Both the position numbers and the translations under genes were made by a program. The notes beneath the pieces were generated by a model. That model worked only from the letters and a program-made list of their open reading frames with translations. It ran no database searches and was not told the origin of the DNA. 64,000 bases of DNA from Tetramitus jugosus (lineage: Eukaryota > Heterolobosea > Eutetramitea > Acrasida > Vahlkampfiidae): the NCBI GenBank assembly GCA_937625935.1, contig OW569356.1, positions 248,001 through 312,000 of the forward strand, given 5' to 3'. This document shows positions 1-64,000 of this stretch, one piece after another (position 1 is the stretch's first letter; each line of letters starts with the position of its first letter).

Positions 1-927
1 CTCGCTGCGGTAAAGCTTGAGTTTGAATCAGGAGAGTATGAGAAAGCAAGAGAATTGCTTGAGAAAGCTCGGACGAATGCCAATGCCGCTAGAGTATGGA
101 TGAAGTCTGCTGTGTTTGAACGTAATGCAGGGCATTATGATCAAGAATGGAACATATTAAAACAAGCCATTGTCGATTTTCCAACCTTTGACAAGCTATG
201 GATGATGGCAGGTCAGTGGCACGAGAGGAAAAATGATATACAATCTGGACGCGAGTACTATCTGAATGGCCTTCAACATAATCCAAAATCTATTGCACTA
301 TGGCTTTGTCTCGCAAAGTTAGAGTTTACCACAAGTGGCCCAACCAGAGCAAGAGCCATCTTAGAGAAAGCAAGGCTCAGAAATCCTGGAATTCCAGAGC
401 TATGGCTTGCGTCAACTAGAATTGAAAAAAGAGATCCAGATGTGGCCAAGTCAACACTATCAAGGGCGTTGCAAGAGTGTCCTAAATCTGGTCTACTATG
501 GGCCAAATCTATCGACTTAGAAATCCGTGCCAAGCAAAAGGCACAAGGTGCTCTTGCACTAAGAAATTGCGAGGATCCATTGGTCATGATAGCAATTGGT
601 AGAATTTTATGGAGAGAACGGAGGATTGAAAAGGCCAGAGAGTGGCTCACAAGAGCCTTAGCTGTTGACAAAGACTTGGGTGATGCATGGATTAATTTAT
701 ATGCCTTCGAATTGGAACACGGAACACAGGCGAGTCAAGAGGAAGTCTTGAAAAATTGTAGTTTGGCTGACCCCCATCATGGTGAGTTGTGGACAAAAAC
801 ATCGAAAGATCTCAAAAATCACTTGTCCCCAAAAGATATTCTGCAGCACGCTGCGCTCAACTTGGGATCAGAACTCGAAAGAGATTCCTTCTCAACCTAT
901 GTGGCTCCAAGTTCTCTACCAGAGTAA
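1..927 (+). CDS. PRPF6: Pre-mRNA splicing factor PRP6 (U5 snRNP 102 kDa protein), 3' part
   Basis: Frame 1 is open from the first base of the window, so the 5' end lies outside; about 308 residues remain. The chain is a series of HAT (half-a-TPR) repeats of about 34 residues, with the recurrent pattern W....LE...G....AR.ILEKA. Segments such as LAAVKLEFESGEYEKARELL, RARAILEKARLRNP, LGDAWINLYAFELEHGT and HGELW match the C-terminal HAT array of PRP6/PRPF6 as I know it. PRP6 bridges U5 and U4/U6 snRNPs in the tri-snRNP in the nucleus. The stop at 925-927 is only 2 bases from the stop of the convergent paladin gene, so the 3' UTRs must overlap. No intron is seen in this part. A general HAT protein such as CstF77 or Crooked-neck is the alternative, but the C-terminal end fits PRP6 better. 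Confidence 0.93.
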   Translation, partial: LAAVKLEFESGEYEKARELLEKARTNANAARVWMKSAVFERNAGHYDQEWNILKQAIVDFPTFDKLWMMAGQWHERKNDIQSGREYYLNGLQHNPKSIALWLCLAKLEFTTSGPTRARAILEKARLRNPGIPELWLASTRIEKRDPDVAKSTLSRALQECPKSGLLWAKSIDLEIRAKQKAQGALALRNCEDPLVMIAIGRILWRERRIEKAREWLTRALAVDKDLGDAWINLYAFELEHGTQASQEEVLKNCSLADPHHGELWTKTSKDLKNHLSPKDILQHAALNLGSELERDSFSTYVAPSSLPE

Positions 928-929
928 AT

Positions 930-3900
930 TTATTCTAATTTCATTTGTGATTGAAGAATGTTGTTCAATTCAGCACGAGAAGCGAGCCAATCCTTGAAAG
1001 TCACAGAAAAAGGTTTTCTCTCACTTTGTGACAATTCCTCGTGTAACCATTCATTGAATATGATAAGCAAAGCATATCTCTCCAAATAATTAATACCTCT
1101 CTCATGAGCAAACTCGTGCTTGGCGGTCTTTGGCTGTTTTGCCTCAGGAATGGATTGAAGTTTGCAATCGTAGATAGTTGTCCGAAGATTTTGCATATGA
1201 CTGCAATTATCAATTACCTTGTCCACCTGACTCTTGTTTCTTGGTCCATATTTCAACACTCGCATTAGTTTTGTGATAATACGATAATTTCCATTTCTCA
1301 AATTCTGTGAAGGATCCGCAATGGGTGAAGGAGGAGAGTTCGATTCTACCAATTCTTTGGTGAGATCGTAAGCATTCAATCTCCAGGAGTTAATGAGCGC
1401 GAGAACAACTAGGCATGTCGTAGTACGACCTCTACCCATTTGACAGTTGGCCACGAAGTGTGTGGTGTGAGGATTTGCGCTGACAGCTGCACGAACTATC
1501 GCATCAAAATCATCAGGATCGGGTGCTCGCTCGTCAGTAATCGGTATTCTGTAAAAATCAACTAAATATCCCTCCTGTCTCTTTGAATGATAGATATCCC
1601 TTAGTGTTACAATAGATTCATTGTCGATCGGAATATAGTGTGTGTATGGTTGCATGTCATCAGTTTCATCATGACTCAAAATGCTATTGTTTGTGGTTTC
1701 TGACTCTTTCAAGATATCGTGCTTCAGCCTGTCCTCCATATTCTCAACACGATCTGAAGTGATGCCAGCCTGGATGATGTTCTCAAAAGGGCGGTCAATA
1801 TCTCGCAAACAATAAGGCTCATTATTGATGTAAACGAGTGGTTCCTCTCTCAAATTGATCCAAACCACTTGATTCTGTTTAGCTTTTAGTAGGTTGAGCA
1901 CATTCTCAATTCCTGTCTTTGTTGGTATTGCTACACCATAGATCTGACCATATTGTGATCCTATTTGTCTAAAATTCGGAGCTCCTTCAATATGAGGCAA
2001 CAGTTGTTTCCGCTGACATCCTAAACCAATAAAGTTAATGACCATTCGATATAGAAAACAATCAACAAAACGATTCAGATACTTACCTGGAAAATGATCA
2101 TGTTTCAGTAGGGTTCTTCTGGCCAGAACCTCCCCAAGACGGGTTTCAGAGTAAGGCTTTTCTTGACTAACTTCGAGCTTCATTTTCTTAAGAGCAGATG
2201 CAGGATTGCTATCGAGACTAGCCAATGCCTTAGCTATCTCTGGCCGACTCATCATCCAGTCTGAAAATGTTACCGCATGTTGTTCCTTGACTTGGTTGTG
2301 TAAATAAGCCGAATAAACTACCATCAATAAATACTTCTTCAACATCTGACCAGCTCTCTTCAAGTGAATGTCAGAAGTAGATGATGTTCTCGATGTTTGA
2401 GCTGTCAATATTTCCATTTCAACATCTTTTCTGAAGTCTAATGCTCCAGCACCCAGCTGACATAGCTGCATGGCATAGTTTACTTCTGAAACTCTTCGTA
2501 AACTGTCAGGAATGAGTCTCAATATTGTGGCTGATGCATTATAATCAAGTATAGAGGAGTTGTATGGGTCTACAGACTTGATGCACTCATCCCTCAACAT
2601 CCCTCCAAAGTAAAACTCGCGAGTGTGAATATACAGTGTAGAAATAACCAGAGCAAAGAAGCATCTTCCAAGACCAAAGTGATCATAAAATAGCACATTT
2701 TCTCCTTTCTCATACACGACACACAGTGCTGAATGTAAACCATCAACATCATCAAAAGTTGGACATGTTAATGCTGTGATAGGGATATGATGATAATTGA
2801 CCTGAGAAGCAAAATTAGCCAGTGAGTCCATCACCTCAACCGGCGTTTGAATACTGTCGGCAGAGCACTGCTCCCAAAATGAAACTAGTTCTGATTGTTT
2901 CGTTTCATCGTGTAACAACAACTTCGAATCTCTTGTTATTTCGGATAAGCAATCCTCCTTTAATGTACCTTCAATTGCCTGCAATTGAGATGCTTTGATT
3001 CCAATTAGATTTAGATTAATAAATGGATGATCAATGTCTCTCAGATTGTAAGGATTTCCGTTAATGTAACACAGACATTCTTCTCTCAGATTGATGATAT
3101 GTATAGGCTGACTCGTATTCTCATTCTTCAGGATGCTCACAAATCCTTCAATGCTCGGTGTGGCACTCGCATAAATTTGGAAATTGCAAAAATTCATTTT
3201 TCTAAAGTTAGGAGCTCCCCCAACATATGTCTCTTTAAAGTCGGATAGAGGTTCAAAGAAGTGATCTCTCTTCAATATAGTCATAGCAGAAAGCACTTTA
3301 CCTGTACGATTGTACACTAAATCAACATCATCAAGTGTGGATTCCAACTCATCCTTGGTCTTCAGCAGCGCGTCCTCGGGATTGTGTTTGTAAAACATCA
3401 ATATATTATTTTGTTCAGATCTTTGTTTCATGTATTCATCGAACGTCATCCAATTACTATTCGTCCTCAAGAGTTGAGCTCGTAAATAATCTGCGACAAT
3501 AATAATGTGATAGTAGCGCGACAAATATTTGAAAGCAATCTTAGCAAATAGATCTCTGCTTTCCTTGTTACGACTCTTCTCAGCCTTCGTTCGGAACTTG
3601 TTAATGGCTGATCTTAAATTTCGAACAGATCCACAATTGTCAATGGCCAAGTCTGAGATATCTTTCGATTGAGATCCAAACTGTAGCAATCGCAAGAGCT
3701 CCAAAACAGGCTTATACATGCCTGTTTGGTACAAATTTCGCAAATCCTTCTGACTCTTCAAAATATTCAAGTTTCGTTGCTGAGCCAATAGTTCTGCCCG
3801 ATTCAATCTCTGTTCATCTCTTAGTATATCCATCAACCATGCAACAACCATTGCATGTGTCGATCTTGTTTTTCCCAATTGACAATTGAACACAATGTGC

Positions 3901-5297
3901 GCATCCTCCTCAATATCCCTCAAACATGAAATCAATTGATCAACATCTTGATAAGAAAAGTCACTTTCAGCGGTGAGAGGTATGCGAATGTAGCGAACCT
4001 TGTATCCCTCATCAATCAACTTTGAGTAAACTTGTTTCGGAGTCATGAGCGAGTCATGTGAGATGGATTCCCAAGTACCAGCAACCAATCCAGTCGTTTT
4101 ACTATTCTGATGCTGTATACCTGCTGCAATCTCATCATGAATCAAAATATTGTCAGAGTAGAGCTGTGATTCGCGAATAATATCGAATTTCAACGCTTCT
4201 TCCATCTCTTCAATTCTCTCCACAGAGATTCCAGAGTAGTATGACATGTTCTGAAATGGATGATCACTCTCTCGTAGCACATGCGGCTTCGAATTTATAT
4301 AAATGATGGGTTCTTCACGCAAATTGATCCATACAACTGATTTTTTCTTTGCGCCCAACACGTTCAACACAGCTCTGATACCTGATACCGTAGGTTGAGC
4401 AACACCAAACACTCTGCTCATGATTGGATCGACACTTGACATTGTTGTGGTTGTCTCTTCTGCGGATGCAGATAATAAAGATGCAATTGGGGTGGGCAAT
4501 GTGGCAGCTCTAAAGTTCTCTGCACCACCCAGTCTCATGAATCGCAAATCATTGACTCTCATCATTGAATGATGTGATTTCTTGTGATTGATCAGTTCGG
4601 GATCTCCTACTCCACTGCTGCGACTACTACTGCTCTTGCCTCTGCCCTTGTTCGATGACAAAAGATTGCCCATCGTTTCAGTTGTTGCAGTAGTGGAGGT
4701 GGTAGAGGTAGTTGATGATGTAGTCATGGGATGAGTGGTAATGGCACTTGAAATTAAGCTCTTGAGCAATGTTTGATCAAAGTAGTGATCTACTTTGAGT
4801 AGAGTGTTCACGTTGAGTACTCTGCCATTTCTCTGTGCGAGAATGGTTCGTTCATTGACACTTAGAAAATGATCGTTCATTTTTTTCAAGTGATGGTGAT
4901 GATGAGCTGTGGTTCGTAGCTTTGAATGATGATGGTGGTGGTGGTGGTGGTGATGGTGGACACGTGGATGGTAATGATGACCGCTGTCGTGTTGTTTTTT
5001 TTTGTGGTGCGCAGTATTATTGTTGTTGTTGTTGTGAGCTGAACTCGTCTCAACGTGACTTGCAACAGTGGACGCGTGGTGCAAAATAAATGATGTTTCC
5101 TCCTCGAGTTGCGATTGTTGCTCCGGTACAAAAAAAGTGGTTGTTGTTGTACCCTGGAGTCGTCGGCTCACAACTACTAACAACAACAGTTGGGATGATG
5201 GACAACAGAGAGCTTTTGTTGGGTTTTGTCGTACAAGGGCACTTTTACATGTTGCGGCTTTCAGGCATGCATTTCTTTGCTGATACAAGCGCAGCAT
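930..5297 (-). CDS. Paladin-like protein with three PTP-like phosphatase modules
   Basis: Three repeats are visible, each with a (K/R)xDHF-type segment, GAPNFR, an INLREE..YINx.P..LRD.D.PF block, and a phosphatase loop with a W-containing end. This is the arrangement of paladin (PALD1) and the PTP-like phytase fold (CX5R). Loops: module 1 NCQLGKTR (Cys472), module 2 YDHFGLGR (Asp872 in place of Cys), module 3 NCQMGRGR (Cys1263 after splicing). Module 2 should therefore be inactive. A 66-nt in-frame GT-AG intron, 2021-2086, is likely in module 3: removal turns an odd insertion into DHFPGCQ-...-GAPNFR, as expected for the family. The spliced protein is 1433 residues. The ATG at 5297 leads into about 139 residues of low complexity (His run, Thr and Asn tracts). 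The next Met, at 4880, directly precedes the first module and is an alternative start. Substrate unknown; animal paladin has been linked to phosphoinositides. Confidence 0.87.
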   Translation of the reverse strand: MLRLYQQRNACLKAATCKSALVRQNPTKALCCPSSQLLLLVVVSRRLQGTTTTTFFVPEQQSQLEEETSFILHHASTVASHVETSSAHNNNNNNTAHHKKKQHDSGHHYHPRVHHHHHHHHHHHSKLRTTAHHHHHLKKMNDHFLSVNERTILAQRNGRVLNVNTLLKVDHYFDQTLLKSLISSAITTHPMTTSSTTSTTSTTATTETMGNLLSSNKGRGKSSSSRSSGVGDPELINHKKSHHSMMRVNDLRFMRLGGAENFRAATLPTPIASLLSASAEETTTTMSSVDPIMSRVFGVAQPTVSGIRAVLNVLGAKKKSVVWINLREEPIIYINSKPHVLRESDHPFQNMSYYSGISVERIEEMEEALKFDIIRESQLYSDNILIHDEIAAGIQHQNSKTTGLVAGTWESISHDSLMTPKQVYSKLIDEGYKVRYIRIPLTAESDFSYQDVDQLISCLRDIEEDAHIVFNCQLGKTRSTHAMVVAWLMDILRDEQRLNRAELLAQQRNLNILKSQKDLRNLYQTGMYKPVLELLRLLQFGSQSKDISDLAIDNCGSVRNLRSAINKFRTKAEKSRNKESRDLFAKIAFKYLSRYYHIIIVADYLRAQLLRTNSNWMTFDEYMKQRSEQNNILMFYKHNPEDALLKTKDELESTLDDVDLVYNRTGKVLSAMTILKRDHFFEPLSDFKETYVGGAPNFRKMNFCNFQIYASATPSIEGFVSILKNENTSQPIHIINLREECLCYINGNPYNLRDIDHPFINLNLIGIKASQLQAIEGTLKEDCLSEITRDSKLLLHDETKQSELVSFWEQCSADSIQTPVEVMDSLANFASQVNYHHIPITALTCPTFDDVDGLHSALCVVYEKGENVLFYDHFGLGRCFFALVISTLYIHTREFYFGGMLRDECIKSVDPYNSSILDYNASATILRLIPDSLRRVSEVNYAMQLCQLGAGALDFRKDVEMEILTAQTSRTSSTSDIHLKRAGQMLKKYLLMVVYSAYLHNQVKEQHAVTFSDWMMSRPEIAKALASLDSNPASALKKMKLEVSQEKPYSETRLGEVLARRTLLKHDHFPGKYLNRFVDCFLYRMVINFIGLGCQRKQLLPHIEGAPNFRQIGSQYGQIYGVAIPTKTGIENVLNLLKAKQNQVVWINLREEPLVYINNEPYCLRDIDRPFENIIQAGITSDRVENMEDRLKHDILKESETTNNSILSHDETDDMQPYTHYIPIDNESIVTLRDIYHSKRQEGYLVDFYRIPITDERAPDPDDFDAIVRAAVSANPHTTHFVANCQMGRGRTTTCLVVLALINSWRLNAYDLTKELVESNSPPSPIADPSQNLRNGNYRIITKLMRVLKYGPRNKSQVDKVIDNCSHMQNLRTTIYDCKLQSIPEAKQPKTAKHEFAHERGINYLERYALLIIFNEWLHEELSQSERKPFSVTFKDWLASRAELNNILQSQMKLE
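2021..2086 (-). other. In-frame 66-nt intron in the paladin gene
   Basis: On the minus strand the segment begins GTAAGT at 2086 and ends TTTAG at 2021. It is a multiple of three with no stop, so an ORF finder reads through it. It encodes a hydrophobic stretch absent from the equivalent place in module 2. Splicing joins HDHFPG directly to CQRKQLLPH. Confidence 0.75.
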
Positions 5298-5445
5298 TCG
5301 ACTCTTCTGTCAGTGAACGAATTGTTTGTTGCTGAAGACAAGTGAAACAAAAATTGTTTGTTGTGTGAAGAAGAGCGGACAGATGGTGTCATAGTTTCTA
5401 TTCTATTGGAGTTTGTATTTACATGAGAACTTGAGAGAAACAGTT

Positions 5446-5877
5446 CTAGAGTTCAAAGCACTGGTGAGTATCTCTCTCACTGTCCCAATACTCCAGACCA
5501 TCAATGTTGAACTTCAAGAGACAGAGATGAGGTTCATCAAGTTCCTTGGGGAACCAGGACTTCAAACTTGAATCCCACAACTCCTTCATCTTATTCTTGT
5601 CTCTGCAAATTTCACTGTTTCCCACAAAGGAAACATAGGTATTGCTCTTGGTGTCCATGAACGAAACATTGACATGAGGTTCTTTCTTAATTTCGGAACA
5701 CTTGGTGGATGAATCGCTGGTAAAGAACCACAAACTCTTTTCATCGAAGTCAATCTTTTGTGTTGCCATCGGACGGGAATGTAGGTTGTCTTGACCTCTT
5801 GTGGTCATCATTGCAAAGTGGATGGGATCGATTAACTTTGAAATCTTGTCCAAGTCTTGTCTTGTCGCCTCAACCAT
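5446..5877 (-). CDS. GSP26-type pyridoxamine-phosphate-oxidase-like FMN-binding protein
   Basis: A 143-residue split beta-barrel protein. DKISKLIDPIHFAMMTTRGQ, SRPMATQKIDFDEKSLWFFT, KEPHVNVSFMDTKSNTYVSF and the C-terminal LLKFNIDGLEYWDS are the hallmarks of the general-stress-protein-26 family of the PNPOx-like fold. Members bind FMN or a related flavin; the physiological reaction is not settled. The length is normal for the family and the start ATG immediately precedes the conserved domain, so a cytosolic protein is likely. No intron is seen. The neighbour upstream on the plus strand (CorA-type transporter, start 6226) is divergent, with about 350 bp between the two starts. Confidence 0.85.
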   Translation of the reverse strand: MVEATRQDLDKISKLIDPIHFAMMTTRGQDNLHSRPMATQKIDFDEKSLWFFTSDSSTKCSEIKKEPHVNVSFMDTKSNTYVSFVGNSEICRDKNKMKELWDSSLKSWFPKELDEPHLCLLKFNIDGLEYWDSERDTHQCFEL

Positions 5878-6225
5878 TTCCTCTATTCGTTAATAATTCA
5901 ATTAGTGCTTCGCTTTTGTTTCTTACTCTCGAGGGCAACTTGGGAGCTTCTGAGTGAGAGAACCTCTTCCGAAATCGATCAACAACATAGACGTGAGAGA
6001 TCAGGAACGAGTTCGAGCTGTTTCAATTTTATCATTAATTCGATGAAAGTGAAGAAATAGATTGGAGATCTAGAGTAAACATCCGTCGGCAGTGTTAACG
6101 AACTGAGTGTCTTGATTTGGTAAAAAAGGGAATTTCGCGTGGAGAAACTCGACAGAACATTCCCTGCCATGGAATCTCAACAACAAACAACACGAAAAAA
6201 AACAATTGATAACACATAACATAAA
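5878..6225. other. Divergent intergenic region, GSP26-like / CorA-like
   Basis: 348 bp between two divergent ATGs. It is AT-rich near the CorA start (runs of A and AAC triplets). Short open frames here have no recognisable protein character. It presumably carries both promoters. Confidence 0.5.
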
Positions 6226-8364
6226 ATGAATAATGAGAACAATAACTTGTCTCCACAACAACGAGAACAACAACAACAACTAGGCACCTACCCTGATGTA
6301 CCACAATCAACGACACCCACAACATTATCCTCCACCACATCACTCTCACCCACCACAACACCAACAACAAGCATGATAGACACAAACACAACCACCGACA
6401 CCAACATTCCAACATCAAACGACGCACAAACAGAGAGCAACAACATTGCAAAGAACAGTCAAAATGCCTTTGATGCCATCTCTTCCATGATTGGTCAATC
6501 GTTAGGATCACTTCCTACCACTCAGCATCCACATCAGCATCAGAATCACCACGACGACAATTTTGATCCATATGATCTACACAGTAATAGCAGTCATAGC
6601 GGTAGCAATAGTCATAAGATTTGGAACTTTATTGATAATCATATGGGTGGTTTGAGAAAGAGAGGAAACGCGCAACCATCATCTACGCTATTAAACTCCA
6701 ATGTAGTGTCCTATGGAACATCGACGCCATCATCTCCATCTGATGGTGGTTCACAACGAAAACGACATGACAACAACAACAACAACGAATTAGATGAAGA
6801 TGACGAGCTGGAAGAAGAAGAAGAAGAAGTTGATCTTGTGATTGAACCGAAACAAAACACAAAATTGACTCGATTGCCAAACATTGGAACCAATATTGAC
6901 GATATTAGAAAAAAGGTTGATTTTCATCAGTATGGAAAACGGTTCCTCATGGTTGGACTGCACTATGAATGTCACAGCTTTCAAACATTGAAACAAATGG
7001 TGCAACATGTGAGCAATGAAGTGAATCCGAATCGTGAATATGATCCACAATTAACACTAACATTCAATGGTGCATTGAATCTGTTGCCACAACATGATCC
7101 AATATGGATCGATGTTCAGAATCCTTCGATTGCAGACATGAAAATGATGGAGCGTTATTTTGGTTTGCATCCTTTGACAACAGAGGACATTATCAATTCT
7201 GATACGGGAGAGAAATGGGAATTGTTTACAGAGTACATGTTCGTAGTGTTTATCGGCCAAGTGGATGATGAGTACCTGCCGCCCTCAACAACGAACAAAT
7301 ATTTGTCGCATCACGATGGATCGGAAACACAGTTGAATATCATTGTTTTCCCTAATTTTGTCATCACGATACACGATCGACCCATTAAGGGCCTGGACAT
7401 GCTCATGTCTCGTATCGAATCTGAATTTGAGTTGCAAATCGAACACGGTAGTTTAGGAACCACTATTCCACTGCAGTACAAATACAGTAGAGAACGTTTG
7501 AGATATAGGCACAATATGGAAAGTACTGCTGCTCTTCGCCAGAGTAGCAGCGATCCAAATATCCATTTTCCTCAACATGGAGAGACGGAACAGCAAATAG
7601 AAATGGGATCTCTACCACGTCACTCTCTGTCCTACTCTCAATTGCAAACCGAATCAACAGCATCCACAGTCACTAACGAAGAACATCCGTCATCAACAGC
7701 TACAACAGCCACGATAGAAGACAACATATCAGTGGTGACAGATCGAAAACAAACACAAGTACCGAGTAGCGATTGGGTATTATATGCTTTCTTGGATGCC
7801 ATGGTCGATATCTATATTCCATTTGTGGACTCATTGTCGTTAGAGGTGGAAGATCTCGATGATCTAGTCTTCGAACTACATGACAGCGAAAAAGACGAGT
7901 TGTTGAAACGGTTGGGCATGGCAAAACGAAATGTTGTCACTTTGCGCCGTCTTCTTCTTCCAAAACAAAAAATGACAACGTACTTGTCAGGTCAGACCAT
8001 TCGGTTCATCTCAAAACCGGTGCAAGTCTATCTGAGAGATGTCTTGGATCATTTGAAAATTTGTTTAGACAAGTTAGAGGTGGCACGTGAAAATCTGAAT
8101 CAGACGCACAATAACTACTTGACACGAGTTCAAATTGAAATTGCTGCAGCAAGCGGTCGAACAGATGCCTTCATGAACAGAATTACAGTCATTGCTAGTT
8201 TGCTTGGTCCCTTAACTTTGATATCAGCCATTTGGGGTATGAACGTGAAGGTTCCTGGCCAAGATGTGGATAATTTGTACTGGTTCTATGGCTTGAATGG
8301 ATTCATGATCATTTTCGCACTCGTTCTTATTATTTTGCTCCGAAAGAAATTGATTGGAAAGTAA
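6226..8364 (+). CDS. CorA/Mrs2/Alr-type magnesium transporter
   Basis: 712 residues. The C-terminus has the diagnostic GMN motif (Gly671-Met-Asn673, in IWGMNVKVPGQ) at the end of the first membrane helix, followed by a second helix (GFMIIFALVLIILL) and a short basic tail. The GMN triplet forms the Mg2+ selectivity filter in this family. Upstream lies a typical CorA soluble domain (WIDVQNPSIADMKMMERYFG, HPLTTEDI, ELFTEYMFVVF) and a long helical stalk from about residue 520. The first 230 residues are low complexity (Asn, Thr, Ser, His and an acidic run). There is also an Asn/Ser/Thr-rich insertion around residues 420-510 within the soluble domain. No mitochondrial presequence is obvious, so a plasma or vacuolar membrane location (Alr/Mnr-like) is my guess. 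The family assignment is secure; ion preference (Mg2+ versus Ni2+/Co2+) is not visible. Confidence 0.92.
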   Translation: MNNENNNLSPQQREQQQQLGTYPDVPQSTTPTTLSSTTSLSPTTTPTTSMIDTNTTTDTNIPTSNDAQTESNNIAKNSQNAFDAISSMIGQSLGSLPTTQHPHQHQNHHDDNFDPYDLHSNSSHSGSNSHKIWNFIDNHMGGLRKRGNAQPSSTLLNSNVVSYGTSTPSSPSDGGSQRKRHDNNNNNELDEDDELEEEEEEVDLVIEPKQNTKLTRLPNIGTNIDDIRKKVDFHQYGKRFLMVGLHYECHSFQTLKQMVQHVSNEVNPNREYDPQLTLTFNGALNLLPQHDPIWIDVQNPSIADMKMMERYFGLHPLTTEDIINSDTGEKWELFTEYMFVVFIGQVDDEYLPPSTTNKYLSHHDGSETQLNIIVFPNFVITIHDRPIKGLDMLMSRIESEFELQIEHGSLGTTIPLQYKYSRERLRYRHNMESTAALRQSSSDPNIHFPQHGETEQQIEMGSLPRHSLSYSQLQTESTASTVTNEEHPSSTATTATIEDNISVVTDRKQTQVPSSDWVLYAFLDAMVDIYIPFVDSLSLEVEDLDDLVFELHDSEKDELLKRLGMAKRNVVTLRRLLLPKQKMTTYLSGQTIRFISKPVQVYLRDVLDHLKICLDKLEVARENLNQTHNNYLTRVQIEIAAASGRTDAFMNRITVIASLLGPLTLISAIWGMNVKVPGQDVDNLYWFYGLNGFMIIFALVLIILLRKKLIGK

Positions 8365-8395
8365 GAGCCTCCCGGTTTAGATATATCGACTTTAT

Positions 8396-8887
8396 TTACA
8401 GGTATTGATAAATCTCATTGACGAGAGAGCAAGTGAGACCTCCATTGTCAGGTTCAACGTTCAAAGCAACAATCTTGCCGTCCTTGACAACCATTGACCA
8501 TCTCTTGGATCTGACTCCTCCGAGTGCAGGTGCTTCAAAGCTCAAGCCAAGTGCCTTCACAAATTCAGCACTAGGATCAGCCAACATGTGAATCGTGTCA
8601 GGTTGCACGTTTTGGGCTTGTCCCCAAGCATTCATCACGAACACATCGTTGACAGAGATGCAGCCAATATAGTCAACTCCCTTTTCCTTTGTGAGCTTTT
8701 CAAAGTCCTTGACATAACCTGGGAGATGAGTTCTGGAGCAACCTGGAGTGAATGCACCAGGAACTGCAAACAACACTGCCTTCTTCTTGTCCTTTAGCAA
8801 TTCAGCCAAGTTAACAGAGACATTTGGTGCGCCTTCGTACAGTGGAACGCTTGGTAAAGTATCTCCAATTTGAATTTGTTGAGACAT
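8396..8887 (-). CDS. PRDX5: Type II peroxiredoxin (PRDX5-like thiol peroxidase)
   Basis: 163 residues, the normal length for cytosolic type II peroxiredoxins. The peroxidatic motif PGAFTPGCS is present (Thr47, Cys50). A C-terminal GGLTCSL carries Cys153 at the place of the resolving cysteine of human PRDX5, so an atypical two-Cys mechanism is possible. GDTLPSVPLYEG at the N-terminus and LGGVRSKRWSMVVKDGKIV are also characteristic. It reduces H2O2 and alkyl hydroperoxides using thioredoxin or glutaredoxin. No transit peptide or C-terminal peroxisomal signal (ends YQYL) is seen, so it is probably cytosolic. Its stop is about 30 bp from the stop of the convergent CorA-like gene. Confidence 0.95.
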   Translation of the reverse strand: MSQQIQIGDTLPSVPLYEGAPNVSVNLAELLKDKKKAVLFAVPGAFTPGCSRTHLPGYVKDFEKLTKEKGVDYIGCISVNDVFVMNAWGQAQNVQPDTIHMLADPSAEFVKALGLSFEAPALGGVRSKRWSMVVKDGKIVALNVEPDNGGLTCSLVNEIYQYL

Positions 8888-9206
8888 GGCTACTATTTAC
8901 TATTGTTGATTTGTCGATTGGTTACGAATGTGTTTTGTTTTGTGATTGGTGTTCTGAAAGCAACAGATCTGAATGGAACCCGCTCTAAAGGCAGCGTCAT
9001 GCCTGCGCACAAAAAATTGATCCTATTCCCCAATTTGCGTTTCAATCGTAGAAATTTTACAACCAGCCATTTTGTAACTTTCATTCCGCAACTATTTTTA
9101 AAAATAACTTTGGAACCAAAGTTTCGTGATCATTGAAGCTTGTTCAGCGAAAACAAACACTAATTCGCAACACGAACAACGAATAAGAGAGGAATAAACA
9201 ACAACA
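8888..9206. other. Divergent intergenic region, peroxiredoxin / RPT4
   Basis: 319 bp between divergent start codons, holding both promoters by inference. It contains A-rich and CAA/AAC-rich leader sequence directly before the RPT4 ATG. No other gene is seen. Confidence 0.5.
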
Positions 9207-10599
9207 ATGGCAGAAGTGGATGATCGCAGAAATAAAGCATTGAACAATTTGATGTCGAAACTTGTTCAACACCGAGAGTTTGAGAGTCAGGTGAAGAATA
9301 TGAGAGAGAATCAAAGAGACCTCAAAAAGCAATATAACAAAACGGAAGATGACTTGAAGGCATTGCAGTCAGTTGGACAAATTATTGGTGAGGTTTTGAA
9401 ACAGTTGGACGAAGAACGATGTATGTGTTGACGATTATTTTGTTTGTGGTTGTGGTGGATCAGATCTTTTATGTTGAAAATCATTTTATTGACATTCGTG
9501 TGTTCTTTCATTTCAACAACAGTTATCCTCAAGGCATCGAGTGGACCTCGTTATGTTGTCGGATGTCGTAAAAAGATTGACAAGACAAAGTTGACACCTA
9601 GCACGAGAGTGGCACTTGATATGACAACATTGACCATTATGAGAATATTGCCAAGAGAAATTGACCCTGTTGTGTTCAACATGGTTGAGCCAGAGGAGAA
9701 TGCAAAGAACAAGACATCATTCAACGCCATTGGTGGACTCAATGAACAGATTCGTGAGTTGAGAGAAGTCATTGAACTTCCATTGATCAATCCTGAGCTC
9801 TTTAAGCGTGTGGGTATCAAGGCACCAAAGGGTGTTCTTCTCTATGGTCCACCGGGCACTGGAAAGGTTTGTATCGTGAATGACTGTTCACTTTTTTTTT
9901 CGTACTTGTTCCCATCCACGTCCTTGTACTAACTCTCACATTTAAACTCCTAAATGATCACGATAGACCCTGATTGCAAGAGCAGTAGCCAGTAATATCG
10001 AAGCCAACTTCTTGAAGTGTGTCGCCAGTGCAATTGTAGATAAATATATTGGTGAGAGCGCTCGTGTGATTCGTGAAATGTTTGGATATGCTCGTGATCA
10101 TCAACCATGTATCATTTTTATGGATGAGATTGATGCCATCGGAGGAAGAAGATTCTCTGAAGGTACTTCTGCTGATCGTGAAATTCAGAGAACATTGATG
10201 GAGTTGTTGAACCAGATGGATGGTTTTGATGCAATGGGTCAAGTCAAGGTGATTATGGCCACGAATAGACCTGATGTTCTTGATACCGCTCTGTTGAGAC
10301 CTGGTCGATTGGACAGAAAGGTTGAAATTCCGTTGCCAAACGAACAAGGCAGACTCCAAGTTTTACAAATTCATGCAAGACACATAACCAAATACGGCGA
10401 AATCGACTATGATGCAATTGTAAAATTATCTGATGGTTTCAACGGTGCTGATTTGAGAAATGTTTGTACAGAAGCTGGTATGTTCGCCATTCGAGGAAAC
10501 AGAGATTATGTGATTCAGGAAGATTTCATGAAGGCTGTGAGAAAGGTTGCAGAAATGAAGAAGTTGGAAGCTCCTGCCCACACATACTCAAAATCATAA
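9207..10599 (+). CDS. PSMC6: 26S proteasome regulatory subunit RPT4 (AAA ATPase), three exons
   Basis: Model: join(9207..9420, 9523..9866, 9967..10599), 396 residues. Introns are 9421-9522 (GTATGT..CAG) and 9867-9966 (GTTTGT..TAG); both keep frame and restore family sequence. The protein has an N-terminal coiled coil, the OB segment ([23 protein letters not shown]), Walker A GPPGTGKT, the second region [12 protein letters not shown], the arginine-finger block ([11 protein letters not shown]) and the C-terminal AAA lid. These match RPT4/PSMC6 rather than the other five RPTs ([29 protein letters not shown]). It unfolds ubiquitinated substrates in the base of the 19S cap. Intron 2 falls between Lys and Thr of Walker A, so unspliced or mis-spliced transcripts cannot yield an active ATPase. 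The ATG at 9207 matches the usual start (MADPRD.. in human). Confidence 0.97.
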
Positions 10600-10655
10600 A
10601 CCAATAAGTATTTATGTAAAATTATTTTTTGTAAAATTCAATGTATTCACATCTT

Positions 10656-11498
10656 TTATGCCAAGCTGGATTGAGTGATTTGCTTGATGCCCTCCATTTG
10701 AAGGTTATCATTCTTGTCATTTGAGTTTTGGTGGCTTATCCGATGATCATTCTCCAACAGTTCCTGACAAGCCCTTCTTCCCTCCCAGGTGGCCCATTGA
10801 ACAACATGTTGACTATCTTGTTTCCATAGATCAGTTCGTTCGTCTTTGAGTAGGGTGTGTACAATTTCCGAGTGACCATTCCTTGCTGCTAATCGAATAG
10901 GGAGATTGTCATCAAAAGAGGGATCGACTCTTCGATCCATCAACAACAACTTTACAATCTCTAAGTGACCATTGAAACAAGCATCTCTCAGTGCACTATT
11001 GTGTCCTGCGGATGGGTCAACTCTTGAATCGTACAATAATCTTCTCACTACCTCTGTTCTTCCAAAAGCAACCGCTGTTCTGAGTGCAAAGTTGCTGAGC
11101 GCAGATGGATCCACACGATTATCACCCAAAAGATGATCCACGGCGCCAATACTTCCATAGAGCGCAGCATATCGTATTGTACAATTACTCTTTACACTGG
11201 GATCCACCAATCTGTCATCTTCCAACATTCGAAGCACCAGGTGAAAGTAACCTCTCTCGGATGCCCACTTGATTGCGAAATTATCGTTGTCGGATTTGTT
11301 CAGACATGCCCATCCAATCGAGGAAAGATGTTTGTTGAGAAGAAGGGGTCCTCGGTATATATCTCTGTTGGACAAGAATGAAAAGGAATAGAACCAAATA
11401 TCCCAAGGCAACACACTGTAGAGACTGTAGTTGTTTTCCCAGGAACAGGTTAGATCGACGTCGCGATCGACGATGCAGGAGTCATGGTCTGCAATCAT
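10656..11498 (-). CDS. F-box-like ankyrin-repeat protein
   Basis: 280 residues from the ATG at 11498 (the frame is open a few codons further, without another ATG). The N-terminal LPWDIWFYSFSFLSNRDIYRGPLLLNK resembles a divergent F-box (LP-x2-I....F.FL....). At least five ankyrin-type repeats follow, each ending ...DxRVDPS, for example ALRDACFNGHLEIVKLLLMD and PIRLAARNGHSEIVHTLLKD. The repeats lack the classic GxTPLHxA hairpin and instead begin N.x.LR.A, a degenerate form seen in amoeba and giant-virus ankyrin proteins. If the F-box is real it would be an SCF substrate receptor; otherwise it is a generic scaffold. The F-box call is tentative and the ankyrin call firm. Confidence 0.75.
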   Translation of the reverse strand: MIADHDSCIVDRDVDLTCSWENNYSLYSVLPWDIWFYSFSFLSNRDIYRGPLLLNKHLSSIGWACLNKSDNDNFAIKWASERGYFHLVLRMLEDDRLVDPSVKSNCTIRYAALYGSIGAVDHLLGDNRVDPSALSNFALRTAVAFGRTEVVRRLLYDSRVDPSAGHNSALRDACFNGHLEIVKLLLMDRRVDPSFDDNLPIRLAARNGHSEIVHTLLKDERTDLWKQDSQHVVQWATWEGRRACQELLENDHRISHQNSNDKNDNLQMEGIKQITQSSLA

Positions 11499-11994
11499 TG
11501 TAGTAATCAATAGAATTTCGTTTTGTGTTGATCAACTGTTGATTTATTTATTTCAATGAAGCAGATCTCTTGAGCCACTCATCGCGATTACAACCAGTGA
11601 TTTTGTATTCACCCAGTTTGTGCAATTTTCGCGCCAAAACCCAAAAAAGAAGTTCAAAAATGGTCGGTGAAACGTTCCCAAATCGCTTCAAAGTTGCTGT
11701 TTGCTTGTCGTGTGTGCCAAATCGAAAAAACAAACAGTGTGGAATTTGCTGTCCATAACATACATGAGTCACCAGCATCATTGTGCACCCTCAATTATAC
11801 AACACCACATCTCACAGACCCCCACCAAGTGATTCCTCCCACCCATTTTCTCATTTTTTTTTCAACTTGGAACCCAAAAGCCAAAACAAAAATATTTTTC
11901 ACAACAACAACAACAAACACGAGGGACAAAGAGACAAAACAACAAAACACGTCTTTTGCTCATTCACTAATATCATCATTCATTTTCAACAAAC
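11499..11994. other. Divergent intergenic region with an E2F-like palindrome
   Basis: About 500 bp between the ankyrin gene (minus) and the CK1/TTBK kinase (plus). It contains TTTTCGCGCCAAAA at 11626-11639. Two overlapping open frames (plus 11667-12038, minus 11548-11781) have no family features. The part next to the kinase is rich in CAACAA triplets, typical of leaders in this window. Confidence 0.45.
11626..11639. promoter_or_regulatory. E2F/DP-like site
   Basis: TTTTCGCGCCAAAA matches the E2F consensus TTTSGCGCSAAA closely. It lies about 130 bp upstream of the ankyrin gene and 356 bp upstream of the kinase. Function is inferred from the motif only. Confidence 0.4.
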
Positions 11995-13428
11995 ATGTCA
12001 TTCAACAACAACAACAACAACAACAATACGATCATTAAACCGGGTACCATCATACGAAATCATTACAGGATACAAGAATCACTGGGTTCTGGTTCCTTTG
12101 GTGAAATTTATTCGGCTGTTGACCTGCTGAACAACAATAGAGAAGTTGCACTCAAGATTGAACGAGTCAACACCAAAAAAACCATTTTAAAATTGGAGAT
12201 TTTAGCTCTCAAGCACCTCCAATCGTGTCCCAAGGTTGTTCGCTATGTTCACTGTGGACAGTGTCGCATCAGAGACAATCATGAAATTAAATTTTTGGCA
12301 ATGGAGAAATTGGGTCATAATTTGGCTCAGTTGCGCAAGGATTATGGTCAAGGTGACACCAACAAACTACGCTTATCACTCAGTACGACAGTGAGACTCG
12401 GAATTCAAATGATTGATTGCTTGGAGGGTGTTCATCGATTGGGATACGTTCACAGAGATATTAAACCATCGAATTTTGTCATTGATCAACTCCCTGCTAC
12501 TACTAATGCTGCTACTATTGCTAATGATACTGCTAATAATACACGGTTGAACACACAGGACACGTCTTCAGAAGACAATCATTCAGAGAAGAATAAGAAT
12601 AATAGTAGTAGTGGTGGTAGTAGTGGTAGTAGTGGTAGCAAAAATGTTTACATTATTGATTTTGGATTGGCAAGGCGTTACATTACGGCATCTGGTGTGA
12701 TTCGACCAGCGAGGAGTGTCGCAGGATTCAGAGGAACAGTTCGTTATGCATCGATTGGATCTCATGAACAAAAAGAGTTGGGTCCACATGATGACATGTG
12801 GAGTGTCTTTTATAGCATGGTAGAGTTTGCAACAGGCAGTCTTCCATGGATGCGAATGAAGGACAAGAGTCAAGTACTTGCACTCAAAAAACAGTACAAC
12901 AATGACAGCCTCGTCTCGACGCTACCCAACGAATTTAGCTTATTTATGAAGCATCTGCAGTCGCTCGCATATGCACAATTGCCGGATTATCAGTACTTGA
13001 GGGACTTGATGAGGGCTATTTGTCAAGAAAATAACTATCAACTGGACGATCCATATGACTGGGAGATGTCTGATCTCAGGAGAAATGACACGGGGCAACA
13101 ACAGCAACACAAGCCAAATCAAGCCATCTCATCCAAGAAGCAACCAAAGCCAGCTCTTCGGTCTCAACCACAACTCTCACCAGCTACGACACGTTCGACA
13201 GCAACATCCAAACAAGTCACAAGTTTACCCAGTCGAAGTACGTTGTACTCTTCGACAACGGACAAGAACACGTCACAGTATCCAACACCAGTTTGGAACA
13301 ACAACAGTCACAACAGTAACCAATATCACCAACAAAAAGTGGGCTACAATCGACTGGGTGATGGATATGTGGAAGATACAGACGGAGAGCTCATCCAAAA
13401 CAAAAAGTGCTGCTGTTGTGTCATGTGA
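11995..13428 (+). CDS. CK1-superfamily protein kinase, tau-tubulin-kinase type, with CaaX-like tail
   Basis: 477 residues. Kinase domain about 20-345: glycine loop LGSGSFGEIYSA, VALKIE (catalytic Lys), HRDIKPSNF (Asp155), DFG (Asp222), and the CK1-group block AGFRGTVRYASIGSHEQKE followed by HDDMWSVFYSMVEFATGSLPW. GFRGTVRYAS and the RPARS segment before it favour tau-tubulin kinases over canonical CK1. An Asn/Ser/Thr-rich insertion of about 50 residues separates the catalytic loop from DFG. The tail after 345 is disordered, rich in Gln/Ser/Asn, and ends KKCCCCVM; the last four residues CCVM fit a CaaX box (X = Met suggests farnesylation), with two further cysteines for palmitoylation. I infer membrane anchoring. 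The start codon precedes a poly-Asn run directly. Confidence 0.93.
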   Translation: MSFNNNNNNNNTIIKPGTIIRNHYRIQESLGSGSFGEIYSAVDLLNNNREVALKIERVNTKKTILKLEILALKHLQSCPKVVRYVHCGQCRIRDNHEIKFLAMEKLGHNLAQLRKDYGQGDTNKLRLSLSTTVRLGIQMIDCLEGVHRLGYVHRDIKPSNFVIDQLPATTNAATIANDTANNTRLNTQDTSSEDNHSEKNKNNSSSGGSSGSSGSKNVYIIDFGLARRYITASGVIRPARSVAGFRGTVRYASIGSHEQKELGPHDDMWSVFYSMVEFATGSLPWMRMKDKSQVLALKKQYNNDSLVSTLPNEFSLFMKHLQSLAYAQLPDYQYLRDLMRAICQENNYQLDDPYDWEMSDLRRNDTGQQQQHKPNQAISSKKQPKPALRSQPQLSPATTRSTATSKQVTSLPSRSTLYSSTTDKNTSQYPTPVWNNNSHNSNQYHQQKVGYNRLGDGYVEDTDGELIQNKKCCCCVM

Positions 13429-13542
13429 TCTCCGACCACAACGGCAGTTGGACAAATTTAATTTGCCGCCCAAACCCGACCCGACAGCAACATCGATCGG
13501 ATCCGAAAACACAGAAAACAAATCACAACATTGTCGTCACGG

Positions 13543-14580
13543 ATGAGCAAAGCGGCGAATGAAACTGTTGTCTCTGGTAGTAGCAGTAGCAACAACGACA
13601 ACAACAACAACAATCGCATCATGATCTATTTTGCGATTGGATTGATCATGGTTGGTTGTTGCTCCAATGTTGTCATTCTGGAACTCATGCTCAACATTGA
13701 TTCACACTGCGGATCACTTGTCACGATTGCTCAATTCTTGTTCATTACTGCAACCAGTATGGGCGGTCAATTTGAACCCAAAAGCTATTGGAAATTGAAA
13801 CAGAGGACAATACCACTCTATTTTCACTTGATTCTTGTTGCTCTCTTCTTTGGACAGAGCATCATCAATAATTTGGCATTTGGTTTCCACATATCTATGC
13901 CCCTACACAGCATATTCCGCTCTGGTTCATTGATTATGAATTTGTTGATTGGTGTCTTGTTTTTCAAGTTGAGAGTGCCGTGGTCCAAGATCTCGTGTGT
14001 CATTGCCATCGTACTGGGCATCATGTGTGCCACGTTTGCCTCCTCTCAAAATGTGAGAGAAAACAAGGAGAATGTCTACAATCAAAAGGTAGAGTTCAGT
14101 ACGTGGGCCCTGGGCATCTGCTTGTTGACATTGTCTCAGATTATGAGTGGCCTGTTGGGCAACTTGCAAGAGTACGCCTATCAGAAATGGGGCAACAATT
14201 GGCGTGAAAACGTGTTTTACTCTCATTTGTTGTCACTTCCATTGTTTATCCTGTTTAGCTCTGGACTCAAATCATCCATCATCAAATTCAATGAACAACC
14301 CATTGCATGGCTGTACATGATACTCAACATCTTGACGCAGTTTATGTGCATTCGAGGAGTCTATCTGATGACTTCAATCTCAGGAACACTGGCCACCACT
14401 CTGACGATTACGATCAGAAAGTTTGTCAGTCTAATCATCAGTGTCCTCTGGTTTGGCAGTCATGTCCGATTTGGGCATTATCTTGCATCCGCCCTAGTGT
14501 TTGGTGGAGGTTGCGCATTTGCGTTGGTCAAGGATGAACAAGAAGAACCCAAGGAAGTCTCAAAGAAAAAGAATGAATAA
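13543..14580 (+). CDS. SLC35B4: Nucleotide-sugar transporter, SLC35B4/Yea4 family (UDP-GlcNAc/UDP-xylose type)
   Basis: 345 residues from the first ATG (13543). Segments match SLC35B4: CCSNVVILELML, SLVTIAQFLFI, SIINNLAFGFHISMPLHSIF, FRSGSLIMNLLIG, FMCIRGVYLMT and TLTITIRKFVSLIISVLWF. Roughly ten hydrophobic helices are visible. These carriers exchange cytosolic UDP-GlcNAc or UDP-xylose for UMP across the ER or Golgi membrane. The C-terminus is charged and Lys-rich (KKKNE), which could act as a di-lysine-like ER retrieval signal, although K(x)Kxx is not exact. The gene follows the kinase by 114 bp in the same direction. Substrate choice cannot be read from the sequence. Confidence 0.9.
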   Translation: MSKAANETVVSGSSSSNNDNNNNNRIMIYFAIGLIMVGCCSNVVILELMLNIDSHCGSLVTIAQFLFITATSMGGQFEPKSYWKLKQRTIPLYFHLILVALFFGQSIINNLAFGFHISMPLHSIFRSGSLIMNLLIGVLFFKLRVPWSKISCVIAIVLGIMCATFASSQNVRENKENVYNQKVEFSTWALGICLLTLSQIMSGLLGNLQEYAYQKWGNNWRENVFYSHLLSLPLFILFSSGLKSSIIKFNEQPIAWLYMILNILTQFMCIRGVYLMTSISGTLATTLTITIRKFVSLIISVLWFGSHVRFGHYLASALVFGGGCAFALVKDEQEEPKEVSKKKNE

Positions 14581-15023
14581 GATCACATCCATTCACTCGC
14601 TTACGTGCCTATTAATTATCTGTGCACAATCATTTTTATTTCTGTTGGTCGCACCTCTGAGCTACCAGTTTTTGACAAACAATCTTTCCCATACATGGCT
14701 AATCTATTTCAGAAGTGTCGATTGATTTTGATTCCGATTCATAATTAGGAAAAGCTTGACCTGTCTGTAAGCTCGTGTAAATTTAAAGTCCTATTCTTTT
14801 CCTTTTGCAGGGAATGCAAGCACGCCGGAGACAACGGCTGAAAACTTGTCTCACGCATTATTTTCGATTCTTCACCCAACAGAGAGAAGTGATATTGAAA
14901 TAGAGACTTTAGTATTAACTTCCATTCATATATATCCTTCCAAAAAGCACTATTCGAGTTATGAGACTTAGTCTGTGAGGAAGAGCAAAAACGCTGAAAA
15001 ACAAAGTCGTCTTCAAGCCACTC
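14581..15023. other. Intergenic region with a possible 44-nt leader intron
   Basis: 443 bp between two plus-strand genes. A candidate intron, 14767-14810, begins GTAAGC and ends in the pyrimidine-rich CTTTTCCTTTTGCAG; it would lie in the 5' leader of the LRR gene. It is shorter than the other introns of the window, so this is weak. Nothing else is recognised. Confidence 0.3.
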
Positions 15024-16859
15024 ATGTATCGTGCGATGAAGCGGAAGTATTCTGAAGTGTTCCCCAATGCGGGAGCATACAACCCTTGTTTCGTTACAAA
15101 CAACAAGAAACGATTGTTGGGAAGTGTTGATGATCCAGTTAAGCTATGTCGTCCTGGACTCTTCTCTCGATCTCATCCTCAATCTCTCATTGAACTCTGT
15201 AGAACAATACCTTCTGATATAGTAGTTCATGTTCTTCTTCCGTTCGTTGAGAGTCACCTCGTTATCACCCAACAGGACGATCAAAACCACCGCGATCACT
15301 CGTTCTTGTTGAAGAGAATGTTCGGGTACTTTGCAACTGATTGCAACAGGTCAATTTATCCTTTGTTTCCTCGTGTAGAATATCGATTCACCGTGAAAGA
15401 AGTAGGTTTCCATTGTATTTCCGGTGAGTTTGATCCAACATTCTGGGGTCAAGTGAAGGTACTTTCCTTTTCATTGAAAGAGAACCATTTGAAAGTATTG
15501 ATGGAAAGGATTGTATCTAGTGTGAGAATGTTGTTTGAGATTGGAAAACCCTTTCGATTGCAAAGGATTTCTCTTCCTTCATTCTTCACGAGTGAATGTC
15601 ATGATTGTATCACCCAGTCTATTCAATCGCATCCCACAACTCTTCAACGAAACTTAACAACGATTGAAAGTGTAGAGTTGTCACATGACAATGTAGTGAA
15701 GTACCTCAGTTGTTGTCCAAATCTAAAGACTCTATCATTTCCATTGGATCATCGTCTGTGGTACTCTAGTCCACAAAACGAACTCATTAATGAATGTGAT
15801 CAGAAAGCAGTATCCAAGATGGTCGAGGTTGTGAATTCGCACAAACACGTTGAGCATCTATCTCTTGGGAATGGTTGGCAAAGGTGTGCTGTTCAACTAC
15901 TTAATGTCCCCTCTCTCGTTTCCCTCTCACTGTACAACTTCTCATGGAACAACCTGCACATGACTAATGTAAACAAGGGAATGAAAAAAGTTGTTCTGGA
16001 TGCCAATGACACTCTTATTTCCAACATGTTGATTCAGTGCCCTTGCATAGAGGAGTTATGGGTGATCCGCTCAGCTTTTCAACCATCTTCAATTACAGGA
16101 GTGGGTTTGATGCAGATTTCCAATTGTCTTTCCCTAAAGAAACTTCTCTTACAATCTATAGAGAAATTTCAAGACGGAAAGTTAGCCAAACTCGCTCAGA
16201 TGCCGAACCTTGAAGAATTGGTCTTGAGAGACTGTAGTGTAACAAAGAATGGATTGAAACGACTCTTTTCTCCTCGGGGTGCACTTCAAAGAGTAGTTAT
16301 ACACAAATCCCGAGCAAAGGGGGATATGTTCCACTCATTACCAAGAATTATCTCCTTGGATGAACTGGAAGTATCAGAGACAATCTTGACTCAGAGGGAC
16401 TTAGTATATCTCCTTCGAAGTGCACAGATTAAGAAATTGAAGATATCTCTATCCAAAAACAGCAGTACTGGCATGAACGAGTTGACGGAGGTTCTATCTT
16501 CATGGAAGGCTCCCAATTACTCATTGTCTGAACTTCATGTGATCAATTACGCTTTCTCGATCGAACAAGTCGTCCAACTCTGCCGAATGCTCCCAAACTT
16601 GAAGTATCTCTACGTATCTCTGAGTCAAAATTTCCTTGATTACCTCTCAGCACTCACCCATTCTCTTTGTCGAACAAGACTATTGGAGTTGGGATTCTAT
16701 TACTGTGACACCCGACACGAACAACACTCACTACTTATCCGAAGTCAGAACCTCTCCATCTGCCCTCGCCTGGCATCTATTTTGCAATGGTCTTACGAAC
16801 GACCCACAAACCAACCAGACCTCCACCTCATTGTATCCCCACTGAACCTCCTTCATTAA
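15024..16859 (+). CDS. Leucine-rich-repeat protein with F-box-like N-terminus
   Basis: 611 residues, single exon. After a basic N-terminus, TIPSDIVVHVLLPFVESHLV resembles the first helix of an F-box or a divergent amoebal F-box. From about residue 200 onward there are irregular LRRs of the cysteine/F-box type (LSLYNFSWNNL, LSLKKLLLQSIEKFQ, MPNLEELVLRDCSVTKNGLK, LDELEVSETILTQRDL, LPNLKYLYVSLS). The overall design is that of an FBXL receptor, common in Naegleria. It is free of poly-Asn tracts, unlike most neighbours. Function unknown; I would treat the F-box as probable but unproven. Confidence 0.72.
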   Translation: MYRAMKRKYSEVFPNAGAYNPCFVTNNKKRLLGSVDDPVKLCRPGLFSRSHPQSLIELCRTIPSDIVVHVLLPFVESHLVITQQDDQNHRDHSFLLKRMFGYFATDCNRSIYPLFPRVEYRFTVKEVGFHCISGEFDPTFWGQVKVLSFSLKENHLKVLMERIVSSVRMLFEIGKPFRLQRISLPSFFTSECHDCITQSIQSHPTTLQRNLTTIESVELSHDNVVKYLSCCPNLKTLSFPLDHRLWYSSPQNELINECDQKAVSKMVEVVNSHKHVEHLSLGNGWQRCAVQLLNVPSLVSLSLYNFSWNNLHMTNVNKGMKKVVLDANDTLISNMLIQCPCIEELWVIRSAFQPSSITGVGLMQISNCLSLKKLLLQSIEKFQDGKLAKLAQMPNLEELVLRDCSVTKNGLKRLFSPRGALQRVVIHKSRAKGDMFHSLPRIISLDELEVSETILTQRDLVYLLRSAQIKKLKISLSKNSSTGMNELTEVLSSWKAPNYSLSELHVINYAFSIEQVVQLCRMLPNLKYLYVSLSQNFLDYLSALTHSLCRTRLLELGFYYCDTRHEQHSLLIRSQNLSICPRLASILQWSYERPTNQPDLHLIVSPLNLLH

Positions 16860-16988
16860 TCTCATTGAATCATCAAACAAAAATTTGATGAAAATGGCGG
16901 CAAAAATTTGCCACATGTGAAAAAACACAACAAACACTTCTCAACAACAGCAAGTAATATAATAAACACATCAAAAAACATCATCATC

Positions 16989-18947
16989 ATGGCAACAAAC
17001 AGTGATGCAAAATCCTTATTTCTCTCATTGACTGGTGGTCTCAAATTCAACAACAAAAAATACAAGACGGACATTGAAAAATTCAAGAGTGGAACCGTGT
17101 CGAGAGTAGGTGATGTTGTGATTACGGACTCTAGCAAACAAAACAATCAACTTTCACACATGAACAATACCAAATTATCATCATTTATTCCAGTGAACAA
17201 TTTGGATTTCTTTGGAAATTCTAATCATACATCAACAACAACAACAACATCAACAACAGCAACTACTACGACTACTACGAACGAGAGTAGTGATCATGAT
17301 GAGAATGAATCAAGTGATGATGAGAGTGAAGCAGATGACAACACTACCACAAACAATAACAATAGTAGCAACAGTGATGATGATGATGACGATGAGCAAG
17401 AGAGTGTCAACAACAACAACAACAACAATACTCATCATCAACGCAACACATTGACCCATGATGAAATTCAACAATTGAGAAAAAAGAACAAAATCTATGT
17501 GAGGGGCACAGATCCAATCCCATGTCCAATCGAACACTTTTCACAACTAAAGTCCATTGTTCGACCCTATCTATTGAAGAATATACAACAAGAGTACATG
17601 AACCCTACGCCTGTTCAAATGCAAACACTTGGTATTCTCATTCCACCACCAGTATCATCATCATCACAATCATCACAATCATCATCATCACTGAAAAACA
17701 AGCAGAGAGAATTGTTGGTGAGTGCACCTACAGGTTCAGGAAAGACTGCATCGTTTGTCATTCCGATTCTACACGATTTGAAAGCACCTGAAAAAACAAT
17801 TGGTTTCAGAGCAGTGGTCATTGCTCCTACACGTGTTCTCGCCGAACAAATCTATCAAGTGTTTCTGACGTTTGCACGAGGAAAGAGTTGGTCCATCAAA
17901 TGCGTCACTGATGAGAGCTTGAACAAACTGAGAGAACAATTGACTTCACTCAAGAATGATATCCTAGTGGCTACACCACTCAAATTGATTACTTTGATTC
18001 GTGAGGGTATTGTCTCTATGGCTCACGTGCAGCGATTGGTGTTTGATGAGGCTGATCGCTTGTTCGATATGGGATTTGCAGAGCAGATTGATGAAGTCTT
18101 GTCCGCCTGTACCCATCCTCAATTGAGAAAGTTGTTGTTTAGTGCGACGATACCGTTGGGAGTTGAACAATTGGCAAGCACCATTCTCAACGATCCCATT
18201 CGCATCTCCATTGGTGTCAAGAACTCTGGAGCAGAGACGATTGAACAAAAGTTGGAGTTTTGTGGAACAGATGCAGGAAAGTTGTTGGCTCTGCGATCTC
18301 GCATACGTCAGGGACTGAGACCACCTGTTCTCATCTTTGTTCAGAGCATTGATCGAGCAAGGCAGCTATACAATGAGCTGCTGTATGATCAGTACAGTGT
18401 GGACTATATTCACGGTGGAAGAAGTGAGAACCAGACGAGACAAGTTGTGAACAACTTCCGTCTCGGTAAGATTTGGGCATTGATCTCAACAGATGTCATG
18501 GCTCGTGGTCTCGATTTCAAAGGTGTCAGCTGTGTTATCAATTATGATTTCCCTGTGAGTATTGTGTCGTACATTCATCGTATTGGTCGTACGGGTCGTG
18601 CGGGACAACAAGGTGAGGCCATCACCTACTTTACGTATGATGACATTCCACTGCTCAAGAATATTGCGAATGTGATGAGAAAGTCTGGCTGCGAAGTGCC
18701 AGAGTGGATGCTGCACATGAAGAAGGTGAGCAGCAAGGAATTGGCTAATACTGTCATCAAACAAGCCACAGAGAGCAAGAGAGGTCGCTTTGCTCACAGC
18801 AAGTTCAAGAAGGACAACAAGAAACCAACACAACCACGTGACACAACAAGCAAGCAACAACAACAGAAGAAGCAGAAGAGACAAGAACGGCCAGCGTCAT
18901 CAACCGAAGAATCAAAGAGGAAGAACAAGAAGCCTCGCACGAAATAA
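16989..18947 (+). CDS. DDX52: DEAD-box RNA helicase DDX52/Rok1
   Basis: 652 residues from the ATG at 16989; upstream codons are open but lack an ATG. Motifs: Q-motif TPVQMQ, I APTGSGKT (246-253), Ia APTRVLAEQ, Ib TPLKLI, II DEAD (353-356), III SAT, IV FVQSIDRARQLY, V STDVMARGLDFKGV, VI HRIGRTGRAG. The spacer IYVRGTDPIPCPIEHFSQL and the paired VQSI(D/E)RA and FKGVxxVINYDFP blocks identify DDX52/Rok1, which acts in early cleavage of pre-rRNA (18S branch) in the nucleolus. The N-terminal 150 residues are disordered and carry acidic plus Asn/Thr triplet tracts. A short Ser/Gln insertion precedes motif I. The C-terminus is basic (RKNKKPRTK). Confidence 0.95.
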   Translation: MATNSDAKSLFLSLTGGLKFNNKKYKTDIEKFKSGTVSRVGDVVITDSSKQNNQLSHMNNTKLSSFIPVNNLDFFGNSNHTSTTTTTSTTATTTTTTNESSDHDENESSDDESEADDNTTTNNNNSSNSDDDDDDEQESVNNNNNNNTHHQRNTLTHDEIQQLRKKNKIYVRGTDPIPCPIEHFSQLKSIVRPYLLKNIQQEYMNPTPVQMQTLGILIPPPVSSSSQSSQSSSSLKNKQRELLVSAPTGSGKTASFVIPILHDLKAPEKTIGFRAVVIAPTRVLAEQIYQVFLTFARGKSWSIKCVTDESLNKLREQLTSLKNDILVATPLKLITLIREGIVSMAHVQRLVFDEADRLFDMGFAEQIDEVLSACTHPQLRKLLFSATIPLGVEQLASTILNDPIRISIGVKNSGAETIEQKLEFCGTDAGKLLALRSRIRQGLRPPVLIFVQSIDRARQLYNELLYDQYSVDYIHGGRSENQTRQVVNNFRLGKIWALISTDVMARGLDFKGVSCVINYDFPVSIVSYIHRIGRTGRAGQQGEAITYFTYDDIPLLKNIANVMRKSGCEVPEWMLHMKKVSSKELANTVIKQATESKRGRFAHSKFKKDNKKPTQPRDTTSKQQQQKKQKRQERPASSTEESKRKNKKPRTK

Positions 18948-19814
18948 AACAATTCTAAGACGATAATGTTTTTGAGTTTGTACGATCGCAACGCGTTGTT
19001 CACACCCGAAGGTGTGTCACTAAGTTGCAACCTTGAATCTCATAACTGTGCGATATGATAAGACCTACAAGAATGGACACACGTTATGGAACTGTGCTGA
19101 ACTTTCTTAATAATCTTTTCTAAGTCATAGATGCGCCCACAAACAGAATAATGACCTTGCAGGATAAAAAACTGCGAGAAATTATGGGTTGTCGAGTTGT
19201 TTTCTTTGTTTTTTGTGGTGAGGGCTGCCAATAGAATGGTCAACCGAAGATGGATTGAAGGACCTCCCTAGAAGTGTGGCCTTGTTGGAGAAAACTGAGC
19301 ATAAATGAAGGGTTGCTGCAGGAGTTGTCGAATCCGCGCACCACTCACTTGTCTGAGGAACAAAAAAAGACTCTAATTTCGGAAGACAACAAATAAGCAA
19401 CATACAACAACAACAATATCATCGTGTACACACAACAAAAAGCAGCTCTCAACCAACAATCAGAGTCCTACTACTACGACAACTACTACTCCTCCTCCTG
19501 TGAATATTGAATCAATCATTAGAACTTGACTTAAAAAAAAGTCACGACACATCACGCAAGCAACAGTAACATTGCACAGTTCAAAAAAAAAGCAAGACTC
19601 CTTTGTTTCAACAAACAACAAGATCACTACTGTGTCGACTTGATATAGATATTGAACCTCACCCATTATTATTACTAATTATTGAAATTGTTACAAATTG
19701 GATCATTCAACTACCAACTACCAACCACCAACAACAACAACAACAACAACACACATTAGCAACACGTGCGAATCAACAACACAACACACAACAAGAAGAC
19801 ATATATCATCGCAC
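18948..19814. other. 867-bp intergenic region upstream of the RING gene
   Basis: No gene was recognised. The distal half is mixed composition. A minus-strand frame near 19182-19403 has plausible amino-acid composition (up to 73 codons) but no family match. The last 400 bp are rich in ACAACAACA triplets and poly-A, as in other leaders here. The RING frame stays open from about 19698 without an ATG until 19815. Confidence 0.4.
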
Positions 19815-21715
19815 ATGAACAATTCCAACAACAACAGCAACAACAATAGTAGCAGCAATAGCAGCAACATGAATCAAGCGTCATTGGTACTTGATGACAA
19901 TGATATTCCTCATCATCATCATCATCCCTTTCATCATCAGGACTTTTTCATAGATGATGATGATAGTGACCTTGATTTTTTGCATGATGATTTCGAAGGC
20001 ACTAATAATAACAATGATGATGATGATGAAGAACACAATGCTCACACTGATACTGACATTGATTTTGATGAAGAAGATGATGTTGAAGATTTTTTTACTA
20101 GAAGAAGAAGAGGAAGAAGCAACAGTGGAATTATCAACAACAACAACAACAACATCCATAATCATCGAAGAACGAGTCACATTTCCATTCATGATGATGA
20201 TGATGATGATGAGAGTGAAAATTTAAATGTTCCATCCTACAGCAGTGACAGTGATGATGATGATGTCATTCCTACAGCATCGTACAATAATCCATTTTCT
20301 CGACTCAACAATCATCATGTCATTGTATTGGATGATACACCATCTACAGATGAAAGACCATCTCATAACAGCAGCAACAGCACTACTACTACCACTATGA
20401 ATAGACTTGGAGGAACACATCGCTTCTTTGGTAGACATAATCATCATCATCATAATAATAATACGAACAACAATGATGATCGTTATTCTGTGGTTGAAAT
20501 ATTGGACGATGATGATGATGATGGCTCAGCAAGAACTACTACAACAAGACACGTGCCAACTACCGCTTCCACTTCCACTACTTCCACTACTTCCACTACC
20601 AGTAGCAATAGCAATAGCAGTAACAATAGTAATAGAGCAGTGACATCAAATGATGATTTGAGAAGTATATTCTCTAGGTTGCGCCGTGAAGAAGAACTAG
20701 AGGAAAGTCGAATGAACAATGCCACTCGAAGACGCCCTAGCAGTACTAACAATAATCAATGGCCAACAACAACAACAACAGCTCACAACAACCATTACCA
20801 CAATATTCACATGTTGCCTCATCAACAGAGAAGCACAAGAAATCACATTTACTTTGATCATCATTTGAATCATAGAAATCACATGACTCCCTCAGCTACT
20901 ACCACCACCACCACTGCCACCACTGCCACACCTTCTACTCACAATCATGCAACAACAACAACAACAGCACCAACAAATGCTCCTATTCGCACTCAACATC
21001 ACTACATTAATCCTCATGTCAATCGACAGAGAAATAGCATGTTGGATGCTCTTCTAATGGGCTACACTGTTGCTACTCCTACTGCTACCACTACCCCTGC
21101 TGCTGCCACTGATGCTGCTGCTGCTACTGCTACTGCTGCATCATCAACTACAAGCACCAACAATGATGATACTGATGCTGAGAATGCACTGTTGAGAAGT
21201 TTGATGATTGAAGACATGTTGGCCAGAAGACAACTACTCTCTCGACGATTGAGACAATATGATACAACTGCCTCTGCTACTACTCCGGCCACTCCTCCCA
21301 CTCCCACCACTGTCACCACTACTGCCACTACTACCAACAACAACAACAACAATACTCATAATAGCGCTATTGACCCAATGACAGCCACTCCTGCTGCCAC
21401 TGCCGCAACATCACCTCCATTCTCTCTACTCTTTCCATTTGCTCACCATACTCATCCTCATCACATCCACCACACTGATCCACAACACAATAATACAATG
21501 AACACTCATCATCGTCATCGTCATCACCCACATCATCATCATCATCATCATCCAGCAAATGCATTCACTACGACGACCACGACCACGACTAGACTTCAAC
21601 CATACAATCGTCATCATGCATTCTTGCACAGATTTGGAGCACTGGACAATCATTTTGGTATGATGAATGACAATCATCATGGTATGGCACATCATCATCA
21701 TCACCATCGCCGTCC
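19815..21715 (+). repeat. Coding triplet-repeat tract (AAC/ACT/GCT/CAT/GAT)
   Basis: Interrupted runs of the same triplets occupy almost all of the first 1.9 kb of the RING gene. They produce long spurious open frames on the opposite strand and in other frames. Runs are imperfect, so slippage-prone but not simple microsatellites. Confidence 0.7.
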
Positions 21716-22664
21716 CAACAACCTTCACGCACTGCACTTTGTTGATCGAGATTTCGACGAAAGAGATTATGAAATGTTGTTGATGCTCGATGAAGGATTG
21801 CCCAATCGCAAGATTACACCCGAATCAGATTTGAAAACATTCTTGAAGCAAAAAGTGATTGAACAGGGCGATTTGGATGATCAAGTGAGGTGTTCCATTT
21901 GTCTCGTCGATTGGGAATTGAATGAGACGGTCAAGGAACTGCCATGTCATCACTTGTTTCACTCAGAGTGCATTGAACAGTGGCTCAAAAAGTACAATAA
22001 CACGTGTCCAATCTGTAAGCAGACTCTGGCTGAGGCGCATGAAAAGAGTGTGAGTAAACAAGCAATAGTCGATGAGAAGGGCAAGAGTCATCATGACGAT
22101 GGCGATCAACTACAGAGTGAAAACAATAATGACAATCACAGGGAGAAGAAGAGAACGTATATTCGATTCAAGAGACCTCATCACTCCTCCACTGCTACCA
22201 CTACCACCGCCAACAGTAGCAGCGGAAGTAATAGCTCATCCAGTGCACCATCACGTGCTGAGAGACCAAAGATGATGGTCAGACCTCGAATACGTCCAAT
22301 CACTGCTGACTCTAACCATGGTAGCAGTTCTACTAGTAGCACCAGCAGTGGTGCAAGTAGTAGCTCGACTGCTGCTGAACATGTCTCAGGATCGCACCGT
22401 TTGCTCAGACAACCTCGAAGAAGAACTGCCGATCGTGCAACAATTGATGAACAGCAACAAGGTAATCATGCTGCAACTTCCATCAGTGATTCCAACCACC
22501 AGGACACTCATCACCGTCAACACCACCACCATTCCCTCTCCTCCTCATCCAATAGAAGAAGACCCAGAAGTGAACAACAAGCTGTAAATAACAATGAAGA
22601 TGCAGACGACCAAGAATACCGCCAGCGTTCAACAACAAGAGATAAGAGAAGAAGACATCACTAG
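19815..22664 (+). CDS. RING-H2 E3 ubiquitin ligase embedded in low-complexity sequence
   Basis: 949 residues from the ATG at 19815. The only folded part I can see is a RING-H2 domain, residues 693-736: CSICLVDWELNETVKELPC, HHLFHSECIEQWL, CPIC, giving the C3H2C3 ligand order C-C-C-H-H-C-C-C. It resembles the RNF11/RNF126/praja class. The segment just before it (residues ~640-690, MLLMLDEGLPNRKITPESDL) may be structured. All else is Asn, Thr, Ala, His and Asp/Glu homopolymer built from AAC, ACT, GCT, CAT and GAT triplets, including His-rich stretches near 600-660. The C-terminal 200 residues are Ser/Arg-rich. It should transfer ubiquitin from an E2; substrate unknown. An in-frame Met at 19869 is an alternative start. 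Confidence 0.88.
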   Translation: MNNSNNNSNNNSSSNSSNMNQASLVLDDNDIPHHHHHPFHHQDFFIDDDDSDLDFLHDDFEGTNNNNDDDDEEHNAHTDTDIDFDEEDDVEDFFTRRRRGRSNSGIINNNNNNIHNHRRTSHISIHDDDDDDESENLNVPSYSSDSDDDDVIPTASYNNPFSRLNNHHVIVLDDTPSTDERPSHNSSNSTTTTTMNRLGGTHRFFGRHNHHHHNNNTNNNDDRYSVVEILDDDDDDGSARTTTTRHVPTTASTSTTSTTSTTSSNSNSSNNSNRAVTSNDDLRSIFSRLRREEELEESRMNNATRRRPSSTNNNQWPTTTTTAHNNHYHNIHMLPHQQRSTRNHIYFDHHLNHRNHMTPSATTTTTTATTATPSTHNHATTTTTAPTNAPIRTQHHYINPHVNRQRNSMLDALLMGYTVATPTATTTPAAATDAAAATATAASSTTSTNNDDTDAENALLRSLMIEDMLARRQLLSRRLRQYDTTASATTPATPPTPTTVTTTATTTNNNNNNTHNSAIDPMTATPAATAATSPPFSLLFPFAHHTHPHHIHHTDPQHNNTMNTHHRHRHHPHHHHHHHPANAFTTTTTTTTRLQPYNRHHAFLHRFGALDNHFGMMNDNHHGMAHHHHHHRRPNNLHALHFVDRDFDERDYEMLLMLDEGLPNRKITPESDLKTFLKQKVIEQGDLDDQVRCSICLVDWELNETVKELPCHHLFHSECIEQWLKKYNNTCPICKQTLAEAHEKSVSKQAIVDEKGKSHHDDGDQLQSENNNDNHREKKRTYIRFKRPHHSSTATTTTANSSSGSNSSSSAPSRAERPKMMVRPRIRPITADSNHGSSSTSSTSSGASSSSTAAEHVSGSHRLLRQPRRRTADRATIDEQQQGNHAATSISDSNHQDTHHRQHHHHSLSSSSNRRRPRSEQQAVNNNEDADDQEYRQRSTTRDKRRRHH

Positions 22665-22851
22665 ACATGATTGAAACAAGTTGACTCTGGACCGTCAATA
22701 ACATTCTAGGCGAAGTTATTACGGATAAAAGGTATCAATTCTCCGCGTAAATCTCTCTTCATTCCCAAAAGTGTTGGAAACTGCGCAATAAATCTTCTTG
22801 CACCGCAAACAACAACAAAAATTGATAAAATAAACACAGTGAGAATTGAAA

Positions 22852-23826
22852 ATGTATCGTCATATCCAGCGGCACTTGACAAGGAGTGTTACACATTCAA
22901 TGAAGATCAATCACTATCCAATTCACCAATCATCATCATCATCATATGATTATGCGGCAATGATGATGGTCACCACTTCCCAGTATCATCATTTATCATC
23001 ATCATCATCACGTCCATCAGCAACCACGTTCATCATCAAATGTAAAAGACCATTTTGCACAAGTTTGACTCGTTCACAACAGCAACAGCAACACACGAAT
23101 GAACAACAGCAGCAACCACCACATCAGCAACAGCAGCAGTCAGACTCCTCCACCATTTCGATCATGAACCATGACATGACGCCAACTCAATCTCATCATC
23201 ATTCCAACAGCATGACACCATCCACACAAGACAATCATGTCACGCAATCATCATCTGCACCATCAGACACACCATCAGACACAACAACAGAATCATCATC
23301 ATCATCATTAGACACGAATGATCAACAACAAGATCTTGACAAGAAGAAGAAAAAGAGACGTCGATTGGTTCCACTGAGAGAACCATTCAAATTGACACAA
23401 GCGGCAGCCAATCGCGTACTTGACCTACTCTCTCATCAAGACAACGCAGTCGGTCTCAAAGTATCAGTCAATCGACGTGGTTGCAACGGTCTGACCACTG
23501 TTCTCGACTATGTGTACAGCGATAACATTCCAAAGTTTCATGAAGAAGTGACGGACAAGAGTGGAGTCAAGATTTATGTGGAACCGTCGGCTCTCATGTA
23601 CGTCATTGGAACAGTCATGGACTATGTGGATGATGAAGTGAGAAGTGAATTTGTGTTTCACAATCCGAATGCACAGAGTCAGTGCGGTTGTGGTGAATCG
23701 GTCAGCGTACCAGACAAGGTGGCCAAGACGAACCAGAAGGCAATTGATTTGTTCAAACAAGTATCATCACACACATTGTCTGATGCGGCGGATCAACCAA
23801 CAATAAAGGAGGAGCGACACGTTTAA
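22852..23826 (+). CDS. ISCA1: Mitochondrial iron-sulfur assembly protein ISCA1 (A-type carrier)
   Basis: 324 residues from the ATG at 22852. The A-type domain is C-terminal, from about residue 180 (FKLTQAAANRVLDLL). The three ligand cysteines are Cys211 in RRGCNGL and Cys278/Cys280 in CGCGES. MDYVDDEVRSEFVFHNPN is specific to ISCA1 rather than ISCA2. With ISCA2 and IBA57 it delivers [4Fe-4S] clusters in the mitochondrial matrix. The start MYRHIQRHLTRSVTHSMK is Arg/Ser/His-rich without acids, a good presequence. Between presequence and domain lies about 150 residues of Gln/Ser/Thr/His low complexity, which is unusual: ISCA1 is normally near 130 residues. Part of this spacer might be removed on import. 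Confidence 0.93.
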   Translation: MYRHIQRHLTRSVTHSMKINHYPIHQSSSSSYDYAAMMMVTTSQYHHLSSSSSRPSATTFIIKCKRPFCTSLTRSQQQQQHTNEQQQQPPHQQQQQSDSSTISIMNHDMTPTQSHHHSNSMTPSTQDNHVTQSSSAPSDTPSDTTTESSSSSLDTNDQQQDLDKKKKKRRRLVPLREPFKLTQAAANRVLDLLSHQDNAVGLKVSVNRRGCNGLTTVLDYVYSDNIPKFHEEVTDKSGVKIYVEPSALMYVIGTVMDYVDDEVRSEFVFHNPNAQSQCGCGESVSVPDKVAKTNQKAIDLFKQVSSHTLSDAADQPTIKEERHV

Positions 23827-23892
23827 ATGAACTCTTTTTTAAGAAAAATTGAATTTTGTAATGGGTGTGGATCATCGCAGAAGAACTCCTTA

Positions 23893-25482
23893 TCATATGA
23901 ATTGTTTCTTGCCAGCAGAAAAGGAACACTCTCCAATCACAAATCCACCAGTGCCATTGCCTGCTTCATCGTCGTCATCTTGATCAACGGTTGATGAAAC
24001 ATGTCTTCGGCTCTTGGAAATGGACACTTTTGTGCTTGTTGTTGTTGATGAATTAGAATCCGTGTGAAACACTGAGCTGTTGACACGTGACTTGATCTTC
24101 TTGAATCGATCCATGGGCACTTCTGCTCCCATGACAAACAACACTTCCTTTCCACTGAGTGCACCCATTCGAGCACATTGTTGCAATGAATAACCCTGGA
24201 GGTAGGCATAGATGAAACCAGAGGCAAACAAGTCACCTGCACCAGTGGTATCCACTGGATTCTGAACCACATCGGCTGGACACTGATACTTTTCATTGCC
24301 TGATTTGACCCAACAACCATCCTTGCCCATCATGACCACAGCCACCTTGCAAAACTTTGCCAAATAATCAACACATTGCTCTGCAATGGCAATATGGTTA
24401 CTATTGCTATTGTTGTTGCTGCTGTTTTGATTGCTATTGTTGTTGTTGTTTTGATTGTTGCCATTGGCTTCATGATAACCATCCTGATAGGACACACCCA
24501 TGAGTTCTCTGGCTTCTTCACTATTGGAAAACACAATGTCCACATAGTTTCTCAACATGTCCAACAAGAGTGGTTTGAATTGACGAACAAGTTCAAAACT
24601 ACCCAAATCAAACGATACCATGGACTGATTCTGTTTGGCCAATTGCATGGCTCTCAATGTCAATGGCTGATTGTAAATGCTGTATCCTTCCACGTGCAAC
24701 AATGACAAGTGAGCAAAATCCTGTGGCAACAAATCATCCAGTGTCATTTCGAGTGATGCACCAAGGAATGCCTTCATGGTTCTCTCTCCATTGGGTGTAA
24801 TGAGACAAATGACTTCACCCGTCTTTTCACTCATGGATTCAGTCATGAGAGGAATGATGCCCCTCTGTTGCATACTGTCCTTGTACAGTTGACCTACTTG
24901 ATCCTTGCCAATCTTGCCAATGAATCCACACTTTTCACCAAATGAGGCCAATCCCTTGATCGTGTTGGCACAACTGCCACCAGGAACAATAATGGCTTGC
25001 TTGACATGGGATTGCACTGGCAGTTCATGAGGAGTCAATTGATAATAGTATGGACTGGTGGGAGAGAGTGGTTTCATGATGGTGGATCCATCGGTATTGT
25101 TGTTATTGTTATTGTTGTGAGTAGTAGTAGAAATGGAGAGACTGGTGGTGAGTGAGGAACGAAGGGCATGCTTGTTCAGAGTCGTCAATGATTGTTGATT
25201 GGACGCAGCAGCACTTGTCAACAATTTATCATCCTCATCATCATCATCATTGCATGAAGAGTCACTGTCATCAGACGATGAAGAAGAATCAGCGACAACA
25301 CCGGACAACTCGGACAATACTTGCTCCAATTTGGATTTGAACGCATCTAGTTCCTGAGCAGTGTTGAACAGTGAAGAACCACCTCTCTCGGTCATACCCA
25401 TCCGGACCATCACTTCCTCATCCACTTGCAATATTCTGTCCAATAGTGGTTGACCTAATCCTAATACTCTGTATGATGACAT
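23893..25482 (-). CDS. PfkB-family carbohydrate/nucleoside kinase (adenosine-kinase-like)
   Basis: 529 residues. PfkB signatures: VPGGSCANTIKGLASFG with GKIGKDQVG (N-terminal Gly-rich motif) and DTTGAGDLFASGF, where Asp417 of GAGD is the expected catalytic base. GEVICLITPNGERTM and VDIVFSNSEEARELMG are typical of the eukaryotic pfkB group that includes adenosine kinases and the plant pfkB-like kinases. The start at 25482 directly enters the fold (MSSYRVLGLGQPLLDRILQV). Two low-complexity insertions are present: an acidic Ser/Asp plus Asn stretch at about 85-135 and an Asn/Ser loop near 340-360. The substrate (adenosine, sugar or inosine) is not readable. Stop is 66 bp from the convergent ISCA1 stop. 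Confidence 0.85.
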   Translation of the reverse strand: MSSYRVLGLGQPLLDRILQVDEEVMVRMGMTERGGSSLFNTAQELDAFKSKLEQVLSELSGVVADSSSSSDDSDSSCNDDDDEDDKLLTSAAASNQQSLTTLNKHALRSSLTTSLSISTTTHNNNNNNNTDGSTIMKPLSPTSPYYYQLTPHELPVQSHVKQAIIVPGGSCANTIKGLASFGEKCGFIGKIGKDQVGQLYKDSMQQRGIIPLMTESMSEKTGEVICLITPNGERTMKAFLGASLEMTLDDLLPQDFAHLSLLHVEGYSIYNQPLTLRAMQLAKQNQSMVSFDLGSFELVRQFKPLLLDMLRNYVDIVFSNSEEARELMGVSYQDGYHEANGNNQNNNNNSNQNSSNNNSNSNHIAIAEQCVDYLAKFCKVAVVMMGKDGCWVKSGNEKYQCPADVVQNPVDTTGAGDLFASGFIYAYLQGYSLQQCARMGALSGKEVLFVMGAEVPMDRFKKIKSRVNSSVFHTDSNSSTTTSTKVSISKSRRHVSSTVDQDDDDEAGNGTGGFVIGECSFSAGKKQFI

Positions 25483-26040
25483 GATGTGTTTCGATGTGTG
25501 TGTTGAATCTTTTTGGCAAAGAATGAGACCTGAGAGTGTAGTACTTTAGGGAGGGAGGGAGGCAGAACGTTCAGTCCAACAGTTTGAATGTTGTTGTTGT
25601 TTGTTTGTTTTGCGGCCTCCTAACAAGTGTCTCTCAGGTTGTGTGAAAAGCCGATATTTCTTTCAGATGCAGCAGAGACGCTGCGTGTGGTGGTGCTTCA
25701 ATGTTGAAGTCACCCGGAGAAATAGAAAAAATTACAACAGGAGATGGGTTCGGGATTCCATGGTCCACGCAAATTCAAAGGCCATTCCAATTGATCCTTT
25801 TGGGCCAAAGATCCGACTTCGAAACGTCATCTGCAATTTACAGCTGTACCGAACCAACAAAATGTCAAGACAACAATATGGAAAAAAGAAAACCGGGCAT
25901 GTATTGCACTTCAAAAATGTCTCACGTTAAAAAATAGATCACAACAATCACACATCGAAGTAATCAGCTAGCAAAAATGGCCACACATCACCATCGCGGT
26001 GTGCGTGGATACAACCATCATTTCCATGATGGATATCAAT
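25483..26040. other. Intergenic region between two minus-strand genes
   Basis: 558 bp. It holds a poly-purine GGGAGGGAGGGAGGC stretch near 25550 and two overlapping plus-strand frames (25601-25930 and 25701-25937, 109 and 78 codons) with no recognisable family. A possible acceptor TTTCTTTCAG precedes 25670. A small spliced gene cannot be excluded but I cannot support one. Confidence 0.4.
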
Positions 26041-27756
26041 CTATAGAACACGCTTCTTCTTCTTCTTTGATGGTTGTTTCTTCTGCTCTTGTTGTTGTTG
26101 TTGTTGTTCCTGTTGTTGTTGGTTCATGATCATTTGATTCAGTGAATGATTGGTTCTCGGAGGGATGGAGAGTCCCAACTGTTGAACTTGTTCTCTGCCT
26201 GCGAATGAATAGTGATGATTTGTCATCGTAATTGCATTACATAGACTGGTGCTTCTGTTCTTGTTGCGCTGAGTGTCTGTTGATAGATGGTCCATTTCTA
26301 GCTCATCACCCCGATATTCATCTACAGCATAGTCAATCTTCTTCTCTTTCTTGTTCTTCTTATTCTTCTTGTCATGACTGTTGCTCGAGAACGGAGAAGG
26401 AATGGCATCATCATCAGTAGTAGTTGATGATGATGTCGGTGATGAAGATAGAATTCTGGACAAGTACGATAAATCCTCCTTGTCCTTCTCACTCATGCTA
26501 ATTGCGATACCAAATTGAGGATCGACACGAGGTGCTGTTGTTGTAGTACTGCTGCTACTATTGTCTGGAGGTACTACTTGATCATCAGCAGCGGCAGACG
26601 AAACAACAATTGTAATGGGCTGCAATGGCATTGTTGCATTGGACTCTGATGCGGCTGGAGGAGGAGAGCGCGCAGAGTCAGGTCCAGATGGCATGACAAT
26701 GGAAGGTATCACAATCACTTCAGTTGTGTTTTTGACCATGATGGCATCGTTGTTTGGATTGATGATACTGCATGATGATGATGATGATGGCGATGACTCG
26801 TCTTGCTGTTCCATGACTTCCATTGTTCTGGGAGATACGGCAGGTGAGATGCAATCAACAGTGGCAGAGGAACAAGTGGAGGATGATGCAGTGTCTTCAG
26901 CAGCAGTGGTTGTTGCCGTAGTCAATTCAGTCAGTGTATGAGTCAGAGTGTTCATGGTAATCTTGCCCAGTGATGTCGTGCCTCTTCTAATTCTCTTGAA
27001 CGACGTCGAGATGGATGACGACATGGATGAAGACGAGGACGAAGACGATGTCAAATCAGCATCAGGCACTGCCAGTGGTTCACACGGCTCCAATGTCAAC
27101 TTTCTACCAGAATTAACAGAGTCAATCATCTTTCTGAGCACGGTGACCCATTTGTATGCTTCTTCACATGTCTCACACTGCAACAGAATCATCTTTCCGG
27201 ATCCGGATATGAACTGGAATTGATTGTTCACATTGATGCGTGGAGATGAATCACCACCACTATTGCCACCACCACTGTCACCACCACCACTACCCGTGCC
27301 AGTCGTCTTACTACTATTATTGGTCGTATTGTCATGATGGTTCACTGCCACCACCATTTCTGCAATGGAATTCTTGTAGACAAAACTGCCTCTGGGCTTC
27401 TTGTTCTTCATGTACGACTTTTCACTCTTGTACCAACACAGTTTGTACTTTTTGGCAACAAAGTACTCTGATTTCCACTTGTTGAAGAAGATTGCCTTTC
27501 TGAGTGCATAACCTCTCATGTAATCATTCTTCTTTTCGGATGCGGGTGACTGAGGTCGAATGTCTTGCGCAAAGGAGGGAGCAGAGGACGGAGGTGCAGA
27601 TTTTGATCTTCTCATCTTGTTGTTGTAGGTGAGGTTGCTCTTCTTTGATGTTGGTTGTTGACTACTGTTGTTGTTATTCAGGCTACCAATGGAAACTGTA
27701 GGTGTGCAGTCAACCGCTGCTGTTGCATTCCTCTTTCTGGGACTTAGGAGTAACAT
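26041..27756 (-). CDS. PH-domain protein with long disordered C-terminus
   Basis: 571 residues. Residues 79-215 form a pleckstrin-homology domain: MRGYALRKAIFFNKWKSEYFV, then YKLCWYKSEKSYMKNKKPRG, and the closing helix CETCEEAYKWVTVLRKMI with its invariant Trp. A Gly/Ser/Asn insertion (about 143-172) sits in the loop before the last strands. PH domains bind phosphoinositides or proteins at membranes. The rest is Ser/Thr/Pro-rich and disordered, with acidic patches, a Gln run and a basic end (KKKKKRVL) that could act as a nuclear or membrane-binding signal. No catalytic domain is seen. The overall family is not recognised. Confidence 0.8.
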   Translation of the reverse strand: MLLLSPRKRNATAAVDCTPTVSIGSLNNNNSSQQPTSKKSNLTYNNKMRRSKSAPPSSAPSFAQDIRPQSPASEKKNDYMRGYALRKAIFFNKWKSEYFVAKKYKLCWYKSEKSYMKNKKPRGSFVYKNSIAEMVVAVNHHDNTTNNSSKTTGTGSGGGDSGGGNSGGDSSPRINVNNQFQFISGSGKMILLQCETCEEAYKWVTVLRKMIDSVNSGRKLTLEPCEPLAVPDADLTSSSSSSSSMSSSISTSFKRIRRGTTSLGKITMNTLTHTLTELTTATTTAAEDTASSSTCSSATVDCISPAVSPRTMEVMEQQDESSPSSSSSCSIINPNNDAIMVKNTTEVIVIPSIVMPSGPDSARSPPPAASESNATMPLQPITIVVSSAAADDQVVPPDNSSSSTTTTAPRVDPQFGIAISMSEKDKEDLSYLSRILSSSPTSSSTTTDDDAIPSPFSSNSHDKKNKKNKKEKKIDYAVDEYRGDELEMDHLSTDTQRNKNRSTSLCNAITMTNHHYSFAGREQVQQLGLSIPPRTNHSLNQMIMNQQQQEQQQQQQEQKKQPSKKKKKRVL

Positions 27757-28815
27757 GTCTCTTGCTGTTTCAGTCAGATATCTTGTATCGAGTCAATAGA
27801 TATATGTATTGTATGTGTGCTCCTTCGTTGAAACAAATGGTGGTGTTGGTGTTTGTTGTGCGTCCCAATTGTTGTTGTTGTCTGCTTGAACTTGAAGATG
27901 CTGCGACAGTGACAAAAAAAAGATTCGGTCCTCCCGGGTCAAAAATGCTCCTCCATGGTTCTTTTGCCATTCGTGGGAAATCTGATGTGTCACCACAAGG
28001 ATTCTCTGATAATATGAGTCGATCCAAGTTGTATAACCTGATTATCTATTCCAATACCTTCCCTCAAGGCATCAATCAATTCACGACTATAGGTATTATT
28101 GGGATCTGAAAAGTTCAGCATTTTTGTCCAACGACCAACGTTCTTGAAGAGAATGCAAGCTAGGCAAAACAGTCCGGATTTGCTTTAATTGTGAAGAAGA
28201 TGAATACAGAGGAGTTATCGTGACGCGTCAGGGCAGGGCAAGCGCGAAGAAACAGCCGAATGCTGGGCATCACCGTAAAATGGAACATAAGCTCGGACTA
28301 GTACAAAAAACCGAACAATAATCGAACTTAAATAAGACTCAATTAACGAACACCAATAGGTATGGATAATTGAGCACTTAACACATATGATACTCAAATT
28401 CATTTATGTTAAGAACTCAATTATGCTTTTAATTTTTAAAGTTATCTTATTGTTTAGAAAGTGACTTTATTGATGAAATTAATCTGTACTCTTGTTTTAA
28501 ATTCCATTTAACATTAATAAATTAAAATAGCCTTCTCTTTTTTGCAGCAAGTCTCTCTTTGGTTTTCTTTGTCCTTAGTAGTGGCTCTGTGTTCCGTTGT
28601 CTGTTATTGTGTTAGCGAAAGAAGGAATGACTATCTGGTTCTTGATTTCCGGCTTTGCACAACAATCAAGAATGAGCAAGCCTGTTTCGTTATCATGGAA
28701 GATTATTCGTTGATTCTTTGCATCTTCCAGTTGTTTCCCTATTTATAGACAGACTCTGGCAGAAGCCAGCAAGAAAACAAAATCAACAACATCGCACCAA
28801 AAGCTGAGAGAGAGA
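27757..28815. other. 1.06-kb intergenic region with AT-rich core and possible leader intron
   Basis: A stretch at 28370-28530 is strongly AT-rich compared with its flanks. It lies inside a candidate plus-strand intron, 28360-28547, beginning GTATGG and ending CTTTTTTGCAG, which would belong to the 5' leader of GFAT. On the minus strand 27990-28121 is a 43-codon ATG frame of protein-like composition (MLNFSDPNNTYSRELI). It could splice after 28034 to a further open segment near 27900 but the donor (GTTATA) is poor. Neither is firm. Confidence 0.35.
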
Positions 28816-31341
28816 ATGACAAGGGAAGAGACTTCAAAGCGCAGAATTCAAACTCTGCTCAATCACATGATTCAACAACCACCATCCACTTCTCCTTTAT
28901 CTCTCGTTCAACATGATCATCATCATCATGATGCTTCTTCCTCATCACCACTTCTCTCATCATCCAACACTTGTGGTATCATTGCATTTGTGAGTGATAG
29001 TGAACCATCGTTTGACTATTTGATGGATGGATTGACCATCTTACAGAATAGAGGATATGACAGTGCTGGTATCTGTACCATTGATGAATCAACAACAACA
29101 ACAACAACCAACAACACATCTTCCAATTGTGATGATGATATTGGTAGTAATAGTAATAGTAATAGTAGTAATAGTAGTAGTGGCAGTGTTCTAGTGAGTA
29201 GCAAGTATGCAAGCAAGAGAACCACATCAGATGCACTAGACTTGTTGAAGAATATGAATCAAGTGCACAGGAATCATAGGATTGGTATAGGGCATACGAG
29301 ATGGGCGACCCATGGTGCCAAAACAGACAAGAATGCTCATCCTCACATGGACTACAAGCAACGAATTGCACTCGTTCACAATGGAGTGATTGAGAATAGT
29401 CAGGAATTGAAACGAATGATTCATCAAAAGTATCCTCATGTGCGATTCGAATCAGAGACTGACACTGAAGTCATTGTTCAACTCTTGTCCATCAACTATG
29501 ATCTAATCAGTCGTAGTCATACTAGTACTAGTAACAACAATAGTAGTAGTCATAGTAGTAGTCGTAGTAACCATGTAAAACAGAGAAATCAATGGTTTAT
29601 TGATGCATTGATTCAAACATTGAATCAATTGGAAGGAACATGGGGACTCGTCATTCTCACTACTCTCTATCAATCACCATCATTATCATCCAATCACAGT
29701 AGTAGTAGTGGTGGTAGTGGTGGTGGTAGTACTAGTAGTAGTAGTAGTCATCACAACAACAACAGCAATCCCAATTGCTTGATTGCAGTGAGAAATGGTA
29801 GTCCAATGCTCATTGGATTGTGCAACAATGAGAATCGCATGTTCATCTCATCAGAGAGCTCAGCATTCATCACTCATACAAGAGAGATGATATCGTTGAA
29901 CAATGGAGAGTTGGCCATTGTCTCCAGTCATGGCATTCAAGAATTGATTCAATACAATAATGACAAGGATATCATGAACATGAATAACAATGTCAATGAT
30001 CGAATTGTTCAATTGAAGAGTGGTAGTGGTGGCGGTGGTGGTGGTAGCAGTAGCAGTATGCTATCACCTGATCCCTATCCTCATTGGACATTGAAGGAGA
30101 TTATGGAACAACCAGAGGCAGTGAGTCGCTCATTGAACTTTGGAGGTAGAATACTCAATGAAACAAATGTCAAACTGGGAGGATTGGATGACAATGCACA
30201 CTTCTTGACCAATATTCAACACTTGGTCATTGCTGCATGTGGTACGAGTTACTATGCAGCACTGTATGGTGCAAAGCTCATGAGACAATTCAAATGTTTC
30301 CATACCATACGAGTTGTCGATGCTGCCGAGTTGGGTATGGATGACTTGGCTGGTTGGAATGTTGTAGGTGGTGGTGGTGATAGTGTTGTGACTGGTGCTT
30401 CTTCTGCTGCATCTGGTGCTAGTGTTGGTATTGGTGGTGGTATTGGTGGTGGTGCTAGTAGTGATGCATCCAATGAAGCAATGAATAGCACCACTGCTAC
30501 GACTGGACTGCTCGTCATTTCTCAGAGTGGTGAAACAAGTGATGTCATGAGATGTTTGAATTTGGCACAACAAATGCAGATTCCAACATTTAGCATTGTC
30601 AACAAGGTGGACTCTCTGATTGCCAAGACAACGAGCTGTGGTGTCTATATCAACGCCGGTAGAGAACATGCTGTCGCTAGCACAAAGGCATTCACATGTC
30701 AAATCACAGTGCTATCTCTCGTAACACTGTGGTTCGCAGAGAAGAGAACCAGAACAGCACAAACATTGACACAAATGAGACAACAAATGGTCAGCAGTCT
30801 ACACAGACTACCAACAAGCATTGGTATGCTGTGTTCAGAGCACAACAAGATGAGAAACTTGTGCGCTCGCATTGCACGAAATGACCTATTGAACACACGT
30901 GACATGTTCTTACTCGGCAAGGGATTCGGTGAATCGATTGCTCTGGAAGGTGCACTCAAGATTAAGGAAATTACCTATACGCACGCAGAGGCATACAGCA
31001 GTGGAGCACTCAAGCACGGACCATTTGCACTCATTGAAGAAGGCACTCCCATATTTGTCATTGCATTGAACGATATGCACTTGAATTTGAATTTGACTGC
31101 CATTCATGAAGTGAAGGCCAGAGGTGCCAAAGTGTTTGCCATTACAGATCTCGATGGATCCACCAGAGAAGACAAACTCGGTCACATTTGTCATCAAATC
31201 ATTCCCATTCCAAACAATGGTCTATTGACTGCACTATTGGCAGTGGTGCCATTGCAATTGATTGCATATGAACTGGCCGTTGCAAGAGGCATCGATGTCG
31301 ATAGACCTAGAAACTTGGCCAAGAGTGTGACTGTACTCTAA
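28816..31341 (+). CDS. GFPT: Glutamine--fructose-6-phosphate aminotransferase (GFAT), with N-terminal leader
   Basis: 841 residues. The glutaminase (Ntn) domain begins CGIIAFV at Cys53, with NRGYDSAGIC, GIGHTRWATHG, NAHPH, LVHNGVIEN and ESETDTEVI. Two SIS isomerase domains follow (AACGTSYYAALYGAKL, ISQSGETSDVMRCL, GKGFGESIALEGALKIKEI, EAYSSGALKHGPFALI) and the terminal NLAKSVTV. It makes glucosamine-6-phosphate, the first step of UDP-GlcNAc synthesis; a UDP-GlcNAc-type transporter gene lies 14 kb away. Oddity: the catalytic Cys must be the N-terminal residue, but here 52 residues precede it and no ATG adjoins it, so propeptide removal is required. Ser/Asn/Gly triplet-coded insertions enlarge the linker and both domains; animal GFAT has about 680-700 residues. 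Confidence 0.95.
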   Translation: MTREETSKRRIQTLLNHMIQQPPSTSPLSLVQHDHHHHDASSSSPLLSSSNTCGIIAFVSDSEPSFDYLMDGLTILQNRGYDSAGICTIDESTTTTTTNNTSSNCDDDIGSNSNSNSSNSSSGSVLVSSKYASKRTTSDALDLLKNMNQVHRNHRIGIGHTRWATHGAKTDKNAHPHMDYKQRIALVHNGVIENSQELKRMIHQKYPHVRFESETDTEVIVQLLSINYDLISRSHTSTSNNNSSSHSSSRSNHVKQRNQWFIDALIQTLNQLEGTWGLVILTTLYQSPSLSSNHSSSSGGSGGGSTSSSSSHHNNNSNPNCLIAVRNGSPMLIGLCNNENRMFISSESSAFITHTREMISLNNGELAIVSSHGIQELIQYNNDKDIMNMNNNVNDRIVQLKSGSGGGGGGSSSSMLSPDPYPHWTLKEIMEQPEAVSRSLNFGGRILNETNVKLGGLDDNAHFLTNIQHLVIAACGTSYYAALYGAKLMRQFKCFHTIRVVDAAELGMDDLAGWNVVGGGGDSVVTGASSAASGASVGIGGGIGGGASSDASNEAMNSTTATTGLLVISQSGETSDVMRCLNLAQQMQIPTFSIVNKVDSLIAKTTSCGVYINAGREHAVASTKAFTCQITVLSLVTLWFAEKRTRTAQTLTQMRQQMVSSLHRLPTSIGMLCSEHNKMRNLCARIARNDLLNTRDMFLLGKGFGESIALEGALKIKEITYTHAEAYSSGALKHGPFALIEEGTPIFVIALNDMHLNLNLTAIHEVKARGAKVFAITDLDGSTREDKLGHICHQIIPIPNNGLLTALLAVVPLQLIAYELAVARGIDVDRPRNLAKSVTVL

Positions 31342-31570
31342 ATAGGCGAGGAGATGATGTGTAAATAAATGTATTATTCCTAGAAGACAACAACAATATG
31401 ATAAAAAACACAATTCATAAGAGTACTTTATTCACACGTGGTCTGTACTTGTTGTTGTTGTTGGTGGTAGTTATACACCATACTAACACGGCTAAAGGTC
31501 TTTTTGGTCATCCATCTATCCATCAGCATGTTTCGTCAGATCTATCTATTGTCATCATCATTCATCATCT

Positions 31571-32434
31571 TCATGTTTCATACTTGTTGATTGTCATGCC
31601 CTTTGGTGCATCGCCTTCCACCTTTCTAGATCCCACATCACTCCAATTCGTTGACAATACTGTGCCACCACTCTCTGTAAATGATTTGATCATGGCTCTT
31701 CTTGTCTCTTCATTGCCCTGTGAATAAATTTGTTGAAATAGTTTGTTGAGAGCAGCATCACCCTCTGGCTTCTCCTCTTCTTCTTCCTTTTTCAATTGTT
31801 GAGCCAATGATTCCCAATGATCACTCTTGCTCTTGTTCTGAGGAGTCGTATTGCTAGTAGTAGTAGTAGTATTATTATTATTATTGTCATCATCACACAC
31901 ATCTTCTTGTTGACTCTTACCAATCTTCTTGTTTCTCATGGATGAAGAAGGATATTGTCTAGGATCAAAATTCTTTCTCTCTTCGAAAATGCTGCCTGGT
32001 TTCAACAGTGAATGATCAATGGACTGCACTGATTCATCAATCTCCAATGATGGCCAATGGATATCAGTGTTTGATTTGCGCAATGTCATTTCAATCTTTG
32101 TTTGATAGGTGCATGTGATTTTGGATTCACTCTCCACGACACGATCAAACAATTGAAATGTTTTTTCCCAGAGCATGATGGGGGATTCACATGATGATGA
32201 TGATGATGATGATGGTGGTAGAGAGAGTGAGACATGGATGGTGCGATCATCTAGGAATGAGACCTTTCGATGTTCAATAGGAATCTTCTGAAGACCAATG
32301 ACAGATACAACAACATCGTTGCCCATTTGATAAAAATTGTATTTGATCTTGTTTCTGATCAAATCAAGTTCTGTCTGTGGTGGTGCTGTTGTTGTTGTTT
32401 CCTGTTGTTGTTGTTGTTCGGTGGATGTGCTCAT
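31571..32434 (-). CDS. SGT1: SGT1-like CS-SGS co-chaperone lacking the TPR domain
   Basis: 287 residues. CS domain at about 27-130 ([66 protein letters not shown]). SGS domain at the C-terminus ([60 protein letters not shown]). In fungi, plants and animals SGT1 links HSP90 to SKP1 and LRR proteins; SKP1 contact uses the TPR part, which is absent here. The CS domain begins only 27 residues after the ATG and no upstream exon is apparent, so this looks like a true TPR-less form, as also found in some animals and protists. Ser-rich loop inside the CS domain. Confidence 0.9.
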
Positions 32435-32970
32435 TTGTTCGTCGTCAGTGTATGTGAAAGTAGTATGAAATCAATCTGTTGTTTTTTTGTTTCTGGCTGA
32501 GTTCTTTTCGCTTGAGAACCGTGTCGTGTCCTCGTTCGGAATGACAAAAGGATTCCGAAGACGAAAAATTCCGAGTACGGTAACAGTGAGTTATGGTCTA
32601 CCTCATCATCCAATTCTCTGTCTCTTTGCAACATATCATACTCATGTCTAGGATATCATTTCACATCAAGAACACTTTCTCCCTTGTTTCTCAATTGTTC
32701 CTCTCATAACCTTCCATCGGGGAATCGGATTAATTATTTTTGTAAAGATGAAATTGAGAGTTCAAGAAAAATGTGGACCACATCAAGACATGAAGGACAA
32801 ATAAAGACGGCATTTTCGGAGCGTTAATGAAGTGCACACGCAACCACAAATTGAACCAAACATTGAAAAAAAAAGGCGCAACTCACAGTGCACGAACCCA
32901 CGGACCATCGTACTCCACCTCCAGACTACAGAGAAAAAAAAAAGCAAACACACCATACCTTCAGTAGAAA
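32435..32970. other. Divergent intergenic region, SGT1 / RRN3
   Basis: 536 bp between divergent ATGs. It contains GGCGC within an A-rich context near 32874. A 67-codon minus-strand frame has no family features. It presumably carries both promoters. Confidence 0.45.
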
Positions 32971-35900
32971 ATGAACATGAGTAGCACTGCATTGCGACCC
33001 AACAATAACAACAATAACAGTCATCACCCCAGTCGGAATCAATTCTCCCATTCACTGCCCCGAATCATTACTCCCAACAACACCAATAGCTCTCCACCAT
33101 CATCCAGCACAGTGACTAGTGCTGCTTCTTCCTCCTCTGTTCCCACACCTCCCACCACTCCCACCACCTCTCATCAAATGATCAACACCACTCCCACCAA
33201 CACTCAACAACAAACACAACAACAACAACACATTATCAACATGTGCAACAGTGGTAAATACAAACCTAACCCTGCCCTCATTCCACACATTGTCTCTCTC
33301 CTCACCAACTTTCAAGAGGCACTCAAGAAAAAGGCTCAGGGTCAATCAGAGCTCTATGACAAGATGAATCAAAATTTTAACAAACTACCACCCAGTCAAT
33401 TAATCTTGGCATTCAAGGCATTGAGTCTTTGTGCTGGATTGTTGACTCCTGAACATCATCAATCCTTTATTGCCATTTTGTTGCGTCAGAGTGAAGAAGC
33501 CATTTATTTTCAACGTGATGCAGACATTGTTCACTCGTATATTGACTTTTTGTCTGCCATGTTCACTTATTGCCCCACTTATTTTTCATCCTTTTTGGGC
33601 TTTTGCGTCAATATGCTGAAACCAATGGATTTGTTGCGATTTCAACAATTCAAGGCCATGGTCATGAGTTCACAAATTGCAACCACTGGTAGTGTAGCAA
33701 GTATGACCTATGGTGGTGGTGGTGCATCTTCTTCTTCTACTCAACAACAACAACAACAACAGCAGCAGATTCAAGCACTGAGACCAGAAGTACTCCAACA
33801 ATTGGAAGAACTCAAGTTTCACAATGTACAACTCGTACTGCAACACTTGTCTGTTGGAAGACATGCCACTCTATTCCAAAAATCAATTATTGCACTGTTG
33901 GGTGATCATTATCCACATCATTATAATCCCCTGCGGTTTCACAAGTACTATGTGTTGAATCTGTTGCAACTGTCTCAGTATTTGCCCGATCGATTCTTTT
34001 CTCAAATCTTTCGATTGATTATTGATCGAATGATTGCCATGGATGCTGAGATTAAACCAGGATTAGAAGATGCCACAACCACAGCAACAGCTACCACACA
34101 AAATAACAACAATACAGCCATGATGATGATGATTAACAATGAAGAGTCATCACAACAACAACAACAGAACTCAACAGCAAACATGACGAGTGCTCAATTG
34201 TTGTTTGATATGGAGTTAGATGCCAGTCTCATGGATCCTTCAGCTGATGAACACTTGTTGCAAGTGTACATGGCTGAAAAATTGGACACTGTCATGCTCA
34301 TTTTGTTTGAGTACATTCATGCCTGCTCTACCAACCCAACCAAGATTCAACGAGTGTTTGACACTATGATGCAAATGTTTTCATCCTTTGTGGCCAACAC
34401 GTATCAGTTGCACTCGTTGCAATTCCTCATGTTTTACATTTGTAGCTTCAATGTCAAGTTTGTTCATCGATTTATTCAATATTTGTTGACCAAGGTGTTG
34501 GACAAATCACAGAATGTCGATGTGAGAAAGTGCTGTGCTGCCTACATTTCTGGTTTTGTATCACGTGCCAATTACATGACTGCTGAATCAGTGGTGGAAG
34601 CATTGGAGAGACAAGTCATTTGGCTCGAGCAGTACATTCAAATGTTTGAAAAGACGGTGACATCAACGTTTCTCGATATTCACACCCATGCCATCTTCTA
34701 CTCTGTATGTCAAGGAGTGTTCTATGTCTTGTGCTACAAGATTTATCCATTGATGCAGAGTGAACAGGGACGTCAGTTCTTGCACAATTCAGTGTTTGAG
34801 AAGATTGTGTATTCGCGGTTCAATCCATTCAAGGTACGTTTATTTTTTGTATTCCTTTTTTTTTAATGGAATCAATCATGTGATTGATTTGTTGTTGTTG
34901 TTCGATTGGTGACTAAACATTCTTTCCTTGTATTTGTGTCCGCTCGTTGCTCGCTCATATGCTTCAATTGAACAATCATGATAATGATTGTCATTGATGA
35001 ATTCATTTGATCAAATTTATGATGTTGCATTCAATAATTAATTTATTGATTGTACTTCGATTGTGTTCAATGTGTATTGGATAATCACTTGTTCATAATC
35101 ACTAACATGACAACAACAACATTGATCATCATTGGTGTGTGATGATGATTCTATGATTCTGTTGTACATGTGTGCATGTCCAATAAATTGTTTGATCATC
35201 ATTTCCATGCATGATGTTGACAAACAAAAACCATACAATCTAATGATTGTTGATGCTATTTGGGTTTCATTCATTCGACTCGTGTGCCTTGTGTGTGTCT
35301 GTGAATACTTTGATCTATTGTCATTGTATCAAAATAATATTATGACTTGTTGCCATGATGATGATGACGTGTGCATGTGGTATTATGAAAATAATATACA
35401 ATGAACATATACACAACAACATCCGTACGATAGATTATTGCCATGGATGTTGTGCAAGAGGTTGTCAGTGCATTTAGACACTATTCGCTCCATGACTTTA
35501 CTCAGCTCCTTATCAACAATAGAGACTTGGTCGTTGTCAAGTCCAAATCCACAGTCAACTACCTGGAGAACAACTTTTTCCCATTTGATCCTTATCTGTT
35601 GAGACAATCTCAATCATTTATCAACCCATTGTATCAAAAGTGGGAAGGTGGTTATGATTTGAGTTACAATAATCTTTACAATAATCCACCGTCAAGGAGT
35701 CGATCGCGGTCCATTCGCTCTACAACAAGTCTCAGCAGCAGTGATGATGGCATGTATGATGAAGATGGAGCAGAGGCCTTCTCCTATGAGGACAACCTCG
35801 TTGGATCCAATCACTACAACTCGTCCATGGACCGCGCAGGTCTCTTTTTCCAAGCATCGGAATCTACGTCGACCTCTACCACCAAGCAACAACCGAACAA

Positions 35901-36285
35901 GAAGACGACGTCGTCATTACGGAAACGTCAGATGCTAGATGACGATGATGACGATGACGAAGAAGAGGAAGAGAGCGTAGAAGATGAAAAGATTGATGAC
36001 GATGATGACGATGTGAACTTTGATGACGATGATGACGATGAAGATGAAAACTTGGAGGAAGATGACAATGATGTGTTCTCAAGTGACGAAGGAGAGAATG
36101 ATTTGCATTATCATGAAGACGATGATGTTGAGATTGGAAGCTACAATGACTCCAATCGATTCATTATGATACCTGGAGTGAACAAGTCTCGAAAGAATTC
36201 AAGTGTCATGCGAAGAAGTAGCTTTATGGGCAGTCCTGCTTCATTTGATGAGATGCAACATCCTTATGGATGGCCAAACATGTAA
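32971..36285 (+). CDS. RRN3: RNA polymerase I initiation factor RRN3 (TIF-IA), two exons
   Basis: Model: join(32971..34833, 35434..36285), 904 residues. Exon 1 ends ...FEKIVYSRFNPFK followed by GTACGT; exon 2 starts after ACGATAG with IIAMDVVQEVVSAFRHYS. Frame is kept and the join reproduces the RRN3 order (LNPLK followed by a VV.F helix in human). Other RRN3 signatures: LQFLMFYICSFN, RKCCAAYISGFVSRANYM, HAIFYSVCQGVFYVLCYK, and the C-terminal NNFFPFDPYLLRQSQSFINPLYQ.W. RRN3 bridges Pol I and core factor at rDNA promoters, a useful point since Naegleria rDNA is extrachromosomal. Poly-Asn/Gln insertions occur at the N-terminus and near residues 245-260 and 370-400. The C-terminus holds a long Asp/Glu tract (about 785-835), absent from human RRN3. 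Confidence 0.93.
34834..35433 (+). other. 600-nt intron of RRN3
   Basis: GTACGT...ACGATAG. It is four to nine times longer than the other introns modelled here (60-171 nt). It is AT-rich with repeated TGATTG/ATGATGA words. A 90-codon frame (35132-35404) has no protein character. Confidence 0.85.
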
Positions 36286-36546
36286 ACATGTTATCCGGAA
36301 CAAAAGCATGCTTTTTGTTTATTTCTCTTCATGCAGCCATGAAGATGGTGCAGCACACATCTGTTTCCGTCTAGTGGCCAATCTGCGTGTATGTGTGTGT
36401 GGTACCAACCAATGCAACAGATATTGTGTAGATGTCTGTCTCATTCCCTTTGCATGTCAGGACATTGCATCAGGTTCCACCAATGCTCCGCTTTCTCTCG
36501 AAATAAAATTCTTTTCAAACGTAATTCAGCGACCGAACGAACCTTC

Positions 36547-37335
36547 ATGCTGCGTTATTTTGTGAGGAAAAGATCGACAGTCGTCGGAGAGATCAACAAC
36601 AACAACACATTGAGATCAAAATCATTTACTGCTACGACGAATATGCCTGCTATTAAAGCCATCATCTGTCCCAGTCTCCTCTCAAGTGACTTTGCACAAT
36701 TAGCTTCCGAGTGCAACAAGATTTTGGAGCAAGGAGCCGATTGGTTGCACATGGATGTCATGGACGGCCATTTCGTTCCTAATTTGACCATGGGACCACC
36801 TGTGATCAAGAGTGTGCGATCTCACACGAGTGGATTCATGGACTGTCATCTCATGATCACCGATCCCATCAAATACGCACCAGAGTTTGTCAAGGCAGGT
36901 GCCGACAACATTACTGTTCATTGGGAAGTGTTCTCCAGTGCAGATCAAGTCGCATCATTTGTCAAGTCATTTGATGACTCCAAGTGCAAAGTATCGATTG
37001 CACTGAAGCCAAAGACAATGGCCGATGAATTGGTTCACTTGATTCAAAATGACCCACAATTTGCTCAAAAGTTGTTCATGGTTCTCGTCATGACTGTTGA
37101 ACCAGGTTTCGGTGGACAATCCTTTATGCCAGAGCCATTGGTCAAGGTGGAACAGTTGAGAAGTGTGAAGCCCGATCTCAACATTCAAGTCGACGGTGGA
37201 ATTTCAATGAACACTGTAGAGCAAGCAGCACAGAAGGGAGCCAACGTAATTGTGGCCGGAAGTGCAATCTTCAACGCCCAGGACAGAGCAGCTTACATGG
37301 AAGGCCTGAGAACAAAGGTGAATCAATTCTTCTAA
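36547..37335 (+). CDS. RPE: Ribulose-phosphate 3-epimerase
   Basis: 262 residues from the ATG at 36547, or 230 from the ATG at 36643. The TIM-barrel is complete: ICPSLLSSDFAQL, WLHMDVMDGHFVPNLTMGP (metal His and Asp), DCHLM, VEPGFGGQSFMPE, IQVDGGI and NVIVAGSAIF. It interconverts ribulose-5-phosphate and xylulose-5-phosphate in the pentose phosphate pathway. The 36643 start gives the normal length (about 230). The longer start adds MLRYFVRKRSTVVGE..., Arg/Ser/Thr-rich with no acid before Glu15, which could be an organellar presequence or a translated leader. The frame is open even further upstream, to 36391. I annotate the longer form with reserve; the enzyme itself is certain. Confidence 0.93.
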   Translation: MLRYFVRKRSTVVGEINNNNTLRSKSFTATTNMPAIKAIICPSLLSSDFAQLASECNKILEQGADWLHMDVMDGHFVPNLTMGPPVIKSVRSHTSGFMDCHLMITDPIKYAPEFVKAGADNITVHWEVFSSADQVASFVKSFDDSKCKVSIALKPKTMADELVHLIQNDPQFAQKLFMVLVMTVEPGFGGQSFMPEPLVKVEQLRSVKPDLNIQVDGGISMNTVEQAAQKGANVIVAGSAIFNAQDRAAYMEGLRTKVNQFF

Positions 37336-37420
37336 CTTGATAAAACACTCATTTTGGATGAATTTTTTATATACATTGATTTATTATGTTATTGTCAATA
37401 GGGGAAAATTGGAAAGGTTG

Positions 37421-39460
37421 TTACTCTTGGTTGTCGTTGTTGATATCTCCCAGCTCGACAACATCGATTGTTGGGTCAACGTCATGATCGTTTTCAGAGT
37501 CAGATTCGTGATCCGAGTCGGATTGGTCAGTTGTGTTACCATCTTGTTGTTCACCAGCGCCACCAAACATCATCTGCTTCTTGGCCAATCTGGAATAGTA
37601 ACCATCATCAATTTGCAACAATTCGTGATGAGTACCCTTCTCCTTCATCTCTCCCTTGTGCATGACAACAATGACATCAGAGTCAACAACAGTGGACAAT
37701 CTGTGAGCAATCACAATGGATGTTCTGCCTTGCATCAACTTTGTCAGAGCGTCTTGGACAATGGATTCTGATTGAGTATCGAGAGCAGAGGTGGCTTCAT
37801 CCAAGAGCAGCAATGATGGATTTTGAATCATGGCTCTTGCAATAGCAATTCTTTGTTTTTGACCACCAGACAAGGACACACCTCTCTCACCGAGTTGAGT
37901 GTTGTATCCATTAGCGAATCCGAGAATAAAGTCATGGGCGTTGGCAGCAATGGCAGCTCTCTCAATCTCTTCATCTGTCACTGTTCTCAAACCAGCAACT
38001 GCGTAGCAAATGTTTTCCTTGATGGTACCGGCGAATAGTGTTGGTTCCTGTGTCACAATACCAATGTTTCTGTGCATCCATCTTGGATCAATCTCCTTAA
38101 TCTCTGTGCCGTCCAAGAAAATTTCACCAGAGTTTGCCTCATAGAATCTCTCCAACAGGCCAACAATGGTCGACTTTCCAGAACCGGAAGCACCAACCAA
38201 TGCAACAGCTTGACCAGGCTTAATCTCCAGATTAAAGTCCTTCAACACTTGAACGTTTGGTCTCGTAGGATAACAAAAGTTGACACCCTTGAACACAATG
38301 TTACCTTCAATCTTGGATGGAGTAATGGTACCAATGGTGCAATCAGGCTTTCTCAACACAACCTTGAGCATGCCCTTGATGGCAGCATCAGCCTTACCAA
38401 AATCAGGCAACACTTGAAGACCAGCAGACAGACCAATGACAGCCATGAGAACGAGACCAAACACCTGGAACAAGTCACCAACAGTAATTTCACCGTCAAT
38501 CACAAGTGTACCACCGTACCAGAAGGCAAGAGCCACTGTTCCCCAGATGAAGAAGGCTGCAAATGCAATCGTAGTACCCAGAGTCGTACTCTTGAAGAAG
38601 AAGAGCAGTTGAGCCTGTTGGAGCTTTCGTGCAAATCGAACCTTTTCCTTTGCTTCACCGTCCATGGATCTCACTGTTCTCATGGATGAGATGACTTCAT
38701 TGGCAACTGCACTGGCAGCACCCGTCTTTTCATTAACCTTGGATGTGAACACCTTGGTCAAGATGCCGGCACCACCCAGTGTACCAGCCAACAGTGGGGC
38801 GACAGACAGCATGACAAGCGCCATCTTCCAACCGGCATTGATGGCCAGTGCGACACCGAGAATGGCCTGAACGAGATCCTTGACAATTTCAGCCAGTTTG
38901 AGCGTGTAGGCATCTTGAATCGTTTCCATGTCGGCCAACTCACTCACCAGGTGACCCGTCTTTTTTCGATCAAAAAAGGCAATCTCTTGACTGAGCAGTG
39001 AACTAAAGTAGGCGTCTTTGAGTCTGGTTCCGAAACGATCATGAGCCAGATTCATAAAGAATTGTGTGAGGAAGCCACCGACAAAGGAAACAGCAGCCAG
39101 AATGGCCATCCAACGAGCCATGTTGTTAATATTTCTCTCAAATTCTGCATTTTGCTTGACTGCGAGAGCTGCATTGACAATGACACTGGTGGATGCTTCT
39201 ACACCGGTACGTGGAGTCATTCCATCAATCAACGTACCCAGAACGAGATACAATAGGACAGGCATGGCACCAGTGATGGCAGATCCTAGCATTCCAAACA
39301 ACAACCAAACCACTTCCCAACTAAAGATACGAAGAACGTAAAAGGAGGATCTGACGTTTGGTTCATGTGGATCAGGCATCTCCTCATGGTCATCACTGTG
39401 TTTTTGACTGAGTGCCTTTACACTCTTGCCTCTTGATTTTTTACTTGATGCTTTTGGCAT
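37421..39460 (-). CDS. Half-size ABC transporter, ABCB (MDR/TAP) type
   Basis: 679 residues: one transmembrane domain (about 45-345, six spans by eye) and one nucleotide-binding domain. NBD motifs: Walker A GASGSGKST (from about 423), Q-loop IVTQEPTLFAGTIKENI, signature LSGGQ (about 530), Walker [14 protein letters not shown]-loop IVIAHRLS. Helix-rich TMD segments (FGTRLKDAYFSSLLSQEIAFFD, GHLVSELADMETIQDA) are typical of ABCB exporters. It should dimerise, and transport direction is outward by family rule; substrate unknown. N-terminus is Lys/Ser-rich, C-terminus acidic (Asp/Glu). A second copy begins at the right edge of the window. The gene is convergent with RPE (85 bp between stops). Confidence 0.94.
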   Translation of the reverse strand: MPKASSKKSRGKSVKALSQKHSDDHEEMPDPHEPNVRSSFYVLRIFSWEVVWLLFGMLGSAITGAMPVLLYLVLGTLIDGMTPRTGVEASTSVIVNAALAVKQNAEFERNINNMARWMAILAAVSFVGGFLTQFFMNLAHDRFGTRLKDAYFSSLLSQEIAFFDRKKTGHLVSELADMETIQDAYTLKLAEIVKDLVQAILGVALAINAGWKMALVMLSVAPLLAGTLGGAGILTKVFTSKVNEKTGAASAVANEVISSMRTVRSMDGEAKEKVRFARKLQQAQLLFFFKSTTLGTTIAFAAFFIWGTVALAFWYGGTLVIDGEITVGDLFQVFGLVLMAVIGLSAGLQVLPDFGKADAAIKGMLKVVLRKPDCTIGTITPSKIEGNIVFKGVNFCYPTRPNVQVLKDFNLEIKPGQAVALVGASGSGKSTIVGLLERFYEANSGEIFLDGTEIKEIDPRWMHRNIGIVTQEPTLFAGTIKENICYAVAGLRTVTDEEIERAAIAANAHDFILGFANGYNTQLGERGVSLSGGQKQRIAIARAMIQNPSLLLLDEATSALDTQSESIVQDALTKLMQGRTSIVIAHRLSTVVDSDVIVVMHKGEMKEKGTHHELLQIDDGYYSRLAKKQMMFGGAGEQQDGNTTDQSDSDHESDSENDHDVDPTIDVVELGDINNDNQE

Positions 39461-40089
39461 GTTGTTATTATTTTTTGTATGTGCGTGTGAGCTGAGTCAG
39501 AGTGTGTTTTTGTATTTGTTGCTTTTTTTTGGGGGGGATGGGGGTGATGATTCGGATAAAAAGTTTGTGTGATATCTCTGTGTGTGCTGTGTGTATGTGT
39601 GGGGTGACACTATCAGTACTGATATCGGAGTGCTAGAGGGTGTTGTTGTTGTTGAGTTGGTTTGGAGAAATATGGGGAAGCAGGTTCTCAATTTTAAAGG
39701 CGCAAGAAAAAAACCATGGCAGAACAATGGAGATTTGTGAAAAGCCCGTGGCAACTCGGGCGAGTTTTGTGTCGTCGCACTCTCCGTTGGTCCACAAACG
39801 TCTCGTGGGAGATTTCGACCAAACGGCGATATCGGGTAAATGTTCAAAGACGTTAACAATTTTGCTGTAAAGCAATGGGGAATTTCTTTCCTTCTTCCAC
39901 TTTGCCATCCAAGGATCTTCCAAGCCAAAAGATCAATATTAACGTTTACGCAAAATAGGCCGCCATTGAGATTGGCCGCCAAGCAGAAAAAAACCGGGAC
40001 CCAAGGCTTGGGAACTTTCTGTGCGAATAAACAACCCAACGACCTACCAACATCATCATCACCACTTGCATTAATTATTCACCTCTTTG
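39461..40089. other. Divergent intergenic region, ABC transporter / F-box membrane protein
   Basis: 629 bp. Contains poly-G/T next to the ABC gene, AAAGGCGCAAG near 39694, and two GGCCGCCA words near 39960-39985. A 180-codon open minus-strand frame (39497-40039) crosses it without any domain and I regard it as chance. Confidence 0.45.
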
Positions 40090-41937
40090 ATGTTGAATTT
40101 TTTGAAGGAACACAATCGTTATCTCTCACTGAATGAAGGTGATGATCACCCATACGACGATGATGAAGAGAATAGCAACCATCGTCATAGCAATAATGAA
40201 GAATTGAATCTGTTGGGTTCTCATCATAATCACAACAACAGGGGCGTCACCACGCGAGCCAACAAGGCATCCCTATCACTGATTGTTCAACTACCAGATG
40301 ACACACTGGTCAACATTTTTTCATTCTTGTCTGTCGATACCATTCTCAATGTTTCTCTCGTTTGTCGCAATTGGTTCGAGCTAACCGAGTTGAACGTGTT
40401 TTGGAAACCGATATTTGAAAAGGCCATTTTCAACAGTTCTATTCCACGTTATGTCCTCTATCAACACAGAGCATCATCATGGTGGAAGACGATTCAAGAG
40501 AGATTTGATTTTAGTGAGAGAATGATACAGGCACCTCATGCCGCACCTCCCATCTTGCCTGTCACTGTACCTACTACTACAACTGCTGCTGCCAATAATA
40601 ATAATAACAATAACAATAGCAATGGTGATGACATTGATGATGATGATGACAGTGGTGATGAAAATGGTGGTGATTACAATAGCAACACTAGTCTTCAGAT
40701 ATCAAAGCGCGGAAGACGACAATTGTATGATATGATCAATCGACTCGTCTATGAAAAGTACTACAAGGGACAATCGACTCAATACCTTCATCACTTGTCA
40801 ACACCACTGTATTACAAGACTTGTTACTACTATCTGCATGGTTATCAAGTCGTTGGAACGAGAAGGTACGTGCGTCAACAAGAGATTCAAAGAAAGGCTG
40901 CACGTTACAATGAGACGTGCACCACATGTGGAATGAATTATTTGCTGTATGCAGTTGTGCCATTGTCCACGCTGTTGTTCACACTGTTCATGATTGCATT
41001 GTTGTTGAAGGAAACAATAGGAGTACCAGAGTTTGTGAAGCAGATGATTAAGGAGAAAGAGCACAAGGATGGTCCAAAGATCAATGTGAATCAACATTCT
41101 GATCTTTGGTGGTTCCCAGTGTTCTTGCCCTTTTTTGCTGGATTGGCGCTATGGTACATTTTGCTCCTACAGGTCAATGTGAAGCACTTTGTCCGGTATT
41201 TGAGTCACATTCGACAGAATTATAAGATTGTTTCCTATGCCATCATTGTATTTGCCTATTTCACAAGTGTCATCATGTTTAGTGTACTAGGCATGCTTGC
41301 ACTCATGTTTCCATATGACAAGAAGGCAAGCATAGAGAATTGCAAGTGGATCTGGTTGCGGAAGATATCACACAACGATTTGTTGCTCTTATCGCCGATT
41401 GTTGCAGGTATTATACTCGTGAATTTCATTTGGCCTCTATTGCAGTTTATTGTGTTCTCTATCCGACGCAGAGGCAATTGCATTTCAGTCAACTGTTTAC
41501 GCAAGAGTGTTTTCCAATTGTTTGTCTACGGTGGAGGCATTATCTGTCTGATCATGTTCATTGCTGTGATGATATCGAATTATACGGAGACCGAGCAACA
41601 AAAGGAGAAGGGAGGAAGCAAACTCACCTACTTGTTCCAAAACTTGGCCTTTGTTCCTCTGTATCTCATCCAGATTGCCATTGTGGGGCTGTTCATGTTC
41701 CTATTTTATCGGTTGTGGTACTCTGTACCTCTGGCTGTTCGGTTCAAAGTTCGGGTGTCCTGTAGCGTTCTGGCCGTATTGATCGTGCTCTCCACAGCAA
41801 TGCTTATTTCATTTGAGCTCCTGCTTGCGATTCGAGGATTGTCTGTTTACCTCTTAATCCCTCTCATCCCTCTTCCAACAGCTCTTTGCTCCATATTCTA
41901 TACTATCCTTTATTTGAAGAGAGTGTTGTTCGGGTGA
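40090..41937 (+). CDS. F-box protein with about eight transmembrane helices
   Basis: 615 residues from the ATG at 40090. Residues ~58-106 are a clear F-box: IVQLPDDTLVNIFSFLSVDT, ILNVSLVCRNWFEL, LNVFWKPIF. A loop with Asn and Asp triplet tracts follows (160-200). From about residue 283 to the end come some eight hydrophobic helices (for example YAVVPLSTLLFTLFMIALLL, FLPFFAGLALWYILLL, IIVFAYFTSVIMFSVLGMLA, IVGLFMFLFYRLWY). This half resembles TMEM185-type proteins in general pattern, but that is from memory and unverified. If so, it is a membrane-bound SCF receptor. The F-box lies on the cytosolic side by necessity. It precedes, in the same direction, the G-alpha/F-box fusion gene. Confidence 0.82.
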   Translation: MLNFLKEHNRYLSLNEGDDHPYDDDEENSNHRHSNNEELNLLGSHHNHNNRGVTTRANKASLSLIVQLPDDTLVNIFSFLSVDTILNVSLVCRNWFELTELNVFWKPIFEKAIFNSSIPRYVLYQHRASSWWKTIQERFDFSERMIQAPHAAPPILPVTVPTTTTAAANNNNNNNNSNGDDIDDDDDSGDENGGDYNSNTSLQISKRGRRQLYDMINRLVYEKYYKGQSTQYLHHLSTPLYYKTCYYYLHGYQVVGTRRYVRQQEIQRKAARYNETCTTCGMNYLLYAVVPLSTLLFTLFMIALLLKETIGVPEFVKQMIKEKEHKDGPKINVNQHSDLWWFPVFLPFFAGLALWYILLLQVNVKHFVRYLSHIRQNYKIVSYAIIVFAYFTSVIMFSVLGMLALMFPYDKKASIENCKWIWLRKISHNDLLLLSPIVAGIILVNFIWPLLQFIVFSIRRRGNCISVNCLRKSVFQLFVYGGGIICLIMFIAVMISNYTETEQQKEKGGSKLTYLFQNLAFVPLYLIQIAIVGLFMFLFYRLWYSVPLAVRFKVRVSCSVLAVLIVLSTAMLISFELLLAIRGLSVYLLIPLIPLPTALCSIFYTILYLKRVLFG

Positions 41938-41992
41938 ACGTGTTTTGTCAACCATTTTGCAGCCCTAAAATTGAGCCATCCATTTTTGCTTA
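41902..41992 (+). repeat. Direct repeat copy A: 3' end of the F-box membrane gene and 3' UTR
   Basis: Begins ACTATCCTTTATTTGAAGA, inside the last codons of the gene, and runs into TAAAATTGAGCCATCC of its 3' UTR. A diverged copy occurs at 42434-42525. Confidence 0.7.
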
Positions 41993-42233
41993 GGACTAAT
42001 TCTCAACTGACTTACCCAGAATATGGATTTGAATAAAAGTAAAAGAATTTGACTTCAGTTTTAACAGAACAAGGTTAAAGAATGGGTTTCGAGAGTAGCT
42101 AACTGGAGATGAATATCCATGTATCAGAAGATGCAGGAAGACATGGTAATGGAGATCACCTTGGACAAACAAATCCAATTTTAATCAACGATATTGCTCA
42201 GAGTGAGAAGATGTACCAGAAGAACAGGCTGAT

Positions 42234-42548
42234 ATGCAAGAGAGAAGCGTATCCAGCAAATGTGAATACAACGGGCAATCTATACAAGTCAACACAACTG
42301 AAAAGGAAAGAAGATCAGCACAGTTACAACCAGTAAACATTACTGTCCTGACTTCTGATTCTGATGAATTTGCGCAATTACTGAACCGTTTCAACTTCAG
42401 GACAACGTGTTTCGAGGATTCTCCTTTCATCCACACTATCCTTTATTTGAAGAAAATGATGTTCGTGTGTAAGTGTTGCCAGCGGAATAGCGCAGTTAAA
42501 ATTGAGCCGTCCTTCCCTTTTCGTTCAACTGCTCTGACAGCTGAATGA
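42234..42548 (+). pseudogene. Probable relic of a second copy of the F-box membrane gene (or small ORF)
   Basis: A 104-codon ATG frame ends SPFIHTILYLKKMMFV..., in register with the C-terminus of the preceding protein (FYTILYLKRVLFG). The upstream part (VNTTEKERRSAQLQPVNITV) has good codon use but no counterpart visible in the intact gene. I read it as the remains of a diverged tandem copy; a small functional gene is the alternative. The rest of 41938-42798 shows nothing else. Confidence 0.4.
42434..42525 (+). repeat. Direct repeat copy B: duplicated 3'-end scrap
   Basis: Starts with the same 19 bases as copy A, then agrees with gaps (TGTTGTTCG / TGATGTTCG; TAAAATTGAGCC in both). It marks a partial tandem duplication of the preceding gene, about 530 bp downstream. 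Confidence 0.7.
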
Positions 42549-42798
42549 CCGCCAAAAGTCCCCTTCAAAAAGAACGATGTTTGTCCCTTGGAGTAGTCCA
42601 CCACCAGAACAACAAAAAGAACAGATTCAAATTATCACACGCCCAATATCCATACTCTTTTTATCACGCACATTCACATTACCTCAAACAAGCGTGACTG
42701 ACACAAAATAATAAAGTAACCAACGAACGAGACAAAATCAAACAAACAAACAGGATAGATTTGTTGTGTATCGTGTAAGAGACAGAGAGAAAGATAAA

Positions 42799-43673
42799 AT
42801 GGGCGCCAAACAATCAAAAACCACTTATTATTACTTTGGTGATTGTCAGCAACAACAACAGCAGCAGCAACACTCATCATCATCGACACTTGCTCTCGCC
42901 AATGTCAACATGGATGAAAGGGTGAAGATTTTGTTGTTGGGAACAGGTGAGGGAGGAAAGGCAACGATATTCAAGGTTTGTTCTTACTTGTTGTTGTTGT
43001 TGTTTTTTTAATTTTCCAATATGGAACATTTCACTGACACCAACCAACCAACCGAACCAACAAATGAAATACAAAAAACCAAATGATCATTTTTTTTCCC
43101 TCATACACACATACACACACAGCAAATGATTCATCAATATGGCACAAAGAGAAAGAGAGACAGGACAAGTGACCAAGAAGAAGACAACTTTCTCAATTCA
43201 TATCAGAGTCTAGAAGTGCGTCGATCCTTCATACCCATCATCCATCGAAACTGCATACTCGCCATGTACAATCTCCTCCAAGGTGCTCTCCATGTCTTTC
43301 ACCTGCCCCTAGACATGACACCCAATTCTCCGACTAGGAATGCAGTGGACAGCATTGCTCTGGAGAGGGATCATGCCATTAGTTTTGAAGATTGGGCACT
43401 GTCTCAAACCATTGGTCGCATGATACAATTCCTATGGAATCACTGTCCAGAGATTCAAGAGGCATACAATAGGAGAAATGAACTGGAATTGGAGTACATG
43501 GACAGTGCGAGGTATTGGTTCACTGAGATTGATCGATTGATTGAGCCGTCCTATGTGCCAAAGATTGATGACATTATGCGCATGAGGGTCAAGACGACCG
43601 GTATCGTCGAAACAGAGTTGTTCTTGCCTATTCGAGTCAGAAGAAAACATCATCAACAACATCAATTGCAATT

Positions 43674-43709
<36 letters not shown>

Positions 43710-45321
43710 GTATTACAATAGCAACAATAGTACACAAGTGCTCTCTTCATCACCATCATTGCCATCCTCTCTGTCTCCGCCATTGTCATTACAGCATCAT
43801 CATCATCATCATCACAATAGTCATGGTAGTCACAATCAGCCATCGTCTCTCATGACCACGTTGGCCATGTCAGAAGAATGTGAAGCAGCAGTACATCAAG
43901 TTTCTCCTTCTTCTTCATTGGATGATCATCCAGTGGTGCGCAATCAACAACAACAACAACAACCACAACAACAACATCAGAACAACAATAATAACAACAA
44001 TCATCACCAACACCAACAACACCAACAACATCAAAATCATCAAATGGATGAAATGCTGTACAAGAAATCAACTCTTGTTCTTGTCGGATCACAGAGAAAT
44101 GAGCGAAAAAAGTGGATTCATGCGTTCGATGACGTGACAGCCATTGTGTTTGTGGTGGCCCTGTCAGAGTACAATCAACTCTTGTATGAGGATGGGAGAA
44201 CCAATCGAATGCACGAGAGTTTACTGCTGTTCCCAGAGATTGTCAATTCGAGAAGATTTGAAAACGTGCCCATCATTCTCCTGTTCAACAAGATTGACGT
44301 CTTCATGGAGAAGATTCAAAAGTTTGACTTGACGTGTGCCTTCCCTGACATACCAGACAACCTCAAGTTGGACAATCAACCGTGGAGAGATTTTGTGCCT
44401 CAGATTATTCAGGAGAAGATTGACATTGCATTTGAGAATATTTCACAGCAGTCGAGATGTCACAGAAAGTTGGCAGATGAGTTGAGAGATTATGAGGAAC
44501 AGAGAGGACCAGTCATGTCTGATGATGAGCTGGAGGAGGGAGATGAGAATCATCCGTCCAATAAGCGAAGCAAAGTGAGGCGATCTCTCGTCCCAAAGTT
44601 CATGAAGGGTCGAAAGAGCAAGAGAGTCGACACATCTCACACTGCACTTGTCCAAATGATCGAAGAGGCCAGTAAAGCAAGCAAAAGCAATGTGTGCACG
44701 CCGTTGGAGATAGGAATACAAAATCCGTTCGAGTTGTTTGATGAGGATTGTGACAGTTCTGCCGACACAGCAAGCGAAGCCAATAATTTATTTAAGGGGG
44801 TGGCATATGATGTGGTTCTGTATATATTCATGTTCTTAGAGCCGAAAGACCTTGTAGAGATCAATCTGGTGTGCCTTGATTGGTACAAAATATCCGAGTC
44901 AGATATCTTGTGGAGAACCTTCTGCCTGAGGTATCAAGCTGACTTGCAGGAGAGTGTCGTCATGAAGGTCTATCAACGATACAAGTCTGAATCTAGGGTA
45001 ACAGAGAGAGAAATCATCTCGGATAGCAATCAGAGAGAGTCTCAGATTCTTCGTTCTAATTCTCTCTCGATAATGCTTCCTAGTCAACGTGCATCGGAGG
45101 ATGAATACCGTTTATTAGAGAAAGGAGCATACAAGTATTATTATCAATTCGGAGAATTGTTTGTGAGCCGAAGTATAGCATTCATTGCAGACCAGTTTCT
45201 GAGACAAACGAATCGAAAGGAGGTAAGGACAGAAGTAACATGTGCCATTGATACAGTGGGATTCAAACCCATTATGGAGCGTGTGATCGCCGGCATACTG
45301 CGAACAAATAAACAAAAGTAA
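42799..45321 (+). CDS. G-protein alpha subunit with internal F-box (fusion), two exons
   Basis: Model: join(42799..42975, 43123..45321), 791 residues; intron GTTTGT..ACACAG splits after the P-loop, giving IFK|QMIHQ like KQM in G-alpha. MGAKQS at the start fits N-myristoylation (Gly2, Ser6). G-alpha features in order: P-loop GTGEGGKAT (48-56); helical domain ending [20 protein letters not shown]; switch [11 protein letters not shown] (Arg214, Thr217); switch [22 protein letters not shown] (379-398); [26 protein letters not shown] (448-451); TCAID (765-769). Between NKID and TCAID sits a full F-box, about 615-660 ([32 protein letters not shown]). A 150-residue Gln/His/Asn tract lies between the switches. 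Changes: P-loop Ser to Ala55, switch II Asp to Leu379 and Gly to Ser382, all at Mg/GTP-contact sites. GTP handling is thus doubtful. Confidence 0.9.
43660..44050 (+). repeat. CAA/CAT/AAC triplet tract in the G-alpha/F-box gene
   Basis: Encodes Gln, His and Asn runs between switch I and switch II. The reverse strand of the same DNA gives meaningless Val/Asp runs. Confidence 0.7.
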
Positions 45322-45323
45322 TC

Positions 45324-46337
45324 TCATCTAATTTTTCGTAACTGTTGCTGCAGCAGTCGATTCTTCTCGCTCAAGTCACGCAAGGCTTCTTCCCGTTTGA
45401 GAAGCTTTTCTTCCACTTCGGCTTGAGCTTGAAGCGCTTGTGCTAATCTTTCTTCTATGATTTGGTGATTAAGTGAATGCCTATGAGGTTGAGAAGTTAA
45501 AATCGTTGTTGTGATGGTTGATCTCCTATTCTCTTCGATTAAGTCGTTAGGCTTATCTTCTCGGCTTAGATATAGATCGACGGATGTTGTGGGAATTGTT
45601 CGAGATTTTAGTCTCTCGCTTATTGAACTTTTGGTCCGTCCCGTAAACTTCGTGTTAGCCGAGAGATCAACTATCTCTGGCTTGGATTCATTTTTACGCA
45701 AGGGAGTAGAAAGACTGGATGATTTGTCCAATGTAAGTTTGCTTTTTGTTCCCTTCCGAAGTTGTTCTACTTCCAATATGTGAATTTCTTCTTGTTGTTT
45801 CACTAGCTCTTCTAAATCGGATACAGTTTGTTCCAGCCTTTTACACTCCAATCTCGATTTTAATAAAGCGTCCCTTACCTCGCTTAATTCCTGACCCATT
45901 ACATCTTTTGCCATCTTAAGTTTTTCATTCTCAACAGCCAACTCATCCTTCTCTCTTTGCAGTGCTTCATTCTTCGTTTTGAGATCTAATATCGTTATCG
46001 AGTGATTACTGTGCGTTTCAGCTGCAACCAACCGCAGTGAATTTTCATGTTTTCTCATCAGAACCTCCATAAAAGCATTGCTGTCATGTTCGGGTTCCTC
46101 CAAAATCGAAAGAAGAGCGTTATCTATTCTTTGCTTAGTTGTGGGGGGTGGATTTTGTTGCTCTTGAATAGGTTCAGGATGTCCTTGTTCCATCCTTACC
46201 TTCTGAGGCTGGACACGATCTGAGCTCGTGGATCTGGGGGATGATGTCGCTGTGAGGTGAGCTCTATTCAGACTCGGATCGTTTGGATTGATAAAAGTCC
46301 TCAAATTTAACTTTACAGTCTTCACATTGGACATCAT
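45324..46337 (-). CDS. Coiled-coil protein of unknown function
   Basis: 337 residues. Two heptad-rich coiled coils are visible, at about 95-200 (TKNEALQREKDELAVENEKLKMA..., LEELVKQQEEIHILEVEQLRK) and about 295-337 (ERLAQALQAQAEVEEKLLKREEALRDLSEKNRLL). Between them is a Ser/Thr/Arg-rich linker. No other domain was recognised. The N-terminus (MMSNVKTVKLNLRTFINPND) is conserved-looking and could be a docking segment. Its stop lies 2 bp from that of the convergent G-alpha/F-box gene. A cytoskeletal or flagellar role is possible but purely a guess. Confidence 0.75.
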   Translation of the reverse strand: MMSNVKTVKLNLRTFINPNDPSLNRAHLTATSSPRSTSSDRVQPQKVRMEQGHPEPIQEQQNPPPTTKQRIDNALLSILEEPEHDSNAFMEVLMRKHENSLRLVAAETHSNHSITILDLKTKNEALQREKDELAVENEKLKMAKDVMGQELSEVRDALLKSRLECKRLEQTVSDLEELVKQQEEIHILEVEQLRKGTKSKLTLDKSSSLSTPLRKNESKPEIVDLSANTKFTGRTKSSISERLKSRTIPTTSVDLYLSREDKPNDLIEENRRSTITTTILTSQPHRHSLNHQIIEERLAQALQAQAEVEEKLLKREEALRDLSEKNRLLQQQLRKIR

Positions 46338-46401
46338 TCCTCTCTTTTGGTTTTGTTACGCAACATAAAATATTTACTGACTGTGAATTTTTGGAGGGAA
46401 T

Positions 46402-48087
46402 TTATTGACCTAACTCTTGATCAATTTGCGCAAGCTCTTGCTTCATCTCGTCAATATTACTTCTGATATCATTGATTCTTGTCAGGAATCTATTTTTCAT
46501 AGTTGGATTGGGCGTGTTGGCGTGCTGACGCTCATTCTCCTCCAACTCTCTCTGTCTTTCCTCGAGACTAATAGCCACAGCGTTTCTTCGCTCGACCAAT
46601 CGATGCTTATCGATCATTTGGACTAATTCGGGAGATGCTACCTCTTCTTCTTCCTCATCATCGTCGTCAGCCATGGTGTGGTGATCATCGACATTCATCA
46701 TGGACTCGAACATTTCTTCATCGTCGTCTTCTTCTTCTTCAGATGCAGCATCACTTCTGGAGTCTTCGTCAAACGTACTGGACGTAGGACTCTTCTCTGA
46801 TACTGGTCCACCAAGCATTGAGGACATGAGCCCGCCTGATTGAGCGAACGCCGCAGCAAAATTGGTTGGTCCAGTGGTAGAGCTGGCCACTGAGACAGCA
46901 TCATCATCTGAATGACCAGAGAAACTATCGTCATTCATTTGAGACAGAGACGCGAACGAAGCCATATCCGATGTGCTATTGTTATCGTACATGGAAGGAG
47001 AGGACGTCGATGTGGTGACACGATTGCCCAGCAAGTAGGGCGTGAGAACAGATTGTCGTTGACCGCGTCCCTTGTTGGTCATTGCCGACGAAGAAGTGGA
47101 TGGACTTGCCAGAGCTACATTACTTGCCAGTGTGGATGGTATGGATGGTCGGTCCTCATCTGAGGAATCCTCGTCGTCCGATGATCCAGACGAAGAGTCA
47201 GTGTCACTGGAGAAGTCATCAAACTCGTCTTCCTTGTCCGTCAGCACCTCTATAATCACATCTTGCTCATCCTCCTTTGTCATCTCATTGAACTGATCAA
47301 CCATGTGCTTAATGTCACTCTTTGAAGCATCCAGTGTCCTTGCTTCATAGTGATGATAAATGTTGTGAGTGCTGGGCGTGATACCAGACATGGAAGACAA
47401 CAACAATCGCTTCCTCTTCTTCTTCTTCAGTTTGTTCATGTGAGCGTGAATGTGATGATCAGTGTTGTGCGTACCACTAGTACCAGTAGTAGTTGCACTG
47501 TGATGATCCATGGAAGACGCAGCTTCTCTCTGTCTTTTCATACTATTCAATTCCTTGTCCAACTGTTCTCTAGTCTTGACTAGAATCATTTGAGAGACGT
47601 CTCCTGCTTTAAAATACGTTTGATAATCAATGGACTTGTATGCTTCGATAATGCATGGCATATCCAACAACTCACAAGGATAGTATTCGTCTCGGAAGCG
47701 CAATCGGCCTCTTCTGTGTTTTTTGATTGTGTATTCCACATCGGATATATAACCATCATCATCATTATTATTATTATCAATCATACTATTGTTGGTGCTA
47801 TTGTTGGTACTATTGTGATGAAGGTGGTGGCCACTGCCATTCATTTGACTGTTGCTATCCTTGTTGTTATTTTTTTCAGTGTCCTTCTTGGGTTTGGAAA
47901 TGATGGCACTCTTCAAGAATTGAAGTATACTCGGATCATCACCAAACGCAATATCAAGATCCAACTCAATCAATTTACTAGAGTCTTTGGATGTATCGTG
48001 ATTCTGAAGTAGTGTATGAATTTTGGAGGCGAGTTCAGGTGGTACTCTCAGGATGCATTGTTGTTCTTCAATCTTGTTCGCTGACAT
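46402..48087 (-). CDS. TAF7: TFIID subunit TAF7 (TAFII55)
   Basis: 561 residues. The TAFII55 N-terminal domain is split by an insertion: CILRVPPELASKIHTLLQ near the start, then GRLRFRDEYYPCELLDMPCIIEAYKSIDYQTYFKAGDVSQMILV at about 130-175. The paired LxDLPC-x-E and TY.K..D..QM blocks are diagnostic of TAF7. TAF7 contacts TAF1 in TFIID and restrains its activity before initiation. The spacer (60-115) is Asn/His-rich; the middle holds acidic Ser/Asp tracts, and the C-terminal 70 residues form a coiled coil (LVERRNAVAISLEERQRELE..). Human TAF7 has 349 residues; the excess is low complexity. Confidence 0.9.
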   Translation of the reverse strand: MSANKIEEQQCILRVPPELASKIHTLLQNHDTSKDSSKLIELDLDIAFGDDPSILQFLKSAIISKPKKDTEKNNNKDSNSQMNGSGHHLHHNSTNNSTNNSMIDNNNNDDDGYISDVEYTIKKHRRGRLRFRDEYYPCELLDMPCIIEAYKSIDYQTYFKAGDVSQMILVKTREQLDKELNSMKRQREAASSMDHHSATTTGTSGTHNTDHHIHAHMNKLKKKKRKRLLLSSMSGITPSTHNIYHHYEARTLDASKSDIKHMVDQFNEMTKEDEQDVIIEVLTDKEDEFDDFSSDTDSSSGSSDDEDSSDEDRPSIPSTLASNVALASPSTSSSAMTNKGRGQRQSVLTPYLLGNRVTTSTSSPSMYDNNSTSDMASFASLSQMNDDSFSGHSDDDAVSVASSTTGPTNFAAAFAQSGGLMSSMLGGPVSEKSPTSSTFDEDSRSDAASEEEEDDDEEMFESMMNVDDHHTMADDDDEEEEEVASPELVQMIDKHRLVERRNAVAISLEERQRELEENERQHANTPNPTMKNRFLTRINDIRSNIDEMKQELAQIDQELGQ

Positions 48088-48318
48088 ATGGCGTGTGTTG
48101 TGTTGATTTGATTGATTTGATTGATCACTGCTTATTTGCCTTTTTGTTGTTTGATTTTTTTTTCACTCCGGCAATTTTCGTTTGCATGAATTGGCGGTTT
48201 GGATCGGCGGAATACACTCGTTGGATATAAATGAATACAGTAAAAAAGATGGGACACTTTATTTACGATAATTTCACATGTGGCGTGTCCATATATTGAA
48301 TCTACATGAACTTCATAT

Positions 48319-49689
48319 TTAGTTGGGAGTTGCTGGAGAAGTTGCGACCACTCCATACTCATCTCCATCCTCATCCACACCCAGAGTATAGCTCGTGCTT
48401 GGCTCGTTATTTTCATTGCTTACATTCTCAGAAACGTCAAGTAGGTCATTGTTGTTCTCAGATGAAGCTGGAGTAAATTGGAAGTAGTTGTCAACTGGTT
48501 GTTCTTCTTCTTCTTGTTCACCAGATGTAGCGGCTGAAGGTGGTGCGTCTGTGGACGAGGATCCTTGTTGCGCATTCTCCAGAGTCTCTTCTCCCTTCAA
48601 TTGAGTGCTCTCAGTCTTGACGTCGCTTGCAAATGAGAACCATGAGGTCTTGATTGCGGTCCATGCACCTTGTCCTGCAGTGTACAGTCCTTCCTTGGCT
48701 GCATTAGTCGCTGCAATTCCCTGCTTCACAGTCTCGTTCTCCCACACTTGAGAATTGTTAATCCTTTCCTTCATTTCACCCACTTTTTCCTTTGTAGTGT
48801 GAAGCACAGGTGCAGTGACTTGTGCAGTCTTCTCTCTGGCTGCACCCAACATTGGTTGTAGCTTTTGAGTAGTGGACTCCCATGTCATCTTTGTAGTGCT
48901 GACAATGGGTTGTGTGGACTCTGCAATCTGTTGACGCAAGTCCTTTGTCTGTTCGTCCAACTCTTTTGACTTTTCCCTCATTTCGTCCAGTGCTTGCTGA
49001 CTCTTGACATATCCCATGGCAATCAGTGAAATGGCCTTGTCATATGCACTTTGCTTCTCCTGTAAATGTTCCAAATATGACTGTTTGCTACTGTTGCTAC
49101 TGTTGCGATTGGTGTGTTGACTGCTGCTGCTGGAACCATGTCCAATAAATTCACGATAGGATACAACACTGATTGTCTGATCATTCAAAATGGCTTGATC
49201 TATCATGAGGTCAGATCAAATGGAAATCAAATGAAAATCAAACAGAATGGTGGGTTATCGTGGTGATCACGTCGTGTCAGTCAATATACATCATCATCAT
49301 CATTTGATAATAATAATAGTGTGTGAAGAAGACAAAAAAAAATGAGACGCCACACATAGCACACACATACTCAACAATACAGCAGTAGAAAAGGCTGCTT
49401 CATCTTCCAACACGACAACAGCAAACAACTGTTCTCTCTGATTCTGATTCAAAATAATTTTCTCGACACCGCCGCAAAAGGTGAAGAATTCGTTGAGTTG
49501 CTTAATGGATACATCGTCACTCAAGTCATACACAATGACAGCACAGTTCAATTGATGTGGTGTCAAGATGTGAAGACCAGCGTTTCTAATTGCTTCTTGA
49601 GTTAATACAAATGGTTGTCTCATGGTTGGTGGTTCATGACTGTTGCTGGCAGAGGATGTAGCAGCTGATGACGATGATGATGGCATCAT
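48319..49689 (-). CDS. RRM protein of the BPA1/Vip1 type, two exons
   Basis: Model: complement(join(48319..49199, 49371..49689)), 399 residues. Exon 1 ends ..STAVLL plus one base before GTATGT; exon 2 begins after GATAG and completes NQAILNDQTISVV, restoring the fourth strand of an RNA-recognition motif (47-121: CAVIVYDLSDDVSIKQLNEFF...). The RNP1 motif is poor, as in the yeast Vip1 and plant BPA1/BPL group. The C-terminal half matches that group's helical part: an AYDKAISLIAMGYVKSQQALD helix, then Thr/Ala/Val-rich amphipathic repeats (KEKVGEMKERIN, AAREKTAQVTAPVLH). BPA1 binds the lipid-transfer protein ACD11 in plants; the role here is unknown. If read as two genes, each lacks part of the RRM. 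The Ser-rich ATG at 49689 is the first in frame. Confidence 0.85.
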
Positions 49690-49844
49690 ATTGTTGTGGT
49701 TGTGATTGAGTCTGATCGGTAAGATTGTTGTGTGCGAGTGATTTTTGTGTTTATTGAAGTTCTTCTCTTTAGAAGGAATCTCGATGGAAGAATCACATTC
49801 CAAAAATAAGATGGAAGGAGAAAAGCCCGTTTTGGTATTCTCTG

Positions 49845-52652
49845 TCAGAGCAGGAGAGCCGAACTCTGGACCGTAGTGGCATTTCTCACATTTTGGTTCT
49901 GAATAATTTTCACTCGAGAGCTAAAGTTGAGGGTGCTCACTGTTTCAGATATGCTAGTAGAGCTTGGAGAAATGTTGGCAAACATGATCGTCTTGGAATT
50001 GCCTCCAATAGAATCCTGCAATAAGAGAGTCAGCTTGGAATTCCTATAGGGAACAAAGGTCTTCTTTTCAGCTGATAGAGCAGCGATCACATCACCAAGT
50101 GAACTTAAACTCTTGTTAATGTGAGTAGCCTCCTTGAGTCTGTCTCCCTCAGAGTGGGATTTTGATATTCTCTCCGAACCGGCTAAGTCAACAAACAATA
50201 TCTTACTGCTCGTTGTAACAATTTCGTCTCCTTTGTTAAAGGATGTAGTTAGATAAATAGTAAATATAGTGTGTGATCTAGAAGATCGATCGTTCATCTC
50301 TGTTCGATGAACCTGTCGCTTCTTGTTTCCATCACTAAGCGTTTCGAGCAACGCTTCTGGAGATACAACATTGTATTCTGATACACCAGGTACATACATG
50401 AAACCACTTTGATGTTGCTTCATGTCAAACTTTTTACCTGATCCCTCGTCCAATAGATCAAATATGCTATCCAGATAGAGTTCGATCATAGAACACTTGA
50501 CGGAGAAAGTGTTTGTTCGATGTCCATTTGCTGCGTAAATATCCTGTCCCGGATTAAAGCTGTACTTTCGTAATAAATCAAACAAATAGTTTGCAGCTCG
50601 CGGTAGGACTCCTCGATGGACTCCCGCTTCATCTCCATAGATTGTAAAAGTTTTGCCGCTTCCTGTTTGACCATAAGCCATAATACAAACATTGTAACCA
50701 TCAATTGCACTCTGAATCAATGGTTTAATCTCTTCGAAAACTTCATCTTGTGATGCTGTTTCATTGAGGGTTCGGAAGAATTCAAATGACTTTGTTCCCT
50801 GGGTGTTTGTATAAACAGTTACTGTCTGCTCATCCTTGAGCTCAACTCGTCCAACTTGTGTATCTCCTCGCCTTTCCCCTTTTAGGATGGGTCTCATTCT
50901 GATAATTACTCTAATATTTCCTTTCATATCCTCCAGTATGTTATGAAGATGTTTTCGTTTTCTCATCTCTTCGTGGAATCGTTCTCTCAATACTGCATTC
51001 TCTAGAGCTATTTTTTCTGACTTCTTCTCCTCCATAACTCTTTGTTGTATAGCATTCGATAATAACTCTGAGGAATCAGATCCATTCATCAAATCTCTGA
51101 TTTGATATTTCAGCTCTCGGATCGCAACATCAGCAGATTGAGCCATCAACTTGTTGTGCTCGTACTCAGATGTAATATTTTTGATGTGAGTATTCAAATC
51201 GCCATTCTCTTGTCTCAGAACATCAATCTCATTATATGCATCATCAAGATTATCGTTTAAGGAAACTATTTGAGATTCTCTCTCTCGAATACTAACAACC
51301 TTCTCACTCTCCATTTGTTTTACTAACTGTGACTTTTCTGAGTACCACGAATCTCGCTCATTCTTAGCAACGGCTGTTAGTATTTCTACCTCCTCTTTCC
51401 AGTTTTTAAAAATGATCTGTTTCTCTTCCTCCCATTGCATTCTCTCCTTGTGTAGTTGATCCCTAATATGTTGGTTTTGTTTCATATCGTTCACTCTATC
51501 CTGTTCCGAACGTATTTGAAGGGATAGTCGCTTTATATCCTCTTGCGATGTCTGGCTCTCCCTCACCCATTGTTCTTGATCTCTACTATGTTCATCCTTC
51601 ATCATCTCGACCTGTTGTTGTGAGTGAAACAACTTTGATTGGAGTTCTATATTGTGCTTCTCCATCATTTGACATCTTCTTCTCATTTGATTCAAGTCAC
51701 TCTCTATGTCATCAATATTGTAAGATGAATAAGAAGAAGTTATCTCCTTCCTAAGACGAGAATTCTCTATCATTAATTGTTCTCTGTCCTCGTTTGCCTT
51801 TCTGAGAATATCTTTCTTTTCATTCGCCCACATTCTCATCAACATAGTTTTTTCCTCTGTCATCTGTCTCAGTAACTCATTCAAATCTATATTACTCTTA
51901 TCCCTCTTAAACCCATTCATTGGGTATTTCATTTCTCTTCCATTGTTCGGTGACGTCAAAGAGTTCCCCTTTGGAGATTCGACTCGAGTACTCTCTGAGA
52001 GAAGGGTGCTGCTCCTAGTACTTGGCGAGAGTGGGAGCGAAGACTGAGAATTCGACAGTTTGAGCTCGTTACTGTAGAGAACCTTAGGGCTAGGAACATT
52101 GGAAGCATACTCTTGAGCACTCATTTTCACAGGAGATTCCGGTCTATCAACACTTCCCCCGCTCGATGCGTTCAATTCAGGATCACTTGATTCAGAAGAA
52201 TTTTTCCCTCTATCATCGTCACTCTTTACCTCGTCTTCTTGCAGTATTAGGGTACTGCTAACCTCTTCAAACGATTGTTGTTCCTGTCCCTCATTTTGTA
52301 AATTAGAATTTTCCACTGTTGAGATGTTAGCCCCAGGGACTATCTTTAAGCTTGGAGTTAATGTAATAACACGTGCCTTGTTTGCCGTTGGAGGATTTGA
52401 CAACAAGTCACTGGAAGAATAATTTGATGTTTTTGAAGGATTGAAGGATGAATGAGAGCCGATATATGTTTCCTCCGGAAGCGCAGGATGCTCATATTCT
52501 GGAGCTGGTTGCTCTCTATCTTCTAAGAACTCATCCTCTTCAACCTCCTCCACCATGTCTTCGGTTGTGGGACTGTTCGTGGATGATATTGTAGCTAATT
52601 GAAGAACCGTATCTTCATTCAGATCAAAATCAGCCCCAACAGTATCATCCAT
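49845..52652 (-). CDS. Kinesin-14 (C-terminal motor, HSET/Ncd/KIFC type)
   Basis: 935 residues. Disordered N-terminus (1-260), long coiled coil (about 265-570), neck, then a motor at the C-terminus from GNIRVIIRMRPI (about 578). Motor motifs: P-loop GQTGSGKT (661-668), switch I NDRSSRSHT, switch II DLAGSE, and VPYRNSKLTLLLQDSIGG. A motor placed after the coiled coil is the hallmark of kinesin-14, which moves toward microtubule minus ends and organises spindle poles. The tail beyond the motor is short. No ATP-site residue is missing. The gene lies in a cluster with HAUS1 and RPA3. Its 5' leader is adjacent to, or shared with, the small gene at 52713-53031. Confidence 0.95.
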   Translation of the reverse strand: MDDTVGADFDLNEDTVLQLATISSTNSPTTEDMVEEVEEDEFLEDREQPAPEYEHPALPEETYIGSHSSFNPSKTSNYSSSDLLSNPPTANKARVITLTPSLKIVPGANISTVENSNLQNEGQEQQSFEEVSSTLILQEDEVKSDDDRGKNSSESSDPELNASSGGSVDRPESPVKMSAQEYASNVPSPKVLYSNELKLSNSQSSLPLSPSTRSSTLLSESTRVESPKGNSLTSPNNGREMKYPMNGFKRDKSNIDLNELLRQMTEEKTMLMRMWANEKKDILRKANEDREQLMIENSRLRKEITSSYSSYNIDDIESDLNQMRRRCQMMEKHNIELQSKLFHSQQQVEMMKDEHSRDQEQWVRESQTSQEDIKRLSLQIRSEQDRVNDMKQNQHIRDQLHKERMQWEEEKQIIFKNWKEEVEILTAVAKNERDSWYSEKSQLVKQMESEKVVSIRERESQIVSLNDNLDDAYNEIDVLRQENGDLNTHIKNITSEYEHNKLMAQSADVAIRELKYQIRDLMNGSDSSELLSNAIQQRVMEEKKSEKIALENAVLRERFHEEMRKRKHLHNILEDMKGNIRVIIRMRPILKGERRGDTQVGRVELKDEQTVTVYTNTQGTKSFEFFRTLNETASQDEVFEEIKPLIQSAIDGYNVCIMAYGQTGSGKTFTIYGDEAGVHRGVLPRAANYLFDLLRKYSFNPGQDIYAANGHRTNTFSVKCSMIELYLDSIFDLLDEGSGKKFDMKQHQSGFMYVPGVSEYNVVSPEALLETLSDGNKKRQVHRTEMNDRSSRSHTIFTIYLTTSFNKGDEIVTTSSKILFVDLAGSERISKSHSEGDRLKEATHINKSLSSLGDVIAALSAEKKTFVPYRNSKLTLLLQDSIGGNSKTIMFANISPSSTSISETVSTLNFSSRVKIIQNQNVRNATTVQSSALLL

Positions 52653-52712
52653 TAACTCTGTATTGTTCCAGAATATCAGTTGTTCTAATGATTAAGATAA
52701 AGTAAGTCGTGT

Positions 52713-53031
52713 TAGGCATGATCCACCCAAGTATCAATGTTAGAAAGCATACACACCATCAACGGGTATATTTGTGACTTTACACAGATTCTTCTTTATT
52801 TTAAGTACCCTACATCAATGAATGAGTGGATTGAACAGAAAAACACATAGCAAGAGAAATGGAACTTACGAGAGCTTATGGGCATCAGTTCTCTTCACTG
52901 ACACCTTGTATCTCTTCTTATTTGATAAAGAGAAGACTGCAAAAGAGAACTTGCCCTTGTTGAAAACTGGTTAGTCCAGAAGTCTAAAAAGACAAGAAGC
53001 GAAGTATTTGGTGACATACTTGTGGATCCAT
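52713..53031 (-). CDS. Small three-exon gene, 64 residues, unknown function
   Basis: Model: complement(join(52713..52809, 52870..52955, 53020..53031)). Exon 1 is only MDPQ; intron 1 (52956-53019, GTATGT..CAAG, 64 nt), intron 2 (52810-52869, GTAAGT..TGTAG, 60 nt). Product: MDPQGKFSFAVFSLSNKK, RYKVSVKRTDAHKLS, VLKIKKNLCKVTNIPV, DGVYAFYIDTWVDHA. The composition is like a folded protein (alternating beta and charged residues). All three frames and both junctions agree, and there is no low complexity. None of the exons would be caught by an ORF length cutoff. Intron 1's acceptor (CAAG) lacks a good pyrimidine run right before it and is the weakest part. I do not recognise the family. It ends 60 bp before the kinesin ATG on the same strand. 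Confidence 0.6.
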
Positions 53032-53091
53032 TCGAATAATTGAGAGATTGTTGTGTCAGTCGTAAAAATTTCAGATCAAAAAGTGAAAAGA

Positions 53092-53100
53092 GGCGCCAAA
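53092..53100. promoter_or_regulatory. E2F-like core (GGCGCCAAA)
   Basis: Sits about 60 bp upstream of the ATG of the small three-exon gene and 440 bp upstream of kinesin-14. Confidence 0.3.
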
Positions 53101-53194
53101 GAGATGAATCCAAAAATTACAACGATTGTGTTTAATATCGATTCAGCCCATACTAATAAAACGACCAATAAAATGCTGTACACGCCGAGAGAAC

Positions 53195-54410
53195 TTAATT
53201 TTGAACTCTCTTAATTGTCTTAAAGTCAGCCAATGCTTCATCAGCATAACCGCTTGGCTTAGCGTGTTTCTCATTGATACTGGTGTCTTTTGTGTAACCC
53301 TTGGTCTTCATGTCGACCCAGTTGGTTTGACCGAAGACAGATGAGCCAATGTCCTCAAGGATAGTGACATCCTCAGAGTCTTCTTCTCCAGAGGCGGAAG
53401 CGGAGCTCTTTGCAGCCAGTCTAACAACTTCGTTAACCAAGGCACCAACAGCGTCATAAATTTCGTGTGGTTGTGGTGCTCTTGCCATATAAGCAGGAGT
53501 AGATACGATTAGGTTAGTTTCGTCAACATGAATGGCGTCAACATCCAATTGAACAGCAGTAGATCCACAAGCAGTAACACAATCGATTGCTTGCTTATCT
53601 TCCTTTCCAACGGTGACTTGGCAACCTTCACGATTTGCGTTGCTCAAAACTTTGGCGACAAGAACTGGAGCAATGCAGATAGCACCAATTGGCTTCTTAG
53701 CATCAATGAAATCCTTAATGACACGTTCAGTTTCGGCTTCAATCTTAAAGTTCTATAAATTGGTATTTCCATTCATAACGAGACATCGTGTGAGTAAAGT
53801 GTAATGAATTTTTGTGTGAACAAGTGTGGATGGATGCACACAAAATGGGCAGCAAAATAAAAGAAACATACGGTTGAGTCCTCAGCGTAGTTGCTCAAGT
53901 TCTTTGCAACACCAAATCCACCAGGGATGATCAAAGCATGATAAGCATCAGCCTTCAAAGTGTTCAACTTTCTGACTGGTACTCTAGAAATACGGGATGA
54001 CTCAGCTGCCAAATCTCTCACTTCATTCTTCTCAACAGTTTTGGTGGCGTGATCGTATGTTTCTTCTTGGTTTCCATCAGGAGCAAAACACATAGTTTTG
54101 TATCCGCTTCTAGACAAATGGATCAAAGTGGAAACAGCTTCAGTGATTTCAGTTCCGTCCAAATAACCACATCCGTGCAAGAGAACAGCAACTGTTGGTT
54201 TGTTATCACCAGAGGTGGATGCAGCAGCCTACAAACACACAGACAATCAGTTTTTTATTCAAACATAAAAATATTTCAAAAAACTCAACAATGAGTGTAA
54301 TAACGTACATAGTATCTATTTTGGAAGGTAGTTGGTGCAGCGTATTGGCCTTGCTTCAAGGCAAAAGATTTTGGAGCACGAACAACGGAGGATGCAAATG
54401 AGCGGAACAT
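53195..54410 (-). CDS. GATD3: ES1/GATD3 protein (DJ-1/PfpI superfamily), mitochondrial, three exons
   Basis: Model: complement(join(53195..53752, 53872..54228, 54309..54410)), 338 residues; introns of 119 and 80 nt, both GT-AG and frame-preserving. Exon 1 encodes MFRSFASSVVRAPKSFAL..., an Arg/Ser/Ala presequence without acids, so mitochondrial import is likely, as for animal ES1. Exons 2-3 hold the class I amidotransferase-like fold: AVLLHGCGYLDGTEITEAV, ALIIPGGFGVAKNLSNYA, and GAICIAPVL with the nucleophile-elbow Cys. The final block (TPAYMARAPQPHEIYDAVGALVNEVV) is typical of ES1/ElbB. Family members are related to glyoxalase/deglycase enzymes, but function in eukaryotes is not settled. The E in GTEIT is at the place of the conserved acid. 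Confidence 0.92.
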
Positions 54411-54567
54411 GTTTGTGAGTGGTGATGCTTTTTTTTTGTTGTGATTGTAACAATTGGTTGACTTTGAAGTTTCAATAAAAACTTGAAGACTTCACCGAAA
54501 AATATTATTCCGAAGGTGTTTTGTATTCACATGCAGTGGTGAAAACGATTTTATGATGAAATTCAAG

Positions 54568-55233
54568 TCATTTTGAGTGTTCCATATATCCCTGCATCAT
54601 ATTTTTCAAGGTTGCAAGCTCCTTTTGAACTTGCTCTCTTCCTTTTCGTTCCTCCTCTAACACTTTTTCCAAGTCTTCAATTCGTCTCGTGTTCTCTTCG
54701 TCTATCTGCATCATGTTGACACTACCTACACTTTTTTGCCCCAATGAATAAGAGCTTCTATTGCTTCTAGAACTTTGCAGGTGAGATCTCTGAGATCGAG
54801 CTGAAGATCTTGAACTACTCAAAGACCTGTTCATGGTGGGAGAGGTTGGCTGCATCGTGTTAAAACTTTTTGACGGATAGTTGTTCATTTGATCGTAATA
54901 AGAATTTCTTTGAGACATCATTTCTCTGGCATCATCAGGAGCCAATAGATGTGGCAGAATATGAGATGTATATCCGTGTGGTTTGCTTGAATAGCCATGT
55001 CCTTGCCTCTTTGTTACAAATGGTTGAGAGCTGGCTTGTTTTCTGAGTAAATCAATCCCACTAGTGAACAAATGATATTCTCGATTAGTGAATATTCCAC
55101 ACGACAGTCAAAAAGATGTGATCACGTACCGGTAGTCCCGAATAAAATTGAGCATTGCCTTGTCTTCGGATGATACTCGTTGCTTCCAAGCTTCAGCATT
55201 CCTAACAAATCGATAGTCGTTCACATCAGACAT
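54568..55233 (-). CDS. Small coiled-coil protein, two exons, unknown function
   Basis: Model: complement(join(54568..55060, 55130..55233)), 198 residues. Exon 1 (MSDVNDYRFVRNAEAWKQRV, SSEDKAMLNFIRDY) ends CG before GTACGT; exon 2 begins T after CACTAG, giving RGIDLLRKQ. Intron 69 nt. The middle is Ser/Arg-rich (SLSSSRSSARSQRSHLQSSR, possible phospho-regulated region) and residues 155-198 form a coiled coil (RRIEDLEKVLEEERKGREQVQ). No family is recognised. The N-terminal motif EAWKQRV..EDK with a following DY could be a conserved docking segment; proteins with such a layout occur among flagellar and centrosomal parts, but this is speculation. Confidence 0.75.
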
Positions 55234-55459
55234 GTTTGAAGCTCTAATTGCAGTGCTGCAGACAATGGGATCTTTGGTAGAGATGTTTAGTTACGGATGT
55301 CGCAGAAATGTGGTGTTGAATATCACTCAGAGAAGATTTGTTTGTTACAGTTTTTGGACTACTGAAAAACCGAAAAAGGGCAGCGGCGGTTGTAACTCAG
55401 CAAGGGTGCAAAAATTGGACTGTTTGCTGTTTATTCAAATACATTTGTCACTAGGTTAC

Positions 55460-56044
55460 TCACTTAGTAAACAAGAAAGAATATTGATTGGAGTGCACTT
55501 GGAGTAATGCCTTTTCATAGGTTTCAAAGTCTGCATAATGTAAACATGTCGTAGGAAAATAAATTAGTTAGTAAAATGATACCAAACGAGAGAGAACACA
55601 ACAAAATACATCACATCAATAGATACGAACCGAAATCAACTTGGCTTGGAGGCAGAGTAAAGTTCGTGTTGTAACTTTCTCTGATCGTTTTTTCGTCTTG
55701 AACAATTCCAACCAATTCAATGACCGAACCTTCTTGTGCATCTCTCACCTCATTCACAAAAGCCTGGAGATCAATTTTCACAAACACGAAAAAAGAAAAT
55801 ATTGTTAGTTTCGTATTCATATTTGTCACCAACAGAATAAAGCACAAAATTTTGAAATACAAACAATGATTTGAGGAGCATCTTTAGATTGTGCCAAAAT
55901 CAGTTGAGGTCCTGAGATCTCCAAAATGGTACCAACAAGGGTTACTTCATGATTAATAAAATTAGGCAGCATTGATGTTGTGATTCTTGGTTTAACGACG
56001 TCTTGTTGAGTTATTTCATGTCTGGCTGGTTTGTTGTCTTCCAT
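55460..56044 (-). CDS. RPA3: Replication protein A 14-kDa subunit (RPA3), three exons
   Basis: Model: complement(join(55460..55530, 55631..55763, 55865..56044)), 127 residues; introns 100 and 101 nt, GT-AG, phases fit. The OB fold is visible: KPRITTSMLPNFINHEVTLV, GTILEISGPQLILAQSKDAP, VIELVGIVQDEKTIRESY, then SQVDFDFETYEKALLQV. This agrees in order and length with human RPA3 (121 residues: MLAQFIDKPVCFVGR..., VEVVGRV, DLGLYNEAVKI). RPA3 is the small core subunit of the single-strand DNA-binding trimer. A longer start at 56146 would add 34 basic residues, but it reads through an E2F-like element, so I prefer the ATG at 56044. Confidence 0.88.
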
Positions 56045-56124
56045 TTTTTTGATGTATGGGCAATTGGTTCTTTTGTTTCTTCTTCTTGGTTGTTTCTTTT
56101 GTTCAGAACCAAAAGTAACGTCCA

Positions 56125-56141
56125 GAATTTTGGCGCAATTC
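56125..56141. promoter_or_regulatory. E2F-like element upstream of RPA3
   Basis: GAATTTTGGCGCAATTC: a TTTTGGCGC core in a near-palindromic frame, 80-100 bp upstream of the RPA3 ATG. By analogy with S-phase genes of other eukaryotes it may control RPA3. Confidence 0.45.
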
Positions 56142-56313
56142 TTCATTTTTCTGGAACTCCGAATGCTTTTTTGTTTGAATTGGAGTTACTCTTGCGAACG
56201 TTCGATTGAGCTGCCATTGAACTCGGTAGTTCTCGTTTCCTAACCAATGACCAATGGTCATGTTCGATATGTTGGGGAATTGCAGAATTCAGACTCCAAT
56301 TTCTGAGCCGAAC

Positions 56314-56327
56314 AAAAGGCGCAAATT
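56314..56327. promoter_or_regulatory. E2F-like element between RPA3 and the LYR gene
   Basis: AAAAGGCGCAAATT (TTTGCGCCTTTT on the other strand), about 50 bp upstream of the LYR gene ATG. Confidence 0.35.
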
Positions 56328-56376
56328 CACACAGTCGAAGAAAAAACAAATCCAATACTTTTGAACACACTTGATC

Positions 56377-56742
56377 ATGAGCGCACCATCAATCAATACA
56401 TCTCGAACTCACATCATTTCGCTCTACAGAGAGATTTTAAAATCTGCGAATAAGCTACCAAAAGACTTCCAACGAAATTTTGTTGTTGAAAAAGCAAGAT
56501 TCATGTTTCGACAGCCAAAACAGGAGAGTGAGCTTGTCGATAGCATACGGTTAGCCATGACTCATTTAGATGATATACAGGCTCAGGTACACGCACTATC
56601 TGTCATGAGATACACTGATGACAGAAAGACTGATCAACAATTGGCTGAAGAAGGATTGCAACAACAACGATTGGTGTTTGAGCAAGAGAATCAACCAGAT
56701 TGGGCACAAGACGAAGAACAAGAGCAGTATTATCACAAGTAA
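56377..56742 (+). CDS. LYR-motif protein (Complex1_LYR family)
   Basis: 121 residues from the ATG at 56377. The N-terminal LYR tripeptide (ISLYREILKSANKLP) is followed by the usual arginine/phenylalanine helix FQRNFVVEKARFMFRQPKQ and by a third helix (LVDSIRLAMTHLDDIQAQV). LYR proteins act in mitochondria as assembly factors or subunits, binding acyl carrier protein through the LYR helix. I cannot tell which member this is; it lacks the sequence features of ISD11. The tail after residue 85 is Gln/Glu-rich and dispensable-looking. No clear presequence, as is usual for the family. Confidence 0.82.
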   Translation: MSAPSINTSRTHIISLYREILKSANKLPKDFQRNFVVEKARFMFRQPKQESELVDSIRLAMTHLDDIQAQVHALSVMRYTDDRKTDQQLAEEGLQQQRLVFEQENQPDWAQDEEQEQYYHK

Positions 56743-56933
56743 ACGTGAACGATTCAAAGGAGATGCACATGTAACAACATTATGTCTACGATCAGCACAC
56801 CACCACACGAGAGAATGAGAATGATGCATATATGGTTGCCGTTACCAAAGCTGCTTTATTTACAAATATATGACTCCATGAGAGTGTTGTTTGCTACTGT
56901 TTTGTTCAATTGATGGACATGTGTGTGTTGAAG

Positions 56934-57357
56934 CTATAGCGATGTTGATGACTCATCACTTTGCTTTTTGAGGAATGAATCCATGCATGAGGTGCATGTT
57001 TCAGTACTATTATTTGCGGACGTGCTATCTCCTGCGGCTGTTTCAACTTCAGCAGGAGTGCTTTGATTTCTTTAGTGCGCACGCACATGAAACACATTCC
57101 AATTCAGCAGTGTGAGTGAGAAGAGAAAATCAATAAAGTTATTGTTCACAAGTATAGACCGTGCACACATTGAAATTCATTCACACATACTGTGTTGTTG
57201 CTTGAAAAGCTGCTCGTTTTGAAGCACATGAAGCTTCGAAAGCTTCAATCTCTTTCTTACAATGAATTTTTCGATCAGATGGATGTCTCTTGAAGCATTG
57301 CTCAAGTGCACTTGCATCACAAGCAAGGGTGGACATTGGTGACTTCTCTGAACCCAT
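56934..57357 (-). CDS. Small CHCH-type twin-cysteine protein, two exons
   Basis: Model: complement(join(56934..57069, 57191..57357)), 100 residues. Exon 1 ends CA before GTATGT; exon 2 begins A after CTAAAG, giving ATTQNQSTPAEVE. Intron 121 nt. Exon 1 holds CDASALEQC (CX7C), then HCKKEIEAFEASC (CX10C) after a short loop, a helical hairpin like CHCH proteins imported to the mitochondrial intermembrane space by Mia40. The first pair is closer than the usual CX9C. Exon 2 adds an acidic, Ser/Thr-rich tail with CTSC. If unspliced, the protein would stop after ..TQYV (58 residues); the spliced tail has normal composition, so I favour splicing. Family member not identified; the COA6 group has a CX9C/CX10C design. 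Confidence 0.65.
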
Positions 57358-57404
57358 TTTCACTCAGCTTGTTTTGTTTTCCCTCTCCGAAAAAGTTTTT
57401 CCTC

Positions 57405-57430
57405 TTCGCGCCAAAAAACTGGCGGGCTAT
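57405..57430. promoter_or_regulatory. Paired E2F-like elements upstream of HAUS1
   Basis: TTCGCGCCAAAA at 57405-57416 followed by TGGCGGGC at about 57420-57427, between the divergent CHCH gene and HAUS1. It ends about 30 bp before the HAUS1 ATG. Confidence 0.5.
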
Positions 57431-57460
57431 CGATTTCTTGATGAGCGAGAAAATTGAACA

Positions 57461-58702
57461 ATGGAAGTCGATGAACAAGCGTATGACTCAGCTCCAACTG
57501 TGCAACACACGAATAAGACTGTGCCACTGTCTGAAAAGTTGGCTATTGTCCAAGCATGGCTGAAACAGACATTTGACCAAGAGCAAGCTCCCACAGCTTC
57601 ATTGTTGTTGCAACCTACTTATCATAGCAACAGTGGTGGCAATGGGGATGTGAGATTTGATTTTGAACAAAATGAAAGAACCATTTCAGTGCTCTATGAG
57701 CTCTATCTGTTCAATACGAAGCAAAAGAGAGCTTGTCAGCTGAAAAACAAGCTCATGAACAGTCAAATTGAAATTCTAAAGCAGAAATCAGAGCAAATGC
57801 AACAAGTGCTCACCAAGTGCAAGCTGTACATTGTGACTCTGTCTCAACAGCAGCAACAGCAACAGACAAATTTCTCCAGTGTTGCGAATCGATTGGGCAC
57901 AGGTACGGCATTTAGTGCTCCAAGTACGATGAGTCCACAATGGTCGTCTCATGGTATGCATTCTGTTTGCGCCACTCCATTGTCCACAACGACTACGTCC
58001 ATGTCCTCTCTTTCGTCTTCTCCTCTGGGTAGTTCCACCTTTTTGAGTGCATCTTCTGTCATGTCATCTCATGCACTGGACACCTCGTCCTACACATCAG
58101 CTGTTCGTGCACTATCAGAGCTCGCCTGTATGTTAGACTTGAAGGACACCAAATTATCGAGCTACATGATGGCAATTAGTGAACTATTGGACAATTTAGA
58201 TGCGATTAAGCAGGAGAGAGCTGAAGTGAGTCAATCGAATGTTGTACTTCAGACAAGGATACTGACCACAATCGAGCGGATTCAAAAATTGAAAGTGATC
58301 AACGACAAACTAGAGCATCAGGTAATGCAACACAAGAAGCAAAAATTGATTGAATCGAAACAAACGAATATAGAGTATCTCAACCGGAAAATGGGAGAGT
58401 ATGAAGGTGAGATCACTCGACTGAAGCAAAAGTTGGAAGATGCATTTAAATCAAATAACTCTGTTGAAGTACCAGTGCATCATGAGCTTTCAAGAGTTAG
58501 TCAATCGGCACTTATTAAATTGGCAGAGGAAATATATGCTTTGAAAGCAAGAATCGGACCGAAATTTGAAAAGTTACAAACTTATCATAACTTACCGCCT
58601 GATATGCAAGCAGTGAAGTTGAAGATAACTGAGGCCCGAAATGAAATATTTAAGCTCGATTCCCAATTCCAACGAAATGCTCAGCATATGTGGATTGAAT
58701 AA
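57461..58702 (+). CDS. HAUS1: Augmin (HAUS) complex subunit 1
   Basis: 413 residues. QAWLKQTFDQEQ near the N-terminus, LKDTKLSSYMMAISELLDNLD mid-protein, and the C-terminal SQSALIKLAEEIYALKARI...LPPDMQAVKLKITEARNEI match human HAUS1 (AAWLKKIF, ETKDTSLASFIPAVNDL, SHQSLVALSEKLARLKQQ, AQVKIEEAKREL). Most of it is coiled coil. Augmin recruits gamma-tubulin to existing spindle microtubules. A Ser/Thr-rich insert at about 130-205 explains the extra length (human 278). Naegleria builds an acentriolar mitotic spindle, so augmin would be of interest there. An E2F-like pair lies in the 100-bp divergent promoter. Confidence 0.88.
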   Translation: MEVDEQAYDSAPTVQHTNKTVPLSEKLAIVQAWLKQTFDQEQAPTASLLLQPTYHSNSGGNGDVRFDFEQNERTISVLYELYLFNTKQKRACQLKNKLMNSQIEILKQKSEQMQQVLTKCKLYIVTLSQQQQQQQTNFSSVANRLGTGTAFSAPSTMSPQWSSHGMHSVCATPLSTTTTSMSSLSSSPLGSSTFLSASSVMSSHALDTSSYTSAVRALSELACMLDLKDTKLSSYMMAISELLDNLDAIKQERAEVSQSNVVLQTRILTTIERIQKLKVINDKLEHQVMQHKKQKLIESKQTNIEYLNRKMGEYEGEITRLKQKLEDAFKSNNSVEVPVHHELSRVSQSALIKLAEEIYALKARIGPKFEKLQTYHNLPPDMQAVKLKITEARNEIFKLDSQFQRNAQHMWIE

Positions 58703-59029
58703 TGTGTGATCGCTTTACAACTCGTGCAGTTATTAGACTGAAACTGAGGAGCCCTAGTCGATCACCCAACGATAAATCTCACAGGTTCGTTGTTCGATGG
58801 TTATTGTCTCGCACGTCAACTGTGGTTCTGCGAACAGAACTTTGTTTGAGACCATCCAAAATGAAGGAGCTTTTGGATTGAATACAACCTAGGCTGTTGT
58901 GAGACGAAGGGAGTGAAATCCTGTGCGTGGCACATACTTTTTAATTTTTACAACGAAAAAATAATGTGGTAATATGAAAGAAGAATATTGTATCAAAATT
59001 ATTTGAGAATATAAAGAATGTAGCTTTAG
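58703..59029. other. Convergent intergenic region, HAUS1 / oxygenase
   Basis: 327 bp between two stop codons. A 59-codon plus-strand ATG frame overlaps the HAUS1 stop (58702-58881); it is Arg-rich and has no support. The right half is AT-rich 3' UTR. Confidence 0.45.
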
Positions 59030-60919
59030 TTAGTAGCTACTACTTTCGTCTGTATTTAATTCGTACAAGTGACCTGACTTCAAAAACCATCCAAATATCG
59101 AATACCTAGGTTTGTTAGTCATACATGGTAGAACTTCGTGCCATCGAGGAATCGTGAAGCTGACAACACTATTATACTCTGGAACGTAGGTTCTATCACC
59201 ATCAATGTCAACTAAAGCACCTCCATCTTCCTTTTTCCAATCAGGTGTCAAGTAGTAAATCACAGCAACATATCTGGAGTACTCCTGCCCGTCAATATCT
59301 TTGTACTGACGATCATCATGTGGATCAATAAAGTGCGCGTTCGTGTACCGACCAGCGCTAAATGTACTCTCGCAATCTGGCATCAATCGTCTGAAAATAT
59401 TGAAAATAGCATCGTTGTATGGGAAGCTTTTTGTTGAGTGGAATGCATGATCGATATTGTTCCGTTTGATATTTTCATTGGCTTGTGTAAGGATCCATTC
59501 ATCTTCGCTGATCGAATCAACAACATTATACAATCGATCGGCAATTTCAGCTGGTAAAAAGTTTGAAATCTTGACCAATCCGTTATTCTTACTCAATAAA
59601 TCCATCAGATTGTACTGTTTAACAAAGTTATTCATGTTAAATGATGCACGTGTATACATGCTTCTCGACATTAATTGATTCATAACCTTGTTCTCAAATT
59701 GAAGAGCCTCTTGCAATACAGACGTAGCTTGCTTTCTCAAAACGGATCCAAATCCATTAGTATCATCATGTGGAAGCACACGATTCGAAATTTTGAGCTT
59801 CAATGAAGCTTCAGATACCATGGATTGAACAACATCTTGAACAGATGTCTGTTTGGACAATCCAATAGAAAGAGCAAGCGAGTTGACTTCTGATTCACAA
59901 TATGCAATATAACCTTCTGGAATGAAACAAATATCACCGGATTGCATCTCAATTTGTTCTGCCAAAATACCATTGTTGTCCACGTCGTTCACATCATACA
60001 CTGTAATCGGATACTGTCCTCCATAGTGAAAATACGGATAGGATTCACTTTCACTCTCATTCTCCATTGGCTTATACAGCAAAATTGTCTGAGATCCTTC
60101 AATTTGAAAAACGAATCGGTCATTAGGCTCTGAAAACGTCGGAAATGCAACCATTCCACTAGGCGTATAAGTCACTGTAGCAAAACATCCACCTTGCCCT
60201 CTCCAATACTTGTCCATCATTTGTAAACAATCTGAAATAGCAACTGAGAACTCATCCATGTTCTTAAAATGAACGGACCATCCATCCTTGACATACTGTT
60301 GAACCAATTTCATGCTAACCTTTTCTGGTTCAGGTGTATAGTCCGATAGAGCACTCTCTTCATCGTCCAATCTCACCAATCTCACATCATTGCGCAAATA
60401 GAGATCATGACTCGCTAAAATTCGTGCCACATCCATCACAGAATACAAGGATAGCATCTGCTTGAACACATGTGTTGATTTTTGTTCCTTTTCCATAATG
60501 ATGGATGGCAGAGTGCGCATGTGAAGATGCGTCCTTGTTTCATAGTACTCTGTGATGAATTTTTGCAAGTTGATTGATTCCTCATTCTCATTCTCATCAT
60601 CATTAGAGTGCTTCTCTTGATTGCCATCATCGTCATCATCAATTTCATTGTTGTTTCTGACAATGGTCGCATCAGAGAACAACAACTTTTCAACAAAGTG
60701 TTTGGCTTCTTGAATGGTAGAGTCTTTTTGGCGCCAAGCATCTTTAAACATGGATGGTGTCGATTCATTATTGTTCTCTTCATTGACTTGTTGCTGTGGT
60801 GATAATTGTCGTGTCATTTGTGGCTTATCAATCTTTTGCTTCTTTAGTGGTTGTTGATTGTTGTGTTTGTTGTTATTGTTCTTCTTATTGTTTTGTTGTT
60901 GTTGTTGTTTCCTCTTCAT
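59030..60919 (-). CDS. Two-module protein: degenerate cupin/JmjC-like plus 2-oxoglutarate-Fe(II) oxygenase
   Basis: 629 residues from the ATG at 60919. C-terminal module (about 430-620): IDPHDDRQY (His534, Asp536), LTPDWKKEDGGALVD, WHEVLP (His594) and RYSIFGWFL (Arg605). This is the HxD..H iron triad with the Arg that binds 2-oxoglutarate, in a prolyl-4-hydroxylase-like spacing. N-terminal module (about 190-370) resembles a JmjC/cupin of the MINA53/NO66 type (FVFQIEGSQTILLY, MQSGDICFIPEGYIAYCES), but the place where HxD is expected reads PTFSEPNDRF, with no His, so iron binding seems lost. The N-terminus is Gln/Asn/Lys-rich low complexity. The layout resembles OGFOD1/Tpa1 (double module) in principle, but the order is different. 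Substrate unknown, possibly a ribosomal or nuclear protein. Confidence 0.75.
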   Translation of the reverse strand: MKRKQQQQQNNKKNNNNKHNNQQPLKKQKIDKPQMTRQLSPQQQVNEENNNESTPSMFKDAWRQKDSTIQEAKHFVEKLLFSDATIVRNNNEIDDDDDGNQEKHSNDDENENEESINLQKFITEYYETRTHLHMRTLPSIIMEKEQKSTHVFKQMLSLYSVMDVARILASHDLYLRNDVRLVRLDDEESALSDYTPEPEKVSMKLVQQYVKDGWSVHFKNMDEFSVAISDCLQMMDKYWRGQGGCFATVTYTPSGMVAFPTFSEPNDRFVFQIEGSQTILLYKPMENESESESYPYFHYGGQYPITVYDVNDVDNNGILAEQIEMQSGDICFIPEGYIAYCESEVNSLALSIGLSKQTSVQDVVQSMVSEASLKLKISNRVLPHDDTNGFGSVLRKQATSVLQEALQFENKVMNQLMSRSMYTRASFNMNNFVKQYNLMDLLSKNNGLVKISNFLPAEIADRLYNVVDSISEDEWILTQANENIKRNNIDHAFHSTKSFPYNDAIFNIFRRLMPDCESTFSAGRYTNAHFIDPHDDRQYKDIDGQEYSRYVAVIYYLTPDWKKEDGGALVDIDGDRTYVPEYNSVVSFTIPRWHEVLPCMTNKPRYSIFGWFLKSGHLYELNTDESSSY

Positions 60920-61079
60920 CTCGTTGTGTGATTCCTGTGTTGTTTCACACAATATTTTATCCGATCACGAGAAGTTGAAAGGTCAAGGATTCGCAGGAAC
61001 TCTCTATTGCTCCGACACCCACAAAAAAAAACAAAGCTCTTGACCCAAAACAGATATCTGTTTCATCCTATCGCTACAC

Positions 61080-63521
61080 ATGATGAGCAACAACGTCGTC
61101 AATCATCAGAACATGTTAGGGAGGGATTTGGAACAAGTTGATAGTGGTGACATGAACAATCATAATAGTCATCATCCTATGCATGAACTTGACCCATCTG
61201 ACCTCGTCACTCCACCATTGAACCTCTACCACAGTGTTCTTTCTCTTCAGTCTCAATTCTCCTCCAACGCTGCCTCTACCAAAAAAAATAAGAAGAATAC
61301 ACGGTCGAGTCAGAGACATGAGATTTCTAGTCCTAGTATCACTGGTCGACTCACTCATTCTGCTGACAGCAGTCAATCTCAACTAAACAAGAAACAACAT
61401 CAATTGTTGTTGAGTGTGAACAGTGAATCAACAACTTTATCAACCAATAGTATTAACAGTATGAGTAGTAGTAGTAGTGGTGGTAGTCGTGTGTTTGATG
61501 AGATTGAGTTGTATCATCATTCAAACAGTGGTCAATGGCACGTGTGTGATGCGATTGAAGAAGTGTTTGATTCGTTTGAAGTGCACATGATTGAAAAGGC
61601 ACATGTTTCGCTCAATCAAGCTCTCATTAAGCATCAATTCTCTACTCTGTTGTTTTCTGGTGAAACAGCAACAGAAACAATGACGGACAGAGAGAGAAAA
61701 CAGGCGGACTTTGTAGAGATTTTGTTGGACGAGTTGGATCGAACAGATGTCTCCTCTCAGTTGCATGCCATTTATGCTCTGTTATCCATTAGTCTCGGTG
61801 GTTGTTCAAGTGATGAAAACAGAGGAGAGAGCAACAATAATTGGGTGATTATGGGAAATGATGGTTCATTTCATGTGCATCAGAGAAAGCGAATGATTCA
61901 ATTCAATCAATTATTGCTGTCTCGTTGCAATGTCTTTTCACAGCTGATTCACTTGTTCAAGTATCATGCTTCACAGTTTGTAAAGTCACATTCGACAATA
62001 GATGATGAACCATTGTTAGTGTTGTGCAATCTCTTGTATGTGATGATGACCATCATGCTCACTGTCAAGAATAGGGATCACACAGATAAAGAACATCAGC
62101 TAATCATGAAAGAGATGCAATCGGACCTGTCGAATGGCTCTGATGGTACTTCTTGTGATGTTGCACAGGACAAGAGTCATTTCGTGTATTTTTGCTTCGA
62201 AATGTTACGGGATACAGTTCTATCGAATCACGTTTCGAATTCGCGTTTTCCATTTAAGAAGGTTGTATTATTGATGCAACAGGCTATACTCATTCTATTG
62301 AACGAGCCAGTGTCACCCTACGAGCAAGCAAATATGGCGCAATTGAAAACAAAGATCAAAGAAAAGGACATGAACTATTACAAGTATCGTCACTTTAACA
62401 GTGAAGAGTCCTTGTTTTCTCAATCTGTTCCCGTTTCAGAGGCAGTTTCAGTGATGAATAGTCAGGAACCAAAGCTCTACCCTTCAGCAAGTGATCCAAA
62501 GGTCAATGGCAGGGATCAACAGGAAAGAGAAATGTCTCGAATTTTATTGAGTAATCCAACAAATGCCGAGCTGTTGTATCGAACCATGTATAGTGAATTG
62601 CCACCACTTGTGTTATCCTTTTGTAGGTTGATGGTGGCATCATCTTCCCTCGACTACAGAGGATTCATCAACTTTTCTTCGATTCAACAGCAGATTTCGA
62701 GTCAAGGAAAAAATGCGGGCTTGGAACTGGAGAGACACAAGAAAATTGTGTTAAAGTCTGTATTAACCATCATTTTCTGCTTGATAAAGCAATGGAAGAA
62801 AGATGGACATGCAATGCAAAGTATGAACCTATGTCAGCTGCTTTTAGATGCAAATGCACTGCCCTCACTCGTAAATTTAATCATGGACCAAAACATGACA
62901 AAACAATTAGGAGAAGCACCGTATCGCTTAAATATAATAGATGCTGAGTATATTCCAGAGTCGACTGGTATTAACTGGAACAACATGTACATTAATGTTA
63001 CTTGCCTCAGGGTGATTCAGAAGATAACGAAATCTGTATTTTATGGAATTATGTACCTTATTAACAACAGCCTCCATGAAAAGCTGTACGAAATACTCTG
63101 TAGATTAGATCATAAGGCATGTCCACTGTTAGTCACATATGCAAGTAAGATTTTAAAGAACTTGATACCCTTTACCTCAACAGAGTGGCGGACAAGACAC
63201 AACGAATCCCTTGGGTGGGTATATCTACATGTAAATTTAACAATGTGCGACACTTGGCTGCTCTCTTCCAAACGAGGCGTCAACTCCTTAGCAGGCGAAG
63301 CGAAAAAGCAAATTGCTGACAGAAGAGTACGAATCGAGAAGTTCAACTCTCTCCACTACGACAGGTGGTGGGAGAATATGAATGAGTATCTGAAACAACA
63401 ACGAAAAACTGAAGATGACATTTATGATGAACAAGGAAACTTAATGGATGACACTGTGGTCAGAATGTACAACTCCATACAGATTACTGCTGAAGATTGC
63501 CTAAGGGAGCGATTGTTGTAA
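61080..63521 (+). CDS. STRIP1: STRIPAK subunit STRIP/Far11 (N1221-DUF3402 family)
   Basis: 813 residues. N-terminal 150 residues are Ser/Asn/His low complexity. From about 160 the N1221 region begins (FVEILLDELDRTDVSSQLHAIYALLSISLGG). The central LLCNLLYVMMTIMLTVKN, SRFPFKKVVLLMQQAILILLN and the C-terminal ASKILKNLIPFTSTEWRTRH, RVRIEKFNSLHYDRWWE match STRIP/Far11 proteins. In STRIPAK this scaffold holds striatin, PP2A and GCK kinases and regulates cell shape, polarity and fusion. The start at 61080 (ATGATGAGC) has a second Met one codon later. No introns seen. Confidence 0.85.
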   Translation: MMSNNVVNHQNMLGRDLEQVDSGDMNNHNSHHPMHELDPSDLVTPPLNLYHSVLSLQSQFSSNAASTKKNKKNTRSSQRHEISSPSITGRLTHSADSSQSQLNKKQHQLLLSVNSESTTLSTNSINSMSSSSSGGSRVFDEIELYHHSNSGQWHVCDAIEEVFDSFEVHMIEKAHVSLNQALIKHQFSTLLFSGETATETMTDRERKQADFVEILLDELDRTDVSSQLHAIYALLSISLGGCSSDENRGESNNNWVIMGNDGSFHVHQRKRMIQFNQLLLSRCNVFSQLIHLFKYHASQFVKSHSTIDDEPLLVLCNLLYVMMTIMLTVKNRDHTDKEHQLIMKEMQSDLSNGSDGTSCDVAQDKSHFVYFCFEMLRDTVLSNHVSNSRFPFKKVVLLMQQAILILLNEPVSPYEQANMAQLKTKIKEKDMNYYKYRHFNSEESLFSQSVPVSEAVSVMNSQEPKLYPSASDPKVNGRDQQEREMSRILLSNPTNAELLYRTMYSELPPLVLSFCRLMVASSSLDYRGFINFSSIQQQISSQGKNAGLELERHKKIVLKSVLTIIFCLIKQWKKDGHAMQSMNLCQLLLDANALPSLVNLIMDQNMTKQLGEAPYRLNIIDAEYIPESTGINWNNMYINVTCLRVIQKITKSVFYGIMYLINNSLHEKLYEILCRLDHKACPLLVTYASKILKNLIPFTSTEWRTRHNESLGWVYLHVNLTMCDTWLLSSKRGVNSLAGEAKKQIADRRVRIEKFNSLHYDRWWENMNEYLKQQRKTEDDIYDEQGNLMDDTVVRMYNSIQITAEDCLRERLL

Positions 63522-63560
63522 TTCCAAAAGTAAATAAGTTACACTTCAATTTATCATAAA

Positions 63561-64000
63561 TTACTTTTGTTCTGAGACTTGAGGGGCAGCAGGGGCTGAC
63601 ATTTTGGCAGCTGCAGCAGCACCGAAATCCATTTGCTTCTTTGCCAAACGAGCATAGTAGCCATCAGGGATCTGCAATAGTTCTTGGTGAGTACCCTTCT
63701 CCTTCATTTCTCCCTTGTGCATGACAACAATCATATCAGAGCCAACAATTGTGGCCAATCTGTGGGCAATCACAATCGACGTTCTGCCCTTCATCAATGT
63801 GTTCAAAGCATCTTGGACAATACCTTCTGATTGAGTATCGAGAGCAGAGGTGGCTTCATCCAATAGCAGCAATGATGGATTTTGAATCATGGCTCTTGCA
63901 ATAGCAATTCTTTGTTTTTGACCACCAGACAAGGACACACCTCTCTCACCCATCATTGTATTGTAACCATCAGGCAATTGCGTAATGAAATCGTGGGCAT
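63561..64000 (-). CDS. Second ABCB half-transporter, C-terminal part (5' truncated by window)
   Basis: The frame is open to the end of the window; about 146 residues are seen. Visible motifs: [55 protein letters not shown]. The protein closely matches the C-terminus of the ABC transporter at 37421-39460, diverging after KKQM (ends in an Ala/Lys tail instead of an acidic tail). The DNA is nearly identical over about 125 bp. It is convergent with STRIP (40 bp apart). Confidence 0.93.

Follow-up and report, generated by a model that had tools for sequence, protein, structure and literature searches.

In human FBXO4 an F-box is followed by an atypical small GTPase domain that is not a Gα domain, and in the plant XLG proteins the extension is N-terminal. 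FBXO4 acts on TRF1 through its atypical small-GTPase domain, by the account in PMC7086354. The XLG proteins are presented as atypical Gα subunits of very low nucleotide affinity, argued to be GTP-independent, in a review in which the word 'F-box' does not occur (PMC8584482); passages of the same review give the roles of the Gα motifs and record deviating motifs in Naegleria, Dictyostelium and plants. GTPases of the ARF family fused to F-box or BTB domains are described from particular taxa in a survey that treats such architectures as generally lineage-specific and leaves Gα out (PMC8358228). Among altered Gα subunits, the Gαi1 mutant S47N/G203A/E245A/A326S is described as a dominant negative with lowered nucleotide binding (PMC10699647), and engineered S47N proteins as retaining BODIPY-GTPγS binding and a Mg requirement (PMC12009698).

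The gene analysed here lies in a window of 64,000 nucleotides (the whole stretch of DNA that was analysed; C13:248001-312000) of a 26.35 Mb assembly of 56 contigs. Joining of its two exons yields, with no internal stop, a predicted protein of 791 residues, denoted the window protein (Table 1). Profile and alignment revealed a Ras-like core with an inserted helical domain, and the P-loop, helical domain, switch I, switch II, NKxD and TCAxD follow one another as in Gα subunits; both guanine-base motifs, NKxD and TCAxD, are present. The match to the Pfam Gα model PF00503 scored 255.2 bits (E = 1.1e-75; cut-off 48.8). Unlike Gα subunits, the window protein contains an F-box insert of ∼270 residues, has Ser47, Asp200 and Gly203 replaced and ends in a divergent C-terminal tail; no αN helix is recognisable. 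The F-box is defined by the curated F-box-like profile PF12937 at 37.3 bits (E = 2.3e-9; cut-off 24.3); the sister model PF00646 gave 17.5 bits on the whole protein, under its cut-off of 20.5, and 22.5 bits in a 68-residue segment. An earlier first-pass annotation of this DNA had placed an F-box at about residues 615-660 of a Gα subunit, between NKID (residue 448) and TCAID (residue 765). Translation and the Pfam profiles bear out both the order and the position, the PF12937 match covering residues 622-662. A chance F-box match is ruled out by the E-value and by conservation across the family.

Table 1. Features of the F-box Gα gene, in window coordinates.
Feature	Position	Strand	Content and basis
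Exon 1	42799..42975	+	Met-Gly start MGAKQS, poly-Q stretch, β1, P-loop; translation and Pfam Gα
P-loop GTGEGGKAT	42940..42966	+	Canonical GxGESGKST; Ser47 to Ala; alignment
Intron, 147 bases, GT...AG ends	42976..43122	+	Junction continuous in homologues P0002 and P0003
Exon 2	43123..45321	+	Helical domain, switch I, switch II, NKID, F-box insert, α4, TCAID, α5, stop
Switch I	43585..43611	+	Arg178 and Thr181 kept; alignment
Q/H/N/S low-complexity insert, β2-β3	43648..44070	+	Long here; P0002 and P0003 have a short form, P0004 none
Switch II, LVGSQ	44080..44115	+	Canonical DVGGQR; Asp200 to Leu, Gly203 to Ser; alignment
NKID guanine-binding motif	44287..44298	+	Starts at residue 448; translation, alignment
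αG-α4 loop insertion, ∼270 residues	44362..45165	+	Alignment; edges approximate
F-box, PF12937	44809..44931	+	Residues 622-662; Pfam profile
TCAID guanine-binding motif (G5)	45238..45252	+	Starts at residue 765; translation, alignment

Like FBXO4, the window protein combines an F-box with a GTPase-like domain; unlike in FBXO4, the F-box sits inside the G domain. As in the ARF fusions described in the survey, a GTPase of the ARF/Gα group is joined to a ubiquitination-linked domain; unlike those fusions, the F-box is inserted in a loop, and the arrangement is common to several genera. The Q/H/N/S-rich stretch between β2 and β3 (43648-44070) marks a second tolerated insertion point within the same Gα.

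Two protein searches and a search of the own genome yielded 12 proteins, the window protein included, with an F-box or F-box-like stretch after αG. Five are from the own genome (the window protein, L010, L026, L027 and L020), one is from Acrasis kona (P0003), one from Naegleria fowleri (P0018) and five are metagenome proteins; the protein searches contributed P0001, P0002, P0003, P0004, P0009, P0018 and P0097. A further protein, P0010, matches the window protein at 99% identity over the aligned part; we regard it as this gene recovered from a metagenome and left it out of all counts. P0001 shares 66% identity with the window protein across the aligned 85% of the searched part. The same architecture, for which the first-pass annotation had suggested a profile search of other heterolobosean proteomes, occurs in the proteins of Acrasis kona and Naegleria fowleri. 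For this gene the nearest named relatives come from Acrasis and Naegleria, which points to a heterolobosean source. In an alignment with 34 ordinary Gα subunits of our own selection (33 among the 120 matches listed, and P0005), the insertion follows the end of αG in all 12 members, also in the four further own-genome proteins, and its main stretch measures 120 to 353 residues. The α4 and G5 region comes next in 11 of the 12, P0001 ending first; both flanks of the αG-α4 loop are accordingly visible in 11 members, among them the window protein.

A FastTree phylogeny of 65 sequences placed seven members (the window protein, P0001, P0002, P0003, P0004, P0009 and L010) in one branch, denoted the window's branch, with a support of 0.997, and the other five in a second branch (0.996); all 12 came together with a support of 0.43. 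With 35 of those 65 sequences, IQ-TREE gave 90 for the window's branch and a UFBoot value of 53 for all 12, and the second branch formed no clade because L020 fell beside the window's branch. The common insertion site suggests a single origin of the F-box Gα proteins, of which the trees give no proof. A profile built from 10 members listed six proteins, two of which, P0125 and P0126, are ordinary Gα subunits without an F-box match. Known members, P0004 and P0018 among them, were missed because scoring was limited to 8000 candidates, and this search is no guide to the spread of the family. A scan of viral contigs gave 404 pattern matches and no relative.

The first-pass annotation had known of no described Gα with an internal F-box. 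We likewise found no description, although such sequences already stand in databases under automatic names: P0003 as 'G(q) subunit alpha' and P0018 (FDP41_002612) as 'F-box domain-containing protein'. Neither the Acrasis kona genome paper nor the paper on the G proteins of N. fowleri uses the term 'F-box' in its main text, and we found no literature on F-box and Gα in Naegleria or on heterotrimeric G protein and F-box in Acrasis. The titles and opening lines of abstracts of the papers listed, PMC9283941, PMC8584482 and PMC8358228 among them, make no mention of a Gα with an F-box. The arrangement thus joins a known fold to a known adaptor in a way that we did not find described; a likely earlier source, Anantharaman et al. 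2011 (Gene 475:63), lies outside the literature covered, and we do not claim priority.

The explanation that we place first, and on which our confidence is evenly divided, is that the product of the gene is a substrate receptor of an SCF (SKP1-cullin1-F-box) ligase, with the Gα fold as its substrate-docking module. The protein would probably be held at the membrane by an N-terminal lipid. Its Gα core would fold normally, and its hold on guanine nucleotide may be weak or confined to a single state resembling the inactive one. The switch/α3 face of the core would dock on G-protein partners (Gβγ, an effector, or a 7TM protein that contains an RGS domain). The F-box, projecting from its loop, would then bring in SKP1-CUL1, and the docked partner would be ubiquitinated. 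The assignment of docking to a switch-impaired Gα and of the SKP1-CUL1 link to the F-box is made by analogy; the Gα core, the F-box in the αG-α4 loop, its conservation in the family and the three replacements beside a retained NKxD are read directly from the predicted sequences. If the explanation is true, heterotrimeric G-protein signalling would be physically linked to the ubiquitin system within one polypeptide, and nature would have produced a Gα in which the switch was given up and the fold kept. It would also offer a testable system for the conversion of GTPase folds into pure binding modules.

The first-pass annotation had read a complete Gα motif order. The order itself stands, but changes in the P-loop (GEGGKAT) and in switch II (LVGSQ) had been overlooked: in place of the intact GxGESGKS and DVGGQ, the window protein carries S47A, D200L and G203S. 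Numbering follows Gαi1, exon-2 residues 319-409 aligning with residues 200-290 of the 354-residue PDB chains, which puts Leu, Ser and Gln at positions 200, 203 and 204, respectively; Ser47 was counted on P0091. Asp200 is replaced by Leu and Gly203 by Ser in all seven proteins of the window's branch, and Ser47 by Ala in all four readable P-loops (window protein, P0002, P0003 and L010; those of P0001, P0004 and P0009 are unreadable), whereas all three residues are kept in 34/34 of the chosen ordinary Gα subunits. We take Ser47 and Asp200 to hold Mg and Gly203 to sense the γ-phosphate. With these Mg and γ-phosphate residues lost, ordinary GTP cycling is doubtful in the window's branch; as argued from the switch residues, GTP binding and hydrolysis by the window protein may be impaired, and a 'complete, working Gα' is doubtful for this branch on motif grounds. 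The BODIPY-GTPγS binding that engineered S47N proteins retain cautions against reading too much into these changes. Because the GTP switch looks impaired in its branch, the window protein may be a destruction-tagging receptor and not a classic switch. As in the dominant-negative Gαi1 described in PMC10699647, positions 47 and 203 are changed, and Ser326 also occurs in P0003 and L010; unlike in that mutant, the window's branch has Ala47 and Ser203, keeps Glu245, has lost Asp200 and has gained an F-box.

Switch changes also occur elsewhere in the genome, which counts against the substrate-receptor explanation, as does the Asp200 retained by the five members of the second branch. Among 13 other Gα frames, 10 have a readable DxxG, and three of these carry one switch change each: L013 and L014 have Leu and Asn, respectively, in place of Asp200, and L051 has Ser in place of Gly203. 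These three frames rule out that switch loss is unique to F-box members. None of the 10 combines the Asp200 and Gly203 changes, and Ala47 is found in none of the four readable control P-loops (L003, L004, L011 and L013).

The first-pass annotation had proposed that a GTPase module gates an SCF ligase. On this account the Gα would remain a switch, perhaps one that needs no Mg or uses a different ion, and would open or close access to the F-box according to its state. Retention of Arg178, Thr181 and NKxD in 7/7 proteins of the window's branch, and of Gln204 in 6/7, speaks for such gating, as does the second branch, where the DxxG aspartate (Asp200) is kept in 5/5 and the glycine in 4/5, so that switching could persist there. 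Against it stand the replacement of Ser47, Asp200 and Gly203 in the window's branch, which leaves the proposal unsupported as written, and, in the second branch, the loss of Arg178 in 5/5 by the alignment (uncertain for L020, where the position is close to the end of an exon) and of NKxD in 4/5, with an intact motif only in P0018. We consider nucleotide gating rather unlikely, and the likeliest of the alternatives to a substrate receptor. Most nucleotide motifs are lost in L027.

Conservation of the Gα surfaces was compared between five members (window protein, P0002, P0003, P0004 and P0009) and the 34 ordinary Gα subunits; the two sets differ in relatedness, which makes the identities a rough guide. 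Identity in β4-α3 was 82.6% in the five members against 66.8% in the ordinary set, and in switch I 76.0% against 72.5%. The corresponding values were 71.1% and 83.7% for switch II, 32.4% and 45.0% for α5, and 12.5% and 30.5% for the last residues. Read as such a guide, these values suggest that the C-terminal receptor hook is unconserved, that β4-α3 is conserved and that switch II is moderately so. The first-pass annotation had suggested that the Gα fold might sense a receptor or Gβγ; the divergent tail weakens the case for receptor sensing through the C-terminus. Gβγ is disfavoured as a partner because switch II is less conserved than in ordinary Gα subunits and αN is unrecognisable. The genome contains two Gγ matches. 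The Met-Gly start, which the first-pass annotation had read as an N-myristoylation signal, is suitable for this modification; P0002, P0003, L026 and L020 begin likewise, P0018 and L027 do not.

F-box proteins are often autoubiquitinated, and the sequence of the window protein names no substrate. The F-box might then serve the Gα itself, giving it a short life, regulating it through self-ubiquitination, or binding SKP1 outside an SCF complex, with no substrate in trans. Such self-regulation would leave unexplained why three switch changes are fixed in one branch in which the β4-α3 face is kept; we judge it unlikely, and rank it next after nucleotide gating.

A substrate receptor of the SCF type needs an F-box that binds SKP1, and an alternative is that the insert is an F-box-like helical fold only, which has lost SKP1 binding and acts as a spacer or as another docking site. 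In whole-protein searches PF12937 exceeded its cut-off of 24.3 bits in the window protein, P0003, P0004, P0009, P0018 and L027; for P0001 and P0002 the assignment to PF12937 comes from a precomputed label. P0097 (23.4 bits), L026 (19.8 bits) and L020 (17.7 bits) fell below the cut-off, which L026 reaches as a six-frame match (25.2 bits), and L010 gave no Pfam F-box match as a whole protein. At the LP motif of the F-box, the window protein has VA and P0001 has MA. These low scores and the lost LP favour a spacer. They are opposed by the score of the window protein itself, by the match of 11 of the 12 isolated F-box segments to PF12937 (E ≤0.01), by the F-box Trp, invariant in 12/12 segments, and by the alignment of the pattern with FBXO4, the best match (2.2e-8) of a profile of the 12 segments against solved structures, which also matched FBXO3, FBXL5, SKP2 and F-box/WD protein 1A. 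We regard the spacer as improbable. SKP1 was found in the genome at 104.6 bits, with a second match at 58.1 bits, and cullin-like matches above 200 bits at eight places. The link to an SCF ligase drawn in the first-pass annotation is plausible from these sequences.

Removal of the intron yields KATIFKQMIHQYG, whose counterpart is uninterrupted in P0002 and P0003. Only the N-terminus and the P-loop depend on this splice because the second exon by itself is open from the helical domain to TCAID. That the F-box and the Gα are separate genes falsely joined in the gene model is ruled out for practical purposes, since all but the start and the P-loop lies in one exon and the same order recurs in proteins of other assemblies.

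Returning to the substrate-receptor explanation, a wider form of it can be put forward tentatively: heteroloboseans would possess natural dominant-negative-like Gα proteins with their own SCF adaptor, whose frozen surface captures receptors or partners for ubiquitination, and, together with a Gα-BTB protein of the same genome, Gα folds would serve cullin-1 as well as cullin-3 ligases as substrate receptors. We hold this wider form to be possible and clearly less likely than the explanation for the window protein itself. The Gα-BTB frame (L051:1353-3791, minus strand, G000:C14) matches Gα at 218.9 bits and, further along in that frame, BTB at 22.1 bits (cut-off 20.5), and is a possible cullin-3 adaptor on a Gα. 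It was placed with the 12 F-box proteins by IQ-TREE (UFBoot 87) and beside L011 by FastTree.

Further combinations were seen among the related sequences. One frame of the same genome (L052:1-2847, plus strand, G000:C35) combines Kelch repeats with a weak Gα match of 52.4 bits and a TPR-like region that stays below cut-off. A metagenome protein (P0007) carries Kelch and Gα labels, and a protein of 1093 residues from the sponge Oopsacas minuta (P0006) carries ankyrin and Gα labels. The F-box repertoire of the 26-Mb genome is large: when 150 out of 253 candidates were scored, F-box-like matches with E ≤0.001 numbered 134, which is a lower bound. The upstream neighbour of the F-box Gα gene (window positions 40087-41937, plus strand) also has an F-box (PF12937, 1e-11), followed by long hydrophobic stretches that, judged by eye, resemble several membrane passes.
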